Part shown: positions 1-64,000 of the stretch, piece after piece
How the letters are laid out: the number at the start of each line of letters is the position of its first letter
Position numbering within the stretch: position 1 is the stretch's first letter
Source: Streptococcus alactolyticus
GTDB taxonomy: Bacteria > Bacillota > Bacilli > Lactobacillales > Streptococcaceae
DNA length: 64,000 bases
Assembly: GCF_012277075.1 (NCBI RefSeq)
Contig: NZ_JAAXMT010000001.1
Span: forward strand, 1-64,000
Direction: 5' to 3'
Made by a program: the position numbers and the translations under genes
The notes under the pieces: model-generated
Told to the model about the DNA's origin: nothing
Databases searched by the model: none
The model's input: the letters and a program-made list of their open reading frames with translations, nothing else

Positions 1-13
1 ACTTCTTTTTGTG

Positions 14-2414
14 TTAGTCATCGATAGGCAAATGCAAGTATGACTGGCTTAAATCCACGGTTAAGTGGTACTTGCTATTATCACGAATCGTATGTTCAAA
101 ATCAGTGGTGTAAAGCAAGACACGCAGCGTATCGCCCTTTTCTAGTTGGTAAAGGCTTGGTTGCAAGGTCAAGTCAAAGCACATCCACTTATCAGCAGTA
201 ACGTCCTCAATAGTCATGAGATCCGTGCGATTTTGCAGGTTCATAAGCCCTTTCGTAATCACACGCTCAGGTGTTTTAGTAAAAGGCAATTCCTTGAGAG
301 CCTCGCGAGAGAAATTGTGTCCATTGTCAATGGCGTGTAAACCAAGGACAGCTGGCAGGTCTTTGAAACGTTTTTTCTCACCGTAATCAAGTACCTGAGC
401 AGACAAGATACCCTTATTGACACTTGATTTCACTTTCAGATGCAGGGTCATTTGACCGTTGATACGCCAGCTATCTTCCACTGGAAAATCAAGGCAAATG
501 CTATTGGCTTTGCCAGCAAACAAGTCTTTTTTAAATGTTCTAAACTGCTTGCCATAACGTTCAAAATCAGCTTCGTCATACTGGTTATCAATGACTCGCT
601 CTTCACTACCAAGAGCAAGGGTCACTTGTTTGTCACTACCAAATGTGTCCAATTTTTCCCATCTTTGTGGCTGGCTATTATCTTGCCAAACAACCGTCGG
701 TAGCGTAAAGTGATTGTCTTGACCGAGCATTTTTTCTGAAAGCAAGGCATTCATGCTTTCACGAAAATCAATGGATTGCCAATTGTGCATGTAAACGTGC
801 TCGCCATGGTGTAAAAAGACGTGTTTTTCGACCGTGTCAGGCAGAGCATTGAAAATGTTGAAAACATGGCGCGGCTTGACATTCCAGTCCTGAAGCCCGT
901 GAGTAAAGACGCAAGTCGCCTGTACCTTATCAGCGTGTGGTAGATAATTGCGGTCATGCCAAAATTGATTGTAATCTCCAAACGTGCGGTCCAATTGAGC
1001 GGATTGAGCATCAAGCAAGTCTTGGTAATGCGCATTATGACGGAGGTAATCTCCAGCCAATAAATTGCGTGAATAGGTTAATTCGGTCAATACGTCAAGG
1101 TCCTCACCAGGATAGCCACCAGGGCTGCAAACAAGACCATTTTCACGGTAATAATCATACCAAGATGAAATAGCTGACTCGGAAATAATAACCTTCAAAC
1201 CGTCCACACCAGTGGTTGCAAGAGCCGTTGACATGGTTCCTAGGTAAGATTTCCCAGTTGTACACACCAAGCCACTAGCCCAATCTGCTAATACTTTCTT
1301 GTCGCGACGATGGCTAGAAAAGGCAATCGCTCTGCCATTTAACCAATCAATCACCGCTTTAAAGCTTTCCACTTGGGCATAGTCGCCGCTGGTCATAAAG
1401 CCATCAGAACCCGCTGTTCCGACGCCTGAAACATAGATATTTGCAAACCCACGCGCAAGGAAGTAATCGTTCAGGGTGTAGGGGTCAATAAAGTGGAAGC
1501 TTTCTTCACTATTTCTAACAGGCAGGTCCTCGTCAGCTAAGTTTAAAGGCTCAAAATCATGCGTTTCAACGTTTATCTTGCCCGCTGGTTTAACCGCTAA
1601 TTCCCCTTCCATTTTGTACAATTTTTTGTCATTAGCAAGGCCATTTGTCCCTGCGTGGTAAGGGCTTGCTGTCATTATGGTTGGTAAGGGGTGCTTGCTT
1701 TTTGCACGAATAATAGTAACCTTAATCAAGTCGCTTTTACCGTTTTGGTCCGTGTCAATCGGAGCTTGCACATAAACAATCAGGGCTTGCTGTCATTATG
1801 GTTGGTAAGGGGTGCTTGCTTTTTGCACGAATAATAGTAACCTTAATCAAGTCGCTTTTACCGTTTTGGTCCGTGTCAATCGGAGCTTGCACATAAACAA
1901 TCTCACGGACGACATCTGTCGTATCAAAGGTAGCTAGAGATTTGCCATTAAAAAAGTGGTAGTCATTGTCAACGGGGATAAGCCCACGACTAACCACATC
2001 ATCTAGTAAGGTCATGCCAGATTTATTTCGGCTGGCTAGTAGATGGTAAAGCGTCTCAAGCATATGCCCTTTTTGATAATGCACAGGAAAGGCTATTTTT
2101 TCTACAAATGCATTCGTATCTGTGAAATCCACATGAGGAATAAAGCCCAGCAATTGCAGTGCAACGGTGTTGAAAATATCCGTTGTCAAAGGCGCATCAG
2201 ATTGGAAAAAGGTCAGCAAATCTGTGCCAAAATCAGCCAAAAGATTGTGGAGTGGATAGTCCGTATCCTCATAGTTAAAGAAGATTTTGCGGCAGAAATT
2301 TTCCAAAGCCATCTTGTCTTCATGCTTTTGGTTGAGGTTAAATCCTAAGGCTTGCAATTCTTGTTCAACAATGGCGACAGGTCTTGGGATGAAAGAGAAT
2401 TGATTGTATTTCAT
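14..2414 (-). pseudogene. pepX: Xaa-Pro dipeptidyl-peptidase, frameshifted by a tandem duplication
   Basis: PepX is a cytoplasmic serine peptidase that removes X-Pro dipeptides from peptides, mainly for use of proline-rich proteins. The reading frame opens at 2414 and runs through the N-terminal domain, then meets an exact 121-bp tandem duplication (1661-1902). Because 121 is not a multiple of three, the frame shifts and stops at 1755. The rest is open from a GTG at 1771 to the TAA at 14 and holds the catalytic domain, with the serine in GKSYLGT and the later HGLQDWN and HHGEH segments supplying the Asp and His regions. Removing one repeat copy restores 759 codons, the normal streptococcal length. 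Every other codon looks intact, so the lesion is recent or an assembly error. Divergent from the channel gene at 2533. Confidence 0.93.
1661..1902. repeat. Exact 121-bp tandem duplication inside pepX
   Basis: Positions 1661-1781 and 1782-1902 are identical base for base. The flanking bases differ (1660 is a and 1781 is c; 1782 is a and 1903 is t), so the unit is exactly 121 bp. No short homology flanks the junction. It duplicates the codons for [12 protein letters not shown] through PTIMTASP. Confidence 0.97.
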
Positions 2415-2433
2415 GAAACTTCCTTTCTATAAA

Positions 2434-2447
2434 AGTAAACGTTTTTA
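2434..2447. promoter_or_regulatory. cre-like site between pepX and the channel gene
   Basis: AGTAAACGTTTTTA matches the CcpA cre consensus TGWNANCGNTNWCA at 12 of 14 positions. It lies between two divergent genes, so it could act on either. Prediction from sequence only. Confidence 0.4.
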
Positions 2448-2532
2448 TTTTAAAGAGAGCCTTTACATTGTCTATTATACTTGATAAAATGATACTTGTC
2501 TAAACTATAATTTTGGAGGAAACAAAAGACAC

Positions 2533-3378
2533 ATGGATGTTACATGGACTGTGAAATACATCACAGAATTTATCGGGACGGCATTCCTTATTATCCTTGG
2601 AAATGGTGCTGTTGCCAACGTTGAACTTAAAGGGACAAAAGGATACAGATCTGGTTGGATTATCATTGCCGTTGGTTATGGATTTGGTGTGATGATTCCA
2701 GCACTTATGTTTGGTAATGTTTCAGGAAACCACATTAACCCAGCCTTTACTTTGGCACTTGCTATTTCTGGTTTATTTGATTGGGCTCACGTTCCACAAT
2801 ATATTCTTGCTCAATTCTTAGGTGCAATGTGCGGTCAATTGCTTGTTGTGATGACTCATAAACCTTTCTACCTCAAAACAGAAAACCCAAATGCTATTCT
2901 TGGTTCATTCTCAACTATTTCAGCTGTTGACGATGGCACACAAGCAAGCCACAAAGCTGCTTGGATCAATGGTTTCCTAAACGAATTCTTAGGTTCATTT
3001 GTCCTATTCTTTGGCGCTATGGCTTTGACGAAAAACTACTTTGGTGCTGAATTGATCACACGCTTGACAACTTACGGTTATGATGTGACAACAGCAACAA
3101 GCCAAGTAGTTCCTTACACAACAGGATCACTTGCAGTAGCACACTTGGGTCTTGGTTTCCTTGTAATGACTTTGGTGGCTTCACTTGGAGGTCCTACAGG
3201 TCCAGGTCTTAACCCAGCGCGTGACCTTGGTCCACGTATTGTCCATGCTTTGCTTCCAAAATCAGTTCTTGGTGAACACAAGGGTGATTCTAAATGGTGG
3301 TATGCTTGGGTACCAGTAGTAGCTCCAATTCTTGCAGCTATTGCAGCCGTTTGCCTATTCAAATTCTTGTATTTATAA
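2533..3378 (+). CDS. gla: Aquaglyceroporin (glycerol uptake facilitator / aquaporin)
   Basis: A six-helix MIP-family channel of 281 residues that passes water and glycerol through the cytoplasmic membrane by diffusion. Both half-helix motifs are present: NPA in GNHINPAFT near residue 75 and NPARD in GPGLNPARDLGPR near residue 230. The Asp after the second NPAR is typical of the glycerol-conducting branch. The protein is slightly longer than bacterial AqpZ because of an extended loop around residues 115-150, as in the lactococcal Gla type. The ATG at 2533 follows GGAGGA at 2515-2520. Its own terminator follows, so it is probably monocistronic. It sits back to back with pepX and shares the upstream region with its cre-like site. 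Confidence 0.9.
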   Translation: MDVTWTVKYITEFIGTAFLIILGNGAVANVELKGTKGYRSGWIIIAVGYGFGVMIPALMFGNVSGNHINPAFTLALAISGLFDWAHVPQYILAQFLGAMCGQLLVVMTHKPFYLKTENPNAILGSFSTISAVDDGTQASHKAAWINGFLNEFLGSFVLFFGAMALTKNYFGAELITRLTTYGYDVTTATSQVVPYTTGSLAVAHLGLGFLVMTLVASLGGPTGPGLNPARDLGPRIVHALLPKSVLGEHKGDSKWWYAWVPVVAPILAAIAAVCLFKFLYL

Positions 3379-3390
3379 TACCTGTTTTTT

Positions 3391-3413
3391 AAGAGCCTGT
3401 TTAGGCTCTTTTT
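3391..3413 (+). terminator. Terminator of the channel gene
   Basis: AAGAGCC pairs with GGCTCTT across a 6-nt loop and is followed by a run of T. Confidence 0.85.
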
Positions 3414-3428
3414 CTTTTGCTAAAAAGT

Positions 3429-3500
3429 GGCTCCTTGTCAACTGTAGTGGGGTGACGTCAGCTAACATCAAGAGAGAACCAAATTGTTTTTTTCTTTTTT
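3429..3500 (-). mobile_element. Remnant of one end of an ISL3-type element
   Basis: This stretch matches the reverse complement of the right end of the element at 6184-7648 (bases about 7578-7648). About six differences fall in the first 58 bp, including the terminal CTGTAGTGGG core and the segment coding for the transposase C-terminus. Only about 72 bp survive and the rest of that copy is gone. It lies directly behind the terminator of the channel gene. Confidence 0.8.
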
Positions 3501-3630
3501 GGGAAGAATCTCCTCTGTGCATCTTATATGTTGATTTTTGCAACTTATAGGCCAAAAGAATATAAATTTTATTGATGGAGCTATACTAATAATGTCAAAC
3601 GTGACAAATTTTAATAAGGAGGAAACCTAG

Positions 3631-4030
3631 AGGATTAGTGGTGAAATACTTAAAAAACTTCTACTCTTGCTTTGCATTGGTGCAATCTACAATCTATATT
3701 TTACTCTCATAAATTCAAGTTTAACGTCTTGGATCAATATTATTATATTCATAATATTCGGATATGTTGAAGTGTTTGCTTTAGAGTTATTATTTAAATA
3801 CTCCATCAAATTTCAGAAAAAACATCTATATCCAAATACTTACTATATTTTTAATATCTAGTATAGTTGAAATGGCATATATGCTGGTTGTTGGCTTGAG
3901 TTTTACTATAGCAATCCGTTTTGTTTTGCTAGAAATACCTATTACAATCATTGGTTTATTGTATTGGAAGTATCATGTTGATAAAATTGAAAAATTATTA
4001 AGAGACAAAAAATCTAATCTATCAAATTGA
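3631..4030 (+). pseudogene. Decayed small multi-spanning membrane protein
   Basis: One frame is open from about 3631 to 3861 and reads as two hydrophobic helices (GEILKKLLLLLCIGAIYNL, WINIIIFIIFGYVEV). At the A-run near 3814 the next frame continues smoothly with two more helices and a charged tail ending at the TGA at 4028-4030. Joined, they give about 133 residues with four membrane segments. A strong ribosome binding site (AAGGAGG, 3617-3623) is present, but no ATG or GTG follows in the correct frame. The gene therefore appears to have lost its start codon and one base or two in the A-run. I do not recognise the family. Confidence 0.6.
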
Positions 4031-4190
4031 TTTTTATGATTAACATTGCTATTCTAGTTTATCAATTACATAAGTTTCGAAAACTCATTTTTGATAATCT
4101 CTTGATAACCTGTGGTCTGAAATAATAGGTTAGATAATAAACGAATAAAGTCTCTAATAGGTGCTTGGTATTACTGACATTTATCAAAGA

Positions 4191-4328
4191 ATGACAAATG
4201 AGATAAAAAAGGATCTTAAGAAAGCTACAATTCTCAAAACGTTAATCAACACGATTATATTAACGTTTATGGGCATTCAAGAGTCATCTCTGGCTGGCAG
4301 TGTCTACTACAGAAATTATAGAGCTTAA
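4191..4328 (+). CDS. Possible 45-residue ORF, unknown
   Basis: The ATG at 4191 opens 45 codons with a lysine-rich start (MTNEIKKDLKK), a hydrophobic stretch and a tyrosine-rich end. The ribosome binding site is weak and the ORF lies in decayed sequence between a pseudogene and the cppA promoter. It could be a fragment of a larger lost gene or chance. The rest of 4031-4343 shows nothing I can support. Confidence 0.2.
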   Translation: MTNEIKKDLKKATILKTLINTIILTFMGIQESSLAGSVYYRNYRA

Positions 4329-4343
4329 AAAGCACATAATTTC

Positions 4344-4372
4344 TTGTCAAATGCTATTTTTTTTTCTACAAT
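4344..4372 (+). promoter_or_regulatory. Promoter of cppA and the serine hydrolase gene
   Basis: TTGTCA at 4344-4349 and TACAAT at 4367-4372 are spaced by 17 bp. The ribosome binding site AAGGAGAG and the ATG of cppA follow 50-60 bp downstream. Confidence 0.7.
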
Positions 4373-4432
4373 AGAGTAGCCGCTTATATAAGAGATGCTT
4401 TTGGCATTACACAACATAGCAAGGAGAGATAA

Positions 4433-5179
4433 ATGACATTATTTGACGGCATCACCTTTAAACACCCCGTTTTACGCGTGAATAACCGTGACCACAATAT
4501 TGATTTTTACAAACGACTAGGATTTAAATTGGTAGTTGAGGAGAACGCCCTTGCTATTTTTTCAGCTAAAAATAAAAAGGCTAGTTTCATCATTGAAGAA
4601 TCGCCACATCCCCGTACAAGAGCTGTAGAGGGCACTAAAAAGACCAATCAACTGGTCGTTAAACTCCCAAATGCAAACGAGTTATTGGCTGTTTTAGGAA
4701 ATGGTGTTGTTGTTGAACGTTTGTTTGAAGGCGACAAAGGTTTCGCTTTTGAAACGATTTCTCCAGAAGGTGATCTCTTCTTGCTGCACGCAGAAGACGA
4801 TGTAGCCACTTTGAAAGAAATTGAGCCAAAGAGCTTCCCTCAAAACGGAGACTTGGCTATCGTTTCAGATTTTCAATTTGAGCAAATCACGCTTAATGTC
4901 GCTAATGAAGCTGCAGCACGTGCTTTCTACGACGATGTTTTTGCTGGGGAATTTCTTGTGGATATGCGTTTTGTTCAGGCCAGTGGACCTGATTTGACAG
5001 TAAAACCGCATGAAACATGGGATTTGGAGATTTTGGAATGCCAAGTACCCCAAGACTATGATTTGAAACACTTGTCTGATTTTCTAGAACAAAAGGGTCA
5101 AGAGGTTTACTTAGACAAAAAAGAAAAAGTCCTTGTGCTTTCAGACCCTAATCGCATTGAAATTTGGTTTACAAAGTGA
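4433..5179 (+). CDS. cppA: CppA family protein (glyoxalase-fold, C3-degrading proteinase family)
   Basis: 248 residues with two tandem domains of the vicinal-oxygen-chelate/glyoxalase fold, the arrangement of streptococcal CppA. The first (about 1-125) begins FKHPVLRVNNRDHNIDFYKRLGF. The second (about 145-248) begins FEQITLNVANEAAARAFYDD and ends RIEIWFTK. The family is named after a report that it degrades complement C3. It has no signal peptide or protease motif that I can see, so the enzymatic role is open. The stop overlaps the start of the next gene by one base (TGATG), so the two are probably translated together. Confidence 0.88.
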   Translation: MTLFDGITFKHPVLRVNNRDHNIDFYKRLGFKLVVEENALAIFSAKNKKASFIIEESPHPRTRAVEGTKKTNQLVVKLPNANELLAVLGNGVVVERLFEGDKGFAFETISPEGDLFLLHAEDDVATLKEIEPKSFPQNGDLAIVSDFQFEQITLNVANEAAARAFYDDVFAGEFLVDMRFVQASGPDLTVKPHETWDLEILECQVPQDYDLKHLSDFLEQKGQEVYLDKKEKVLVLSDPNRIEIWFTK

Positions 5180-6096
5180 TGGATTTATTAGATATTGTCC
5201 ATGACCAAATGACACGTCATATTTACAATGGAGCCTCTGTGGCTCTTTTTAAAAATGGTCAGTGGACGGAGCATTACATTGGTACAATTGATGGGAAAAC
5301 ACCTGTTCAACCCAATCGCATTTACGATTTAGCCTCAGTATCAAAAGTTGTCGGTGTGGGAACGGTGATGATTTCGCTTTTGCAGGAGAAAAATTGGGAT
5401 TTAGACGCCCCTTTGGTGCACTGTTACCCTGATTTTCAGGACAATACGGTGACCTTGCGGCAACTCTTAACCCATGGCAGTGGCATTGATCCTTTTATTC
5501 CTAACCGTGATAAGCTAAACGCACAGGAGTTGAAAGCGGCTATCAATCACATTCGAGTGACCGACTCTAAAGCTTTTTTGTACACCGACATTAACTTTTT
5601 GCTGCTAGGTTACATGTTAGAATACCAGTTGGGGCAATCCTTGGATGAGATTTTCAAAGAGCTTGTTTTTCAGCCTTTTGGGATGGAAAAGACCAGCTTT
5701 GGTCCTGTAAAAGGGGCGGTTCCAACGCTTTCAGGTGTTACGGACGGTATGGTTCATGATCCCAAAGCTAAGGTTTTGGGCCATCACTCAGGTTCTGCGG
5801 GCTTGTTTTCAACGGTCAAGGATTTGGAAGTGTTCTGCCAGCATTATTTGACGGACGACTTTACTCGTGGCATTTGGCGTAATTTTAGCAGTACGGCAAA
5901 GGAGCGCTCTCTAGCTTGGAACAAGGAAGGGGACTGGTTGGACCATACAGGCTATACTGGACCTTATATCGCCATTAATCGCAAGGAGCAAAAAGCAGCG
6001 ATTTTTTTGACAAATCGCACCTATGATTACGATGATAGACCGCTTTGGATTGAAGAACGAAAATTGATTTCGCAATGGATTCAGAAACATTTCTAA
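5179..6096 (+). CDS. Serine hydrolase, beta-lactamase/PBP-like family
   Basis: 305 residues of the class C beta-lactamase / D-aminopeptidase family. The catalytic serine and lysine are in the SxxK motif of LASVSKVVG (about residue 58). The second motif is Tyr-based (FLYTDINF, in place of the usual YxN), and the third is the HSGSAG segment near residue 200. I chose the ATG at 5179 because it overlaps the cppA stop in the usual coupled way; an in-frame TTG at 5164 is possible but lies inside cppA. There is no signal peptide, so a cytoplasmic esterase or peptidase is as likely as a cell-wall enzyme. The natural substrate cannot be told from sequence. Confidence 0.85.
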   Translation: MDLLDIVHDQMTRHIYNGASVALFKNGQWTEHYIGTIDGKTPVQPNRIYDLASVSKVVGVGTVMISLLQEKNWDLDAPLVHCYPDFQDNTVTLRQLLTHGSGIDPFIPNRDKLNAQELKAAINHIRVTDSKAFLYTDINFLLLGYMLEYQLGQSLDEIFKELVFQPFGMEKTSFGPVKGAVPTLSGVTDGMVHDPKAKVLGHHSGSAGLFSTVKDLEVFCQHYLTDDFTRGIWRNFSSTAKERSLAWNKEGDWLDHTGYTGPYIAINRKEQKAAIFLTNRTYDYDDRPLWIEERKLISQWIQKHF

Positions 6097-6102
6097 GTAT
6101 GT

Positions 6103-6129
6103 CCGCCTCATAGTTGAGGTGGTTTTTTT
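6103..6129 (+). terminator. Terminator of the cppA operon
   Basis: CCGCCTCA pairs with TGAGGTGG, with one G-T pair and a 4-nt loop, followed by seven T. Confidence 0.8.
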
Positions 6130-6146
6130 GATGATCTTAACAACAC

Positions 6147-6183
6147 AAAAAGCAGCCTTGCCTATCGACAAGACTGCTTTTTT
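6147..6183. terminator. Bidirectional terminator cut off from pflB by the IS
   Basis: AAAAAGCAG-C-CTTG pairs with CAAG-A-CTGCTTTTTT, giving runs of A and T on both sides. It would have served the plus-strand hydrolase gene and the minus-strand pflB. The IS starts directly after its T-run. Confidence 0.75.
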
Positions 6184-6308
6184 CGGCTCTATAATTTCTG
6201 TAGTGGGTAACACCCAGTCAGAAGTTATGGAGCCTTTTCGTGCATAGAAAAAAAGACCCATATGACTTATAATGAAAAGCGACGAAACTACTCATTAGAA
6301 AGAATCAT

Positions 6309-7615
6309 ATGGAACACTTCAATACTATCACAAAACTACTCGGAATGAAAGACCAAAATATTACTATCAAGGATATTATCGACTGTCAAACACACAAGGA
6401 AATTATAGCTTCTCTTGATTACGATGCACCTGATTGTTCGCATTGTAGGGGAAAGATGACTAAATACGACTTCCAGAAAGCCTCTAAAATCTCTTATCTG
6501 GACTGTGTCGGCTTCAAGTGTCGAATCCTGCTTAAGAAGCGTCGCTTTCGTTGTTCAAACTGTCGAAAGATGCAAGTCGCTGAGACTTCTCTCGTTAAGA
6601 AGAATCATCAAATCCCGACGATCCTCAACCAGAAAATCGCTCAAAAACTCATCGAAAAGACCTCCATGACAAAAATAGCTGAGGAGCTATCCGTATCAAC
6701 CTCAACTGTCATCCGTATGCTCAATGAGTTTCAGTTTAAAACCAACTTGAATCACCTGCCTACTGTCATGAGCTGGGATGAGTATAGTTTTAAGAAAGGG
6801 AAAATGAGCTTTATCGCTCAGGATTTTGATAACAAGAATATCATCGCTATCTTAGATGGACGAACACAGGCAGTCGTCCGCAACCATTTCCTGCGTTATC
6901 ACAGAAAGGTCCGTGAACGTGTACAATTCATCACTATGGATATGTATAGTCCTTACTAACAGCTGGCCAAACAGCTTTTTCCGCATGCTCAAATCGTTCT
7001 CGACCGTTTTCCCCTCGCTTTCTCATTTTTTAAGCTCGGGCTAAAATAGTCCACTGGACTAGTTTACTCCAACATCTTAGTCGTTCTATGAACCGTGTTC
7101 GTATCCAAATCATGAACCGATTTGACCGTAAATCAATAGAATATCGAGCTCTTAAACGCTACTGGAAACTGATACAGCAGGATAGTCGCAAGATGAATAA
7201 CAAGCGATTTTACCGTCCAACCTTTAGAGAACATCTAACAAATAAAGAAATTCGAGATCGACTCATCAGCTATTCAGAAGAATTGAAATGTCATTACGAC
7301 CTTTACCAGCTCTTACTGTTCCACTTTCAGGAGAAAAACACTGATCACTTCTTTGAGCTCATTGAAGACAATATCATGCTCGTGCATCCAATCTTTCGGA
7401 CGGTTTTTCGAACCTTCCGAAAGGATAAGAAGAAAGTCATCAACGCCATTACTTTACCTTACTCTAATGCCAAACTCGAAGCTACTAACAATCTGATCAA
7501 GGTTATCAAGCGGAATGCCTATGGCTTTAGGAACTTTGAAAACTTTAAAAAACGCATTCTCATCGCTTTGAACGTCAAAAAAGAGAAAACCAATTTGGTT
7601 CTCTCTAGATGTTAG
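6309..7615 (+). pseudogene. ISL3-family transposase, inactivated
   Basis: The first part (6309-6959) has the N-terminal zinc-binding domain (CSHCRGK then RCSNCRK), a helix-turn-helix (MTKIAEELSVSTSTVIRML) and the start of the DDE domain (MSWDEYSFKKG, then ITMDMYSPY). It ends at a TAA (6957-6959) that looks like a one-base change of a TAC or CAG region. The frame then continues with QLAKQLFPHAQIVLDRF to about 7010. There 58 bp of unrelated sequence interrupt it before HLSRSMNRVRIQ resumes. The C-terminal part (7088-7615) carries the last acidic catalytic residue in LEATNNLIKVIKR. Intact length would be about 415 residues. Confidence 0.9.
7011..7068. repeat. 58-bp insert with a palindrome inside the transposase gene
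   Basis: Between the codons for VLDRF and HLSRS the expected few codons are replaced by about 58 bp that do not fit the reading frame. The insert contains the palindrome TAGTCCA-C-TGGACTA at 7047-7061, preceded by GCTCGGGCTAAAA. It could be a small non-autonomous palindromic repeat or the scar of a recombination. Confidence 0.5.
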
Positions 7616-7660
7616 CTAGCATCAACCCACTACAGTTGACAATGAGCCCTTTTTTACATA

Positions 7661-9985
7661 TTAGTTTTGAGAAAGAGTTTCAGCGACATCGTCCATTGAA
7701 AGTACTTCGTGGAAGACACGTTGAGTCAATTCTGTTTTTTGTTCTTTTGTGAGGTATTTTGTGTTGACACAGTAACCAGAGATACGAACGATAACGTCTT
7801 CGCCACTCATGATCTTATCGTAAACGTCTTTAAGGTCCATAACGTTCAAGTTAACGTGTTGACCACCGTTTTCAAAGTAACCATCAAGGATAGTCACAAG
7901 GTTATCCACTTGTTCATCGAAGGTCTTACCAAGAGCACGTGGTGATACTTGGGTTGTCAATGAGATACCATCGGCAGCATATGAGAAGTCAAGGCTTGCC
8001 AATGAGTTAAGGTTTTGCAACCAACCACCGCGAGCTTTGTTAGATGGGTTAGCACCTGGTGAGAAGAATTCCAATTTAGAAAGGTTCATGCTACCATCTT
8101 CGTTCAAGTAAACCCCTTTGTGAACTGGTGAGTTACCTGTTTGTTTAGAGTAAGCAACGTTTGATGTGATGGTAAGAAGTGATACAGTTGCTTCAGCGTC
8201 TTTGTAAAGTTTGTGGTTACGAAGACGAGTTGTGTAAGCTTCAATCAACCATTCAGCCAATTCGTTTGAACGAGGGTCATCTTCACCCCAACGAGGGTAA
8301 TCTCCGATAGTTTCGTAGTCGTAGATGTAGCCATCTTCGTCACGGATTGGTTTAACTGTTGCGTATTTGATAGCTGACAAGGTATCGACAGTATTAGCGA
8401 AACCACAGATACCAAATCCCATGTTAGCACGTTGTTTTGTTGGCAAGAATGCCATTTGAACAGCTTCGTAGTTGTATTTATCAGTCATGTAGTGAATGAT
8501 GTTAAGGGCATCTACGTAAGTATCTGTCAACCAGTCAAGTGATTTTTCAAAGTTGGCTTTGACAGTGTCAAAATCAAGCACATCGTCGCGAACTGGTTCG
8601 ATATCAAAGACTTTGTAATCTTTGTGAACATCGTCGTAACCGCCGTTTAGACCAGTAAGAAGGGCTTTAAGGACGTTTACACGTGCGCCGAAGTATTGGA
8701 TGTTGTGGCGTTGTTCTTCGTTTTCTGGGTCAAGTGGTGACACACAGCATGAGATACATGACATTTCACCATATCCGTCTTTTGCCATTGTTGTCACACC
8801 TTCGTATTGGATAGAAGAGTGTTTGTGTGACATCTTCATGCAGTAGCGACGGAAAGCGTATGGCAATTTATCTGTCCAAAGAACAGTCAAGTTTGGTTCT
8901 GGAGCGTTACCGATGTTATCAAGAGTGTTCAAGAAACGGTAGTCCATTTTTGTAACACGGTGGCGTCCGTCAGCACCCATACCAGCCATAGAAGTTGTGA
9001 TGAATGTTGGGTCACCAGAGTAAAGTTCGTCATAAGCTTTGGTACGAGCAAATTTTACGGTACGAAGTTTCAATACGAAATCATCAACAAATTCTTGGAT
9101 TTCAGATTCTGTAAATGTACCACGAGCAAGGTCACGTTCTGCGTAAATATCAAGAACGATGGGCACACGTCCAAGAGAAGTAGCCGCACCGTTAATCACA
9201 CGACAAACAGCCATGAAAGCAATGTTTGTCCATTGGATAGCTTCTTTGACGTTCATCGCAGGTCGGCGAACATCGACACCGTAAAGGTCACCCAATTTAA
9301 TGACTTCACCAAGGGCTTGGTATTGCAAGTTAACTTCTTCACGAAGGCGAATTGATTCTTCATCAATTTCTGTAATCGCGTTCCAGTCGTTTGCTTTTTC
9401 TTTCATCAAGTAGTCTGCTCCGTAGAGGGCAAGACGTGCGTAAACACCGATGATACGACCACGAGAGTATGCATCAGGAAGTCCAGTTACAGTGTGGGCG
9501 TGACGGGCACGGCGGATATTAGATGTGTAAGCACGGAAGATACCATCGTTTACAGTTGTCACGTGTTTTGTGAAAATTTCATGAACAGCTGGGTCTGGTT
9601 CATAACCGTGTTCTTTAAGAGCTGTTTCTGCCATGCGGATACCGCCTTTAGGCATGAAGTTCAATTTGAACAACTCGTCGTTTTGAATACCGTAAATCAA
9701 CTCATCTTCTTTTGAGATGTATCCAGCAGGGATATCAGCGATTGATGTTGGACGTGTATCCATTGGGAAACGCGTTTCTTCGTAATGTGCTTTTGTTTCT
9801 TCAACGATTTTTTTCACTTTGAGTGAACGTTCAGTCGCAGGTGCCAAGAAACTTTCGTCACCATCATATGGGGTATAGTTGGCTTGTACGAAACGAGAAA
9901 TACTAGCTTTTTCTTTCCAGTCAGTACCTTTAAAGCCTTCCCAAGCTTTTTCAAAAACATCTGTAGTAGTCTTAACAGTCGCCAT
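7661..9985 (-). CDS. pflB: Pyruvate formate-lyase (formate C-acetyltransferase)
   Basis: 774 residues, the full length for the family. The enzyme splits pyruvate with CoA into acetyl-CoA and formate under anaerobic conditions and is the main mixed-acid route in streptococci. The two adjacent catalytic cysteines are in [10 protein letters not shown] near residue 410. The radical glycine is Gly737 in VRISGYCVN close to the C-terminus; it needs activation by the PFL activase, which is not in this window. A cre-like site lies upstream (10053-10066), in line with known CcpA control of pfl. The IS at 6184-7648 now separates the gene from its old terminator. Divergent from dinB. Confidence 0.97.
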
Positions 9986-10052
9986 AATAAGAGATCTCCT
10001 TAAATTCTAGTAACAAGTCTTCTGTTACATTTACAAATATAGTTTAACATAT

Positions 10053-10066
10053 GGTAAGCGTTTTCT
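10053..10066. promoter_or_regulatory. cre-like site upstream of pflB
   Basis: GGTAAGCGTTTTCT matches the cre consensus at 12 of 14 positions and lies about 70 bp upstream of the pflB start codon. Confidence 0.5.
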
Positions 10067-10102
10067 AAAGGGGAGATCAGCGAATTATGTGAGAATCTTT
10101 AC

Positions 10103-10136
10103 TAGTACAGTTGAATAATACGAATAAACTGTACTA
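10103..10136 (+). promoter_or_regulatory. ComX-type cin-box in the loop of a 10-bp inverted repeat, upstream of dinB
   Basis: TAGTACAGTT (10103-10112) and AACTGTACTA (10127-10136) are perfect inverted repeats. Between them lies TACGAATA (10119-10126), the core of the competence sigma factor (ComX/SigX) promoter, oriented toward dinB and 73 bp before its start codon. The dyad looks like a repressor site that would cover this promoter. A separate TATAAT lies at 10173-10178. Confidence 0.45.
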
Positions 10137-10199
10137 AAAAAGCTAAAATAACCGAAAAAACCTAAAAATTGGTATAATAAATGGAGAAAGGATACCTTA

Positions 10200-11294
10200 A
10201 TGCTGATTTTCCCTTTAATCAATGACACCTCTCGAAAAATTATTCATGTTGATATGGACGCTTTTTTTGCTTCGGTGGAGGAGCGTGATAATCCTAATTT
10301 GAAGGGGCACCCTGTCATTATTGGGGCAGACCCTAGGAAAACAGGCGGTCGTGGGGTCGTGTCAACTTGTAATTACGAGGCTAGAACGTTTGGCGTGCAT
10401 TCTGCCATGTCCTCAAAAGAAGCTTACGAGCGTTGCCCGCAAGCCATTTTTATTTCTGGTAATCATCACAAATACCGTCAAATTGGGCTGCAGATTCGGG
10501 CTATTTTTAAGCGTTACACGGATTTGGTAGAGCCTATGTCGATTGATGAGGCTTATCTGGATGTGACGCATAATAGACTGAACATCAAGTCAGCGGTTAA
10601 GATTGCTAAAATGATTCAGTATGACATTTGGCAAGAGCTTGGTTTAACGTGTTCGGCTGGGGTGTCTTATAATAAATTCTTGGCTAAATTGGCATCGGAT
10701 TTTGAAAAACCAAGGGGATTGACCTTGATTTTGCCAGAAGATGCTCAAGATTTTCTAAAACAGTTGCCTATTGAAAAATTTCATGGTGTGGGGAAGCGTT
10801 CGGTGGATAAGCTCCATCACATGGGCGTTTACACGGGCGAGGATTTGCTGGGCTTGTCTGAGATGACCTTGATTGACCTTTTTGGGCGTTTTGGCTACGA
10901 TTTGTATCGAAAAGCAAGAGGCATTTCCAATGCACCTGTGCAACCCAATCGCATTCGCAAATCGGTTGGGAGTGAGAAAACCTATGGCAAATTGTTGTAT
11001 GATGAAGCCAGTATTCGCTCAGAGATTGCCAAAAATGCGCAGCGCGTGTCTGACAACCTCAAGAAAAATCAAAAATTGGGGCGCGTGATTGTCTTAAAAG
11101 TGCGTTATTCAGATTTTTCGACCTTGACCAAACGCATGACGCTGGACGTGGCGACAGATGATGCCAAAACGATTAGTCAAATGGCTCAAGCTATTTTTGA
11201 CCAGCTGGAAGAGTCTTCAAAAGGCATACGTCTTTTAGGTGTCACGGCAACTCAACTAGAAAATACAAGCGAGTCCATTGCCCTCCATCTTTAA
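10200..11294 (+). CDS. dinB: DNA polymerase IV (Y family)
   Basis: 364 residues, the normal length. It is a translesion polymerase without proofreading that copies past damaged bases. The catalytic acidic residues are in [12 protein letters not shown] (about 17-28) and SIDEAYLD (about 112-119). The helix-hairpin-helix region ([16 protein letters not shown]) and a little-finger domain follow. The ATG at 10200 is preceded by GAGAAAGGA. The upstream region has a cin-box inside a dyad, suggesting induction during competence or by a damage-responsive repressor. Confidence 0.95.
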
Positions 11295-11300
11295 ATAGAA

Positions 11301-11327
11301 AAAAGCCACTTAATAGCAGTGGCTTTT
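11301..11327. terminator. Bidirectional terminator between dinB and the membrane protein gene
   Basis: AAAAGCCACT and AGTGGCTTTT form a perfect 10-bp stem with a 7-nt loop. The genes on both sides converge on it. Confidence 0.85.
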
Positions 11328-11344
11328 CTGATGGTGTGATGTAC

Positions 11345-11830
11345 TTAGTTGACTTCAACTGCGTCGTCGCGGTACAAGAGTTGGATAGCTTTGTTGTAAA
11401 CATAGCCATAAAGCACCAAGAAGATAATAGGAAATAAAAAGAGTGTGATGCTAAGTGAATCCCCCAAGACAACTGCTAAGATGATAATAGCAACGTTATA
11501 GACAACAGTGTAGCCCAAGGCAATACGGTAAGGCATCAAGCTAGGTACGTTTTCTTTGATTTTGGCAAGGTTCCTAAAAGCCAGATAAGCCACAACAACG
11601 TTAGTCACCAAAGCAACGATGTAGATAATGGGATACCAAATATTACTTGCAGCGACCAGGGTTTGATAAACCTCAGTATCCACAGTTTTCTTTAGTTCAT
11701 CTAAATTATTGCTGATGGCAAAGTAGCTGACAATACCTGAAATCTTGCCGATAGCGGCGAGTACATTTATCCAAGCGATGAACAATGTCCAAGAACGCAA
11801 GGACTGACGTAATTTTTCATAAGAAACCAT
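11345..11830 (-). CDS. Four-helix membrane protein, unknown function
   Basis: 161 residues from the ATG at 11830, chosen because GGAGG stands 7 bp upstream; an upstream in-frame ATG at 11851 would have no such site. Hydrophobic segments lie at about 16-36 (LFIAWINVLAAIGKISGIV), 62-84, 101-122 and 126-146. The first loop is acidic and faces the other side of the membrane from a lysine-rich middle loop (RNLAKIKENV). The end (YRDDAVEVN) is polar. No enzymatic motif is visible and I do not recognise the family. It is separated from recD2 by a GC-rich hairpin. Confidence 0.75.
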   Translation of the reverse strand: MVSYEKLRQSLRSWTLFIAWINVLAAIGKISGIVSYFAISNNLDELKKTVDTEVYQTLVAASNIWYPIIYIVALVTNVVVAYLAFRNLAKIKENVPSLMPYRIALGYTVVYNVAIIILAVVLGDSLSITLFLFPIIFLVLYGYVYNKAIQLLYRDDAVEVN

Positions 11831-11939
11831 ACCAAACCTCCAAAATATCAAATTATACTAATGTCATAATACAAATTATTATACCATAAATTGAAGCGTT
11901 GTAAATAGCCTTCTGCCAAGTCATGAGAGTTCATGAGAT

Positions 11940-11972
11940 AACCCCCAGCCGAAAGTAGGTCTGGGGGGTTAG
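11940..11972 (-). terminator. Hairpin at the end of recD2, weak T-run
   Basis: AACCCCCAG and CTGGGGGGTT pair across a loop of about 12 nt. The stem is strong, but only a short run of T follows on the minus strand, so termination may be partial. Confidence 0.45.
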
Positions 11973-11974
11973 TG

Positions 11975-14431
11975 TTAGGATTTGAAAAAACGTTCGATGT
12001 CGGCTGTTGTCAAGCCAATCATGGGGTCGATGAAAGGGATATTTTTCTCTGTCAGGCGATAGGCTTGAGTTTCTTGCTCCACTTGGTTGTCAATGTCCAA
12101 GGTTAACTGAATCTGTTCTTCGACAGCGGTGTCTGCGGGAACAGCGACATTTTGGTAATTTTGATCTTCGGGTGTAGCTGTTTCTTGTGGTGTTTCTACC
12201 TGTTTTTCAGCTGTTTCTTGCGCTAGATTATCGTTGCTAAAACGCTGCACAAGATAAGTTTTGCGCTTATCACCTTCATTTTTGATGGCATAATCAAAGG
12301 CGGCAAGTTCTCCTAGCATCACCAATTTACTCTTGGAACGTGTAATGGCGGTGTAGATGAGGTTGCGTTGTAGGAGGCGGCGACTTTGATGTGTAATTGG
12401 CAAAATAACCACCTGAAATTCACTCCCTTGCGATTTGTGGATAGACATGGCGTAGGCAAGGGTGATTTTGTGCCATTCGTTGCGAGGGTAAATGACCTCA
12501 TTACCGTCAAAGGACAAATAGAGTTCGTCTTGCTTGGATTCGGTGTATTTGGCGGGAATTAAATCTGTGATGTAGCCGATGTCGCCATTAAAGACATTTA
12601 GCTCGGCATCGTTAATAAGGTGGAGAATTTTATCTCCTTTACGAAAACTCATCTCACCAAACGCAAAATCTTGCTGATTGTCCAAGGGATTGAGCAAGTC
12701 TTGGATAATGGTGTTGAGACGGTTAATCCCTGCGGCACCACGGTACATGGGTGCTAAAATCTGAATTTCCTGCGGGTTGATACCACTTTTAACAGCAGAT
12801 TGGACAATCTTGGCAATCATATCAGGAATGTAGGTAGCACTGGCTTCAAAATAAGAGCGGTCAGGCTTTTTTTGTGTGAAATCGGCAGGCAATTGGCCTT
12901 GTCGCATTTGGTTAGCAAGCGTGACAATGGTCGAATCCTCAGATTGTCTAAAGATTTTGGTGAGGGCAAGTTGGGGGAGTGTGTCAATTTTTAACAAGTC
13001 AGAAAGCACTTGTCCTGGACCAACAGACGGTAGCTGGTCGCTATCCCCAACGATAATGACCTGAGTTGTTGAAGCAATGGCACTAAAGAGTTGATTAGCT
13101 AGCCAAGTGTCCACCATAGAAAATTCGTCAATGATAATCAAATCACAATCCAAATAATCGTCCATGGCTTGGTAGTCGTTGTCACCATTTAATCCTAAGT
13201 GACGGTGAATGGTTGCACTGGGGAGGCCAGTTAATTCATTCATTCGTCGTGCGGCTCGTCCTGTCGGTGCTGCTAAGATAATAGGAATGTCTGTTTTATT
13301 GAGGTCAATGCGGTGGAGCTGCGCATAAGCAGCAATCAAGCCGTTGATAACCGTGGTTTTTCCAGTCCCTGGCCCACCTGTCAAGATAAATACCTTGCTT
13401 TGCAAAGCTTCTTGAATAGCCTTGCGTTGGACTTGGTCATAAGAAATAGCAAAATCTTCCTCAACAGCTGCGATTTCTTCTTGAATGTCATCGTCCGAAA
13501 AAGTATTTTCCAAAGGGGTGTCAAGGATACGTGTCAGATGCTTTTTAATACCAGCTTCGGCATAAAAAAGGCTACTGTCAAAAATCTTGGTGCTAATGTT
13601 TTGCACCTTGTCTTCTGTGATGAGTGTTGACAATTCTTGAGCGACAGCTGCGGGGTCCAATTCGACAGGGCGTGCTTCTTCGAGAGTGGTAATGGCTTGT
13701 TCTAACAAATCTCGTGCTTCCACATAGGTGTCGCCTCGTTCCATAGAAGTTTCAAAAAGGGTGTGCACAAGTGCTGCTCGAAAACGTTGTGGTGCGTTTG
13801 CCTCAATGCCCAATTCTTCTGCCAGTTGATCTGCAATCTTAAAACCAACTCCTTGAATATCCTCAACCAGTTGGTAGGGATTTTCTTGGATAATTTCCAA
13901 ACTGTCTTCTTTATAATGATTGAAAATATCAACGGCAACACGATTGGTTAAGCCGTATTCGGCCAGTTTGGCTAAAATCTGCTCTGTTCCATAATGCAGT
14001 TTTAGACGAGCTAAAAAACGGTCCTTGGTTTCCTTAGACAAACCAGCAATGTTGTCTAATCGGCTAGGGTCGTCCAAGATATGATCAATGGTATTGTCAC
14101 CGTAAAGTTGCACAATCTTCTCAGCCGTTTTTCGACCAATGCCTTTAAATTGGGCACTTGAGAAGTATTTGATCAAGCCAGAAGAAGTGGGTTTGGCACG
14201 CTCGTAACGTGAGGCCTTTAGTTGCTCCCCGTATTTTGGGTGCTGGGTTAACTCGCCCCAAAAGGTGTAGTCCTCGCCTTCAGCAATATCAGCCATCGTC
14301 CCCGTCACGATAATCTCAGGTTCATCAAAATCCGCATCGGTATCCTCGATACTCATCAAGACAATCCTAAAAAAGTTGCTAGCATTTTCGAAAATGACTC
14401 GCTCAACCGTGCCAGAAAAAAAGTATTCCAT
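11975..14431 (-). CDS. recD2: RecD2 family ATP-dependent DNA helicase
   Basis: 818 residues. RecD2 is a 5'-3' helicase of superfamily 1 found in bacteria without RecBC partners; in Bacillus and Deinococcus it helps fork restart and repair. The N-terminal half (about 1-330) holds the extra OB/HhH domain (FKGIGRKTAEKIVQLYGD, VGFKIADQLA). Walker A is GGPGTGKTTV near residue 353, motif II is IIIDEFSMVD, and the C-terminal motif is MSIHKSQGSEF near 690. The last 100 residues are acidic and glutamine-rich, with the RFF end common in streptococci. It lies downstream of lepB on the same strand, but a terminator separates them. Confidence 0.94.
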   Translation of the reverse strand: MEYFFSGTVERVIFENASNFFRIVLMSIEDTDADFDEPEIIVTGTMADIAEGEDYTFWGELTQHPKYGEQLKASRYERAKPTSSGLIKYFSSAQFKGIGRKTAEKIVQLYGDNTIDHILDDPSRLDNIAGLSKETKDRFLARLKLHYGTEQILAKLAEYGLTNRVAVDIFNHYKEDSLEIIQENPYQLVEDIQGVGFKIADQLAEELGIEANAPQRFRAALVHTLFETSMERGDTYVEARDLLEQAITTLEEARPVELDPAAVAQELSTLITEDKVQNISTKIFDSSLFYAEAGIKKHLTRILDTPLENTFSDDDIQEEIAAVEEDFAISYDQVQRKAIQEALQSKVFILTGGPGTGKTTVINGLIAAYAQLHRIDLNKTDIPIILAAPTGRAARRMNELTGLPSATIHRHLGLNGDNDYQAMDDYLDCDLIIIDEFSMVDTWLANQLFSAIASTTQVIIVGDSDQLPSVGPGQVLSDLLKIDTLPQLALTKIFRQSEDSTIVTLANQMRQGQLPADFTQKKPDRSYFEASATYIPDMIAKIVQSAVKSGINPQEIQILAPMYRGAAGINRLNTIIQDLLNPLDNQQDFAFGEMSFRKGDKILHLINDAELNVFNGDIGYITDLIPAKYTESKQDELYLSFDGNEVIYPRNEWHKITLAYAMSIHKSQGSEFQVVILPITHQSRRLLQRNLIYTAITRSKSKLVMLGELAAFDYAIKNEGDKRKTYLVQRFSNDNLAQETAEKQVETPQETATPEDQNYQNVAVPADTAVEEQIQLTLDIDNQVEQETQAYRLTEKNIPFIDPMIGLTTADIERFFKS

Positions 14432-14524
14432 GAAAAGTCTGTCCTCATTATTTTTGTTTTAGTGTCATTTGCTTGTTCAGAATGGCTTTATTATACCATT
14501 TCTTTGTTAAAGGAAAAACAAAAA

Positions 14525-14553
14525 CAAGGCTAGAGTTTTTTCTAGCCTTGTGC
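14525..14553 (-). terminator. Terminator of rnhC-lepB
   Basis: CAAGGCTAGA and TCTAGCCTTG make a perfect 10-bp stem with a 6-nt loop. On the minus strand it is followed by TTTTTGTTTTT. Confidence 0.88.
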
Positions 14554-14555
14554 GT

Positions 14556-15146
14556 TTATTCAATAAATCCGATTTTTGAAAGTGGCCAGAAGCGGAATTT
14601 GACTTCGCCAACAATGGATGATTTCGGAAAAGTTCCGACTTCACGGCTGTCTTTCGATACGATGCGGTCATCTCCCATGAGATAGTACTCGCCTTTTGGC
14701 ACTTTAACGGTAAATTCAGTATTGCCATCGCTATCCGTAGTAAAGGCGTCTGCTTTCTCAGCCAACTCTTGGAAGAGCGAATTATAGGCATAAATGTCTT
14801 GGAGTTGGTCGTCATCAAAGGCTTGTTTGTACTCATCAAGGTATTTTTCATCGACTTCTTTACCGTTGATGTAAAGCGTGTCATCATTGTAAGTGATCGT
14901 ATCACCAGGCATCCCGATGACACGTTTAACGATTTCCTTGGTTTGTCCGTCCTCAGTTTCCTTAGCCACAACAATATCAAAACGGTTGATTTTCGTGTGG
15001 TCAAGGACAATCAAGCGTTCTCCATCTGCTAAGGTTGGGTCCATTGAGTGCCCATCGACTTTGACAGGCTGCCAAAGGAATAAGCGACTAAGACCTAGCA
15101 CCAAAACAAAGAGGATAAAAGGTCCCCATTCTTTAAGAAATTTCAT
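14556..15146 (-). CDS. lepB: Signal peptidase I
   Basis: 196 residues. It cleaves signal peptides of exported proteins on the outer face of the membrane. One N-terminal membrane helix (about 9-27) is followed by the catalytic serine in GHSMDPT (Ser34) and the general-base lysine in IVKRVIGMPGD (near 74). The box E segment (YLMGDDRIVSKDSR) lies near 155-168. It starts 9 bp after the rnhC stop, so the two form an operon. SecA, the motor feeding substrates to this pathway, is elsewhere in the window at 45610. Confidence 0.95.
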   Translation of the reverse strand: MKFLKEWGPFILFVLVLGLSRLFLWQPVKVDGHSMDPTLADGERLIVLDHTKINRFDIVVAKETEDGQTKEIVKRVIGMPGDTITYNDDTLYINGKEVDEKYLDEYKQAFDDDQLQDIYAYNSLFQELAEKADAFTTDSDGNTEFTVKVPKGEYYLMGDDRIVSKDSREVGTFPKSSIVGEVKFRFWPLSKIGFIE

Positions 15147-15155
15147 AATGCTTCC

Positions 15156-16064
15156 TCAATTTCCTTTCCGTAATAGCTCTTGAGCTTTTTTTGTATTTGC
15201 AAAATGCAGTTTAGCTGTTTCTGCTAAACCAGCCATTCCATGCGTTTTTAAGATCTGACTGGCAATAAAGTCGGACTTTTGCCCTGCCCCACTTGGCAAG
15301 GGATAGCCGATTTTTTGGCTGAGCTGGTCTAAATAGTCCAAAAATAAATCTCTTGCAATAATCGAGCTGACCGCCACCGCCAAATACTCGCCTTCAGCCT
15401 TTTCTTCTAGTGTCAAGGGATTGTCAAATTGGTTGACTTCTTGCTTGACATATTTTTGATAGTTTTGTTGGCTGGTAAAAGCATCGATGACGATTTTTTG
15501 CGGTTTGAAGCCGTCTTTTAGTAGTAAATAAATAGCTTGATTGTGTAAAGCTACCTTGACAGAAACAGCATTGTACTGTTTGCCAGCTCCCACGACCTGA
15601 TTGTATTTTTTAGGAGATAGGAGGAGAGCGCGGTGGGGAATTTCTTGCTTGAGAATAGGAGCGATTTTGCGAATATTGGCATCGGTCAATCGTTTGGAGT
15701 CATCCACTCCTAGTTTTCTAAGCAGGGCGTGTTTGTCAGGAGTGACAAAACTAGCCACAACTGCCAAGCCCCCAAAGTAAGAACCGTTGCCCACCTCATC
15801 TGACCCGATGAGGGCTAGTTTTTGCCCTGCGGGTGCTGTTTGGATGGATGCGTCAGGCGCTTGATAGCCAAAATATTTAGCGACTTCCTCAGCTTTTTCA
15901 CCTTGAAAGACGACCTTTCCTGACGTGTAAACTGAAATCATCACCTTATCTACTTTGGCTGCAAATGTGATATAGGGATTTTTACTGGCAACTTGCTGGC
16001 TATTAAATGTTTTTATAAGTTTCTGCAAAGCTGCCCCTTTTAAAGTTATAACAACTGTACTCAT
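15156..16064 (-). CDS. rnhC: Ribonuclease HIII
   Basis: 302 residues. It cuts the RNA strand of RNA-DNA hybrids. The N-terminal TBP-like substrate-binding domain typical of HIII spans about 1-85, and the catalytic domain begins at ALIGSDEVGNGSYFGG near 92. The DEvGnG signature is that of HIII rather than HII. The remaining acidic residues are in GVDDSKRL and IVIDAFTS. It is divergent from zapA, 118 bp apart, the usual streptococcal order. Confidence 0.95.
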   Translation of the reverse strand: MSTVVITLKGAALQKLIKTFNSQQVASKNPYITFAAKVDKVMISVYTSGKVVFQGEKAEEVAKYFGYQAPDASIQTAPAGQKLALIGSDEVGNGSYFGGLAVVASFVTPDKHALLRKLGVDDSKRLTDANIRKIAPILKQEIPHRALLLSPKKYNQVVGAGKQYNAVSVKVALHNQAIYLLLKDGFKPQKIVIDAFTSQQNYQKYVKQEVNQFDNPLTLEEKAEGEYLAVAVSSIIARDLFLDYLDQLSQKIGYPLPSGAGQKSDFIASQILKTHGMAGLAETAKLHFANTKKAQELLRKGN

Positions 16065-16182
16065 AGTCCCATTTTATCATAAAACCAAAGGCTATGCTCA
16101 AATAGATAGCCAAAGTCTTGTTTTTTCTCCTAGTATTTTACGAAATGGCTATTTTACGGTATAATGTTAAGGAGGTGACTAT

Positions 16183-16491
16183 ATGAAAAGTAAAAATCGG
16201 TATAAGTTTGTTTTTGGAGAAAAAACAATTACCTTGACGACAGATCAAGATAATCTCTTTATGGAAGAAGTCGAAAGAGTTGCAAAAGAAAAATACGCTG
16301 CTATTAAAGAAAAATTACCCCAAGCTGATGATGAAATGGTTGCTATTTTAATGGCTATCAATTCCCTTTCAACTCAGCTTAGCCGTGAAATAGAAGTTGA
16401 AAAAATGGAGAAAGAGTTAATGGCGCTTCGCTCGGAAACGATTGTTGACATCAAGGAGAAAGCCAGTAAATCAGACGCTAACGAGGATTAA
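16183..16491 (+). CDS. zapA: Cell division protein ZapA
   Basis: 102 residues. ZapA bundles FtsZ filaments at the division ring. The short N-terminal beta domain (KNRYKFVFGEKTITLTTDQ) and the long helix that forms the coiled coil (about 40-102) fit the family. The start at 16183 follows AAGGAGGTGA and a TATAAT at 16159-16164. It is followed by cvpA after 2 bp. Confidence 0.88.
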   Translation: MKSKNRYKFVFGEKTITLTTDQDNLFMEEVERVAKEKYAAIKEKLPQADDEMVAILMAINSLSTQLSREIEVEKMEKELMALRSETIVDIKEKASKSDANED

Positions 16492-16493
16492 GT

Positions 16494-17042
16494 ATGATAT
16501 CTGCTATTCTTCTAATCGTTTTTATTTGGCAGTTTTACATTGGGTATGCGCGCGGAATTGTTCTGCAAACCTACTACCTTGTGGCTAGTGTGTTGTCGCT
16601 TGTTATTGCGGGGCAGTTCTATCAACCCTTGGCAGATAAGCTGACCTTGTGGCTTCCCTATGCCAATGCGGTTCAAGGCGCGACCATGGCGTTTTGGCGG
16701 GATGTGCCTCTCTTTGATTTGGACCAAGTTTATTATGCAGGGGCTGCCTTTACCGCTATTTACAGTCTAGCTTATCTGACTTTTCGTTTGCTGGGTGTTT
16801 TTGTTCATTTGGCACCTGTTAATCGTTGGGACAATGTTGGTGCTAATGTCGTGAGCGGTGTTTTTTCGGTGCTGGTTACGATGATGTTTTTCAGCTTGGT
16901 TTTGACCTTGCTGGTAACCGTTCCATTGAGTTTAGTGCAAAATACCCTCTCAGGCAGTGGATTGGTCCGATTTTTAGTGGACTCTTTTTACCCATTTGTC
17001 AACAGTATCAAAGATTTGTGGGCAGGGTCTGTTTTGAATTAA
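16494..17042 (+). CDS. cvpA: CvpA family membrane protein
   Basis: 182 residues with four predicted membrane segments (about 1-20, 30-45, 80-100, 115-145). The family is named from colicin V production in E. coli; the molecular role is unknown, though links to envelope integrity have been proposed. The N-terminus (ISAILLIVFIWQFYIGYARG) fits the family. It is closely coupled to zapA and followed by mutS2 after a small terminator-like hairpin. Confidence 0.85.
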   Translation: MISAILLIVFIWQFYIGYARGIVLQTYYLVASVLSLVIAGQFYQPLADKLTLWLPYANAVQGATMAFWRDVPLFDLDQVYYAGAAFTAIYSLAYLTFRLLGVFVHLAPVNRWDNVGANVVSGVFSVLVTMMFFSLVLTLLVTVPLSLVQNTLSGSGLVRFLVDSFYPFVNSIKDLWAGSVLN

Positions 17043-17044
17043 CA

Positions 17045-17066
17045 AAGGGCTTTAGCCCTTATTTTT
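17045..17066 (+). terminator. Small hairpin between cvpA and mutS2
   Basis: AAGGGC-TTTA-GCCCTT followed by ATTTTT. A short stem that may only reduce readthrough into mutS2. Confidence 0.55.
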
Positions 17067-17081
17067 ATAGGATAAGAAAGC

Positions 17082-19418
17082 ATGAATACAAGAATTTTAG
17101 AACAGTTAGAATTTGATAAAGTCAAGCAACTTTTCGAAGGTTACTTGCAAACCGAGCAAGGGCAAGAGGAGTTGCACAAATTAGAACCAATGACAGAGGC
17201 TGACCGTATCTTGCGTTCTTTTGATGAAATGTCAGATATGGAGCAGATTTTCATTGAACATCATTCCTTTGGTATGGGCAGTTTGCGTGATGTTTCTGAG
17301 AGCATGCGCCGTCTGGAATTAGAAGCAGATGTTAACATTTCAGAAATCATCGATATCAAGAAGGTCTTGCAAGTGTCTGCAGAGGTCAAACATTTTTACA
17401 ATGATTTGGAAAATGTCGAGTTGACAGCTCTAAATACCTTATTTGATAAGCTTGAACTGCTTCCAAGTTTACAGGGAAGTTTACAGGCTATCAACGATGG
17501 CGGGTTTATTGAAAACTTCGCCAGTGCTGAATTGGGCAGGATTCGTCGTCAAATCAATCACAGTGAGAGTCGTGTGCGTCAGATTTTGCAAGATATTTTG
17601 AAAAAACAAGCTGACCATTTGACAGAAACCTTGCTTGCTAGCCGTAATGGCCGTGCGGTTTTGCCTGTGAAAAATACCTACCGCAACCGTATTTCTGGGG
17701 TTGTGCATGATATTTCAGCATCTGGAAGCACAGTTTATATTGAGCCACGCGCTGTGGTGCAATTAAACGAAGAAATCACACAATTGCGCGCTGACGAACG
17801 CCACGAAATGGCACGTATTTTACGCGAATTGTCCAATATGCTTCGCCCGCATACCCAAATCATTCGCAACAATGCTTGGGTGCTAGGGCATTTGGACTTT
17901 GTGCGCGCCAAATTCTTATTTATGCAAGAGCGTCGCGCTGTGGTGCCACAATTATCAAGCGATAAGACCGTTCAACTCTTGCAAGCCCGTCACCCACTCT
18001 TGCTCAATCCTGTTGCCAATGACCTTCATTTTATGCAGGAATTGACGATTATAGTCATCACGGGTCCCAATACAGGTGGTAAGACAGTTATGTTGAAAAC
18101 CTTGGGCTTGGCACAATTGATGGCACAATCAGGTTTGCCGATTTTAGCCGATAAAGGCAGCAAGGTTGCTATTTTCAAGGAAATTTTTGCAGATATTGGT
18201 GATGAGCAATCTATCGAGCAGAGCTTGTCAACCTTTTCAAGCCACATGACCAATATCGTTAGTATTTTAGACCAAGCTGATAAAGATAGCCTTGTTTTGG
18301 TCGATGAATTGGGTGCTGGTACGGACCCACAAGAAGGGGCTAGCCTAGCCATGGCGATTTTGGAGCACTTGCGTTTGTTGGAAGTCAAAACCATGGCAAC
18401 CACCCACTATCCAGAGTTAAAAGCCTACGGCATCGAAACGGATTTTGTTGAAAATGCAAGCATGGAATTTGATACGGACACACTCAGTCCAACCTACCAT
18501 TTCATGCAAGGGGTTCCTGGACGTTCAAACGCCTTTGAAATTGCTCGCCGTCTTGGTTTGGCAGAAATTATTGTCAATGAAGCAGAGCGATTGACGGATT
18601 CAGATACCGATGTTAACCGCATCATCGAACGTTTGGAAGCTCAGACGCGTGAAAGCCGCAAACGCCTGGACCACATCAAAGAAGTGGAGCAAGAAAATCT
18701 CAAATTCAACCGTGCTGTCAAGAAGCTTTACAATGAATTTTCACACGCCAAGGACAAGGAGTTGGAAAAGGCCAGCGTCAAAGCACAGGAAATTGTAGAC
18801 AAAGCGATGGCAGAAAGCGAAGCTATTCTCAAAAATCTGCATGAAAAAGCACGCTTAAAACCACATGAAGTCATCGAAGCCAAAAGCCAGCTGAAAAAAT
18901 TGGCGCCTGAGGTTGATTTGTCTAAAAATAAGGTTCTCAAGAAAGCCAAGAAATTACGCGCGCCGCGCGTGGGTGATGATATCATCGTGACGGCTTACGG
19001 ACAACGGGGTACTTTGACCAATAAAGTCAAAGATGGCAAATGGGAAGCTCAGATTGGCTTGATTAAGATGACTTTGAAAGAGGACGAATTTACCCTTGTC
19101 AAAGTCCAAGAGGAAGCTCAAAAACCGAAGAAAAAACAAGTCAATGTGGTTAAGAAAAGCCAAAAAAGCACAGGACCGCGTGCTAGATTGGATTTGCGAG
19201 GCAAACGTTACGAAGAAGCCATGCAAGAATTGGATGAGTTTATCGACCAAGCCTTGCTTAATAATATGGCGCAGGTGGACATTATTCACGGTATCGGAAC
19301 GGGTGTTATCCGTGAGGGTGTTACCAAATACCTTCGCCGTAACAAACACGTGAAATCATTTGGATACGCTCCGCAAAACGCAGGCGGTAGCGGTTGTACC
19401 ATTGCTAATTTAGGTTAA
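17082..19418 (+). CDS. mutS2: MutS2 endonuclease / ribosome-rescue ATPase
   Basis: 778 residues, the usual length. A MutS-like ATPase that limits homologous recombination in Helicobacter and also splits collided ribosomes in Bacillus. The clamp and lever helices occupy about 1-310. Walker A is [13 protein letters not shown] near 327, Walker B is [13 protein letters not shown] near 405, and the signature loop is in [10 protein letters not shown] charged coiled coil (about 510-610) precedes the KOW-like region. The C-terminal Smr nuclease domain ([11 protein letters not shown], then [12 protein letters not shown]) covers about 700-778. Confidence 0.96.
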
Positions 19419-19423
19419 ACAAA

Positions 19424-19457
19424 AAAATCTCTCTAACGGCATCGCTAGGGAGATTTT
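19424..19457 (+). terminator. Terminator between mutS2 and the PAP2 gene
   Basis: AATCTCTCTA pairs with TAGGGAGATT, with one wobble, and both sides carry runs of A and T. It may serve both converging genes. Confidence 0.75.
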
Positions 19458-19464
19458 GTGATGA

Positions 19465-19962
19465 TTAAAAAAGAAAGAGCAATGCCCCGCAAGCAAGTCC
19501 GATGAGAAAACCTGCCGTGACATCGCGTGGATAGTGGACGCCCCCAAGCACACGGCAAAAAGTTAAAAGGAGGGACAGAAGTAAGCAGATGCTGCCCAAG
19601 ATGATATTCAGTCGTAAGACAGCCATGCTGATAATGGTCGCTGAAAAAACGTGACGGCTTGGAAAAGATTGCCCCTTGGTATTTTTAGCAATCAAAGGAG
19701 TAATGGCCCATGCCTCGTAGGGACGTGGGACGTTGAGGCGTTTTCTAATGACGGACACCAGCACAAAAGCAAGAGCTGGGATAAGGATAAAAGCCATTAG
19801 ACGCTTGGGAGCTTGCCACCAAAGATAGATAAGTAAGATAGGATAGATGAGGTACATTATCTTGGTGACGAGGCTATTGCTTAAGCGTAAGCAGCGAATG
19901 GATGCGGGTCTTTTTCGGATAGGTTGCGTTAGCCGTTGGTAAAAATCTGCGTAATCTTTCAT
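19465..19962 (-). CDS. PAP2 family membrane phosphatase
   Basis: 165 residues with about five membrane segments. The three phosphatase motifs are present: KRLNVPRPYEAW near 87, SFPSRHVFS near 111 and SRxxGGVHYPRD-type (CRVLGGVHYPRD) near 138. The second motif has Arg in place of the usual Gly of PSGH, which is common in this group. Family members remove phosphate from lipid phosphates such as undecaprenyl pyrophosphate or phosphatidate at the outer face of the membrane. The substrate is not known here. Confidence 0.88.
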   Translation of the reverse strand: MKDYADFYQRLTQPIRKRPASIRCLRLSNSLVTKIMYLIYPILLIYLWWQAPKRLMAFILIPALAFVLVSVIRKRLNVPRPYEAWAITPLIAKNTKGQSFPSRHVFSATIISMAVLRLNIILGSICLLLSLLLTFCRVLGGVHYPRDVTAGFLIGLACGALLFLF

Positions 19963-20066
19963 GGTTTGTCCTTAATTGAGATGATAATAGCATTATATCA
20001 CGGAAAACGTAGCAATTACTTGTCAAACGCTAAAGTTTCCCGTAAAATAGGCACATAGACTATTAG

Positions 20067-20110
20067 AAAAGGAAAAAAGAACTGACGTCTTGGCAGTTCT
20101 CGGTAAGATT
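20067..20110 (+). promoter_or_regulatory. Hairpin between a Shine-Dalgarno-like site and the trxA start
   Basis: AAAAGGA at 20067-20073 is 38 bp before the trxA ATG. Between them AGAACTG (20078-20084) and CAGTTCT (20094-20100) form a perfect 7-bp stem. Folding would bring the purine run nearer to the start codon. Confidence 0.35.
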
Positions 20111-20425
20111 ATGGCACATATCGTGACAGATGCAACATTTGAAGCAGAAACAAACGAAGGGCTTGTCCTAGTGGACTTTTGGGCAACTTGGTGTGGTCCA
20201 TGCTTGATGCAAGCCCCAATTTTAGACCAATTATCAGAAGAAATCGATGAAGATGTTCTTAAAATCGTTAAAATCGATGTGGACGAAAACCCAAATACCG
20301 CACAAGAATTTGGTATCATGTCAATCCCAACCTTGTTATTCAAGAAAGATGGCAAAGTGGTTAAACAAGTAGCTGGGGTTCACACCAAAGAACAAATCAA
20401 AGACATCGTCGCAGAATTAAGCTAA
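20111..20425 (+). CDS. trxA: Thioredoxin
   Basis: 104 residues with the active site WCGPC at about 29-33, reached through VLVDFWATWCGPC. It reduces protein disulfides in the cytoplasm with electrons from thioredoxin reductase. The cis-proline is in MSIPTLLF near 73. The ATG at 20111 gives the standard N-terminus (MAHIVTDATFEAE). An in-frame TTG at 20090 would add seven unusual residues and has no better ribosome binding site. Confidence 0.95.
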   Translation: MAHIVTDATFEAETNEGLVLVDFWATWCGPCLMQAPILDQLSEEIDEDVLKIVKIDVDENPNTAQEFGIMSIPTLLFKKDGKVVKQVAGVHTKEQIKDIVAELS

Positions 20426-20430
20426 TCATA

Positions 20431-20457
20431 AAAGTCGGGATTTTCCTGACTTTTTTT
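20431..20457 (+). terminator. Terminator of trxA
   Basis: AAAGTCGGGA pairs with TCCTGACTTT, with a G-T pair, and a run of seven T follows. Confidence 0.8.
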
Positions 20458-20468
20458 GTTCATATGGC

Positions 20469-20499
20469 TTGATTTAGAGTGCACTCAAAGGATTATAAT
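20469..20499 (+). promoter_or_regulatory. MerR-type promoter upstream of the alcohol dehydrogenase
   Basis: TTGATT at 20469-20474 and TATAAT at 20494-20499 are separated by 19 bp, two more than the optimum. The spacer is centred on the perfect palindrome GAGTGCACTC (20477-20486). This over-long spacer with a dyad is the mark of promoters activated by MerR-family proteins; NmlR/AdhR proteins control alcohol dehydrogenases responding to aldehydes. No such regulator gene is in the window. Confidence 0.7.
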
Positions 20500-20505
20500 A
20501 ACGGT

Positions 20506-20650
20506 GTCAATCAAATAGAAAGTGTTTTCACACTTTTGGCGCTTACTCGTTTGGGACGCGGATAAGTGAGCGTTTTGTCCCAATATCAATATTAAGAAAG
20601 GAGGGGCTCACTTGTCATCATGTTGATGGCAAGCAAAGCCTGTATTTACA
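20506..20650 (+). promoter_or_regulatory. Long leader with competing hairpins before adh
   Basis: The leader is about 145 nt. CGCTTACT (20540-20547) can pair with AGTGAGCG (20565-20572), followed by TTTT. TTGGGAC (20551-20557) can pair with GTCCCAA (20577-20583). AAGTGAGC (20564-20571) can pair with GCTCACTT (20606-20613), directly next to the only strong ribosome binding site AAAGGAGG (20597-20604). These pairings exclude one another. The ribosome binding site is 46 nt before the adh ATG but well placed for short upstream frames (TTG at 20612, ATG at 20620). Confidence 0.45.
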
Positions 20651-21694
20651 ATGAAAACTGCCATTTTTGAAAAAGCTGGTCTGATGACTATTGAAGAGGT
20701 ACCAAAACCACAATTACAAGCCGATGATGATGTCATTATCAAAGTCGTTCGTGCTTGCGTGTGTGGTTCTGACCTCTGGGCTTATGCCAATGGAGATAAA
20801 AAAGCAGCGCATTCGGTCAATTCAGGTCATGAAGCGCTTGGTATTGTCGAAGAAGTTGGCCCTGCCATTACTACTGTTCAACCTGGTGATTTTGTCATCG
20901 TGCCATTTACTCACGGTTGTGGGGAATGTGATGCTTGCCGTGCTGGTTTTGACGGAACGTGTGATAACCACCCTGGCTATACAAACTGGTCTTCTGGTTT
21001 CCAATCAGAATATGTTCGCTTCCACTATGCTAACTGGGCTTTGATTAAAATCCCTGGGTAACCGTCTGATTATTCAGAAGGTATGGTGAAATCACTCCTT
21101 ACTTTGGCTGATGTTATGCCAACAGGTTATCATGCTGCGCGTGTTGCTGACGTTAAGCCAGGCGACAAGGTCGTTGTTATCGGTGATGGTGCCGTTGGTC
21201 AATGTGCGGTTATTGCGGCCAAAATGCGCGGGGCTTCTCAGATTATCTTGATGAGCCGACATGAGGACCGTCAGCAAATGGCTTTGGCTTCAGGTGCTAA
21301 TGCTGTCGTTGCTGAACGTGGCGAAGAAGGTATTGCCAAGGTGCGTAACATTCTCGGTGGTGGTGCGGATGTTGCTCTAGAATGTGTTGGTACGGAAGCA
21401 GCTATTGACCAAGCTCTGGGAGTTCTCCACAACGGCGGTCGTGTTGGTTTTGTGGGTGTGCCCCATTACGATAATCGCCCACTTGGTTCAACCTTTTCAC
21501 AAAACATTATCATCGGTGGTGGTTCAGCTTCTGTGACAACCTACGATAAGCAAATTCTTCTCAAGGCTGTTCTTGACGGGGATATCAATCCAGGCCGTGT
21601 CTTTACCCACACTTATTTTCTAGATGATATCAACCAAGCCTATCAAGATATGCGTGACCGCAAAGCCATTAAATCAATGCTAGTCATGGATTAA
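20651..21694 (+). pseudogene. Zinc-dependent alcohol dehydrogenase with an in-frame stop
   Basis: A medium-chain zinc alcohol dehydrogenase of 347 codons interrupted by one TAA at 21059-21061 (LIKIPG-stop-PSDYSEGM). The frame is otherwise open from 20651 to 21694. The catalytic zinc ligands are in ACVCGSDLW and GHEALG, and the structural zinc cysteines in CGECDACRAGFDGTC. The nucleotide-binding motif is VVIGDGAVGQCAV in the second half. A single C to T change of CAA would explain the stop. The ATG at 21083 could restart a fragment with the cofactor domain but without the catalytic zinc site. It is controlled by the MerR-type promoter upstream. Confidence 0.88.
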
Positions 21695-21714
21695 GTAGTT
21701 TCATTCAAAAAAAT

Positions 21715-21779
21715 CCCTCATTTCCACCCCACAAGTCATTTCGTTTACGAATAAATAAGTGGGAGGTATGATATGAGGG
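21715..21779 (+). promoter_or_regulatory. Start-codon hairpin and cin-box upstream of the thioredoxin-like gene
   Basis: CCCTCAT (21715-21721) is complementary to ATGAGGG (21773-21779), which includes the start codon; CCCAC (21728-21732) pairs with GTGGG (21759-21763) in the ribosome binding site. A transcript from further upstream would thus hide the start. TACGAATA at 21746-21753 lies in the loop; a ComX promoter there would start at about 21760 and escape the hairpin. Confidence 0.4.
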
Positions 21780-22153
21780 CTTTTCTTGTTTTAGGGTTAT
21801 TGACATTAGCAGGCAGATGGTTTTTCTGCCGTGATAAAAAAGGCATTTCTGACAATATCCAATTCATCACCTTGCATGAATTGCTTAATAAAATGGATAT
21901 GAAAGAAACGTTTTTGTTGTTTATCGGACGCTTGGAACAGGCTGAAACCCAAAGAGGTTTGGACCGTTTGGGACAGATGAACCAAACCGTTTATTTCTTA
22001 AATGTGAGTGAGATGGATGCTGTGCTTTATCAGGAATTTGCCAAGGTTTATCGCATTCAAGCGGCAACCCATTTTGCTCAGTTTAATGGCAAGCACCAGT
22101 TTGTGACGGCTAATGCCCTGACAGTTGATTTGGCGTATTTTAACTATCTTTAA
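21773..22153 (+). CDS. Membrane-anchored thioredoxin-fold protein, function unknown
   Basis: 126 residues. A hydrophobic N-terminus (MRAFLVLGLLTLAGRWFF) looks like a signal anchor. The rest has the strand-helix pattern of a thioredoxin fold (ETFLLFIGRLEQAETQRG, then TVYFLNVSEMDA, VYRIQAATHFAQFNG) but no CxxC. It resembles the small bacteriocin-transport accessory proteins of lactic acid bacteria in size and layout, though I cannot assign it firmly. The ribosome binding site GGGAGG is 5 bp before the ATG. Upstream sequence suggests control by folding or by the competence sigma factor. Confidence 0.65.
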   Translation: MRAFLVLGLLTLAGRWFFCRDKKGISDNIQFITLHELLNKMDMKETFLLFIGRLEQAETQRGLDRLGQMNQTVYFLNVSEMDAVLYQEFAKVYRIQAATHFAQFNGKHQFVTANALTVDLAYFNYL

Positions 22154-22191
22154 ATCTCCATTGGTTTGCTTTACGGTTTCTATAAGTAAAC

Positions 22192-22224
22192 GTTTAGGTT
22201 TCATTAAGCTAGACCGCTTATACT
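22192..22224 (+). promoter_or_regulatory. CiaR-type promoter
   Basis: GTTTAG (22192-22197), 5 bp, ATTAAG (22203-22208), then exactly 10 bp to TATACT (22219-22224). The known CiaR site is NTTAAG-n5-WTTAAG about 10 bp before the -10 box; the match has one mismatch, in the first half. Confidence 0.6.
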
Positions 22225-22230
22225 ATAATC

Positions 22231-22368
22231 ATTCCTAATAAACTTTCTTTTTCATAGCAGTGGCTTTAATCACTGATTGAAGTTATTGTTTGGTGGGTGA
22301 TAGGTATCCTAGCCTAGAACTCCCATAAATCTCCTAATGCACCTCAACGCTTGGCGTTGAGGTTTTTT
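22231..22368 (+). ncRNA. Probable CiaR-dependent small RNA (csRNA type)
   Basis: A transcript starting near 22231 would end at the strong terminator CCTCAACGC-TTG-GCGTTGAGG (22342-22362) with six T, giving about 135 nt. A 5' hairpin is formed by CAGTG and CACTG (22258-22274). Just before the terminator is an unpaired stretch with CTCCC and TCTCCT, complementary to Shine-Dalgarno sequences, as in streptococcal csRNAs. There is no ORF with a ribosome binding site inside. Confidence 0.6.
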
Positions 22369-22372
22369 GTGT

Positions 22373-23482
22373 TTATTGGGTCTTTTTAGACGTCAAATAG
22401 TTTTCTAATAATTTTTTCTGTGGGGTTGCCATGGGATAGTCGCTCAAAGCGTCTTTTTTCACCCAGCGCAGTTCTTTGCCTTTCGTCAATTGTGGTGAAG
22501 CGACGGTGCCTTCAATCAATGTGACGGTCCACTTTCGGTGGCTAAAGGTATGTTTAACAGGCGTGAAAGTGGCCGTACTCCAAGTTGGGTGTATGTGGTA
22601 ACCTTCTTCAAAGTCTGCCTTTTTATCAGTTTGTTGGTCAGGCATTTCCAAGATAGGAAAAGACCAAAAGCCTCCTAGCAATCGTTCCTCGGTGTTTTTT
22701 TCCATGAGAAATTCCCCGTCAGCATTTCGGATGACAAAAGCAGTCAAATCAAGCGGTTTAGGCTTTTTCTTAGGCAATTTAATGGGGTATTTGTCATAGG
22801 TACCGTTTAGGTAAGCCGCACAGAAAAAGCGAATTGGTGATTCATGTGGTCGTGGGTTTTTGGCAGATTCAATGTCGGTTCCCAAATCCATCAAAGCTTG
22901 GTTAAAGTCCCCAGGACGGTCAGGGTCAATGAGTTTTTCCATCACAGCTTGAAAAATCTTCCGATTTTTAGGGTCACCGATATCGTAGTTAATTTCAAAA
23001 AGCCTAGCCATCACGCGCATCACGTTGCCATCCACAGCTGGTTCAGGCAGACCAAAAGCAATACTTGCAATAGCTCCAGACGTGTAAGGTCCAATTCCTT
23101 TCAAAGAAAGAATGTCCTTGTGGTTGGCTGGAAACTGCCCGCCAAATCGCGTCATGATATCCTGTGCAGCTGCTTGCATATTGCGGACACGAGAATAATA
23201 CCCCAGTCCTTCCCAAGCCTTCAAGAGCTTTTCTTCAGGAGTGTTTGCCAGACTTTCAATGGTGGGAAACCAATCTAAAAAGCGCTTGTAGTAGGGAATA
23301 ACCGTGCGGACCTGTGTCTGTTGTAGCATGATTTCAGACACCCAAATCGCGTAAGGGTCCTTGGTTCGTCGCCAAGGCAAATCCCGTTTTTCTTGGTCGT
23401 ACCAAGCCAACAAAGTGCGGCGAAAGGACAAAATGGTATCATCCTCCCACATCTCAATACCGTAATCTTTTAAATCAATCAT
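22373..23482 (-). CDS. mutY: A/G-specific adenine glycosylase, without iron-sulfur cluster
   Basis: 369 residues. MutY removes adenine mispaired with 8-oxoguanine. The catalytic domain has LPWRRTKDPYAIWVSEIMLQQTQV (catalytic Glu in SEIMLQQ) and the helix-hairpin-helix with the catalytic Asp (LKGIGPYTSGAIASIAFGLPEPAVDGNV). The C-terminal third (from about 245) is the NUDIX-like domain that reads 8-oxoguanine. The four cysteines that hold a 4Fe-4S cluster in most MutY proteins are absent; the region reads DLGTDIESAKNPRPHESPIRFF. This clusterless form is known in some lactic acid bacteria. Confidence 0.95.
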   Translation of the reverse strand: MIDLKDYGIEMWEDDTILSFRRTLLAWYDQEKRDLPWRRTKDPYAIWVSEIMLQQTQVRTVIPYYKRFLDWFPTIESLANTPEEKLLKAWEGLGYYSRVRNMQAAAQDIMTRFGGQFPANHKDILSLKGIGPYTSGAIASIAFGLPEPAVDGNVMRVMARLFEINYDIGDPKNRKIFQAVMEKLIDPDRPGDFNQALMDLGTDIESAKNPRPHESPIRFFCAAYLNGTYDKYPIKLPKKKPKPLDLTAFVIRNADGEFLMEKNTEERLLGGFWSFPILEMPDQQTDKKADFEEGYHIHPTWSTATFTPVKHTFSHRKWTVTLIEGTVASPQLTKGKELRWVKKDALSDYPMATPQKKLLENYLTSKKTQ

Positions 23483-23565
23483 GCCTTTATTGTATCAAAG
23501 TTTTTAGGTGGATAGTAGCAAAAGCGACTTATCGAAAAAAATAGACAAAAAAAGCAGCAAAATTC

Positions 23566-23594
23566 TTGACAATTGTAATCGGTTACATTATAAT
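23566..23594 (+). promoter_or_regulatory. Consensus promoter with cre site in the spacer, driving the micropeptide array
   Basis: TTGACA (23566-23571), 17 bp, TATAAT (23589-23594): a perfect sigma-A promoter. The spacer holds TGTAATCGGTTACA (23574-23587), which meets every position of the cre consensus TGWNANCGNTNWCA and is an inverted repeat of TGTAA and TTACA. CcpA or another LacI-family repressor bound here would block RNA polymerase directly. Confidence 0.85.
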
Positions 23595-23647
23595 AAAAGT
23601 GTAAAGAAGGATGACAGATAAAACAAGATAAGGAGGTAATGATTCTT

Positions 23648-23689
23648 ATGTTGAAACATCATGTCGCTCGGTATAAAAACGGAGATTAG
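23648..23689 (+). CDS. Micropeptide 1 of the RYKNGD array
   Basis: Thirteen codons: MLKHHVARYKNGD. AGGAGG at 23631-23636 is 11 bp upstream. An in-frame ATG at 23639 would add MIL but is only 2 bp from the ribosome binding site, so 23648 is preferred. The stop lies in the loop of the hairpin GGAGA-TTAG-TCTCC (23681-23694). This is the only copy with Ala instead of Gly before RYKNGD. It is the first ORF behind the promoter. No signal sequence, membrane segment or cysteine is present. Function unknown. Confidence 0.65.
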   Translation: MLKHHVARYKNGD

Positions 23690-23743
23690 TCTCCAACTTG
23701 GATTTAGGTAGGCAGGGATAACCTTATGAAGGTGGTGGACTAT

Positions 23744-23782
23744 ATGAGGTTTAATCTAGGACGCTATAAAAATGGTGATTAA
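23744..23782 (+). CDS. Micropeptide 2 of the RYKNGD array
   Basis: Twelve codons from the ATG at 23744: MRFNLGRYKNGD, with AAGGTGG 8 bp upstream. An in-frame ATG at 23726 would add MKVVDY and cannot be excluded. The end of the ORF forms the perfect palindrome GGTGATTAATCACC (23774-23787) with the stop in its centre. Against copy 1, the glycine codon changes GGA to GGT and the downstream partner base changes to match. Function unknown. Confidence 0.65.
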   Translation: MRFNLGRYKNGD

Positions 23783-23837
23783 TCACCCTAATCGTAAACG
23801 AGAAATCTTGTAACAAAGTACATTGGAGGGATGCCTT

Positions 23838-23882
23838 ATGTTGATGGTTAATGTAGGACGTTATAAGAATGGAGATCAATAA
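23838..23882 (+). CDS. Micropeptide 3 of the RYKNGD array
   Basis: Fourteen codons: MLMVNVGRYKNGDQ, with GGAGGG 7 bp upstream, the best-placed ribosome binding site of the set. The shared core uses different codons from the other copies (AAG and AAT where others have AAA and AAC). A hairpin AATAACG/CGTTATT (23878-23902) begins at the stop codon. Function unknown. Confidence 0.68.
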   Translation: MLMVNVGRYKNGDQ

Positions 23883-23942
23883 CGGCATAAAACGACGTTA
23901 TTTCTAAAGGGAGTGGTGCCATATTTTAGAAGAAATGGTGTT

Positions 23943-24042
23943 GGAAGCAGACGATTAGATACAGCTAGATGGAAAAAGCGACCGGTTGACTTTTTCGCTA
24001 GTAACAATAGTAATCGATAGGGCTTCTAATCATATTGCTTCC
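23943..24042 (+). ncRNA. Nested hairpin between peptide copies 3 and 4
   Basis: Perfect paired segments are nested: GGAAGCA (23943-23949) with TGCTTCC (24036-24042), GATTAGA (23953-23959) with TCTAATC (24025-24031), CTAG (23965-23968) with CTAG (23998-24001), and GAAAAAG (23972-23978) with CTTTTTC (23990-23996). Four nested stems in 100 nt suggest a structured RNA domain within the array transcript rather than chance. Confidence 0.5.
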
Positions 24043-24067
24043 ATGTTTGATAAGACAAAAGATAGAT

Positions 24068-24160
24068 ATGAAAGCAATTCATGTTAGGAGTTTTAAAGTA
24101 GAGCAAGTTAAGCCAAAGTGGCGACGAGTCAATCGCTCTTTTCGGATTAACAAACATTAG
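24068..24160 (+). CDS. Possible basic 30-residue peptide in the array
   Basis: The ATG at 24068 opens 30 codons beginning MKAIHVRSFKVEQVK and ending PKWRRVNRSFRINKH, very basic with one tryptophan. No clear ribosome binding site precedes it. A stop-free stretch at 23913-24020 in another frame ends in a similar pattern (TARWKKRPVDFF), so there may be two diverged members. It lies between RYKNGD copies 3 and 4 on the same strand. It may be coding, or the by-product of RNA structure. Confidence 0.3.
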   Translation: MKAIHVRSFKVEQVKPKWRRVNRSFRINKH

Positions 24161-24220
24161 TAGGAGTGAGTCCAATGTAAAATGAGGCTTCTGATTTGAA
24201 AGAACCCACGGAGGTGCAAT

Positions 24221-24265
24221 ATGATGAAGATGAATGTAGGCCGTTATAAAAACGGTGACAATTAA
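24221..24265 (+). CDS. Micropeptide 4 of the RYKNGD array
   Basis: Fourteen codons: MMKMNVGRYKNGDN, with CGGAGG 6 bp upstream. It is closest to copy 3 (NVGRYKNGD shared) but differs at several third positions (GGC for GGA, AAA for AAG, AAC for AAT, GGT for GGA, GAC for GAT), so the peptide rather than the DNA is conserved. It is the last ORF before the terminator at 24371. Function unknown. Confidence 0.68.
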   Translation: MMKMNVGRYKNGDN

Positions 24266-24370
24266 CTCTAGTGTACTCCCATGACAACTCTATGAGATAT
24301 AAATAACCCTAAAAAAGCAATAGTGAAAATCACTTATTGATGACAATAACTTAAAAACGTTGACTAAAGA

Positions 24371-24402
24371 GCATTCTAGCTACTTTCTAGAGTGCTTTTT
24401 TT
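24371..24402 (+). terminator. Terminator of the micropeptide array
   Basis: GCATTCTAG pairs with CTAGAGTGC, with one G-T pair and a 7-nt loop, followed by seven T. From the promoter this gives a transcript of about 800 nt. The 210 bp from here to the next gene hold a TTGACA (24502-24507) without a well-spaced -10 box. Confidence 0.85.
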
Positions 24403-24612
24403 GATGCTATCAAAGAAAAGTCTAGAAAAGCAAAATAGCAGTTCTAGTCTTTTTCTTTTGCGGGGCTTTTGTGATACCATAATAGAGATAATAACTGATC
24501 TTTGACAAGTACAAGGTGCAGTTCGTTCGTTTTTATGTTAGAATATTTCTGATACACCTAACAGATTTGTTAAGGACAGCTAACTTTTTCAATTGGTTTA
24601 AGGTAAGAAGGT

Positions 24613-26556
24613 ATGGATACAGTATTTACGAATAGAAATAAGATTAGGCTAATACTATTAGCGCTTGTTATGGCTATTCTAGTTGGTTTAGGCGCTATTG
24701 TGTTGCATGATCTTTTTGATTTTCTTTGGGAAGACATTTTACACACCGTGCCAGCGCTGCAACGTAGCGGCATTGTTTTGGTTTCTGGTTTGCTAAGTGC
24801 TTTGGGGTGGTATTTTCTTCAGAGGCAAGGAAGACGTCTAATTCCTTTGAAAAAGCAAATTTCACCTCAATCAGAAATAGAAGAATATCCCCCTTTTTGG
24901 CGACAATTAGGGCATTTGTTTTTGCAAGTTATCACGGTTGGTATGGGGGCGCCTGTTGGTAAAGAAGTGGCTCCGCGTGAATTAGGGAGTTTGTTCTCAA
25001 CGCATTTGGTTAGAAAAATTCCGCTAGATAGTGACCAGCGTTCGGTTTTGGTGGCGAGTTCGGCGGCAGCAGGTTTAGCAGCCATTTACCAAATTCCTTT
25101 TGCCAGCTTGATATTTGTCTTTGAAGTGCTTGGCATTCCTTTGACGGCTATAAATGTGGTGGTGGCTTTCATCACGACTTATGGAGCGACAGCTATTGCC
25201 CACTTGAGAATTAGCGATGCACCGCTTTACCATGTCAATCCTCAGCCTGTGACTTGGGTGACTTTTGTGGTGACGGTTATTTTAACCTTTGCGACCATAC
25301 CTGTGGCGCGTTTGTTTAGCCGTATTAGTAAACACGCCAGCCAAAATCGCACCAAAGATAGTCGCATTTTATGGCAATTGCCTTTGGTTTTTGTCCTTCT
25401 TGCTGTGCAAAGTTATCGTTTTCCAGAATTGCTGGGGAATGGGGCACCTTTGGTGCAAGCTGGATTTGACAGCTTGAATTTGCCTGATGCCTTGGTTTTA
25501 TTTACATGTAAATACGCCATTGTCTTACTCTGCTTGAGATTTGGGTCTTACGGTGGGACAATGACGCCATCGATTTCACTGGGAGTTGCTTTTGGAGAGG
25601 TGGTGTGCTTGGTGGCTGCTCTTTTTGGTTTTAATGACCCATCTCAAATCTATCTAGCCGTTGCTGCTTGTAGTTTCTTGGGAATTACCATGAATGCACC
25701 GCTAACAGCAGGCATGATTGTCTATTCTTTTATTGGTTTTCCAAAAACCTATCTCTTTCCTGTTTTGTTAAGCATTGGCTTGTTGCTGCTTATCAAATGC
25801 CGTAGAGATGCCAGTAAGGATACTGAATCAGAAACCTTTATCCCTTTACCTGACGGTTCACAATTGCATTATCAGATTGTCGGTGAGGGCGAAACCTTAG
25901 TCTTTTTACACGGTAATAACGGCAATTACCATTACTTTAGCAAACAAATTCCTTATTTCTCTCAAAAATACCAGTTGGTTTTGTTTGACAGCAGAGGTCA
26001 TGGGCAATCGACTAATGAAAAGGCGGTCAATTCCTTTGATTTGATGGCAGATGATATTGCTTATGCGCTGAAGGAATTGGGCATCGACAAGGCTACTTTC
26101 ATTGGTTATAGTGACGGGGCAAACTTGGCTTTGACTATTGCTTTGAAATACTCTGACTTGGTGACAGGTTTGGTCTTAAATGCTGGAAACATTCGCCTGT
26201 ATGGTGAGAAATGGTATGCTGGATTGTCCACACACGTTTTGTATAGTGTGATGAAGCGTTTGTTGCCGTATTTCCCACAATTGGAAAATTATATGATAAA
26301 TATGCGTTTGATGATGGAGGATATGCCTATTCATCTGAATGATTTAGCTCGTGTTACCGTTCCATCCTTGGTCTTGATTGGTGGATGGGACTTGATTTCT
26401 TATGAGCATTCGCTTGAAATTGCTAATCATCTTGGTAATGGTCATTTGGTTTCAGTACCATTTCGTCTGCACAATATGGCTTACCTCAGTCCCAAACGTT
26501 TTAATAAGGAAGTGAATCACTTTTTGACGCAACTAGAGGAGAATAAGAACGCATGA
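24613..26556 (+). CDS. ClC-type chloride channel/transporter fused to an alpha/beta hydrolase
   Basis: 647 residues in two parts. About 1-395 is a ClC-family membrane domain: MGAPVGKEVAPREL corresponds to the selectivity/gating motif, IYQIPFASLIFVFE and YGGTMTPSISLGVAFG to later conserved helices, and GITMNAPLTAGMIVYSF to the last. About 405-647 is a complete alpha/beta hydrolase: oxyanion turn FLHGNNGN, nucleophile elbow GYSDGAN, acid region IGGWDLIS and histidine in RLHNMAYL. ClC proteins normally have both ends in the cytoplasm, so the hydrolase should face the cytosol. The stop overlaps the mprF start by 4 bp (ATGA). The pairing suggests a role in membrane lipid or peptide-resistance biology, perhaps removing aminoacyl groups from lipids made by MprF; that is inference. 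Confidence 0.85.
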   Translation: MDTVFTNRNKIRLILLALVMAILVGLGAIVLHDLFDFLWEDILHTVPALQRSGIVLVSGLLSALGWYFLQRQGRRLIPLKKQISPQSEIEEYPPFWRQLGHLFLQVITVGMGAPVGKEVAPRELGSLFSTHLVRKIPLDSDQRSVLVASSAAAGLAAIYQIPFASLIFVFEVLGIPLTAINVVVAFITTYGATAIAHLRISDAPLYHVNPQPVTWVTFVVTVILTFATIPVARLFSRISKHASQNRTKDSRILWQLPLVFVLLAVQSYRFPELLGNGAPLVQAGFDSLNLPDALVLFTCKYAIVLLCLRFGSYGGTMTPSISLGVAFGEVVCLVAALFGFNDPSQIYLAVAACSFLGITMNAPLTAGMIVYSFIGFPKTYLFPVLLSIGLLLLIKCRRDASKDTESETFIPLPDGSQLHYQIVGEGETLVFLHGNNGNYHYFSKQIPYFSQKYQLVLFDSRGHGQSTNEKAVNSFDLMADDIAYALKELGIDKATFIGYSDGANLALTIALKYSDLVTGLVLNAGNIRLYGEKWYAGLSTHVLYSVMKRLLPYFPQLENYMINMRLMMEDMPIHLNDLARVTVPSLVLIGGWDLISYEHSLEIANHLGNGHLVSVPFRLHNMAYLSPKRFNKEVNHFLTQLEENKNA

Positions 26557-29069
26557 AGAAAGTCATCAATTTTTTCAAAACCAATGAATCCAAGATCAAA
26601 ATAGGATTTAGTTTATCGATTTTCATCTTGGTTTTAGTCGAATTTTTCCGATTGTCTAAAACCATTTCGTGGCCAACCTTACAGTCAGCCTTTGCTAGCA
26701 TTCCCCCTTTCAATATCGTTCTAATGATTTTGATTGGCTTAGTGGCCGTTATGCCGATGATTGGTTATGACGTTATTTTCAACCGTTTGCTTGGGACGTC
26801 GCACTCTAAAAAGTATATTATTGAAAATAGTTGGAGTATCAACACCATAAATAATATGATTGGTTTTGGTGGAATTATAGATGTTGGTTTGCGTCTAGCC
26901 TTGTACAGTGACGGCATTGACAACGGGAAAAGCATCAAGGTCTTGTCCCGTCTGCTCCCTTATTTTAGCTCTGGTTTGTCTGTCTTATCCACAGTGATTT
27001 TGCTGTTTGCAGGGTTGTTCACAGAAGGCTCCTATCTACACCGTTTTTTGATTATTTTTGTGGTAGCAGCCTTTTATTTCCCAGTCGTCTTGTGGATATC
27101 ATCAAGGGAAAACCTCACCTTTTTTGGTAATGTTGAGCGAAAGGTGCGTTTGGAATTAACTTTGATTTCTGTTTTGGAATGGTCAGGTTGTGTTGGGTCA
27201 TTCCTTGCAGTTGGGTATTTGATGGGCTTCCATTTTTCAATTGTCCAAGTTGCTGGAGCTTACATCTTAGCCATTTTGTTTGGGATGATTTCTTTCATTC
27301 CTGGTGGAATCGGAAGTTTTGATTTGACTATGATGACAGCTTTGACCATGATGGGATTTGCCAGCACTGACGTAATTTTGTGGACCTTGCTTTACCGTAT
27401 GGTTTACGATATTTTGCCATTTGCCCTTGGGGTGGTGCTATTTGTTAAAAATCTTGGTAAAACCATCAACGACCACTACAAAGGCATTCCAAAAGAATTA
27501 ACCGTTACTTTGCTAAGACGTTTGATTTATGGTTTGGTGGTTTTGTTTGGGATTTTTCTCGTGTTATCAGCTACCATTCCAGAGAAGGTCAATCAAATTC
27601 ACTGGTTGAAACAGATGAATCCTATTCATGCCAACCTCATTTGGCAATTTCCAAGTATCTTAATCGGAAGTCTTTACATTCTTTTAGGGCGTTCTTTGTT
27701 AGAGCGCGTGCGTCAAGCACTGCCTTTTGGCATTGGGCTCATTTTCGTGTCGCTTATTTGGATAAATGCCAAATCCTTTAGCAATTTCACGTCGCTTTAT
27801 TTGATTATCTTGTTACTGTTATTGGTTTTCTTCAAAAATAACCTGACTGTTGACCGTTTGATTTATTCTTGGGAATCCTTGCTGAAAGACAGCGTGATTT
27901 TTCTAGGCTTAATCATTAGCTACCTTTTCCTAGGCATGCCGCATTATTTGATTCATCACAAAGAAATTTTACAGCTTAATAAATTTGCCATTTCTTTCCT
28001 TGGAACGATTATTGTCGTGGGTATTTGCTACACGATTATCGTGCACCTTTTGCGAAAGAGCTCTAAGAAACTAGGCGAGTCTTTCGATGCGGAAGCCTAT
28101 CGTCAGTTTTTGGACACACATGGCAACACCTCTGATAGCTTTTTACCATTCTTGGGGGACAAGCAGTTGTTTTGGTACCCTAATAAACCAGAAGCAAGTG
28201 TTGTGCTTCAATTTTCACTGGATAATAACAAAGCCGTGGTGATGGGCGAGCCGATTGGCGATAAGGACAACTTCCAGCCTGCTATCAACGCCTTTATCCG
28301 AGCAGCTAGGGACCTCAATTATTCGCCAGTCTTTTATGAAATCGGTCAAGAATTGACCCTCTACCTGCATGAATGTGGGTTTGAATTCATGAAATTTGGG
28401 GAGTCTGCTTTGGTTCATCTGCAAGATTTCACTTTGACGGGTAAAAGCAGCAAGAGCTTCTGCCGTGCCCTTAACTTTGTGGAAAAAGAAGGCTTCACAT
28501 TTGATATTATCCAACCGCCTTATGCGACTGAGCTAATCACACAGCTTCGCAGCATTTCAGATTCGTGGCTGGATGGCCGTCAGGAAAAAGGCTTCTCACT
28601 AGGTTTTTTCAAGGAAGATTACTTGCAAATGACGCCGATGGCTTTGGTACGTAATGACAAAGGAAAAATCGTGGCTTTTGCCAACATTATCCTAGCTGAA
28701 GAAGAATCTGTTGTTACCGTTGATTTAATGCGTTATGACAAGGAAGAAAGCCCATCTGGCGTTATGGATTACCTCTTTATTTCTCTCTTCTTGCACTACA
28801 AGGAAGAAGGCTACCGCTACTTTGATTTGGGCATGGCGCCGCTATCAAATGTGGGAATCAATAAAGACAGTTTTATCCAAGAACGCATTGGTTTCCTTGT
28901 TTATTCCTTCACGTCACGTTTTTACTCGTTTGAAGGATTGCGTAAATACAAGCAAAAATTTGCACCAGAATGGCAACCACGCTACATTAGTTACATGAAA
29001 TCATCATGGTTAGCCTGTGATTTATTAGCGATTTACCGTATTGACAATCGCACACTAGACCAAGATTAA
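26553..29069 (+). CDS. mprF: MprF, aminoacyl-phosphatidylglycerol synthase and flippase
   Basis: 838 residues. MprF transfers lysine (or another amino acid) from charged tRNA to phosphatidylglycerol and flips the product outward, which repels cationic antimicrobial peptides. The N-terminal part (about 1-510) holds about fourteen membrane segments with the flippase region (GFGGIIDVGLRLALYSDG, FIPGGIGSFDL). The C-terminal synthase domain (about 525-838, GNAT-like DUF2156 fold) has WYPNKPEASVV, GEPIGDKDNF and YFDLGMAPLSNVG. Translation is coupled to the upstream ClC-hydrolase gene. The transferred amino acid cannot be read from sequence. Confidence 0.95.
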   Translation: MKKVINFFKTNESKIKIGFSLSIFILVLVEFFRLSKTISWPTLQSAFASIPPFNIVLMILIGLVAVMPMIGYDVIFNRLLGTSHSKKYIIENSWSINTINNMIGFGGIIDVGLRLALYSDGIDNGKSIKVLSRLLPYFSSGLSVLSTVILLFAGLFTEGSYLHRFLIIFVVAAFYFPVVLWISSRENLTFFGNVERKVRLELTLISVLEWSGCVGSFLAVGYLMGFHFSIVQVAGAYILAILFGMISFIPGGIGSFDLTMMTALTMMGFASTDVILWTLLYRMVYDILPFALGVVLFVKNLGKTINDHYKGIPKELTVTLLRRLIYGLVVLFGIFLVLSATIPEKVNQIHWLKQMNPIHANLIWQFPSILIGSLYILLGRSLLERVRQALPFGIGLIFVSLIWINAKSFSNFTSLYLIILLLLLVFFKNNLTVDRLIYSWESLLKDSVIFLGLIISYLFLGMPHYLIHHKEILQLNKFAISFLGTIIVVGICYTIIVHLLRKSSKKLGESFDAEAYRQFLDTHGNTSDSFLPFLGDKQLFWYPNKPEASVVLQFSLDNNKAVVMGEPIGDKDNFQPAINAFIRAARDLNYSPVFYEIGQELTLYLHECGFEFMKFGESALVHLQDFTLTGKSSKSFCRALNFVEKEGFTFDIIQPPYATELITQLRSISDSWLDGRQEKGFSLGFFKEDYLQMTPMALVRNDKGKIVAFANIILAEEESVVTVDLMRYDKEESPSGVMDYLFISLFLHYKEEGYRYFDLGMAPLSNVGINKDSFIQERIGFLVYSFTSRFYSFEGLRKYKQKFAPEWQPRYISYMKSSWLACDLLAIYRIDNRTLDQD

Positions 29070-29130
29070 CGTATCCAACCTCTTACTCTTATGCCTGTTG
29101 GGCAGAGTTTAGAGGTGGGTACGTTTTTTT
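29068..29130 (+). terminator. Terminator of the ClC-hydrolase/mprF operon
   Basis: ACGTATCCAACCTCT and AGAGGTGGGTACGT pair with small interruptions, followed by seven T. Confidence 0.8.
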
Positions 29131-29232
29131 AAAAATATCAGAACCTATGTCTTTACTTTTTATGTGAAAAGTTGTACTATGCCTATGTAATTTTGTTTGC
29201 TAATTTATTTATTAAAAGAGAGGATATTTATT

Positions 29233-30227
29233 ATGTTAGAACATGACATTTTGAATGATCCTTTTTTGAATAAGGGAACTGCTTTTACTTTGGAAGAACG
29301 TAAAGAACTTGGTTTAGTTGGTTTACTTCCTCCAAAAGTTCAAACCATTGAAGAACAAGCAGAACAAGCGTATGCTCACTATCAACGTAAATCATCGATT
29401 TGGAAAAACGCCATTTCTTGATGGAAATTTTCAACACAAACAGAACCTTGTTCTACTATTTGTTTAACGAACACGTTGTTGAATTTAACCCAATTGTTTA
29501 CGATCCAGTTATTGCAGAATCTATCGAACAATCCAGTGATTTGTTTGTTGATCCACAATATACGGCTTTCCTTTCTGTTGAACACCCTGAAGACATTCTT
29601 GATACCCTTAAAAATGCAGCAGGCGATCGTAATATCCGCCTTATCGTTGTAACCGATGCAGAAGGTATTTTAGGTATTGGTGACTGGGGTACACAAGGTG
29701 TGGATATTTCAGTCGGAAAATTGATGATTTACACAGCAGCAGGTATTGACCCTAAAACGGTTTTACCAGTTGTCATTGACGCTGGTACAGACCGCGAAGA
29801 ATTATTAAACAACCCATTTTATCTAGGAAATCGCCACAAACGTATCCGTGGTGAAGCTTACTACGACTTTATCGACCAATTTGTTAAAGAAGCTGAAGAT
29901 TTGTTCCCTGATTTGTACTTGCACTGGGAAGATTTCGGACGTAGCAATGCGGCTGTTATCCTTAACAAATACAAAGATAAAATCCCAACATTCAACGACG
30001 ATATCCAAGGAACTGGTATCATTACTCTAGCAGGTATCTATGGTGCGCTTGATATCACTGGTGAAAAATTAACAGACCAACGTTACCTTTGCTTCGGTGG
30101 AGGAACAGCGGGTGCAGGTATTGCCCACCGCGTTCTTTTGGAAATGATGGAACAAGGCCTTACAGAAGAAGAAGCTTACAGTCGTTTCTACATGGTAGAT
30201 AAACAAGGTTTGCTCTATATGCCATAA
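29233..30227 (+). pseudogene. Malic/malolactic enzyme, frameshifted and truncated
   Basis: The start ([18 protein letters not shown]) with AGAGG upstream is typical of NAD-dependent malic and malolactic enzymes. After KSS near 29393 one base is missing; the frame that should continue ([15 protein letters not shown]) is offset and runs to 30227. It includes the substrate region ([17 protein letters not shown]), the acidic metal site (FNDDIQGTG) and the start of the NAD fold ([14 protein letters not shown]). It then ends after [11 protein letters not shown], about 200 residues short of the usual 540. Two independent lesions show an old inactivation. No malate permease gene is nearby. Confidence 0.88.
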
Positions 30228-30235
30228 TGAACCTT

Positions 30236-30439
30236 ATGTTTAGCAAAAAAGCGAGTAGCGCTATGTGGGTTGTTCAGAAATTGTATTGGCGGAGCGGTCA
30301 ATAATATGTCCAAACACAACGGATTTTTACTAGCCGTGACGAAGCGGTGCAATTACGCAAAAGCCTTGATTGTGCCACAGAGTTGTATGAAAGCAACCGT
30401 TCCATCTATGATGAGGGAGATTTCAGAACTTCTAGATAA
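30236..30439 (+). pseudogene. Unidentified gene remnant
   Basis: One frame of 68 codons with a single internal TAA (30302-30304). The second part reads like ordinary protein (TSRDEAVQLRKSLDCA, then ELYESNRSIYDEG). It is not the missing C-terminus of malic enzyme. It ends a few bases before the rpsF promoter. It is probably the 3' end of a gene lost in the same deletion that truncated the malic enzyme; identity unknown. Confidence 0.35.
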
Positions 30440-30444
30440 ATCTC

Positions 30445-30473
30445 TTGCACATTCTAGGATAATATAGTATAAT
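30445..30473 (+). promoter_or_regulatory. Promoter of rpsF-ssb-rpsR
   Basis: TTGCAC (30445-30450), 17 bp, TATAAT (30468-30473). Confidence 0.8.
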
Positions 30474-30481
30474 TATTTATT

Positions 30482-30520
30482 GTGAGTATGCCTCACTTAC
30501 TCGTGTCCAAGGATGCGAGT
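30482..30520 (+). promoter_or_regulatory. Two leader hairpins before rpsF
   Basis: GTGAG-TATGC-CTCAC (30482-30496) is followed at once by ACTCG...CGAGT (30499-30520) with an inner TCC/GGA pairing. Many Firmicutes have an S6:S18-binding leader at this place; the position fits, but I cannot confirm the protein-binding motif. Confidence 0.45.
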
Positions 30521-30546
30521 CATTAGACCAAAAGGAGGAAATATCA

Positions 30547-30837
30547 ATGGCTAAATACGAAATTCTTTATATTATTCGTCCAAACATTGAAGAAGAAGCT
30601 AAAAATGCTTTGGTAGCACGTTTTGACTCTATCTTGACTGACAACGGTGCGACTGTTGTAGAATCAAAAGACTGGGAAAAACGTCGTCTTGCATACGAAA
30701 TCAAAGATTTCCGTGAAGGACTTTACCACATTGTCAACGTTGAAGCTGAAAACGCTGAAGCTCTTAACGAGTTTGACCGTCTTTCAAAAATCAACGGCGA
30801 CATTCTTCGTCACATGATTGTTAAACTTGACGCGTAA
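30547..30837 (+). CDS. rpsF: Ribosomal protein bS6
   Basis: 96 residues, full length. It binds 16S rRNA in the platform of the small subunit as a pair with bS18, encoded two genes downstream. The start [13 protein letters not shown] and the segment [22 protein letters not shown] are characteristic. AAAGGAGG precedes the ATG. First gene of a three-gene operon with a strong promoter. Confidence 0.97.
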
Positions 30838-30848
30838 GAAGGTGTGTT

Positions 30849-31358
30849 ATGATAAATAATGTAGTACTTGTTGGTCGTATGACCCGCGATGCAGAACTTC
30901 GTTACACCCCATCAAATCAAGCTGTTGCGACTTTTACCCTAGCGGTAAACCGCAACTTTAAAAACCAAAATGGTGAACGCGAAGCTGACTTTATCAACTG
31001 TGTGATTTGGCGTCAGCAAGCAGAAAACCTGTCTAACTGGGCTAAAAAAGGCACATTGGTTGGTATCACAGGACGTATTCAAACCCGTCACTATGAAAAC
31101 CAACAAGGTCAACGCGTTTACGTAACAGAAGTAATTGCAGATAATTTCCAAATCTTGGAAAGTCGTGCTACACGTGAAGGCCAATCAGGTGGTTCTTACA
31201 ATGCTGGTTACAATAACCAACCATCATTTGGGGATAATTCACATGATAGTGGTTTTTCATCACAACCTTCACAACAAACACCAAATTTTGGTCGCGACGA
31301 AAGCCCATTTGGCAATTCAAACCCAATGGACATTTCAGACGACGACCTTCCATTCTAA
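30849..31358 (+). CDS. ssb: Single-stranded DNA-binding protein
   Basis: 169 residues. The OB-fold (about 1-105) starts [21 protein letters not shown] flexible Gly/Asn/Gln/Ser-rich linker follows (about 110-155), then the acidic tip DISDDDLPF that recruits repair and replication proteins. It lies 11 bp after rpsF. This is the housekeeping SSB; the shorter competence SsbB is not in the window. Confidence 0.97.
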
Positions 31359-31416
31359 AGTATGGAATGACCAAGTTTATCGGACTTGAAACACTATAAT
31401 ATAAAGGAGAATACAC

Positions 31417-31656
31417 ATGGCTCAACAACGTCGTGGCGGATTCAAACGCCGTAAAAAAGTTGATTACATCGCAGCTAACAAAATTGAATATGTTGATTAC
31501 AAAGATACTGAGCTTCTTAGCCGTTTCGTATCAGAACGTGGTAAAATTCTTCCACGTCGTGTTACTGGAACATCAGCTAAAAACCAACGTAAAGTAACAA
31601 CAGCTATCAAACGCGCTCGCGTTATGGCTCTTATGCCATTCGTAAACGAAGACTAA
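31417..31656 (+). CDS. rpsR: Ribosomal protein bS18
   Basis: 79 residues, very basic. [21 protein letters not shown] and the end [23 protein letters not shown] belong to bS18, the partner of bS6. The zinc-binding cysteine seen in some bS18 proteins is absent, as is usual in streptococci. Its own AAAGGAG precedes the ATG. Confidence 0.97.
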
Positions 31657-31673
31657 TTCGTTGCGATGACGCT

Positions 31674-31703
31674 AAAAACGACTTCCTTGTGAAGTCGTTT
31701 TTT
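31674..31703 (+). terminator. Terminator of rpsF-ssb-rpsR
   Basis: AAAAACGACTTC and GAAGTCGTTTTT pair perfectly with a 5-nt loop and a T-run. Confidence 0.9.
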
Positions 31704-31724
31704 GTATGATCAAAAGCATCAAAA

Positions 31725-31755
31725 AAACCTCTCACTTTTTAAAAGTGAGGGGTTT
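31725..31755 (-). terminator. Terminator of the DUF1129 gene
   Basis: AAACC-T-CTCACTTTT pairs with AAAAGTGAGGGGTTT. On the minus strand it ends in TTTTTTT, just after the DUF1129 stop codon. Confidence 0.8.
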
Positions 31756-31760
31756 GACTG

Positions 31761-32417
31761 TTAAGCTTGTGGCGTCATAGCGCTAAGGATGTTGTAGCGT
31801 TTTTGAAGATAATGACGTCCAAGTAGAGCAGCAGCTCCGATGATAAGCATGACAACTGCTGGCAATTGTGGGTTGAGGGCAAGTGGTAAGAAGGCTGTTG
31901 CCGTGTAAACCAATACCCAAGCCATCATTGAAAGTCCGATAACAAGGATGGTTTTACCAAAGCCAGGACGCTCGCTTTTTGGTTTGCCAGCGTGGCGGTA
32001 AATAAAGTAGTAAGTGACATACATAGCAGCCCCACCACCAAAACCAAGGGCGATAAGTGAGAGCAAACCAAAGCTTGTTGCTGACGTGCTAAAGAAAGCC
32101 ATAACAGCATTTAAAAGGGCTACGACGCCGATGAATAATAGTGATGTATCCAACCACATCAACCAAGGGTTATCGTTTTTCTTTTTGTTAGCGTCTTGGG
32201 TTTCTGATTCTTGTGTTGTGAAAGAAGCAGCCCAAGTTGTTGGTGCGCCAAGAAGTGAACGGGCGGTAATCCCTTTTTTCTGATTTTCAACGATGGTTGG
32301 TAAAACATCTGCTAAAATAGCTTTGATTTCCTCGTCTGATTTGCCATCACGAATCAACTGATTGGTAGCAATGTGAATGAATTCTTGATTCTTTTTAGTA
32401 AGCTGATTGAGATCCAT
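31761..32417 (-). CDS. DUF1129 family membrane protein
   Basis: 218 residues. The cytoplasmic N-terminus (about 1-80) has the start MDLNQLTKKNQEFIHIATNQL and the signature LLGAPTTWA. Four membrane segments follow at about 88-110, 118-140, 155-175 and 180-198. The family (DUF1129) occurs in streptococci and lactobacilli, often beside the CorA-type gene found here upstream; its function is not known. The neighbour suggests a link to magnesium or membrane homeostasis, which is only inference. Confidence 0.85.
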   Translation of the reverse strand: MDLNQLTKKNQEFIHIATNQLIRDGKSDEEIKAILADVLPTIVENQKKGITARSLLGAPTTWAASFTTQESETQDANKKKNDNPWLMWLDTSLLFIGVVALLNAVMAFFSTSATSFGLLSLIALGFGGGAAMYVTYYFIYRHAGKPKSERPGFGKTILVIGLSMMAWVLVYTATAFLPLALNPQLPAVVMLIIGAAALLGRHYLQKRYNILSAMTPQA

Positions 32418-32490
32418 TAGGTCTATTCTCCTGTTTTTTGAAATAACAAATGATTAAGTGTATCCAGTAATGTCTTTACATCAAGAGAAA

Positions 32491-32535
32491 TTACTAGTGA
32501 GAGAAAACAAATGATTTACTTTCTCTCACTAGTAA
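32491..32535. repeat. Perfect 16-bp inverted repeat between corA and the DUF1129 gene
   Basis: TTACTAGTGAGAGAAA (32491-32506) and its exact complement at 32520-32535 flank a 13-nt loop. No T-run follows on either strand. CAAATGATT occurs three times around it (near 32447, 32508, 32547). Confidence 0.6.
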
Positions 32536-32590
32536 ACACCCTGCGTCAAATGATTAGGATTTAACAAGAGGGTGTGGGGCAATTCATTCA

Positions 32591-33535
32591 TTAGAACCAC
32601 TTCTTTCTAAAGAAGTAAATCACGACAGCGGCACTCATAGAAGCGGCGATAAAGACGATGTACCAAAAGGCATGAGGTAAACCGTTTAGCGGTAGCCAGT
32701 TGTTTTGGAAGTTCATACCATAAGCTGAGAAGATTACGGTTGGAATATCCAAAATCATGGTCATGAGGGCGAGTGTCTTCATGATGGTGTTCTGGTTGTT
32801 GTTGATGATAGAGGCTGTTGTTTCGGTCATGGCATTCAAGACATTTTCGTAAATGCCAGCCATTTCGATGGCCTGTTGCGTTTCAATCAAGGTGTCTTCC
32901 AGCAAATCTTCGTCTTCAATGTACTTTTTCAAAGAACTGTTGCTGCTTGAGAGTTTCTTGACAATACGCTCGTTGAATTTTAGAGACGCTTTCAAGTACA
33001 CGATAGATTTTTCCAACTCCATCATGTCGATGAGTTGCTCATTGCGTGTGGCATTTTCCAGTTCAGCTTCGATACGGTCGCTTTGGCGGTCGATAGAACG
33101 AAGAGCAGTTAGGAAAAGCTCAGCATTGCGATAAAGCAATTGGAAAACAAAGCGTGTTTTCATGAAAGTGTAGAAATTTTTCGCACGGCGATTGAAAAAG
33201 TTGTCAAAAAGGGTCAACTCTTGCAGACAAGTCGTAATAACGGCATTTTCTGTCACGATAATTCCCAAAGGAATGGTGACGTAGTAACTTTTGTTGTTCC
33301 TCTCTTCATAGGTCGGTACGTCAACGATGATGAGAGTGTAGTTGTCCTCAACGGCAATACGTGAGGTTTCTTCGAGGTCAAGTGGTGCACGTAGGTCAGT
33401 GATATCAATGTTGAACTGTTCAGACAGCCTCACTGATTCTTCCTGGGAGGGGTTAACCAAGTTAATCCAAGCGCCTGGCTCGAATGTATTGATTTCTTTA
33501 AATTCTAACGCTGTTGATAGAAACATTTGTTCCAT
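32591..33535 (-). CDS. corA: CorA family magnesium transporter
   Basis: 314 residues. A pentameric channel for magnesium and other divalent metals. The large cytoplasmic domain (about 1-250) includes a long helix (NEQLIDMMELEKSIVYLKASL). The two C-terminal membrane helices flank the signature YGMNFQNNW near 278, and the protein ends with the basic RKKWF. It is upstream of the DUF1129 gene on the same strand, with 173 bp and a perfect inverted repeat between them. AGGAGGGG precedes the start. Confidence 0.93.
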   Translation of the reverse strand: MEQMFLSTALEFKEINTFEPGAWINLVNPSQEESVRLSEQFNIDITDLRAPLDLEETSRIAVEDNYTLIIVDVPTYEERNNKSYYVTIPLGIIVTENAVITTCLQELTLFDNFFNRRAKNFYTFMKTRFVFQLLYRNAELFLTALRSIDRQSDRIEAELENATRNEQLIDMMELEKSIVYLKASLKFNERIVKKLSSSNSSLKKYIEDEDLLEDTLIETQQAIEMAGIYENVLNAMTETTASIINNNQNTIMKTLALMTMILDIPTVIFSAYGMNFQNNWLPLNGLPHAFWYIVFIAASMSAAVVIYFFRKKWF

Positions 33536-33838
33536 AAAAACAACCCCTCCTTTTTACCTGAGATACAGGATTTGGCATTTCTTTCACTATCAGCCAAATC
33601 GTGTTCTAAATTTTTAGCCTGTAAAAAGACACTGTTTTTCATAACGAAAAAAGGAAAATTTACATACTCTCCTATTATACTACAATTCGGAGTTTTTTTG
33701 GGAAAGTAAGTCACAGAAAATTTGTTATAATGAAGGTGGAACATGTGGAAATGCCTAATTAGAAAGGATTATCAGTTCTTATTAGAGGTGCGCTACTATT
33801 GAGATATGGCGGCGGACTGGAACTGCTGGTTGAGAAAT
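33536..33838. promoter_or_regulatory. Divergent region between corA and uvrA
   Basis: TATAAT at 33726-33731 points toward uvrA; a clear -35 box at the right distance is missing (TTGGGA at 33698 is 22 bp away). On the minus strand GTATAATAGG near 33670-33680 may serve corA. I see no SOS operator that I can name with confidence. Confidence 0.4.
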
Positions 33839-36664
33839 ATGCAAGAAAAACTAACGATTCGTGGGGCGCGTGCCCACAATTTGAAAAATGTTAATGTGGA
33901 TATTCCTAGGGATAAGCTGGTTGTGGTGACAGGTTTGTCTGGATCGGGAAAGTCGAGTTTGGCATTTGATACGATTTACGCAGAAGGGCAACGCCGCTAT
34001 GTGGAAAGCTTGTCAGCTTATGCCCGTATGTTTCTTGGTAACATGGAAAAACCAGATGTGGATTCGATTGAGGGGCTTAGCCCTGCCATTTCCATTGACC
34101 AAAAAACTACCAGTAAAAACCCTCGTTCAACGGTGGGAACGACAACAGAAATCAATGATTATTTGCGTTTGTTGTACGCGCGTGTAGGGACGCCTTATTG
34201 TATCAATGGGCATGGACCGATTAAGGCTTCGTCTGTTGAGCAAATCGTGGATCAAGTCCTAGCCTTGCCTGAGCGGACACGGATGCAGATTTTGGCACCT
34301 ATTGTTCGTCGTAAAAAAGGGCAACACAAGACCATTTTTAGTCGCATTCAAAAGGATGGTTATGTGCGTGCTAGAGTCGATGGAGATGTTTACGAGGTCT
34401 CAGAAGTCCCTGAGTTGTCTAAGAACAAGCAACATAATATCGAAATCATTGTGGATCGCTTGATTAACAAAGAAGGCATTCGGTCGCGTTTGTTTGATTC
34501 GGTCGAATCAGCCCTTCGTTTGGCTGATGGTTATGTCATCATTGACACCATGGATGGCAATGAATTGCTCTTTTCAGAACATTATTCCTGCCCTGTTTGT
34601 GGGTTTACCGTGCCAGAATTGGAACCTCGCCTCTTTTCATTTAATGCGCCTTTTGGGTCATGTCCGACCTGTGATGGCTTAGGAATTAAATTAGAAGTGG
34701 ATGTGGATTTGGTGGTGCCTGACCGTCACAAGACGCTGCGTGAAGGGGCACTCGCTCCGTGGAATCCCATTTCGTCACAATATTACCCAACCATGTTGGA
34801 GCAAGCTATGGAAGCCTTTGGCGTGAATATGGATACGCCTTTTGAGGATTTGAGCGAGGACGACCAGAACCTTGTCTTATATGGTTCAGGTGAGCGTGAA
34901 TTTCATTTTCACTATGTCAATGATTTTGGTGGCGAACGCAACATTGATATTCCTTTTGAAGGGGTTGTCAACAATGTTAACCGCCGTTACCATGAAACCA
35001 ATAGTGACTTCACCCGCAAGGTCATGAAAGAATACATGAACGAATTGACTTGTGCAGCTTGTCATGGTTACCGTTTGAACCCGCAAGCCCTCAGTGTACG
35101 CGTGGGTGGTGAAGATGGCTTGAACATTGGGCAAGTGTCTGATTTGTCTGTGTCTGACCATTTGGAACACTTGAAACACTTGGAACTTTCTGAAAATGAA
35201 AGTGTCATTGCCAAACCTATCTTAAAAGAAATCAAAGACCGTTTGACTTTCTTAAACAATGTTGGTTTGAATTATTTAACCTTGTCACGTTCGGCAGGGA
35301 CTTTGTCTGGTGGGGAAAGCCAACGCATTCGCCTAGCAACGCAAATTGGTTCCAACCTTTCTGGTGTGCTTTACGTTCTTGACGAGCCTTCAATTGGCTT
35401 GCACCAAAGGGACAATGACCGCTTGATTTCTAGTTTGAAGAAAATGCGTGATTTGGGCAATACCTTGATTGTTGTGGAACACGATGAGGACACCATGCGT
35501 CAGGCGGATTGGTTGATTGATGTGGGGCCAGGAGCAGGAGCCTTTGGCGGTGAAATCGTTGCTTCAGGTACCCCAGAAGAAGTGGCCAAGGACCCCAATT
35601 CCATCACGGGCTTGTATTTGTCAGGGAAAAAAGCTATTCCTGTGCCGACAGAACGCCGTCAAGGCAATGGGCGTTTCTTGTCTATCAAGGGAGCTAGTGA
35701 AAATAACCTGAAAAACATTGACGTTGATTTTCCTTTGGGAACCTTTATTGCCGTGACAGGTGTGTCAGGTTCTGGGAAATCGACCTTGGTAAATGGCATT
35801 TTGAAAAAAGCTGTCGCCCAAAAATTAAATCGTAATGCTGCCAAACCTGGCAAACACCGTGCCCTAGAAGGTGTGGAATACGTTGACCGCTTGATTGACA
35901 TTGATCAAAGCCCTATCGGAAGAACACCGCGGTCAAACCCAGCTACTTATACAGGTGTATTTGATGATATTCGCGATTTATTTGCCCAAACCAACGAAGC
36001 CAAAATTCGTGGTTACAAAAAAGGACGGTTCTCATTTAATATCAAGGGTGGACGTTGTGAAGCCTGCTCGGGTGATGGGATTATCAAGATTGAAATGCAC
36101 TTCTTGCCTGATGTTTACGTGCCTTGTGAGGTTTGTCATGGGACACGTTACAACAGTGAAACCCTAGAAGTTCGTTACAAGGATAAAAATATTGCCGAAG
36201 TTCTTGAAATGACAGTCAATGACGCGGTAGAATTCTTTGCAGCCATTCCTAAAATTGCTCGGAAACTGCAAACGATTAAAGACGTGGGGCTTGGCTACAT
36301 CACTTTGGGACAATCGGCAACCACTTTATCAGGTGGGGAAGCCCAACGCATGAAGTTGGCAAGTGAATTGCACAAACGTTCAACAGGTAAGAGTTTGTAT
36401 GTTCTTGATGAGCCAACCACGGGTTTACATACGGATGATATTGCACGCTTGCTTCAAGTTCTCCAACGTTTTGTGGATGATGGCAATACCGTCATCGTGA
36501 TTGAACACAATTTAGATGTCATTAAAACGGCGGATTACTTGATTGACCTTGGTCCAGAAGGTGGTGTCGGCGGGGGTCAAATCGTTGCCACAGGTACGCC
36601 TGAAGAAGTCGCCAAAGTCAAAGGTTCTTACACAGGACAATATTTGAAAGACAAATTATCATAA
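33839..36664 (+). CDS. uvrA: Excinuclease ABC subunit A
   Basis: 941 residues from the ATG at 33839. UvrA is the damage-recognition ATPase of nucleotide excision repair and loads UvrB. The first ATP site has [14 protein letters not shown], the first zinc module CPVCGFT...CPTCDG, the second ATP site [13 protein letters not shown], and the second zinc module CEACSGDG...CEVCHGTRY. Signature motifs [12 protein letters not shown] and [12 protein letters not shown] are intact. I chose 33839 because [17 protein letters not shown] is the standard N-terminus; an in-frame ATG at 33806 would add 11 atypical residues. Neither start has a strong ribosome binding site. Confidence 0.96.
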
Positions 36665-36671
36665 TATCAAG

Positions 36672-36711
36672 AAAGCTTTTCCAAGGTATATGCCATTTGG
36701 AGAGGCTTTTT
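36672..36711 (+). terminator. Terminator of uvrA
   Basis: AAAGCTTTTCCAA pairs with TTGGAGAGGCTTT through several G-T pairs, followed by T. Confidence 0.75.
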
Positions 36712-36789
36712 CCGTGATATGCCGAAATCTTGTATCCGCTTTTAACTTATTTTGATATAATGGGGAAAAGACTTGCAAAGGAGAGTCCT

Positions 36790-37854
36790 ATGTTGACAAG
36801 ATTGAAACGTTTTGAAGAAAAGTTGGACAAAGTTGGTATTGATGGTTTTTTGGTGACTGGTCAAAACAATATTTACTACATGACTGGTTTTTGGGGGACG
36901 TCAGCGACGGTTTTTATTTCTAAAACACGCTGTTTGTTTGTGACAGATGCCCGCTATACCTTGATTGCGAAACAATCCGTACAAGGATTTGACATCATTG
37001 AAAGCCGTGACCCTCTGCAAGAGATTGCCAAGGTTATCCAAGCAGATAAGTTGGAAAGAATTGGCTTTGATAGTCAAGTGTCTTTTGCCTACTATCAAAA
37101 TCTGCAAGCGGTATTTGCAGGTTATCATCTGCAAGCCCAAACCAACTTCATGGAAGCATTGCGCATGATTAAAGATGCTTCTGAAATGGCAACCATCCGT
37201 AAGGCTTGTTCCATTTCTGACCGTGCCTTTACAGATGTGCTGGACTTTATCAAGGCAGGGCAAACGACAGAATTGCAAGTCGCCAATTTCCTTGATTTTC
37301 GGATGCGTGAATATGGGGCATCAGGTATTTCCTTTGAAACCATCGTAGCGTCAGGTAAACGCTCTGCTATGCCACACGGTGTAGCGAGTGACAAGGTCAT
37401 TGAATCTGGCGATATGCTGACGCTTGATTTTGGTTGCTACTACAATCATTACGTTAGCGATATGACACGCACCATTCACATCGGTGACATTAGCGACAAG
37501 GAGCGTGAGGTTTACCAGTTGGTTTTGGAAGCGAACCAAGCTGTGATTGATTCGGTTAAGGCAGGTATGGTTCGTAAAGATTACGACAAGGCAGCGCGTA
37601 ATGTGATTACCAATGCGGGTTACGGTGATTATTTCACGCACGGTATTGGTCATGGTATCGGACTGGATATCCATGAAATTCCTTACTTTGGTCAATCAGA
37701 AGAAGTGGTTGAAGCAGGTATGGTGATTACAGACGAGCCAGGCATTTATTTGGACAATGCATTTGGTGTCCGTATCGAAGATGACCTTATCGTCACAGAA
37801 GAGGGTTGCGAAGTCTTGACCTTGGCACCAAAAGAATTGATTGTCTTACCTTAA
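36790..37854 (+). CDS. pepP: Xaa-Pro aminopeptidase/dipeptidase, M24 family
   Basis: 354 residues. A cytoplasmic metallopeptidase acting on bonds next to proline. The N-terminal creatinase-like domain spans about 1-125. Metal ligands of the pita-bread domain are visible: LDFGCYYNHYVSDMTR (two Asp), GIGHGIGLDIHE (His), DEPGIYL (Glu) and VRIEDDLIV (Glu). The ATG at 36790 follows AAAGGAGAG; an in-frame ATG at 36730 has no such site. Whether it prefers dipeptides (PepQ) or longer peptides (PepP) is not certain. With pepX broken, it is one of the remaining proline-specific peptidases. Confidence 0.9.
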   Translation: MLTRLKRFEEKLDKVGIDGFLVTGQNNIYYMTGFWGTSATVFISKTRCLFVTDARYTLIAKQSVQGFDIIESRDPLQEIAKVIQADKLERIGFDSQVSFAYYQNLQAVFAGYHLQAQTNFMEALRMIKDASEMATIRKACSISDRAFTDVLDFIKAGQTTELQVANFLDFRMREYGASGISFETIVASGKRSAMPHGVASDKVIESGDMLTLDFGCYYNHYVSDMTRTIHIGDISDKEREVYQLVLEANQAVIDSVKAGMVRKDYDKAARNVITNAGYGDYFTHGIGHGIGLDIHEIPYFGQSEEVVEAGMVITDEPGIYLDNAFGVRIEDDLIVTEEGCEVLTLAPKELIVLP

Positions 37855-37897
37855 ACGAGCCTGTACAAGCGTTAGATAAGCATAAGAGGAAGAAACG

Positions 37898-38353
37898 ATG
37901 ACAAATAGACTTTCTTGGCAAGATTATTTTATGGCAAATGCGGAGCTGATTTCCAAGCGTTCCACCTGTGACCGTGCTTTTGTTGGGGCTGTATTGGTCA
38001 AGGATAATCGCATCATCGCCACAGGATACAACGGTGGGGTGTCTGCTACTGATAACTGCAATGAGGTTGGGCATAAGATGGAGGACGGGCACTGTATTCG
38101 CACGGTTCATGCCGAAATGAATGCCCTCATCCAATGTGCCAAAGAAGGCATTTCTACAAAAGGTACCGAAATCTATGTGACCCATTTTCCGTGTATCAAC
38201 TGCACCAAAGCCTTGTTACAAGCAGGTATCAAGAAAATCACCTACAAGACGGCTTACCGCATGCATCCGTTTGCCATTGAACTGATGGAGCAAAAAGGCG
38301 TAGCTTATGTGCAGCATGACGTCCCAGAAGTGCATTTGGGAAAAGATGCTTAA
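37898..38353 (+). CDS. comEB: Deoxycytidylate deaminase (ComEB-like)
   Basis: 151 residues. A zinc enzyme converting dCMP to dUMP for thymidylate synthesis. The zinc and proton-transfer residues are in [12 protein letters not shown] (HAE) and [11 protein letters not shown] (PCxxC). The gene carries the competence name from B. subtilis, but its dCMP deaminase role is metabolic. It starts 43 bp after the peptidase gene and is preceded by GAGGAAG. Confidence 0.92.
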
Positions 38354-38385
38354 AGCCCTTGACTAGACATTCCCCTATAAAACAT

Positions 38386-38414
38386 TTGAGCCATGCTCTA
38401 TTTTATGGTAAAAT
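38386..38414 (+). promoter_or_regulatory. Promoter of efp
   Basis: TTGAGC (38386-38391), 17 bp, TAAAAT (38409-38414). Confidence 0.65.
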
Positions 38415-38449
38415 AAGACGATAACTAATTTATAAGAGGTAATGAATAA

Positions 38450-39010
38450 ATGATTGAAGCAAGTAAGCTTAGAGCAGGTATGACTTTCGTAACATCAGAT
38501 GGCAAACTTATCAAAGTTCTTGAAGCAAGCCACCACAAACCAGGTAAAGGGAACACTGTTATGCGTATGAAACTCCGCGACGTTCGTTCTGGTTCAACTT
38601 TTGATACGACTTACCGCCCAGAAGAAAAATTTGAACAAGCAATCATTGAAACGCGTGCTGCCCAATACCTTTACAAAATGGATGACACCGCATACTTCAT
38701 GGATACTGAAAGCTACGAACAATACGAAATTCCAGTAACCAACGTTGAAGAAGAATTGCTTTACATCCTTGAAAACTCAGAAGTTAAAATTCAATTCTAC
38801 GGTACAGAAGTTATCGGTGTAACTGTTCCAACAACTGTTGAATTGATCGTTACTGACACACAACCTTCAATCAAAGGAGCAACTGTTACAGGTTCAGGTA
38901 AACCAGCCACTCTTGAAACAGGTCTTGTGGTTAACGTGCCAGACTTTATTGAAGTTGGTCAAAAATTAGTCATCAACACTCAAGAAGGTACTTACGTATC
39001 ACGTGCGTAA
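38450..39010 (+). CDS. efp: Elongation factor P
   Basis: 186 residues in the three-domain tRNA-like fold. EF-P relieves ribosome stalling at proline runs. The tip loop that can be modified reads [13 protein letters not shown], with Lys at the modification site. It opens the efp-asp23-nusB cluster common in Firmicutes. Confidence 0.96.
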
Positions 39011-39018
39011 TAGCCAGT

Positions 39019-39058
39019 AAAGTAAGTAGAGAGGCAGTTTGTACTCTTTACTTTTTTA
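39019..39058 (+). terminator. Hairpin between efp and asp23
   Basis: GTAAGTAGAG pairs with CTCTTTAC, with a bulge, and is followed by TTTTTT; it may partly end efp transcripts. Confidence 0.5.
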
Positions 39059-39085
39059 CCTTTATGTATTTAGAAAGGAATGCTT

Positions 39086-39475
39086 ATGACAACTGAAAAT
39101 ATTGGTGATATCGTCATTTCACCACGTGTACTGGAAGTCATTACAGGTATTGCTGCAACTAAGGTTGATGGTGTTCACTCCCTTCGTAACAAAGCGGTGA
39201 CAGATAGCTTTAGCAAAACCGTTTTGGGCAAAGGTGTCTATCTTAAAACAGAAGAAGATGGAACAGTTAATGCGGATATTTATGTCTATTTACAATACGG
39301 TGTCAATGTCCCTGCTGTTTCTATTGCTATCCAAAAAGCGGTAAAAGCAGCCGTTTATGACATGGCAGAAGTAACCATCTCATCTGTAAACATTCATGTA
39401 GAAGGCATTGTTCCTGAAAAGACTCCTAAACCAGACTTAAAAGCATTGTTTGATGAGGATTTTTTGGATGACTAA
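39086..39475 (+). CDS. Asp23/Gls24 family envelope stress protein
   Basis: 129 residues. The start [23 protein letters not shown] and the segment [18 protein letters not shown] are typical of Asp23/YloU proteins, which lie under the membrane and are linked to cell-wall stress. The ATG at 39086 is 7 bp after GAAAGGA; the ATG at 39080 is too close to that site. The gene overlaps nusB by 8 bp. Confidence 0.9.
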
Positions 39476-39902
39476 TAATTTTACCAATTCCAGACGTGAC
39501 CTTCGTGAGCGTGCTTTCCAAGCCCTGTTTAGCCTAGAATTTGGGGGAGATGTCTTGTCAGCTGCGGAGTTTGCCTACATTTACGACAAACCCATGCTTG
39601 ATGATGAAGGAGTGACAGTTGATATTCCTGTCTTTCTCCTTAGCCTTGTCAAAGGTGTGCAAGACTTTCAAGCAGAGATTGACCAGCAAATTGAAGAGCA
39701 TTTAAAAGCAGGTTGGTCTTTGGAACGCTTGACCCTAACGGATAAAACTTTGTTGCGCCTAGGTTTGTTTGAAATCAAGTATTTTGACGAAACACCAGGT
39801 CGCGTGGCTGTCAATGAAATCATTGAAATTGCTAAGAAATATTCAGATAACACATCTGCAAAATTTGTCAATGGTTTGCTAAGCCAGTTTATTACAATGT
39901 AA
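39468..39902 (+). CDS. nusB: Transcription antitermination factor NusB
   Basis: 144 residues, all-helical. It binds boxA RNA with S10 and promotes transcription of rRNA operons. The N-terminal [18 protein letters not shown] and the conserved end ([31 protein letters not shown]) are clear. The start is the ATG inside the asp23 coding end, so the two are coupled. Confidence 0.95.
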
Positions 39903-39934
39903 AAAAACAAGCTGATTGTTCAGCTTGTTTTTTT
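39901..39934. terminator. Bidirectional terminator between nusB and scrR
   Basis: A-run plus CAAGCTGA and TCAGCTTG plus T-run form a perfect 15-bp stem with a 4-nt loop. Genes converge from both sides; it overlaps the nusB stop codon. Confidence 0.9.
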
Positions 39935-39939
39935 GCTTT

Positions 39940-40902
39940 TTAAATACTGCCACCAGGGAGTAAAGAAATCGGCAAAACATAGTCTTTGCTGGTCTTTTCT
40001 CCCTTTATTTTTTTGATCAGAACATCAACAATTAAATTAGCAATTTCGTCAATCGGTTGTTTAATCGTGGTAAGTTCAGGAATGAAATTTTCGGTGAAAG
40101 TCGTGCCGTCATAGCCAATGATTTTCAAATCTTCAGGTACTTGAAGTTTGAGTTGCTTGGCAATTTTCATGGTCAAAATTGCAGTCAAATCATCAGAAAC
40201 GAAGACCCCATCAGGTTTGTTGTTGGCGATAATGGACTTGATTTCCATTTCACGGCGAATGTTAGAGAGGTTGTTTGGCACTTTGAAGATTTTTCCTTGT
40301 GGAATTTGGAAAGAAAAGCCAAGGGCACGCAGTTCTGTTGGTGAGTCCGTATTGTCATTTCCTGTAATCATAATGATTTGCTGGCAACCGTTCTTTTGCA
40401 AGGTTTTAGCGGCCATTTTTCCTCCCTCGAAATTATCAGAGGATACAATCGGGATATTTGGCGCGAGATTGCGGTCAAAAGAAACAATGGGTGCCTCAAC
40501 ACGATTGTAGTCCTTGATGCCAAGATTGTGGCTAGATGAAATAATCCCGTCTACCTGATTAGCCTCAAGCATTTCGAGGTATTCTTTTTCTTTTGCAGGG
40601 TCGTTTTGACTGTTGCAAATAATGGTCTTGTAGCCACGTTTGAAAAGCTCGATTTCCAAATGTTCGATGAGTTCGGCATAAAAAATATTGCTGATATTTG
40701 GAAAGATGAGCCCAATCAATTTGGCTGACTTGCCTTGCAGACCTCTAGCGAGGTTGTTGGGCTTGTAACCCAAGGTTTGCATGGCTTTTTGAACCTTGCT
40801 TTTGGTTTTTTCAGATAAATACCCTTTGTTATTGATGACACGCGACACGGTGGTTGGACTAACACCAGCTAATTCAGCGACATCTGTTAATTTTGCTACC
40901 AT
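39940..40902 (-). CDS. scrR: Sucrose operon repressor, LacI family
   Basis: 320 residues. The DNA-binding helix-turn-helix is at the N-terminus (LTDVAELAGVSPTTVSRVINNKG), with the hinge helix (PNNLARGLQG) near 55. The remaining sugar-binding domain spans about 60-320. ScrR proteins repress sucrose genes and are released by a sugar phosphate. It lies 1 bp after the scrB stop, so it is co-transcribed with scrB and controlled by its own operators at 42382-42506. Confidence 0.93.
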   Translation of the reverse strand: MVAKLTDVAELAGVSPTTVSRVINNKGYLSEKTKSKVQKAMQTLGYKPNNLARGLQGKSAKLIGLIFPNISNIFYAELIEHLEIELFKRGYKTIICNSQNDPAKEKEYLEMLEANQVDGIISSSHNLGIKDYNRVEAPIVSFDRNLAPNIPIVSSDNFEGGKMAAKTLQKNGCQQIIMITGNDNTDSPTELRALGFSFQIPQGKIFKVPNNLSNIRREMEIKSIIANNKPDGVFVSDDLTAILTMKIAKQLKLQVPEDLKIIGYDGTTFTENFIPELTTIKQPIDEIANLIVDVLIKKIKGEKTSKDYVLPISLLPGGSI

Positions 40903-40903
40903 G

Positions 40904-42343
40904 TTACTTTGTTAACTCAAAGTATGTTCCAGTCGTTTCCCCAGCTGTGAGCTGAATACCGCTTTGCCCTGCTTCTGGGAAGACGCGGCTGGTAAATACT
41001 TTTTCTCCTTTGTTAATGAAAATTTCAACAATTGAACGATCGACGAAGATGTTGGCAGTGGTTTCTGTTGGTTCAATGTCACATTCACGGGTTTGACCAA
41101 AATCAGTTGCGTATTGCACGCCAGCTTTGCTACGATCAAGGATGACTTTTCCGTTGGCAGTATCCACAGTCAAACGTAGGCCGTTTCCTTTGTCGTCAGC
41201 GAATAGTAATAATTCTGATACTTGGTCAGCAGCAAAAGTAACTTCTAATTCGTAAATGTTTGCTGTTTCGGCTTTGTCAGCAAGCGGTTCTGAGCTTGAA
41301 CGCAGGCTTGTAATGGCTTCGACAGGGTATTGGTAGAGTTTGCCGTCTTTGATAGACAATTCTTTGACCAAGCTAAGTGCCCCTTGGTAGTCGTATTGGT
41401 CAGTTGGGTAATCAATATCTGGCAATCCAATCCAACTCACAATCAAAGCACGTCCATCAGGCGCATTGAACCCTTGTGTTGCGTAAGCTTCAAATCCATA
41501 ATCCAAGTTGTTGATTGTTGATGGATCAACCAATTTAGGGATCTTTGTATCAAACGTTTGACACACTTTGTAGGTATTTGGGTAAATGTTTTGGTAATCC
41601 AATTCTGCCTTATCCAGACCTTGTGGACAGTAAAGTAGGACTGGTTTTCCATCCACAAAAACAAGGTTTGGACATTCAATCATGTATTCTGACCCTGTTC
41701 CGCCAAAGTCAAGATTACCCACTTCTTCCCAGTTTTCAACGTTGTTGTCAAGGGCTTTGTAAAGCTTGATAAAGCCTGATTTTTCAGGACTTTGAGCTCC
41801 AACAATAGCATAAAATTGGTCATCGTATTTGAAAATTTGTGGGTCACGGAAGTGTTCAGTCACGTCGCTAGGCTGCTGAATAAGCACGTCTTTGCATTTG
41901 GTGATCTTGTGGTCTTTGTCCATCCAAGCCCCGATTTGCAAAGGGTCACGTACCCAGTTTTTATCACGGACATTTCCTGTGTAAAATAGGAATAATTTGC
42001 CGTCGATTTCGTAGGCTGAACCTGAATAAGCCCCGTGGCTATCGTGCTTGGTGTCAGGCAGCAATTCTGCGCCAGTTGTATGGAAATGCACCAAATCTTC
42101 TGACTCGGTATGAACCCATTCTTTCAAGCCATGAGCTGCGCCAAATGGCCAATTTTGGTAGAAAAGGGTGTATTTGCCGTTAAAAAAAGAAAAGCCGTTT
42201 GGGTCGTTTAATAAGCCTGTTTTTGGCTCAATGTGATAAGTGACATGCCAAGGTGACTTGTTGACATTTTCTGCAATAGCAGCTCTTTCTTCGGTACTCC
42301 AGTCGGAATACGCTCGGTATCGTATTTCTTTAGGTAAATCCAT
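40904..42343 (-). CDS. scrB: Sucrose-6-phosphate hydrolase, GH32
   Basis: 479 residues. It splits sucrose 6-phosphate, delivered by ScrA, into glucose 6-phosphate and fructose. GH32 motifs: LLNDPNGFSFFNGKY (nucleophile Asp), FRDPQIF (transition-state Asp) and YMIECPNLVF (acid/base Glu). The five-bladed propeller (about 30-340) is followed by the C-terminal beta-sandwich. Divergent from scrA. Confidence 0.96.
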   Translation of the reverse strand: MDLPKEIRYRAYSDWSTEERAAIAENVNKSPWHVTYHIEPKTGLLNDPNGFSFFNGKYTLFYQNWPFGAAHGLKEWVHTESEDLVHFHTTGAELLPDTKHDSHGAYSGSAYEIDGKLFLFYTGNVRDKNWVRDPLQIGAWMDKDHKITKCKDVLIQQPSDVTEHFRDPQIFKYDDQFYAIVGAQSPEKSGFIKLYKALDNNVENWEEVGNLDFGGTGSEYMIECPNLVFVDGKPVLLYCPQGLDKAELDYQNIYPNTYKVCQTFDTKIPKLVDPSTINNLDYGFEAYATQGFNAPDGRALIVSWIGLPDIDYPTDQYDYQGALSLVKELSIKDGKLYQYPVEAITSLRSSSEPLADKAETANIYELEVTFAADQVSELLLFADDKGNGLRLTVDTANGKVILDRSKAGVQYATDFGQTRECDIEPTETTANIFVDRSIVEIFINKGEKVFTSRVFPEAGQSGIQLTAGETTGTYFELTK

Positions 42344-42381
42344 AGGGGTCTTTCTCCTTTTAGTAATCCATCTATACCTAT

Positions 42382-42506
42382 ATAGTAAACGTTTTCTATT
42401 TAAAAATCAATTGTTTTTGGCAAAAAATAAAAAAATATATCAAACGCTTGACATATTTTTGACAGATGTGGTAGAATGTAAACGTAAACAAGTGAAACGC
42501 TTTCAC
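42382..42506. promoter_or_regulatory. Divergent scr operators and scrA promoter
   Basis: ATAGTAAACGTTTTCTAT (42382-42399) and GTGAAACGCTTTCAC (42492-42506) are LacI-type palindromes on either side of the region, likely ScrR sites and possibly CcpA sites too. The scrA promoter is TTGACA (42448-42453), 18 bp, TAGAAT (42472-42477), so the second operator sits just after the start of transcription. A further half-matching site, CAAACGCTTGA, overlaps the -35 box. Confidence 0.75.
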
Positions 42507-42539
42507 ACACTTAATAAATAGACAAAAGGAGTTAATGTA

Positions 42540-44483
42540 ATGGATTATGGAAAAGTAGCTTCTGACGTTATTGCAGCGGTCGGAAAAGATAATCTTGTTG
42601 CAGCTGCCCACTGTGCGACTCGTCTTCGTCTTGTATTGAAAGACGATAGCAAAGTCGATCAAAAAGCATTGGATGAAAATCCAGATGTTAAAGGAACTTT
42701 CAAAATTGACGGTCAGTACCAAGTTATCATCGGTGCTGGGGATGTCAACTTCGTGTATGACGAATTGATTAAAAAGACAGGTTTGTCAGAAGTTTCTACA
42801 GATGATTTAAAACAAATTGCTAACAACAATGGGCGATTTAACCCAATCATGGCTTTGATTAAGTTGTTGTCAGACATTTTTGTTCCAATTATTCCTGCCC
42901 TGGTTGCAGGTGGTTTGTTGATGGCATTGCGCAACTTCTTAACCTCACCAGACTTATTTGGACCAAAATCACTTGAAGAGATGTACCCTGCTATTGAGGG
43001 TATCTCAGCAATGATTCAATTGATGTCAGCTGCACCATTTATGTTCTTGCCTATCTTGGTCGGAATCTCAGCTGCGAAACGCTTTGGTGCTAACCAATTC
43101 CTAGGGGCTGCCATTGGTATGATTATGACCACACCAGACCTTGGTGGGGCTAGCGAATATTGGAATGTCTTTGGTTACCATGTAGCACAAACCAACTACG
43201 CTTACCAAGTTATTCCAGTTTTGGCAGCAGTTTGGTTGCTTTCAGTCTTAGAAAAATTCTTCCACAAACGTTTGCCATCATCAGTTGACTTTACCTTCAC
43301 ACCACTCTTGTCTGTGATGATTACAGGTTTTGTAACCTTCACAGTCATTGGTCCAGTGATGTTGATGTTGTCAAATGCAATCACAGATGGGATTGTATGG
43401 TTGTATAACACAACTGGATTCATTGGTATGGGTATCTTTGGTGGTACTTATTCATTGATTGTTATGACAGGTCTGCACCAATCCTTCCCAGCTATCGAAA
43501 CACAATTGCTTTCAGCTTGGCGTGAAGGTATTGGATACGGAGATTTCATCTTCGTAGTATCTTCTATGGCCAACGTTGCCCAAGGTGCGGCGACATTTGC
43601 CATCTGGTTCTTAACGAAAAATTCTAAAACAAAAGGTCTTGCTTCATCTGCAGGGGTATCAGCCCTTCTAGGTATTACCGAACCTGCTTTGTTCGGGGTT
43701 AACTTGAAATACCGTTTCCCATTCTTCTGTGCCTTGATTGGTTCAGGGGTAGCAGCTGCAGTAGCAGGATTGCTTAAAGTTGTTGCCGTATCACTTGGTT
43801 CAGCAGGTTTCCTTGGATTCCTTTCAATCAAAGCAACATCTATTCCATTCTACATTCTTTGTGAACTTATCAGCTTCGCCATTGCCTTTGCTTTGACTTA
43901 CATCTACGGTAAAACAAGAGAAGCAGGTCTTTTCGAAGCAGAAGCAGTTGCAGAACAAGCGGCTCAAGAATCTGCTAAACAAGCAGAAACAACAACTGCA
44001 GCACCAAGTCAAGCTCCTACCACTCAAGCAGTAGCAGAAACAATTGTTAGCCCATTAGCTGGTGAAACAGTTGCCTTGGCATCTGTTAACGACCCTGTAT
44101 TCTCATCTGGGGCAATGGGTCAAGGGATTGCTGTTAAACCAAGTGGTGACACAGTTTACTCACCAGTTGATGGTACGGTTCAAATTGCCTTTGAAACAGG
44201 TCATGCTTACGGCCTTAAATCTGACGACGGAGCAGAAGTTTTGATTCACATTGGTATTGACACCGTGTCAATGGAAGGTAAAGGCTTTACTCAAAAAGTA
44301 TCAGCTAACCAAAAAGTGAAAAAAGGCGATGTTCTTGGAACATTTGATAGCAAAGCAATCGCTGACGCGGGACTTGATGATACGACTATGATTATCATCA
44401 CAAATACAGCTGACTACTCTGAAGTAACACCAGTCGCTGATGGTAGCGTCCGTGAAGGGGATAACTTGCTAGACGTTAAATAA
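42540..44483 (+). CDS. scrA: PTS sucrose-specific transporter, EIIBCA
   Basis: 647 residues. It imports sucrose and phosphorylates it at position 6. Domain order: EIIB (about 1-85, phosphorylated Cys in [11 protein letters not shown]), membrane EIIC (about 105-460), an Ala/Gln/Thr-rich linker (about 468-500) and EIIA (about 500-647, phosphorylated His in [12 protein letters not shown]). The linker is like that of other fused sucrose PTS proteins. The start has AAGGAG at 8-9 bp. Transcribed with scrK. Confidence 0.96.
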
Positions 44484-44562
44484 AAACGATTCAGTAGAGA
44501 GGTGATTGTCACCACTCTTTCACTGACAAATCGAAAAAATATAATATATTGAGGTAAAAAAC

Positions 44563-45444
44563 ATGACAAAATTATACGGTAGCGTAGAAGCTGGCGGGAC
44601 GAAATTTGTTTGTGCTGTCGGTGATGAGCAATTTCAAGTAGTGGAAAAGGCGCAATTTCCAACGACTACACCTTATGAAACCATTGACAAAGTGGTTGCC
44701 TTTTTCAAGCGCTTTGAGGAAGACTTAGCAGGTGTCGCTATTGGGTCTTTTGGTCCGATTGATGTGGATGAAAATTCAGAAACCTATGGCTATATTACGA
44801 CTACGCCAAAACCTCATTGGGCAAATGTGGACTTGGTTGGATTGATTTCAAAACATTTTAGAGTACCTTTTTACTTTACAACCGATGTTAACAGTTCTGC
44901 ATATGGTGAAACCCTTGTTCGTAAAGGGGTTAAGAGCCTTGTTTACTACACTATCGGTACAGGAATTGGAGCGGGTGCTATCCAAAATGGTGAATTTGTT
45001 GGTGGGATCGGACACACCGAAGCGGGTCACGTTTATGTGGCGCCACACCCACAAGATGTTACTAATGACTACACAGGTTCTTGTCCTTTCCACAAGGGCT
45101 GTTTGGAAGGTATGGCAGCAGGTCCTTCGCTTGAAGGGCGTACAGGTATTCGCGGTGAATTGATTGAGCTCAATTCTGAAGTTTGGGATGTCCAAGCTTA
45201 CTACATCGCCCAAGCGGCTGTTCAAGCAACTTTACTTTATCGCCCACAAGTCATTGTGTTTGGTGGTGGTGTTATGGCACAAGAGCATATGCTGCATCGC
45301 GTTCGTAATAAATTTAGCGCCCTGTTAAATGGCTATGTTCCTGTTCCAGATGTTGCAGAGTACATTGTTACACCAGGTGTAGCCGAAAATGGCTCAGCAA
45401 CCCTAGGTAATTTTGCTTTGGCTAAGAAAGTATCAGAACGTTAA
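44563..45444 (+). CDS. scrK: Fructokinase, ROK family
   Basis: 293 residues. It phosphorylates the fructose released by ScrB to fructose 6-phosphate. The phosphate-binding start is GSVEAGGTKFVCAVGD. The zinc-binding ROK segment is GHTEAGHVYVAPH...CPFHKGCLEGMAAGPS. The catalytic Asp is in YFTTDVNSSAYGE. It lies 79 bp after scrA without a terminator. Confidence 0.95.
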   Translation: MTKLYGSVEAGGTKFVCAVGDEQFQVVEKAQFPTTTPYETIDKVVAFFKRFEEDLAGVAIGSFGPIDVDENSETYGYITTTPKPHWANVDLVGLISKHFRVPFYFTTDVNSSAYGETLVRKGVKSLVYYTIGTGIGAGAIQNGEFVGGIGHTEAGHVYVAPHPQDVTNDYTGSCPFHKGCLEGMAAGPSLEGRTGIRGELIELNSEVWDVQAYYIAQAAVQATLLYRPQVIVFGGGVMAQEHMLHRVRNKFSALLNGYVPVPDVAEYIVTPGVAENGSATLGNFALAKKVSER

Positions 45445-45461
45445 TTTCTTATAAGAATGTT

Positions 45462-45491
45462 AGGACTGAGGGCCGTTACCTCAGTCTTTTT
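45462..45491 (+). terminator. Terminator of scrA-scrK
   Basis: GACTGAGG and CCTCAGTC pair with a 7-nt loop and five T follow. Confidence 0.85.
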
Positions 45492-45609
45492 GCGCGTTTG
45501 AAAAACGCTTCTAACACCCTCAATTGAGCAGATGCTAGTACGCTGAATTCTTGAATTTAAAGGGTTTTTATGATAGAATGGGCTGACAAGTTTATCGAAA
45601 GGAATTGGA

Positions 45610-48135
45610 ATGGCAAATATTCTACGGACTGTTATCGAAAACGATAAAGGTGAAATAAGAAAATTAGAAAGAATAGCAAAAAAGGTTGAGTCTTATGCTG
45701 ACGCTATGGCAGCTTTGTCAGACGACGAATTGAAAGCAAAGACTCCTGAATTTAAACAACGTTACAAGGACGGCGAAACCCTCGACCAGATGTTGCCAGA
45801 AGCTTTCGCGGTTGTGCGTGAAGCAGCCAAACGTGTATTGGGCTTGTTCCCTTACCGTGTGCAAATTATGGGTGGTATCGTGATGCACAATGGTGATGTT
45901 CCTGAAATGCGTACTGGTGAAGGGAAAACCTTGACAGCGACTATGCCAGTTTACCTTAACGCCATTTCTGGCGAAGGGGTGCACGTTATTACGGTTAACG
46001 AATACCTATCAACGCGTGACGCGACAGAAATGGGTGAAGTGTACAGCTGGCTAGGACTCTCTGTTGGTATCAACTTGTCAGCGAAATCATCATCTGAAAA
46101 ACGTGAAGCTTACAACTGTGACATCACTTATTCAACCAACTCAGAAGTTGGTTTTGACTACTTGCGTGATAATATGGTTGTTCGTCAGGAAGACATGGTA
46201 CAACGTCCGCTAAACTTCGCCTTGATTGACGAGGTGGACTCAGTATTGATTGACGAAGCTAGAACACCATTGATTGTGTCTGGTCAAGTTAGCTCAGAAA
46301 CGAGTCAGTTGTACATTCGTGCGGACCGTTTTGTTAAAACTTTGACAAGCACAGACTACATCGTCGATGTGCCAACTAAGACCATTAGCTTGACGGATTA
46401 CGGGATTGACAAGGCAGAAGAATACTTCCACTTAGACAATCTTTACGATTTGGAAAATGTTGCCTTGACGCACTATATCGACAATGCTCTTCGCGCTAAC
46501 TACATCATGATTTTGGATATTGACTATGTGGTTAGCCAAGAAGGTGAAATTCTAATCGTTGACCAATTTACAGGTCGTACGATGGAAGGTCGTCGTTTCT
46601 CTGATGGATTGCACCAAGCCATCGAAGCTAAAGAAGGCGTCCGCATTCAAGAAGAATCAAAAACAAGTGCCTCAATTACTTATCAAAATATGTTCCGTAT
46701 GTATAAGAAATTGGCAGGAATGACTGGTACCGCTAAAACGGAAGAAGAAGAGTTCCGTGAAGTGTACAACATGCGTATCATTCCGATACCAACGAACAAA
46801 CCAGTTGCTCGTATTGACCATCCAGACCTCTTGTACCCAACTTTGGAATCTAAGTTCAAAGCAGTGGTTGAAGATGTTAAGGCACGTCATGCTAAAGGAC
46901 AACCTGTTCTTGTTGGTACAGTTGCTGTTGAAACATCTGATATTATTTCAAAACGCTTGGTGGATGCAGGCATTCCACACGAAGTTTTGAATGCGAAAAA
47001 CCACTTTAAAGAAGCTCAAATCATCATGAACGCTGGTCAACGTGGTGCAGTCACTATCGCAACCAACATGGCTGGTCGTGGTACCGATATTAAACTTGGT
47101 GAAGGTGTGCGTGAATTGGGTGGTTTGTGCGTTATCGGAACAGAACGTCATGAAAGCCGTCGTATTGATAACCAGCTTCGTGGACGTTCAGGACGTCAAG
47201 GTGATCCAGGTGAATCACAATTTTACTTGTCACTTGAAGATGATTTGATGCGTCGTTTCGGTTCAGACCGTATTAAGGCCTTCCTTGACCGTATGAATCT
47301 TGATGAAGAAGATGCGGTTATTCGTTCGCGTATGTTGACACGTCAAGTGGAATCTGCCCAAAAACGTGTTGAAGGGAACAACTACGATACACGTAAACAA
47401 GTCTTGCAATACGATGATGTTATGCGTGAACAACGTGAAATCATTTATGCAGAACGTCGTGACGTGATTACAGCTGACCGTGATTTAGGTCCTGAAATCA
47501 AAGCGATGATTAAACGCACCATCAAACGTACTGTTGAGGCACACAGCCATTCAGATCGTGACGAAGCACTTGCCGCTATTTTGAATTTTGCTAAGAACAA
47601 CCTAGTTGATGAGCAATCTATCCAACAATCTGATTTGGAAAACTTGAGCTTTGATGAGATCAAAGAAGAACTTTTTAACCGTGCGATGGTCGTTTACGAT
47701 GCGCAAATGGCTAAATTGAAAACACCTGATGCCGTCAAAGAATTCCAAAAAGTGCTTATTTTGATGGTTGTTGACAATAAATGGACAGACCATATTGATG
47801 CTTTGGATCAATTGCGTCAATCTGTTGGTTTGCGTGGTTATGCCCAAAATAACCCTGTGGTGGAATATCAATCTGAAGGTTTCCGTATGTTCCAAGCTAT
47901 GATTGGTGCGATTGAATTTGATGTAACAAGAACCATGATGAAAGCACAAATTCACCAACAAGAACGTGAACGTGTGTCACAAAACGCCACAACAATGGCT
48001 GAAAAGAATATTGCGGCGCAAACACCAAACCAAGCGACACAAGATATTGATTTCTCTCACGTTAAACGTAACGATCCTTGCCCATGTGGTTCAGGTAAGA
48101 AATTCAAAAACTGTCACGGTCGCAAACAATTTTAG
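45610..48135 (+). CDS. secA: Preprotein translocase ATPase SecA
   Basis: 841 residues. The motor that pushes unfolded preproteins through SecYEG. Walker A is [14 protein letters not shown] near 102, the DEAD-like motif is [14 protein letters not shown] near 207, and the second ATPase domain has [12 protein letters not shown] and RQGDPGES. The C-terminal zinc tail [14 protein letters not shown] is present. It is the housekeeping SecA; there is no sign of an accessory SecA2 locus. Confidence 0.97.
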
Positions 48136-48146
48136 ACTGTCTACTG

Positions 48147-48192
48147 AAAATTCAGAAAAGTTGATTGAAAACAGAGCCAAAAGTGATATAAT
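48147..48192 (+). promoter_or_regulatory. Promoter and possible CodY box upstream of the DAHP synthases
   Basis: TTGAAA (48165-48170), 16 bp, TATAAT (48187-48192), with TG one base before the -10 box. Just upstream AAAATTCAGAAAAGT (48147-48161) differs from the CodY box AATTTTCWGAAAATT at three positions. Confidence 0.5.
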
Positions 48193-48232
48193 AGAAAAAA
48201 TCTAAACTTTTCGACACTAAGGGGGATGATTC

Positions 48233-49264
48233 ATGTCATTTAAAGCAACAAGTAAAAAAATCGATTTCGATGCGCTAAAGGAAGAATCTGCCTTAACTGG
48301 TGAGGCTTTGGCGAGAAAAGAAGCGCGTGACCACGAATTAGAAGCGATCATGAAAGGCGAAGATGACAGTGTTCTTTTGGTCATCGGTCCTTGCTCATCA
48401 GATAACGAAGAGGCTGTTCTCGAATACGCTCATCGTTTGGCAAAACTTCAAGAAGAAGTGAAAGACCGCGTCTTTATGGTGATGCGTGTCTATACTGCCA
48501 AACCACGTACCAATGGGGATGGCTATAAAGGCTTGATGCACCAACCTGATACATCAGAATCACCAAGCTTGATTAACGGTATCAAAGCGGTACGTAACTT
48601 GCACTACCGCGTGATTTCAGAAACAGGCTTGACAACTGCTGATGAAATGCTTTATCCTGAAAACCTTCCATTGGTGGATGACTTGGTGTCTTATATCGCG
48701 ATTGGAGCACGCTCTGTTGAAGACCAACAACACCGTTTTGTAGCATCTGGTATCGATGTTCCAACAGGAATGAAAAACCCAACATCTGGTAATTTGAACG
48801 TTATGTTCAACGGTATCTACGCTGCTCAAAACAAACAATCTTTCCTATTCAACGGTGAAGAAGTGGAAACGTCAGGAAATGCCATGGCACACGCTATTCT
48901 TCGAGGAGCAACCAACGAATACGGTAAAAACGTCCCAAATTATTACTATGACAATGTTCTTGAAACCATCGAACACTATGAAAAATTAGGGCTTAAAAAC
49001 CCATTCATCGTGATTGACACAAACCATGACAACTCAGGTAAGCAATATTTGGAACAAGTGCGTATTGTCCGTCAAACCCTAATCAATCGTGATTGGAATG
49101 CTAAAATTAAGCAATACGTGCGTGGTTTCATGATTGAATCTTATCTTGAAGATGGTCGTCAAGATACGCCAGAAATCTTCGGAAAATCAATCACCGACCC
49201 TTGTCTTGGTTGGGACAACACGGAACAATTAATCCGTGAAATTTACGGCACATTAGGAGAATAA
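48233..49264 (+). CDS. aroF: DAHP synthase (3-deoxy-7-phosphoheptulonate synthase), first copy
   Basis: 343 residues of the class I (AroFGH) type. It joins phosphoenolpyruvate and erythrose 4-phosphate, the first step to aromatic amino acids. Landmarks: VIGPCSSDNEEA, AKPRTNGDGYKGLM, GARSVEDQQHR and GFMIESYLEDGRQD. The N-terminal extension (about 1-40) is the usual site of feedback inhibition. A second copy follows after 2 bp. Which aromatic amino acid inhibits each cannot be told. Confidence 0.93.
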   Translation: MSFKATSKKIDFDALKEESALTGEALARKEARDHELEAIMKGEDDSVLLVIGPCSSDNEEAVLEYAHRLAKLQEEVKDRVFMVMRVYTAKPRTNGDGYKGLMHQPDTSESPSLINGIKAVRNLHYRVISETGLTTADEMLYPENLPLVDDLVSYIAIGARSVEDQQHRFVASGIDVPTGMKNPTSGNLNVMFNGIYAAQNKQSFLFNGEEVETSGNAMAHAILRGATNEYGKNVPNYYYDNVLETIEHYEKLGLKNPFIVIDTNHDNSGKQYLEQVRIVRQTLINRDWNAKIKQYVRGFMIESYLEDGRQDTPEIFGKSITDPCLGWDNTEQLIREIYGTLGE

Positions 49265-49266
49265 TT

Positions 49267-50322
49267 ATGGGAATACATCAAAAAAGTGCAACGCTTGACA
49301 TTGCAAAAGTTAAGGCCATCTCAAAATTAGAAGGAGACTTTCTTGCAAAGAAAGAGGCGCGTGACGAGGAATTGGCTCGTATCATCAGAGGTGAAGATGA
49401 GCGCCTGCTTCTTGTGATTGGTCCTTGTTCGTCAGATAATGAAGAGGCTGTTTTGGAATACGCTCGCCGCCTGGCAAAATTGCAAGAAGAAGTTAAAGAT
49501 AGCATCTTTATTGTGATGCGTGTTTATACCGCTAAGCCACGTACTAATGGTGACGGCTATAAGGGCTTGATGCACCAGCCAGATACCTCAAAATTACCTG
49601 ATTTGATTAATGGAGTGGCAGCCGTTCGTCACTTGCATTATCGCGTGATTACTGAAACAGGTTTGACTACGGCTGATGAAATGCTTTACCCTGCTAATTT
49701 ACCGCTAGTAGATGATTTGGTTTCTTACCACGCTATTGGGGCGCGTTCGGTTGAAGACCAAGAACACCGCTTTGTAGCATCAGGAATTGATGCGGCGACA
49801 GGTATGAAAAACCCAACGTCTGGTAACTTACAGGTTATGTTTAATGGTATTTATGCCGCGCAAAATGTGCAAAATTTCATTTACCAAAATGCTGAAGTGG
49901 AAACGGACGGCAATCCGTTAGCTCATGCTATCTTGCGCGGGGCAACCAACGAACACGGTGAAAATGAGCCAAATTATTACTACGATGATTTGCTCAAAGC
50001 GATCAGCTTGTACGAAAAAATGGGACTTCAAAATCCATTTATCGTGATTGACACCAACCACGACAATTCAGGGAAAAATTACCTAGAACAAGTGCGTATT
50101 GTTCGTCAAACCCTAATCAATCGAGATTGGAATGAGAAAATCAAAGCTTATGTGCGTGGATTCATGATTGAGTCTTACCTTGAGGACGGTCGTCAAGACA
50201 CGCCAGAAGTCTTTGGAAAATCCATCACTGACCCATGTTTGGGCTGGGATAAAACTGAACAATTAATCCGTGAAATTCATGAAACATTGCGACATGATTC
50301 CTATGAGGACTTGCTCTTCTAA
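49267..50322 (+). CDS. DAHP synthase, second copy
   Basis: 351 residues, clearly a tandem duplicate of the preceding gene: the catalytic segments (IGPCSSDNEEAVLEYA, PRTNGDGYKGLMHQPD, GFMIESYLEDGRQDTPE) are the same. It differs most in the N-terminal 40 residues and has an extra tail (HDSYEDLLF). Divergence in the regulatory N-terminus suggests different feedback control of the two. The same pair next to secA and acpS is found in other streptococci. Confidence 0.93.
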   Translation: MGIHQKSATLDIAKVKAISKLEGDFLAKKEARDEELARIIRGEDERLLLVIGPCSSDNEEAVLEYARRLAKLQEEVKDSIFIVMRVYTAKPRTNGDGYKGLMHQPDTSKLPDLINGVAAVRHLHYRVITETGLTTADEMLYPANLPLVDDLVSYHAIGARSVEDQEHRFVASGIDAATGMKNPTSGNLQVMFNGIYAAQNVQNFIYQNAEVETDGNPLAHAILRGATNEHGENEPNYYYDDLLKAISLYEKMGLQNPFIVIDTNHDNSGKNYLEQVRIVRQTLINRDWNEKIKAYVRGFMIESYLEDGRQDTPEVFGKSITDPCLGWDKTEQLIREIHETLRHDSYEDLLF

Positions 50323-50414
50323 TCACTAACATATAATGGAGCTGGGAATTTCTCTCAGCTCCTTAGTTTTGAGGAGAGTTAGCAGGTGCGGATAAGCTGA
50401 GGTAAGGGAGTCAC

Positions 50415-50777
50415 ATGATTATTGGGCATGGTATTGATTTACAAGACATTTCCGCAATTCAACAAGCTTATGAGAAGAACCCCAAATTTGCTCAACGCAT
50501 TTTAACAGAAGCGGAGTTTAGGCGCTTTTCAGAACATACCAACTTAAAACGCCAAATGGCCTTTTTGGCAGGGCGTTGGGCTGGAAAGGAAGCCTTTGCT
50601 AAGGCAATGGGAACGGGCATTGGAAAACTGCGATTTCAGGATATCGAAATTTTAAATAATTCCCAAGGAGCGCCGGTGATTACCCGCTCTCCTTTTTCGG
50701 GAAGGACTTTTATTTCCATCTCTCACTCGGGAGATTATGCCCAAGCCAGTGTTATCTTAGAGGATGATTCTGGTTGA
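50415..50777 (+). CDS. acpS: Holo-[acyl-carrier-protein] synthase
   Basis: 120 residues, the usual length. It transfers phosphopantetheine from CoA to apo-ACP for fatty-acid synthesis. Metal and substrate residues lie in [12 protein letters not shown] (Asp8) and [17 protein letters not shown] (Glu near 58). It precedes alr, as in most streptococci. Confidence 0.94.
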
Positions 50778-50837
50778 AAGGATTAAAAATCACACATTAG
50801 ACGACTTCTCATAAATGATTATCTTTGGAGGAATGAC

Positions 50838-51944
50838 ATGATTTCGAGTTTACATAGACCGACTAAGGCATTAATTGATTTAGAAGCGATTTGCCAAAAT
50901 ATTGAAAGTGTGCAAGCTAATATCCCTCAAGGGAAGCAGACTTTTGCGGTGGTAAAGGCTAATGCTTATGGGCATGGGTCTAAGCAAGTGGCGCAGGCGA
51001 TTTCGCATTTGGTGGATGGCTTTTGCGTGTCCAATATTGATGAAGCGCTGGAGTTGCGTGAAGCTGGCATTGACAAGACCATTTTGATTCTGGGAGTTAT
51101 TATGCCAGAAGAAGTGGAAATAGCGCGCGAGCATCATTTGACCTTGACGGTGGCTAGTCAGGAATGGTTGGACATGGCCTTGGCGCAAGGCATTTCTTTG
51201 GCGGACTTGGATGTTCATTTGAAAGTCGATTCTGGCATGGGTCGGATTGGTGTGAGAAGTCTGGATGAGGCAGAGCATTTGTTGGCGGATTTGAAAAAAG
51301 CTGGCGCTCATGTGGCAGGAATTTTCACGCATTTTGCAACGGCTGATGAAGCTGACGACACTAAATTCAATCAACAGCTAGCCTTTTTCACAGACTTGAT
51401 TACGCATTTGAGCGAAACGCCAGCCCTTGTTCACGCCAGCAATTCGGCAACGAGTCTGTGGCATAGCGAAACTATTTTTAACATGGTGCGTTTAGGCATT
51501 GTGATGTACGGCCTTAACCCAAGCGGTACGGAATTAGCCTTGCCTTATCCGATCAAACCTGCTCTCAGCTTGGAATCTTCTTTGGTACATGTGAAGCAAA
51601 TTTCAGCTGGTGATTCTGTTGGTTATGGGGCTACTTACGTGGCTCAAGGGGATGAATACATTGCGACGGTTCCGATTGGTTATGCAGATGGCTGGACCCG
51701 TGATTTGCAAGGCTTTTATGTGTTGGTCAATGGGGAATGGTGTGAAATCGTTGGGCGTGTGTCAATGGACCAAATCACTATTCGCTTGCCAGAAAAACTT
51801 CCAATTGGTACCAAGGTGACTTTGATTGGACAAGACGGCGACCAAGTTATCACTGCGACGGATTTAGCCCAAAAACGTGGCACCATCAATTATGAAGTGC
51901 TTTGTCTATTAAGTGACCGTGTGCCTCGTGTGTATTCAAAATAA
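50838..51944 (+). CDS. alr: Alanine racemase
   Basis: 368 residues. It makes D-alanine for peptidoglycan and teichoic acids using PLP. The PLP lysine is in [11 protein letters not shown] near 40; the catalytic tyrosine in VGYGATYVA near 265. AGGAGG precedes the ATG. Confidence 0.96.
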
Positions 51945-51948
51945 ATTG

Positions 51949-51996
51949 GATTCTACTTCGCTGTGACGAAAAAGCAGCGATTTAGAATCTCTTTTT
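51949..51996 (+). terminator. Terminator of alr
   Basis: GATTCTA..TCGCTG pairs with CAGCGA..TAGAATC, with a small internal loop, and CTTTTT follows. Confidence 0.75.
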
Positions 51997-52022
51997 GCTA
52001 TTAAGCAGCAAAGTGAGGTTTT

Positions 52023-54038
52023 ATGAACTTACAATCACCCATTGTGGAAATAAAAGGTATCGGTGCCAAAACAGCCGAAAAATGCCAGCAATTAGGTATT
52101 TATACGATTGAGGACTTGTTGCTCTACTACCCTTTTCGTTATGAGGATTTTAAAAGCAAACGCATTTCTGAGTTGGTTGACGGGGAGCGTTCGGTTATCG
52201 TCGGAACAGTTGTGACACCAGCGAACGTGCAGTATTATGGATATAAACGTAATCGCCTGTCCTTTAAAATTCGGCAGGGCGAAGCAGTTGTTGCTGTTTC
52301 TTTTTTCAATCAACCTTATTTAGCGGATAAGGTGACCTTGGGCAGTGATATTGCTATTTTTGGAAAATGGGATGCCCTGAAAGCAACGGTGACTGGAATG
52401 AAAATTTTGGCTCAGGTCACAGATGATATGCAACCTGTTTACCGCGTGGCTCAAGGCATTTCACAAAAAACACTGGTCAAGGCTATCCAGTCAGCCTTTG
52501 ATATGGGGGCTTTGAATTGGTTACCTGAAAATCTCCCCCAAGTCCTTCTGGACAAATACCGTCTGTTAGGACGTGCTCAAGCCACCGCTGCCATGCATTT
52601 TCCAAAAGACATCGCCGAATACAAACAGGCCCTGCGCCGCATCAAGTTTGAGGAACTGTTTTATTTTCAGATGAATTTGCAGGTTCTAAAGGCGGATAAT
52701 AAGGCAGAAAGCAACGGTCAGGTGATTGCCTATGATGCTCAAAAAGTGGCTGAAAAGATTGCTACTCTGCCATTTGCCTTGACAGGTGGGCAAAAACGCA
52801 GTTTGGAGGCCATTTTAGCCGATATGCGTTCAGGTGCTCACATGAATCGCCTTTTGCAAGGGGACGTGGGGTCAGGAAAGACTGTTGTGGCTAGTCTTGC
52901 CATGTATGCCGCCTACACCGCAGGTTTTCAGTCAGCCTTGATGGTGCCCACGGAAATTTTAGCGGAACAACATTTTGAAAGTTTGCGTCAATTGTTTCCA
53001 GACTTATCGATCGCGATTTTAACGTCAGGCATGAAGGCGGCTGCGAAAAAAACAGCCCTCGCGGCGTTGGCGGATGGCTCGATTGATATGGTCGTGGGAA
53101 CACACGCCTTGATTCAAGACGCAGTGACCTATCACCGCTTGGGTTTGGTTATTACAGATGAGCAGCACCGCTTTGGTGTCAATCAGCGTCGTATTTTCCG
53201 TGAAAAAGGCAATAACCCTGACGTTTTGATGATGACCGCGACGCCTATTCCCAGAACGCTGGCTATTACGGCTTTTGGGGAAATGGACGTTTCCATTATT
53301 GATGAATTGCCTGCGGGGCGAAAGCCTATTATCACACGTTGGGTCAAGCATGAGCAATTGCCTACTGTCTTGGATTGGATGAAAAAGGAGTTAGCCAAAG
53401 GTGCCCAAGCCTATGTGGTATCACCTCTCATTGAAGAATCTGAGGCCTTGGATTTGAAAAATGCAGTCGCTTTGCACGACGAATTGTCCCAATATTTCGC
53501 AGGAACTGCGACAGTTGCCCTCATGCATGGTCGCATGAAAAACGAAGAAAAGGATGCTATCATGCAAGACTTCAAGCAGCAAAAAAGTCAGATTTTGGTG
53601 TCAACCACCGTCATTGAAGTTGGTGTCAATGTGCCCAATGCAACTATCATGTTGATTATGGATGCTGACCGTTTTGGGCTTAGCCAATTGCACCAGCTAC
53701 GCGGACGAGTGGGCCGTGGGGATAAGCAATCTTATGCCATCTTAGTGGCCAATCCCAAAACAGACACAGGAAAAGAGCGCATGACAATCATGACAGAAAC
53801 CACGGACGGTTTTGTATTAGCAGAAGCTGACCTCAAAATGCGCGGTTCAGGTGAAATCTTTGGCACTCGCCAATCAGGTATTCCCGAATTTCAAGTGGCG
53901 GATATCGTGGAAGATTATCCCATTTTAGAGGAAGCCAGACGGGTGGCAAGCCAGATTGTGGCGGAAGATAATTGGCAAAAAGACGCTAGGTGGCAGGTGA
54001 TTTCCGACCATCTCAAAGACAAGGACACCTTTGATTAA
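52023..54038 (+). CDS. recG: ATP-dependent DNA helicase RecG
   Basis: 671 residues. RecG remodels stalled replication forks and Holliday junctions. The N-terminal wedge (OB-fold) domain spans about 50-150. Helicase motifs: LLQGDVGSGKTVVA near 280, DEQHRFGV (DExH) near 380, TATPIPRT, and LHQLRGRVGRGD near 560. The ATG follows AAAGTGAGG. Confidence 0.96.
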   Translation: MNLQSPIVEIKGIGAKTAEKCQQLGIYTIEDLLLYYPFRYEDFKSKRISELVDGERSVIVGTVVTPANVQYYGYKRNRLSFKIRQGEAVVAVSFFNQPYLADKVTLGSDIAIFGKWDALKATVTGMKILAQVTDDMQPVYRVAQGISQKTLVKAIQSAFDMGALNWLPENLPQVLLDKYRLLGRAQATAAMHFPKDIAEYKQALRRIKFEELFYFQMNLQVLKADNKAESNGQVIAYDAQKVAEKIATLPFALTGGQKRSLEAILADMRSGAHMNRLLQGDVGSGKTVVASLAMYAAYTAGFQSALMVPTEILAEQHFESLRQLFPDLSIAILTSGMKAAAKKTALAALADGSIDMVVGTHALIQDAVTYHRLGLVITDEQHRFGVNQRRIFREKGNNPDVLMMTATPIPRTLAITAFGEMDVSIIDELPAGRKPIITRWVKHEQLPTVLDWMKKELAKGAQAYVVSPLIEESEALDLKNAVALHDELSQYFAGTATVALMHGRMKNEEKDAIMQDFKQQKSQILVSTTVIEVGVNVPNATIMLIMDADRFGLSQLHQLRGRVGRGDKQSYAILVANPKTDTGKERMTIMTETTDGFVLAEADLKMRGSGEIFGTRQSGIPEFQVADIVEDYPILEEARRVASQIVAEDNWQKDARWQVISDHLKDKDTFD

Positions 54039-54044
54039 GCTTTG

Positions 54045-54088
54045 TGCAAGTTTTTTGCAAGCCATGCTTAAGTTTTTTCCCTTATAAT
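54045..54088 (+). promoter_or_regulatory. Promoter with three hexamers at 11-bp spacing
   Basis: TGCAAG (54045-54050), 5 bp, TGCAAG (54056-54061), 5 bp, CTTAAG (54067-54072), then exactly 10 bp to TATAAT (54083-54088). No standard -35 box is present. The geometry is that of sites for OmpR-type response regulators such as CiaR, but the hexamers match the CiaR consensus only partly. Confidence 0.55.
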
Positions 54089-54120
54089 AAAACCATCAAA
54101 TGAAGTGAGGGGGAAGGCTT

Positions 54121-54192
54121 ATGACAGTAAGAGTCACTTATCACAAATATTTTGCTAAAACCATTCATCCTAGACCTGCTTACGGTCGGTGA
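54121..54192 (+). CDS. Possible 23-residue peptide, unknown
   Basis: The ATG at 54121 has GAGGGGG 7 bp upstream. The 23 codons begin MTVRVTYHKYFA and end KTIHPRPAYGR: basic, with several tyrosines, no membrane segment. It lies on a short transcript from the promoter at 54083 to the terminator at 54308 (about 215 nt), so most of that RNA is untranslated. It may be a small protein, a leader peptide, or a chance ORF on a regulatory RNA. Confidence 0.35.
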   Translation: MTVRVTYHKYFAKTIHPRPAYGR

Positions 54193-54274
54193 GTTGCTGA
54201 CCTCTCCTTTTTGACATGACAAGGGCAGCGGAAAAACAACACCCATGATAAGACACCAAAGCCCATGGAATGGC

Positions 54275-54308
54275 AAAAAGCTCAGCTTGATTTAAGCTGA
54301 GCTTTTTT
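54275..54308. terminator. Bidirectional terminator between the short transcript and ansA
   Basis: AAAAAGCTCAGCTT and AAGCTGAGCTTTTT form a perfect 14-bp stem with a 5-nt loop; runs of A and T flank both sides. Confidence 0.9.
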
Positions 54309-54335
54309 GAGTGTCTTTTTGAAAAGATAAGCGGC

Positions 54336-55298
54336 CTAACCTTCAATGTAGTCTTTGAGGGCTTGCCCTTTCAAACCAGCGTTTAGAGCGATAAGGAGTT
54401 TTAAGCGCGCTTTTTGAGCGTTTAATTCCTTGACAAACATAACCCCTGCTTGGGCGAGTTGGACGCCACCGCCTTCGTAGGCATAAACAGGCTCCGCAAT
54501 CCCATTGAAACAACGTGATACCAAGACAACTGGGACATCTTGCTCGATGAGGTGCACGATTTCTTGGGCAGCGCGTGGTGGCACATTACCAGCTCCCAAG
54601 GCTTCAATCACGACTCCACAAACATTGTCAGGGTTAAGGAAACTGATGATACCATCTCCCCCCATCCCTGCATAGGCCTTGACAATTGGCACAGTTCCTG
54701 AAATATCAGTCAAATCAAAGCGAACACGCGTATCGGCCATTTTAAAGAATACAATATCGTGTTTCATGATAATGCCAAGTGGGCCGTGGATAGGTGTTTG
54801 GAAGGTTGATACGTTGGTCGTGTGTGTCTTGGTCACGTATTTAGCAGCGTGAATTTCATCGTTCATCACGACCAGTACCCCCTTGCCAATAGCATCGTCA
54901 TGGCTGGCTACACGAAGGGCGCTGAGGTAGTTGTACACCCCGTCACTTCCTAGTTCGTTTGACGAGCGCATGGCGCCTGTGATAACGATAGGAATATTAG
55001 GAATTTCCATGGTATCTAGGAAATAAGCCGTTTCTTCCAAGGTGTCTGTACCGTGGGTAATGACCACTCCGTCAAAATCCGCAGCTTTTTGCTTGATTTC
55101 TTGATAAAGCTGGAGCATGTGTTTAGGGGTGATGTGTGGGCTTGGGATATTAAAAAAATCAATTGCTGTCACTTCGATGTTATCAAGACTGACACCAATA
55201 TGATTCATAGGATTATCCGTATCTGGTCGAACATTACCCGCTTGATCAGCATGCATGGAAATTGTACCGCCTGTGTGCAAGACAAGGATTTTTTTCAT
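54336..55298 (-). CDS. ansA: L-asparaginase, type I-like
   Basis: 320 residues. It hydrolyses asparagine to aspartate and ammonia. The two catalytic threonine motifs are LHTGGTISM near 9-17 and VITHGTDTLEET near 80-91. There is no signal peptide, so it is cytoplasmic, as for type I enzymes. Divergent from the HAD hydrolase gene. Confidence 0.93.
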   Translation of the reverse strand: MKKILVLHTGGTISMHADQAGNVRPDTDNPMNHIGVSLDNIEVTAIDFFNIPSPHITPKHMLQLYQEIKQKAADFDGVVITHGTDTLEETAYFLDTMEIPNIPIVITGAMRSSNELGSDGVYNYLSALRVASHDDAIGKGVLVVMNDEIHAAKYVTKTHTTNVSTFQTPIHGPLGIIMKHDIVFFKMADTRVRFDLTDISGTVPIVKAYAGMGGDGIISFLNPDNVCGVVIEALGAGNVPPRAAQEIVHLIEQDVPVVLVSRCFNGIAEPVYAYEGGGVQLAQAGVMFVKELNAQKARLKLLIALNAGLKGQALKDYIEG

Positions 55299-55368
55299 TG
55301 TTCTAAAACTTCCTTCAAAAATGTGTTATAATCTATTTTAACATAAAGATGGAGAGCGAGAAACTGAT

Positions 55369-56775
55369 TTGGCGATAAAAGCAGTCTTTTTTGATATTGA
55401 TGGCACCCTGTTAAACGACCGAAAAAACGTCCAACAATCCACAAAAAAAGCCATTAACAATTTAAAAGAACAAGGAATTTTTGTCGGCGTGGCAACAGGT
55501 CGGGGACCAAGTTTTGTGCAGCCTTACCTTGAAAATCTGGGCTTGGATTTTGCAGTGACTTATAATGGGCAGTATATTTTCACGCGTGATGTGGTGGTTT
55601 ACCAAAATCCTTTGTCTGTGTCCACTGTTTACCGCATTATCCGTTATGCCAATGACAAGCGTCGCGAGATTTCTTTGGGGACAGCTTCGGGCTTGGTTGG
55701 CTCGCGTATTATTGACATGGGGACTAGCCGTTTTGGGCAAGTGGTGAGTTCGGTTGTTCCCAAGCAATGGGCAAAAGCAGTCGAGCGTAGTTTTAAACAC
55801 CTCATTCGTCGTTTCAAACCGCAAAATGTCAATGGCTTGCTGACCTTGATGCGCCGGCCCATTTATCAGGTGGTTTTGATTGCGACCGAGGACGAAACGG
55901 AAAACATTCAGAACCGTTTTCCACAGATTAAGGTAACGCGCAGCAGCCCTTATTCAGCGGATTTGATTTCTTACAACCAATCAAAAATACACGGCATTGA
56001 GCGTTTAGGCAAGCAATTTGGCTTTGATTTGTCTGAGGTAATGGCCTTTGGCGATTCTGACAATGATAAGGAAATGCTATCGGGTGTTGGTATCGGTGTC
56101 GCGATGGGAAATGCGGAAGCTTCTCTCAAAGACATTGCCCATTACACCACAGAAACCAACAATAACGACGGTATCTCAAAAGCTTTGGCTCACTTTGGCT
56201 TGATTCATCTAGAGCAAGAAGAAAGTTTTGATAGCCAAGACGAAAACTTCAACAAGGTGAAAATGTTCCACAAGGTCATGGATGGCACAACCTGCGAAAT
56301 GCCAAGAGTCTATGAAAATGAAGAGGCTAATCACCGTTCGGATTTCAAGGTCGAAGAAATCGTGGAATTTCTCTATGCGGCTAGTCATGGAGATGAGGCT
56401 ATCTTTAACGATTCGCTGGTCAAATTGCACGCGGCTATTGACAAGGCGGCACGCAAGGTAGAAAGCAAGGAACACCCTGAAACGCCTTTGGTTGGGCAAG
56501 TGGATGCCTTGACGGATTTGCTGTATTTGACCTATGGTTCATTTGTATTGATGGGTGTTGACCCTAAACCGTTATTTGACGCGGTTCATGAGGCTAATAT
56601 GGGCAAAGTTTTCCCTGACGGCAAGGCGCATTTTGACCCTATCACTCATAAAATTTTAAAACCAGATGATTGGGAAGAACGTTTTGCACCAGAACCAACC
56701 ATTCATCGGAAATTAAATCGACAAATTCAACACGCTTTTCAGCGCCAAAAAAATAACCAAGCTAAGACATCCTAA
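55369..56775 (+). CDS. Cof-type HAD phosphatase with C-terminal pyrophosphohydrolase-like domain
   Basis: 468 residues. The first part (about 1-275) is a Cof-type HAD phosphatase: nucleophile Asp in VFFDIDGTLL, later MAFGDSDNDKEML. The second part (about 300-440) is all-helical with FKVEEIVEFLYAASHGDE and VDALTDLLYLTYGSF, resembling the MazG/phosphoribosyl-ATP pyrophosphohydrolase fold. The combination suggests hydrolysis of a nucleotide or sugar phosphate in two steps, which is inference. The start is a TTG at 55369; no ATG or GTG fits near the ribosome binding site GGAGAGCGAG. Confidence 0.85.
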   Translation: MAIKAVFFDIDGTLLNDRKNVQQSTKKAINNLKEQGIFVGVATGRGPSFVQPYLENLGLDFAVTYNGQYIFTRDVVVYQNPLSVSTVYRIIRYANDKRREISLGTASGLVGSRIIDMGTSRFGQVVSSVVPKQWAKAVERSFKHLIRRFKPQNVNGLLTLMRRPIYQVVLIATEDETENIQNRFPQIKVTRSSPYSADLISYNQSKIHGIERLGKQFGFDLSEVMAFGDSDNDKEMLSGVGIGVAMGNAEASLKDIAHYTTETNNNDGISKALAHFGLIHLEQEESFDSQDENFNKVKMFHKVMDGTTCEMPRVYENEEANHRSDFKVEEIVEFLYAASHGDEAIFNDSLVKLHAAIDKAARKVESKEHPETPLVGQVDALTDLLYLTYGSFVLMGVDPKPLFDAVHEANMGKVFPDGKAHFDPITHKILKPDDWEERFAPEPTIHRKLNRQIQHAFQRQKNNQAKTS

Positions 56776-56787
56776 GCTTGGTTTTTT
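56757..56787 (+). terminator. Terminator of the HAD hydrolase gene
   Basis: CCAAGCT and AGCTTGG pair with an 11-nt loop and six T follow. Confidence 0.85.
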
Positions 56788-56794
56788 CGTATGC

Positions 56795-56820
56795 AAAAAG
56801 ACCTAGTCGCAAAAACTAGG
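56795..56820 (-). terminator. Terminator of uspA
   Basis: CCTAGT and ACTAGG pair; on the minus strand TCTTTTT follows. Confidence 0.75.
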
Positions 56821-56838
56821 CCGAGTTCAGTTGTCCTT

Positions 56839-57291
56839 TTAGAAAGTCTTTTGGCTATCACGCACGACCAACAAGTCCACTTTAGCATGGCGCATGATGT
56901 ATTCTGATGATGAACCGATAAGCAAGCGTTCAAAGGTATTAAGACCAGTCGCCCCTACCATAATCAAATCCACCTTTTCTTTATCAGGAATATCACGCGC
57001 AAGAAGGGTCTTAGGATTACCAAATTCAATGACTTGTTTGACTTTTTCAATCCCTCTTTCATGGGCTTTCTTTTCAAAACCTTCCAAAACACCCTTAGCT
57101 TCTTCTTCTAATTGTTCGTAGATGTAAGTGTCAAAGGTCGCAATGCTTTGTAGGGCACGTGTGTCAATGACGTGTGTCAAGATCAATTCAGCCTTGTTAC
57201 GCAAAGCAACGTTTACCCCTTTTTCAAAAGCTAACTCAGATTCGTAAGAACCATCAACCGCAATCATAATTCGTTCATAATGTTGTGACAT
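56839..57291 (-). CDS. Universal stress protein, UspA family
   Basis: 150 residues with the usual nucleotide-binding alpha/beta fold. The start YERIMIAVDGSYESELAFEKG and the ATP-binding motif MVGATGLNTFERLLIGSSSEYI (G-2x-G-9x-GS) are both present. The ATG at 57291 follows GGAGG; the longer frame from 57384 lacks a site and adds 31 atypical residues. Roles in general stress survival are known for the family. Confidence 0.92.
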   Translation of the reverse strand: MSQHYERIMIAVDGSYESELAFEKGVNVALRNKAELILTHVIDTRALQSIATFDTYIYEQLEEEAKGVLEGFEKKAHERGIEKVKQVIEFGNPKTLLARDIPDKEKVDLIMVGATGLNTFERLLIGSSSEYIMRHAKVDLLVVRDSQKTF

Positions 57292-57612
57292 AACTGCCTC
57301 CTTAATTATGTTAACCAAAGAATAAAAAGATAACATTTCCCTCATTCCTATGAGATATAAAGTGATATGCAGGACAATAGGCACCTAAATGGCCTAAACT
57401 ATGAATATCCTCACATTCATTATACTCCTTTTTATGTGAAATTGAAAACGTTTGAGTATTTTTCTGAATTCTTTTTATCTTAACAGAAAACCATTCAGAA
57501 AAAGCAGAGTTTATCAGAGCCTTTTTCACACAAGAAAATTTACCTTTAGAATCGTTAGAGAATTGAAAATTTAAGGCGGAAAGTTTATAATATTGGCAAC
57601 GAGGTAAATTCT
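57292..57612. other. Intergenic region between uspA and the aminotransferase gene
   Basis: 321 bp, AT-rich, no ORF I would support. TTGAAAACGTTTGA (57442-57455) is a LacI-type palindrome that matches the cre consensus only in its left part and centre. TATAAT at 57587-57592 probably serves the aminotransferase gene, without an obvious -35 box. Confidence 0.4.
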
Positions 57613-58827
57613 ATGAAAACATTTGACAAATCTTCAAAGCTAGAACACGTTGCTTATGATATTCGCGGTCCCATTTTAGACGAAGCCAATCGCATGATGG
57701 CAAATGGCGAAAAAATTCTCCGTCTAAACACAGGGAATCCAGCAGAATTTGGATTTACAGCCCCTGACGAGGTCATTCGCGATTTAATTGTCAATGCCCG
57801 TAATAGTGAAGCCTATTCAGACAGTAAAGGGATTTTCTCGGCACGTAAAGCCATTATGCAATACTGTCAGCTAAAAGGTTTTCCACATGTGGATATCGAT
57901 GATATTTACCTAGGCAATGGGGTTTCTGAAATGATTTCCATCTCTTTACAAGCTCTTTTGGACGATGGTGATGAGGTCTTGGTGCCAATGCCTGATTACC
58001 CTTTGTGGACAGCTTGCATTAGTTTGGCGGGTGGAAATGCCGTTCATTACCGTTGTGACGAACAAGCCGATTGGTATCCTGATATTGATGATATCAAATC
58101 AAAAATCACATCAAATACCAAAGCCATCGTTGTCATCAACCCAAACAACCCAACAGGAGCCTTGTATTCTGAGGACTTGTTGAAAGAGATTGTGGAAATT
58201 GCTCGCCAAAATGATTTGATTATTTTCGCGGATGAAATCTATGATCGTCTTGTGATGGACGGGCAAAAACACACGGCTATTGCTAGCTTGGCACCAGATG
58301 TTTTCTGTGTTTCAATGAATGGTTTGTCAAAATCACACCGCATCTGTGGTTTCCGTGTGGGATGGATGGTGCTCTCAGGACCAAAAGCCAATGTACGCGG
58401 TTATATCGAAGGGCTTAATATGTTAGCCAATATGCGTCTATGTGCCAATGTTCTTGGGCAACACGTGGTGCAAACGTCACTCGGCGGTTATCAGTCAGTG
58501 GATGAATTATTGATGCCAGGTGGTCGTATCTACGAACAACGCAACTTTATTTACAAGGCTGTCAACGAAGTTCCAGGCTTGTCTGCGGTCAAACCAACTG
58601 CTGGACTCTACATTTTCCCTAAAATTGACCGCGAGATGTACCGCATCGATGACGACGAACAATTCTGCTTGGAATTGCTCAAACAAGAAAAAGTCATGCT
58701 CGTGCCAGGTAAAGGCTTTAACTGGACCGAACCTGACCATTTCCGTATCGTTTATTTGCCACGAGTGGAAGAATTAGCAGAAGTTCAAGCCAAATTAACC
58801 CGCGTCTTAAGTCAATACCGACGCTAA
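57613..58827 (+). CDS. alaT: PLP-dependent aminotransferase, alanine aminotransferase-like
   Basis: 404 residues of the fold type I aminotransferases. The PLP lysine is in SMNGLSKSHRICGFRVGW near 238; the conserved NPNNPTG is near 178 and the substrate-binding Arg in FRIVYLPR near the end. The start ISKLEHVAYDIRGP-like segment (SKLEHVAYDIRGPILDEA) and length match the AlaT/YugH-type group found next to codY in streptococci. It likely makes alanine from pyruvate and glutamate; aspartate activity cannot be ruled out. Confidence 0.88.
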   Translation: MKTFDKSSKLEHVAYDIRGPILDEANRMMANGEKILRLNTGNPAEFGFTAPDEVIRDLIVNARNSEAYSDSKGIFSARKAIMQYCQLKGFPHVDIDDIYLGNGVSEMISISLQALLDDGDEVLVPMPDYPLWTACISLAGGNAVHYRCDEQADWYPDIDDIKSKITSNTKAIVVINPNNPTGALYSEDLLKEIVEIARQNDLIIFADEIYDRLVMDGQKHTAIASLAPDVFCVSMNGLSKSHRICGFRVGWMVLSGPKANVRGYIEGLNMLANMRLCANVLGQHVVQTSLGGYQSVDELLMPGGRIYEQRNFIYKAVNEVPGLSAVKPTAGLYIFPKIDREMYRIDDDEQFCLELLKQEKVMLVPGKGFNWTEPDHFRIVYLPRVEELAEVQAKLTRVLSQYRR

Positions 58828-58921
58828 TAAAGGTATAGGTTTTTTCCTTAATTATAAGGAGAAAACCTTATTTTTTGCGGTTTAAAAGCTGAGAAAAAAG
58901 AGAAGAGTCAGAAGATAAAGG

Positions 58922-58967
58922 AATTTTCAGATAATTATTTGCAAAATAAGAACACCTCTGATATAAT
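58922..58967 (+). promoter_or_regulatory. CodY box and promoter of codY
   Basis: AATTTTCAGATAATT (58922-58936) differs from the CodY box AATTTTCWGAAAATT at one position. The promoter TTGCAA (58939-58944), 17 bp, TATAAT (58962-58967) follows at once. CodY bound here would block its own promoter. Confidence 0.8.
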
Positions 58968-58998
58968 TGTAACGCAACTAAAGCAAAGGAAGTAAAAC

Positions 58999-59787
58999 AT
59001 GCCGAATTTATTAGAAAAAACACGTAAAATTACATCAATTCTACAACGGTCAGTGGACCATTTGGATGCTGAATTACCTTATAATGCTATGGCATCTAAA
59101 TTAGCTGATATTATTGATTGTAATGCTTGTATCATCAACGGAGGAGGAACCCTTCTTGGTTATGCAATGAAGTATAAAACCAATACTGACCGTGTTGAGG
59201 AATTTTTTGAAACCAAACAATTTCCAGAAGGCTATGTAAAAGCGGCGAGTCGTGTCTATGATACAGAAGCAAACCTATCTGTCGATAACGAATTAACGAT
59301 TTTCCCAGTTGAATCAAAAGATATTTACCCAGATGGTCTAACCACCATTGCACCAATATACGGAGGCGGTATGCGCCTTGGAACGCTAATTATTTGGCGT
59401 AACGATAAAGAATTCTTAGAAGATGATTTGATTCTTGTCGAAATTGCCTCAACCGTAGTGGGGATTCAATTGCTCAACCTTCAAACAGAAAATCTAGAAG
59501 AAACGATTCGTAAACAAACCGCTATCAACATGGCGATTAACACCTTATCTTATTCTGAAATGAAAGCTGTTTCAGCCATTTTGGGTGAATTGGATGGTAC
59601 AGAAGGTCGTTTGACGGCGTCAGTCATTGCAGACCGTATTGGTATTACCCGTTCTGTTATTGTAAATGCCTTGCGTAAGCTAGAGTCTGCAGGTATCATT
59701 GAAAGCCGTTCATTGGGAATGAAGGGAACTTATCTCAAAGTCATCAATGAAGGTATTTTTGACAAATTAAAGGAATATAACTATTAA
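58999..59787 (+). CDS. codY: Global nutritional repressor CodY
   Basis: 262 residues, full length. CodY senses branched-chain amino acids (and GTP in some genera; streptococcal CodY responds to the amino acids) and represses amino-acid uptake and synthesis genes. The GAF domain (about 1-155) is followed by the winged helix (about 170-260) with [26 protein letters not shown]. It shares one base with the start of the next gene (TAATG). Confidence 0.97.
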
Positions 59788-60335
59788 TGACAAGAGCCTT
59801 AATTTCGATTGATTACACGAAAGACTTTGTCGCTGATGATGGAAAATTGACGGCAGGAAAGCCTGCTCAAGTCATTGAAGAAGCTATTGCTCGCATCACC
59901 AAGGAAGCCTATGAGGCAGGGGATTATATCTTTTTTGCCATTGATGGGCACGATGAAGGTGATGTCTTTCACCCAGAAACCAAGTTGTTCCCACCACACA
60001 ATATCAAGGGAACCGATGGGCGTGATTTATACGGTCAATTAGCCAATGTGTATGCAACCATCAAAGAAGACAACCGTGTCTTTTGGATGGACAAACGCCA
60101 TTATTCTGCCTTTTCTGGGACGGATTTGGATATTCGTTTGCGCGAACGCGGGGTTAAAACCCTTGCTTTGACAGGTGTTTTGACGGATATTTGTGTTCTT
60201 CATACGGCTATTGATGCCTATAATTTGGGGTATGACATCGAAGTTTATGCGGATGCCGTAGCCAGTCTAACGGAAGAAAACCATCAGTTTGCCCTCAACC
60301 ATTTTAAGAATGTTTTGGGTGCAAAAGTGATTTAA
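59787..60335 (+). CDS. pncA: Cysteine hydrolase, nicotinamidase-like
   Basis: 182 residues of the isochorismatase-like family. The catalytic triad is visible: Asp in LISIDYTKDF, Lys in WMDKRHYSAF and Cys in LTDICVLHTA. The metal site DGHDEGDVFH fits nicotinamidases, which turn nicotinamide into nicotinate for NAD recycling. Coupled to codY by a one-base overlap. Confidence 0.88.
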   Translation: MTRALISIDYTKDFVADDGKLTAGKPAQVIEEAIARITKEAYEAGDYIFFAIDGHDEGDVFHPETKLFPPHNIKGTDGRDLYGQLANVYATIKEDNRVFWMDKRHYSAFSGTDLDIRLRERGVKTLALTGVLTDICVLHTAIDAYNLGYDIEVYADAVASLTEENHQFALNHFKNVLGAKVI

Positions 60336-60342
60336 AACAAGG

Positions 60343-60369
60343 AAAGAAGTGGGAAGGCACTTCTTTTTT
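60343..60369 (+). terminator. Terminator of codY-pncA
   Basis: AAAGAAGTG and CACTTCTTT pair with a 6-nt loop, with a run of six T. Confidence 0.85.
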
Positions 60370-60456
60370 CATGTAAAAGCACCTTAAATTATGGTATAAT
60401 TTTAAGGACTGTATTGTCATTTAGGTTATGATTCTAATTGATCAAGGAGAAAAGAG

Positions 60457-60759
60457 ATGAAAATTTCTGAAGAAGAAGTTCGTCATGTGGCTGAATTGTC
60501 AAAATTGTCCTTTTCTGAAGCAGAAACATCAGAATTTGCGACAACGTTGTCTAAAATTGTCGATATGGTAGAACTCTTAAACGAAGTGGATACAGATGGG
60601 GTTCCTGTCACGACAACAATGGCGGATCGTAAAACCGTTATGCGTGAAGATGTGGCGGTGGCTGGTGATGACCGCGATGAACTCTTTAAAAATGTGCCTC
60701 AATCAGAGAACTACTACATTAAAGTTCCTGCTATCTTGGAAGACGGAGGAGATGCTTAA
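60457..60759 (+). CDS. gatC: Asp/Glu-tRNA amidotransferase subunit C
   Basis: 100 residues. GatC holds GatA and GatB together in the enzyme that converts Glu-tRNA(Gln) and Asp-tRNA(Asn) to the amidated forms. The start [20 protein letters not shown] is typical. An extended -10 promoter (TGGTATAAT, 60394-60402) lies upstream. Its stop overlaps the gatA start. Confidence 0.96.
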
Positions 60760-62225
60760 TGTCATTTAATAGCAAATCAATTGACGAGTTGCACAATCTT
60801 CTTGTCAACAAAGAAATCTCAGCGGTTGAATTGACCAAAGCAACCCTAGACGATATTAAAGAACGCGAATCAGCAGTTGATTCGTTCATTACGGTGGCGG
60901 AAGAATCTGCCCTTGCACAAGCTGCAGCGATTGACGAAAAAGGAATTGACGCTGATAACGTGATGTCAGGAATTCCTTTGGCGGTCAAAGATAATATTTC
61001 AACACGCGGTATCTTGACAACGGCTGCGTCTAAAATGCTTTACAACTACGAACCTATTTTTGATGCGACAGCTGTTGAAAAAGTTTACGGAAAAGACATG
61101 ATTGTTATCGGTAAGACTAACATGGACGAATTTGCCATGGGTGGTTCAACCGAAACTTCTTATTTTAAAAAGACTAAAAATGCTTGGGATCACAGCAAGG
61201 TGCCAGGTGGTTCATCAGGTGGTTCTGCTACTGCAGTTGCTTCAGGTCAAGTGCGTTTGTCACTTGGATCTGATACAGGTGGTTCTATCCGCCAACCCGC
61301 TGCCTTCAATGGTGTTGTTGGATTGAAACCAACCTATGGACGCGTGTCACGTTTTGGCTTGATTGCTTTTGGTAGCTCGCTCGACCAAATCGGACCATTT
61401 GCTCCAACTGTCAAAGAAAATGCCCAATTGTTGAATGTCATCGCTGGAAACGATGTTAAAGATTCAACATCATCAAACCGTGAAGTAGCTGACTTTACAG
61501 CTAAAATTGGTCAAGACATCAAGGGCATGAAAATTGCCTTGCCAAAAGAATACCTTGGTGAAGGTATCGACCCTGAAGTGAAAGAAACTATTCTTAACGC
61601 TGCGAAACACTTTGAAAAACTGGGTGCGACGGTTGAAGAAGTGAGCTTGCCACATAGCAAGTACGGTGTTGCGGTATACTACATCATCGCTTCATCAGAA
61701 GCTTCATCAAACTTGCAACGTTTTGACGGTATTCGTTATGGTTACCGCACTGAAAATTACAACAATCTTGACGATATTTATGTCAACACACGTAGCGAAG
61801 GTTTTGGTGACGAAGTAAAACGCCGTATCATGCTTGGTACTTTTAGCTTGTCATCAGGTTACTACGACGCTTATTTCAAAAAAGCGGGTCAAGTGCGTAC
61901 CTTGATTATCCGTGATTTTGACAATATTTTTGCGGATTACGATTTGATTTTGGGGCCAACTTCTCCAAGCGTTGCCTTTGATTTGGATAGTTTAAACCAT
62001 GACCCTGTTGCTATGTATTTGGCAGATATTTTAACAATTCCTGTCAACTTAGCAGGGCTTCCAGGTATTTCAATTCCTGCTGGTTTTGCCCACGGCCTTC
62101 CGGTTGGTATGCAATTAATCGGTCCAAAATACAGTGAAGAAACTATTTATCAAGCTGCTGCGGCCTTTGAAGCAACAACAGATTATCACAAACAACAACC
62201 CGTTATTTTTGGAGGTGAGGACTAA
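60759..62225 (+). CDS. gatA: Asp/Glu-tRNA amidotransferase subunit A
   Basis: 488 residues, an amidase-signature enzyme that frees ammonia from glutamine. The Ser-cisSer-Lys triad is visible: Lys in LAVKDNI near 77, and the serines in [13 protein letters not shown] and [11 protein letters not shown] near 150-180. Overlaps gatC and gatB by one base each. Confidence 0.97.
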
Positions 62226-63667
62226 TGAACTTTGAAACTGTCATTGGACTTGAAGTCCACGTTGAGTTAAATACCAATTCAAAGATTTTTTCACCAACCT
62301 CAGCCCACTTTGGTAATGAGCAAAATGCCAACACCAATGTTATCGACTGGTCATTCCCTGGGGTCTTGCCAGTGATGAATAAAGGGGTAATTGATGCTGG
62401 TATCAAGGCTGCTTTGGCTCTGAACATGGATATTCACCAAAATATGCACTTTGACCGCAAAAACTATTTCTATCCTGATAATCCAAAAGCCTACCAAATT
62501 TCACAATTTGATGAACCAATTGGCTACAACGGTTGGATTGAGATTGAATTAGAAGACGGATCAACCAAGAAAATCCGTATCGAGCGTGCGCACTTGGAAG
62601 AAGATGCTGGTAAAAACACGCACGGAACAGACGGTTATTCTTACGTTGACCTCAACCGTCAAGGTGTGCCATTGATTGAAATCGTGTCAGAAGCTGATAT
62701 GCGTTCGCCAGAAGAAGCCTATGCTTATTTGACCGCCTTGAAAGAAGTTATCCAATACACAGGCATTTCTGATGTGAAAATGGAAGAAGGTTCGATGCGT
62801 GTGGATGCCAATATCTCTCTTCGCCCTTACGGTCAAGAGGCTTTTGGTGTCAAAACCGAATTGAAGAACTTGAACTCATTTAATAACGTGCGTAAAGGGC
62901 TTATTTACGAGCAAAAACGCCAAGCCCAAGTCTTGCGTTCAGGTGGTGAAATCCAACAAGAAACCCGTCGTTATGATGAAGCAACTGGGGAAACCATTTT
63001 GATGCGTGTCAAGGAGGGGTCATCAGATTACCGTTACTTCCCAGAGCCAGACCTACCTCTTTTTGAAATTTCAGATGAGTGGATTGATACTGTTCGTGGC
63101 ACCTTGCCAGAATTTCCAAAAGACCGTCGTGCCAAATACATCAATATCTTTGGCTTGAGTGCCTACGATGCGGCGCAATTAACAGCAACAAAACAAACGT
63201 CTGATTTCTTTGAAAGTGCCGTAGCTCTTGGCGGTGATGCTAAACAAGTGTCTAACTGGCTACAAGGGGAAGTCGCTCAATTCTTAAACAGCGAAAACAA
63301 AACCCTTTCAGAGATTTCATTGACCCCTGAAAACCTTGTTGAAATGTTGGCTATCATTGCAGATGGTACCATTTCATCAAAAATCGCCAAAAAAGTCTTT
63401 GTTCATTTGGCTAAAAACGGTGGTTCAGCACGTGCATACGTTGAAGAAGCCGGTTTGGTGCAAATTTCTGATCCAGCTGTGCTCATTCCAATTATCCACC
63501 AAGTCTTTGAAGACAATGAAGCTGCGGTTGCGGACTTCAAGTCAGGCAAACGCAATGCCGACAAAGCTTTTACAGGATTCTTGATGAAAGCCACAAAAGG
63601 AAAAGCCAACCCACAAGTTGCCCTTAAACTCTTGGCACAAGAATTGGTGAAACTAAAAGAAGACTAA
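62225..63667 (+). CDS. gatB: Asp/Glu-tRNA amidotransferase subunit B
   Basis: 480 residues. The kinase/amidation subunit that binds the tRNA. Landmarks: [19 protein letters not shown] at the start, [19 protein letters not shown] near 80, [15 protein letters not shown] near 145, and the YqeY-like tail (about 405-480). Confidence 0.97.
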
Positions 63668-63672
63668 GGGGC

Positions 63673-63702
63673 AAAAAGTCCAATTATTTTGGGCTTTTTT
63701 TT
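63673..63702 (+). terminator. Terminator of gatCAB
   Basis: AAAAAGTCCAA and TTGGGCTTTTT pair with a 5-nt loop and a long T-run. Confidence 0.85.
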
Positions 63703-63800
63703 ACCCTTTTTTAACAAGTATTGTCAGAAAAGGGATATCGCCTTGGCAGGAATTGTGCTATACTGATAGCCGAAATGACTTTTTGTGGAGTGGAGCTGAG

Positions 63801-64000
63801 ATGGATAAAAATATCAAGGGAACAATCATGGTGCTGGTAGCAGGTATTACCTGGGGGATTTCAGGAATTTCTGGGCAATACCTCATGGCAAACGGCATGA
63901 ATATCAATTTGCTAAGCAGCTTGCGTTTGATTGTGTCAGGTCTTTTATTGACAGTCATGGCCATGGTCTATCAGCCCCAGCACTTCTCACTGGCCATTCG
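63801..64000 (+). CDS. DMT/EamA-family permease, partial at the window end
   Basis: The first 66 codons of a drug/metabolite-transporter family protein. MDKNIKGTIMVLVAGITWG and SGQYLMANGMNINLLSSLR match the first two of the usual ten helices, with the short positively charged start. The substrate is unknown. The frame is open to the end of the window. Confidence 0.8.
   Translation, partial: MDKNIKGTIMVLVAGITWGISGISGQYLMANGMNINLLSSLRLIVSGLLLTVMAMVYQPQHFSLAI

Follow-up and report, generated by a model that had tools for sequence, protein, structure and literature searches.

The Enterococcus faecium hydrolase AhyD, as described by Smith et al. in 2013, is reportedly encoded beside an aminoacyl-phosphatidylglycerol synthase, with synteny in more than 60 species. 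In the accessible passages of PMC13123819, AhyD is presented as the counterpart of MprF in E. faecium, where it recycles lysyl-phosphatidylglycerol (Lys-PG) to phosphatidylglycerol (PG), and ahyD of Enterococcus faecalis is co-induced with mprF2. The Gram-negative Lys-PG/Ala-PG hydrolases AcvB, VirJ, and PA0919 are likewise serine hydrolase partners of an MprF/LpiA-type enzyme, according to the available parts of PMC13197417. The MprF of Streptococcus agalactiae makes both Lys-PG and lysyl-glucosyl-diacylglycerol (Lys-Glc-DAG) in the portions available of PMC8893666 and PMC11630815, so that both lipids are candidate substrates of a streptococcal hydrolase of this kind; the word "hydrolase" is absent from the main texts of PMC8893666 (the Lys-Glc-DAG paper) and PMC11630815.

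The window analyzed here is a stretch of 64,000 nucleotides within contig C10 of a Streptococcus genome of 1.70 Mb in 29 contigs. Its gene at 24613–26556 on the forward strand is a single open reading frame of 647 amino acids, in which, as the original prediction had stated, a ClC membrane protein and an alpha/beta hydrolase are encoded together, with matches to Voltage_CLC (PF00654; residues 87–388; E = 9e-50; 170 bits against a cut-off of 24.8) and Abhydrolase_1 (PF00561; residues 428–525; E = 1e-22) in one frame. The predicted 4-bp overlap of its stop with the mprF start was also confirmed, being the ATGA at 26553–26556, and the same spacing of −4 was computed for several stand-alone hydrolase–mprF pairs. 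The downstream protein is assigned as MprF by the NCBIfam model for the bifunctional enzyme (NF033480; 881 bits, cut-off 600), and its Pfam transmembrane-region match lies under the cut-off of that family (29.3 vs 33.4). At the thresholds used, one MprF and one AhyD-type hydrolase were found in this genome. The features are as follows.

24613..25797, forward strand: ClC membrane domain, about residues 1–395 (PF00654, E 9e-50; aligned with 33 stand-alone Streptococcus ClCs)
24964..24966, forward strand: codon of Glu118 in GKEVAP, corresponding to the external gating glutamate (ClcA chains aligned by phmmer)
25798..25833, forward strand: linker, residues 396–407, covering the end of the G052 ClC and the stand-alone hydrolase starts in the alignments
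25834..26553, forward strand: putative AhyD-type alpha/beta hydrolase domain, residues 408–647 (PF00561; 29–39% identity to 42 stand-alone hydrolases)
26110..26112, forward strand: codon of Ser500, the nucleophile in GYSDGA (invariant, 43/43)
26389..26391, forward strand: codon of Asp593, the triad acid (invariant, 43/43)
26470..26472, forward strand: codon of His620, the triad histidine (invariant, 43/43)
26553..26556, forward strand: ATGA overlap, four bases shared by the fusion stop and the mprF start
26553..29069, forward strand: mprF, lipid aminoacyl transferase and flippase, 838 amino acids (NF033480, 881 bits, cut-off 600)

It is probable that this gene represents a lineage-specific fusion, in which a hydrolase of the AhyD type is held by the ClC protein at the inner face of the membrane beside MprF. 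The alternatives weighed below overlap with this explanation, and their likelihoods do not add up to a whole.

Two further observations concern the neighboring genes. Directly downstream of mprF, at 29233–30440 on the forward strand, the gene for a malolactic enzyme is broken, with a frame change near 29400, and its remaining frame matches only positions 53–326 of the 536-position family model. On the other side, a zinc dehydrogenase frame at 21083–21694 (forward strand) is only 203 amino acids long and matches the C-terminal part of families of ~330–370 positions; it is possibly another broken gene.

In searches at the levels of genus, order, phylum, and a collection of named genomes, the fusion was seen in this one assembly only, no chain with both ClC and hydrolase being found among the genomes searched besides the window's own. 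In the genus (284 genomes; hydrolase at E <= 1e-20), the frame around the hydrolase is long (649) in the window alone, and the matches at 27 other places lie in frames of 153–263. In the order, a hydrolase match was obtained in 160 of 395 genomes, with frames of at most 288 among the matches listed, the window's excepted, and a ClC match (E <= 1e-30) in 60 of the 395, with no other frame longer than 488 amino acids among the matches listed. The phylum search gave a hydrolase match in 4 of 209 genomes, the three besides the window's having frames of at most 243. The named collection, which may omit records of the window's genome or of a very near one, yielded 414 confirmed hydrolase stretches, and in the best 80 of these 414 the hydrolase frames have 209–286 codons and none is fused. 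When the named genome contigs were scanned with the whole fusion protein, 24 pattern stretches were obtained and none was confirmed, and among 633 plasmid records with a match, none covered 80% of the fusion query. A second fusion, hinted at by a long alignment in genome G043, was discarded on finding that the downstream gene there is a purine nucleoside phosphorylase. The best hydrolase relatives are stand-alone proteins of ~230–260 amino acids, and the relatives listed outside the window's genome are separate proteins, in agreement with the prediction for MprF-partner hydrolases; there was no sign in these searches of a fusion kept beyond one lineage. A literature search found no title on a ClC–hydrolase fusion within the titles, partial abstracts, and passages covered. 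The ClC–hydrolase chain is a new form, seen in a single genome, and the coupling of the hydrolase to mprF is already known biology.

The finding of no second assembly with the fusion would fit an assembly or sequencing artefact, by which two adjacent genes are read as one, but the junction itself makes this very improbable: near the hydrolase start, no ATG, GTG, or TTG in the reading frame is accompanied by a Shine-Dalgarno sequence, and both other reading frames contain stops. Had only a stop codon been lost, the start of the hydrolase would still be present; since no such start was found, more than one error would be needed to produce the artefact. The original prediction had allowed that the fusion might be limited to this assembly because of a missing stop codon. 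The limitation to one genome stood, whereas a single lost stop codon does not explain a hydrolase without its own start bearing a ribosome-binding site; ordinary readthrough or a frame error was rejected as the simple explanation on the same ground. In the alignments, only a few residues separate the join from the point where the stand-alone ClC of genome G052 ends and from the points where several stand-alone hydrolases start, and the hydrolase domain begins where its stand-alone relatives begin in the alignment. At near-invariant columns the fusion departs at 1 of 24 in the hydrolase and 1 of 54 in the ClC; among the remaining rows the median number of departures is 0 and the highest is 1 (hydrolase) or 2 (ClC). 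If the fusion is recent, the conserved columns in both halves would also be explained by earlier selection.

The ClC half is 57–58% identical to the stand-alone ClC of G052 (401 amino acids) and 34–37% identical to 22 other aligned Streptococcus ClCs. In the tree, the fusion and G052 ClCs form their own clade (100/100), a placement to be taken with care as long branches meet there. The predicted completeness of the ClC was only partly upheld: by comparison with its own family the half is complete, 33 other aligned Streptococcus ClCs (386–430 amino acids) ending at about the same place, whereas the alignments to CLC-ec1 end before the C-terminal helix. Of 34 distinct genomes from which a ClC was sampled, 31 have it between punA and deoD; G052, G069, and G020 are the exceptions, the ClC locus of G020 beginning near a contig end. 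In the window's own genome, 61 bases separate the punA and deoD matches, and no ClC intervenes (G000:C14:424412-425777). No ClC match (E <= 1e-8) was found beside the other hydrolase/mprF loci over flanks of 1.5 kb or 5 kb or, where a contig ended, less. An old three-gene order of ClC, hydrolase, and mprF was not supported, in view of these flanks and of the usual position of ClC between punA and deoD.

These data bear on a neutral origin, in which a chance deletion joined two genes whose halves keep their own unrelated jobs, a serious contender to which we assign somewhat less than an even chance. Consistent with it are the occurrence in a single genome and the nearest sampled ClC, a stand-alone gene on a contig (9.8 kb) with no hydrolase or mprF match; in addition, a genome of 1.70 Mb in which the malolactic gene just after mprF is broken suggests that gene decay is under way. 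The retention of the gene order, of the mprF overlap, and of family-conserved residues in both halves speaks against mere chance, and a neutral fusion differs from the tethered hydrolase that we favor only in whether the tether matters.

The hydrolase half retains an intact nucleophile, acid, and histidine, as had been predicted: Ser500, Asp593, and His620, together with 18 other columns, are invariant in 43 aligned hydrolases (the fusion and 42 stand-alone proteins), to which an SDG.N signature is common. At the near-invariant Gly preceding the catalytic His, the fusion has Leu. Its identity to the hydrolases of Enterococcus loci is 33–40%. The structure model of the hydrolase half has a mean pLDDT of 93.6, with residues 393–401 below 50. 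Among solved structures, arylesterases are nearest by sequence, and a Pseudomonas hydrolase and esterases by fold; the nearest folds, those of esterases and related alpha/beta hydrolases, are matched with TM ~0.7–0.8 and do not identify the substrate. The 50 PDB fold matches listed either are named as alpha/beta hydrolases or are taken to belong to this class. Membership in the VirJ/AcvB family was considered and rejected, VirJ being absent from the 12 Pfam families matched by the 43 hydrolases.

The assignment of the hydrolase to the MprF-partner type, as originally proposed, is supported by adjacency in many genomes. In the genus, hydrolase matches were found in 25 of 284 genomes, the window's own included, and in 18 of these 25 (17 stand-alone and the window's fused) the hydrolase immediately precedes mprF, both being on one strand. 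In the remaining seven (G015, G033, G051, G150, G173, G234, and G279) the hydrolase is not shown beside mprF; the contig of G015 ends beside the hydrolase, and five of the seven have short mprF-like genes (frames of 546–573) elsewhere. Conversely, an mprF match at E <= 1e-60 was obtained in 29 genus genomes, being near full length in 23 (interrupted by stops in G121). The hydrolase precedes mprF in 18 of these 23 genomes, the other five (G170, G204, G217, G258, and G276) having a full-length mprF match and no hydrolase at E <= 1e-20. Outside this set, mprF is directly downstream of the hydrolase in 28 of 29 newly fetched Lactobacillales loci (the exception being L091), and it lies within 250 bases downstream in 68 of the best 80 of the 414 named loci, which are mostly from Enterococcus and also from S. 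agalactiae; in the stretches examined for the other 12 of these 80, no mprF was found. Two single cases may be added. In S. agalactiae ATCC 13813, an AhyD-type hydrolase lies directly before mprF (L159 5001-5699; L033). In G120 (L056/L061), the hydrolase preceding mprF falls into two frames, and in the near relatives G016 and G269 it is one frame.

Hydrolases without an adjacent mprF, and mprF genomes without the hydrolase, indicate that the family may have other substrates. It is conceivable that the hydrolase acts on something else, such as other esters, peptides, or signals, its place beside mprF being incidental; the generic alpha/beta hydrolase matches, the nearness of the solved arylesterases (by sequence) and of the Pseudomonas hydrolase and esterases (by fold), and the several homologues away from mprF would all be in line with this. 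We nevertheless regard it as unlikely, given that the adjacency to mprF covers loci of Streptococcus, Enterococcus, and Peptoniphilaceae.

As for the origin of the locus, the nearest genomes by MutY among 278 others are at most 78% identical. The interval from mutY to rpsF is 7.06 kb in the window, and 1.06, 1.43, and 1.86 kb in the relatives with both genes in view (three of eight fetched); matches to ClC, hydrolase, and mprF were absent from the fetched stretches of the mutY loci of all eight. The eleven genomes nearest by MutY (L217–L227) have neither mprF nor the hydrolase at the thresholds used. From the long interval and the relatives without the unit, it appears that this lineage alone acquired the ClC–hydrolase–mprF unit by insertion, or alone retained it. 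In the MprF tree (40 of 87 sequences), the window's MprF is basal to the main Streptococcus clade (95/87). The hydrolase tree (58 of 110) puts the fusion domain with sequences of Enterococcus and others, away from the main Streptococcus clade, and its long branch (1.84) has a placement that the tree program rated unsure; the two trees therefore do not clearly reflect one shared history.

The region ahead of the fusion gene has a feature of its own. At 23566–24263 on the forward strand, four mini-ORFs of 12–14 codons follow a perfect TTGACA-17-TATAAT site; all four have a Shine-Dalgarno-like sequence and end in (G/A)RYKNGD(x). Peptides with ..YKNGD occur beside mutY in all eight relatives fetched, including a S. 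agalactiae genome, with at least two per stretch when at most one per frame is registered. The YKNGD mini-ORFs form a conserved Streptococcus mini-gene array, and no paper was found in a text search of the literature for RYKNGD.

The C-terminus of CLC proteins is normally cytosolic. The basic sequence IKCRR follows the last hydrophobic helix of the ClC, and no N-terminal membrane helix or signal-like stretch was detected with a hydropathy cut-off in the stand-alone homologues (0/42 and 0/41 rows; taking the first ATG as the start would lengthen a few of these rows). Together, these features fit the cytosolic position that had been predicted for the hydrolase from the ClC topology. In the mechanism we favor, the hydrolase coding sequence would have been joined, without its own start, to the end of the ClC gene, and a single message would yield a ClC whose attached hydrolase lies in the cytosol against the inner leaflet, where the synthase domain of MprF is expected to release its product. 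The hydrolase would counteract MprF by cleaving the ester bond of the aminoacyl group in aminoacyl-phosphatidylglycerol and perhaps, in streptococci, also in lysyl-glucosyl-diacylglycerol, both being presumed substrates. Acting on the inner-leaflet aminoacyl lipids before they are flipped by MprF, it may set their level jointly with MprF, the two being made from one message, and the gain from the fusion would presumably be tethering.

The ion-conducting features of the ClC half were compared with those of CLC-ec1. Glu118 in GKEVAP aligns with the external gating glutamate of CLC-ec1, which we take to be E148, and is invariant in 24 of 24 aligned ClCs; the roles of E203, the GSGIP motif, and the C-terminal tyrosine are assumed likewise. 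At the position of the internal proton glutamate E203, the fusion ClC has valine, as does the best PDB match (3ejz) in the alignment. The C-terminal helix of CLC-ec1, before which the alignments end, bears an ion-coordinating tyrosine. By the two-glutamate criterion for 2 Cl-/H+ exchange, as given in the accessible part of PMC6909576, the valine indicates that the fusion ClC is not a textbook 2 Cl-/H+ exchanger.

Ion-gated control, in which the hydrolase would be switched by the conformation of the ClC, or by anions or protons passing through it, so that aminoacyl-lipid turnover follows chloride, pH, or fluoride, draws on the covalent tie between the two proteins, on the external gating glutamate being kept, and on the conserved ClC columns, by which the channel half is not visibly decaying; furthermore, ClC proteins of Lactobacillus reuteri alter pH and membrane potential (PMC6909576, in the part available). 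The valine at the internal proton glutamate position is unfavorable to such control, the short linker of low confidence in the model would rather argue for loose tethering, and no Rfam family was detected at the gathering threshold in 22000–31500, a riboswitch in front of the gene being rejected at this threshold. We consider such control, which the original prediction had raised as a possibility for chloride or pH, to be unsupported and quite unlikely. In the full-length model the ClC half is poor, most blocks having pLDDT < 60, because the alignment held only hydrolase rows, and no interdomain contact is claimed from it. The fuller form of this idea, that the ClC senses or moves an anion and switches the linked hydrolase, the surface charge due to aminoacyl lipids being set by chloride, fluoride, or pH, appears improbable; if it is true, a lipid-editing enzyme would here serve as the effector domain of an ion channel.

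With the tethered hydrolase as the preferred reading, the locus draws attention to the hydrolase beside MprF as the little-studied half of a resistance-related lipid cycle. The hydrolase before mprF in streptococci, including S. agalactiae, offers a target for the question of how Lys-PG and Lys-Glc-DAG are removed, and the fusion is a natural construct for the effect of a membrane-held, or anion-path-linked, hydrolase on lipid turnover.

Compared with known systems, the ClC half belongs to the same fold family as E. coli ClcA (CLC-ec1) and the CLC-F fluoride antiporter, ClcA chains being the best matches of the ClC family profile (E = 1e-22) and CLC-F being also matched (4e-16). Unlike CLC-ec1, it has valine in place of the internal glutamate. 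The GSGIP motif and the C-terminal tyrosine are not recognizable in the weak alignment. The ClC encoded between punA and deoD in streptococci is of the same family as that of the fusion, but is stand-alone and belongs to a separate clade. On the hydrolase side, AcvB is periplasmic with an N-terminal domain (PMC13197417, in the part available), whereas the hydrolases aligned here have no export signal and no VirJ match. The closest counterpart is AhyD of Enterococcus, the label "AhyD-type" being suggested by position and homology: both are alpha/beta hydrolases with an intact triad, predicted from sequence to lack an export signal and encoded directly before mprF. The AhyD-type relatives are stand-alone proteins, whereas the domain in the window, without its own start, forms the C-terminal half of a ClC protein.
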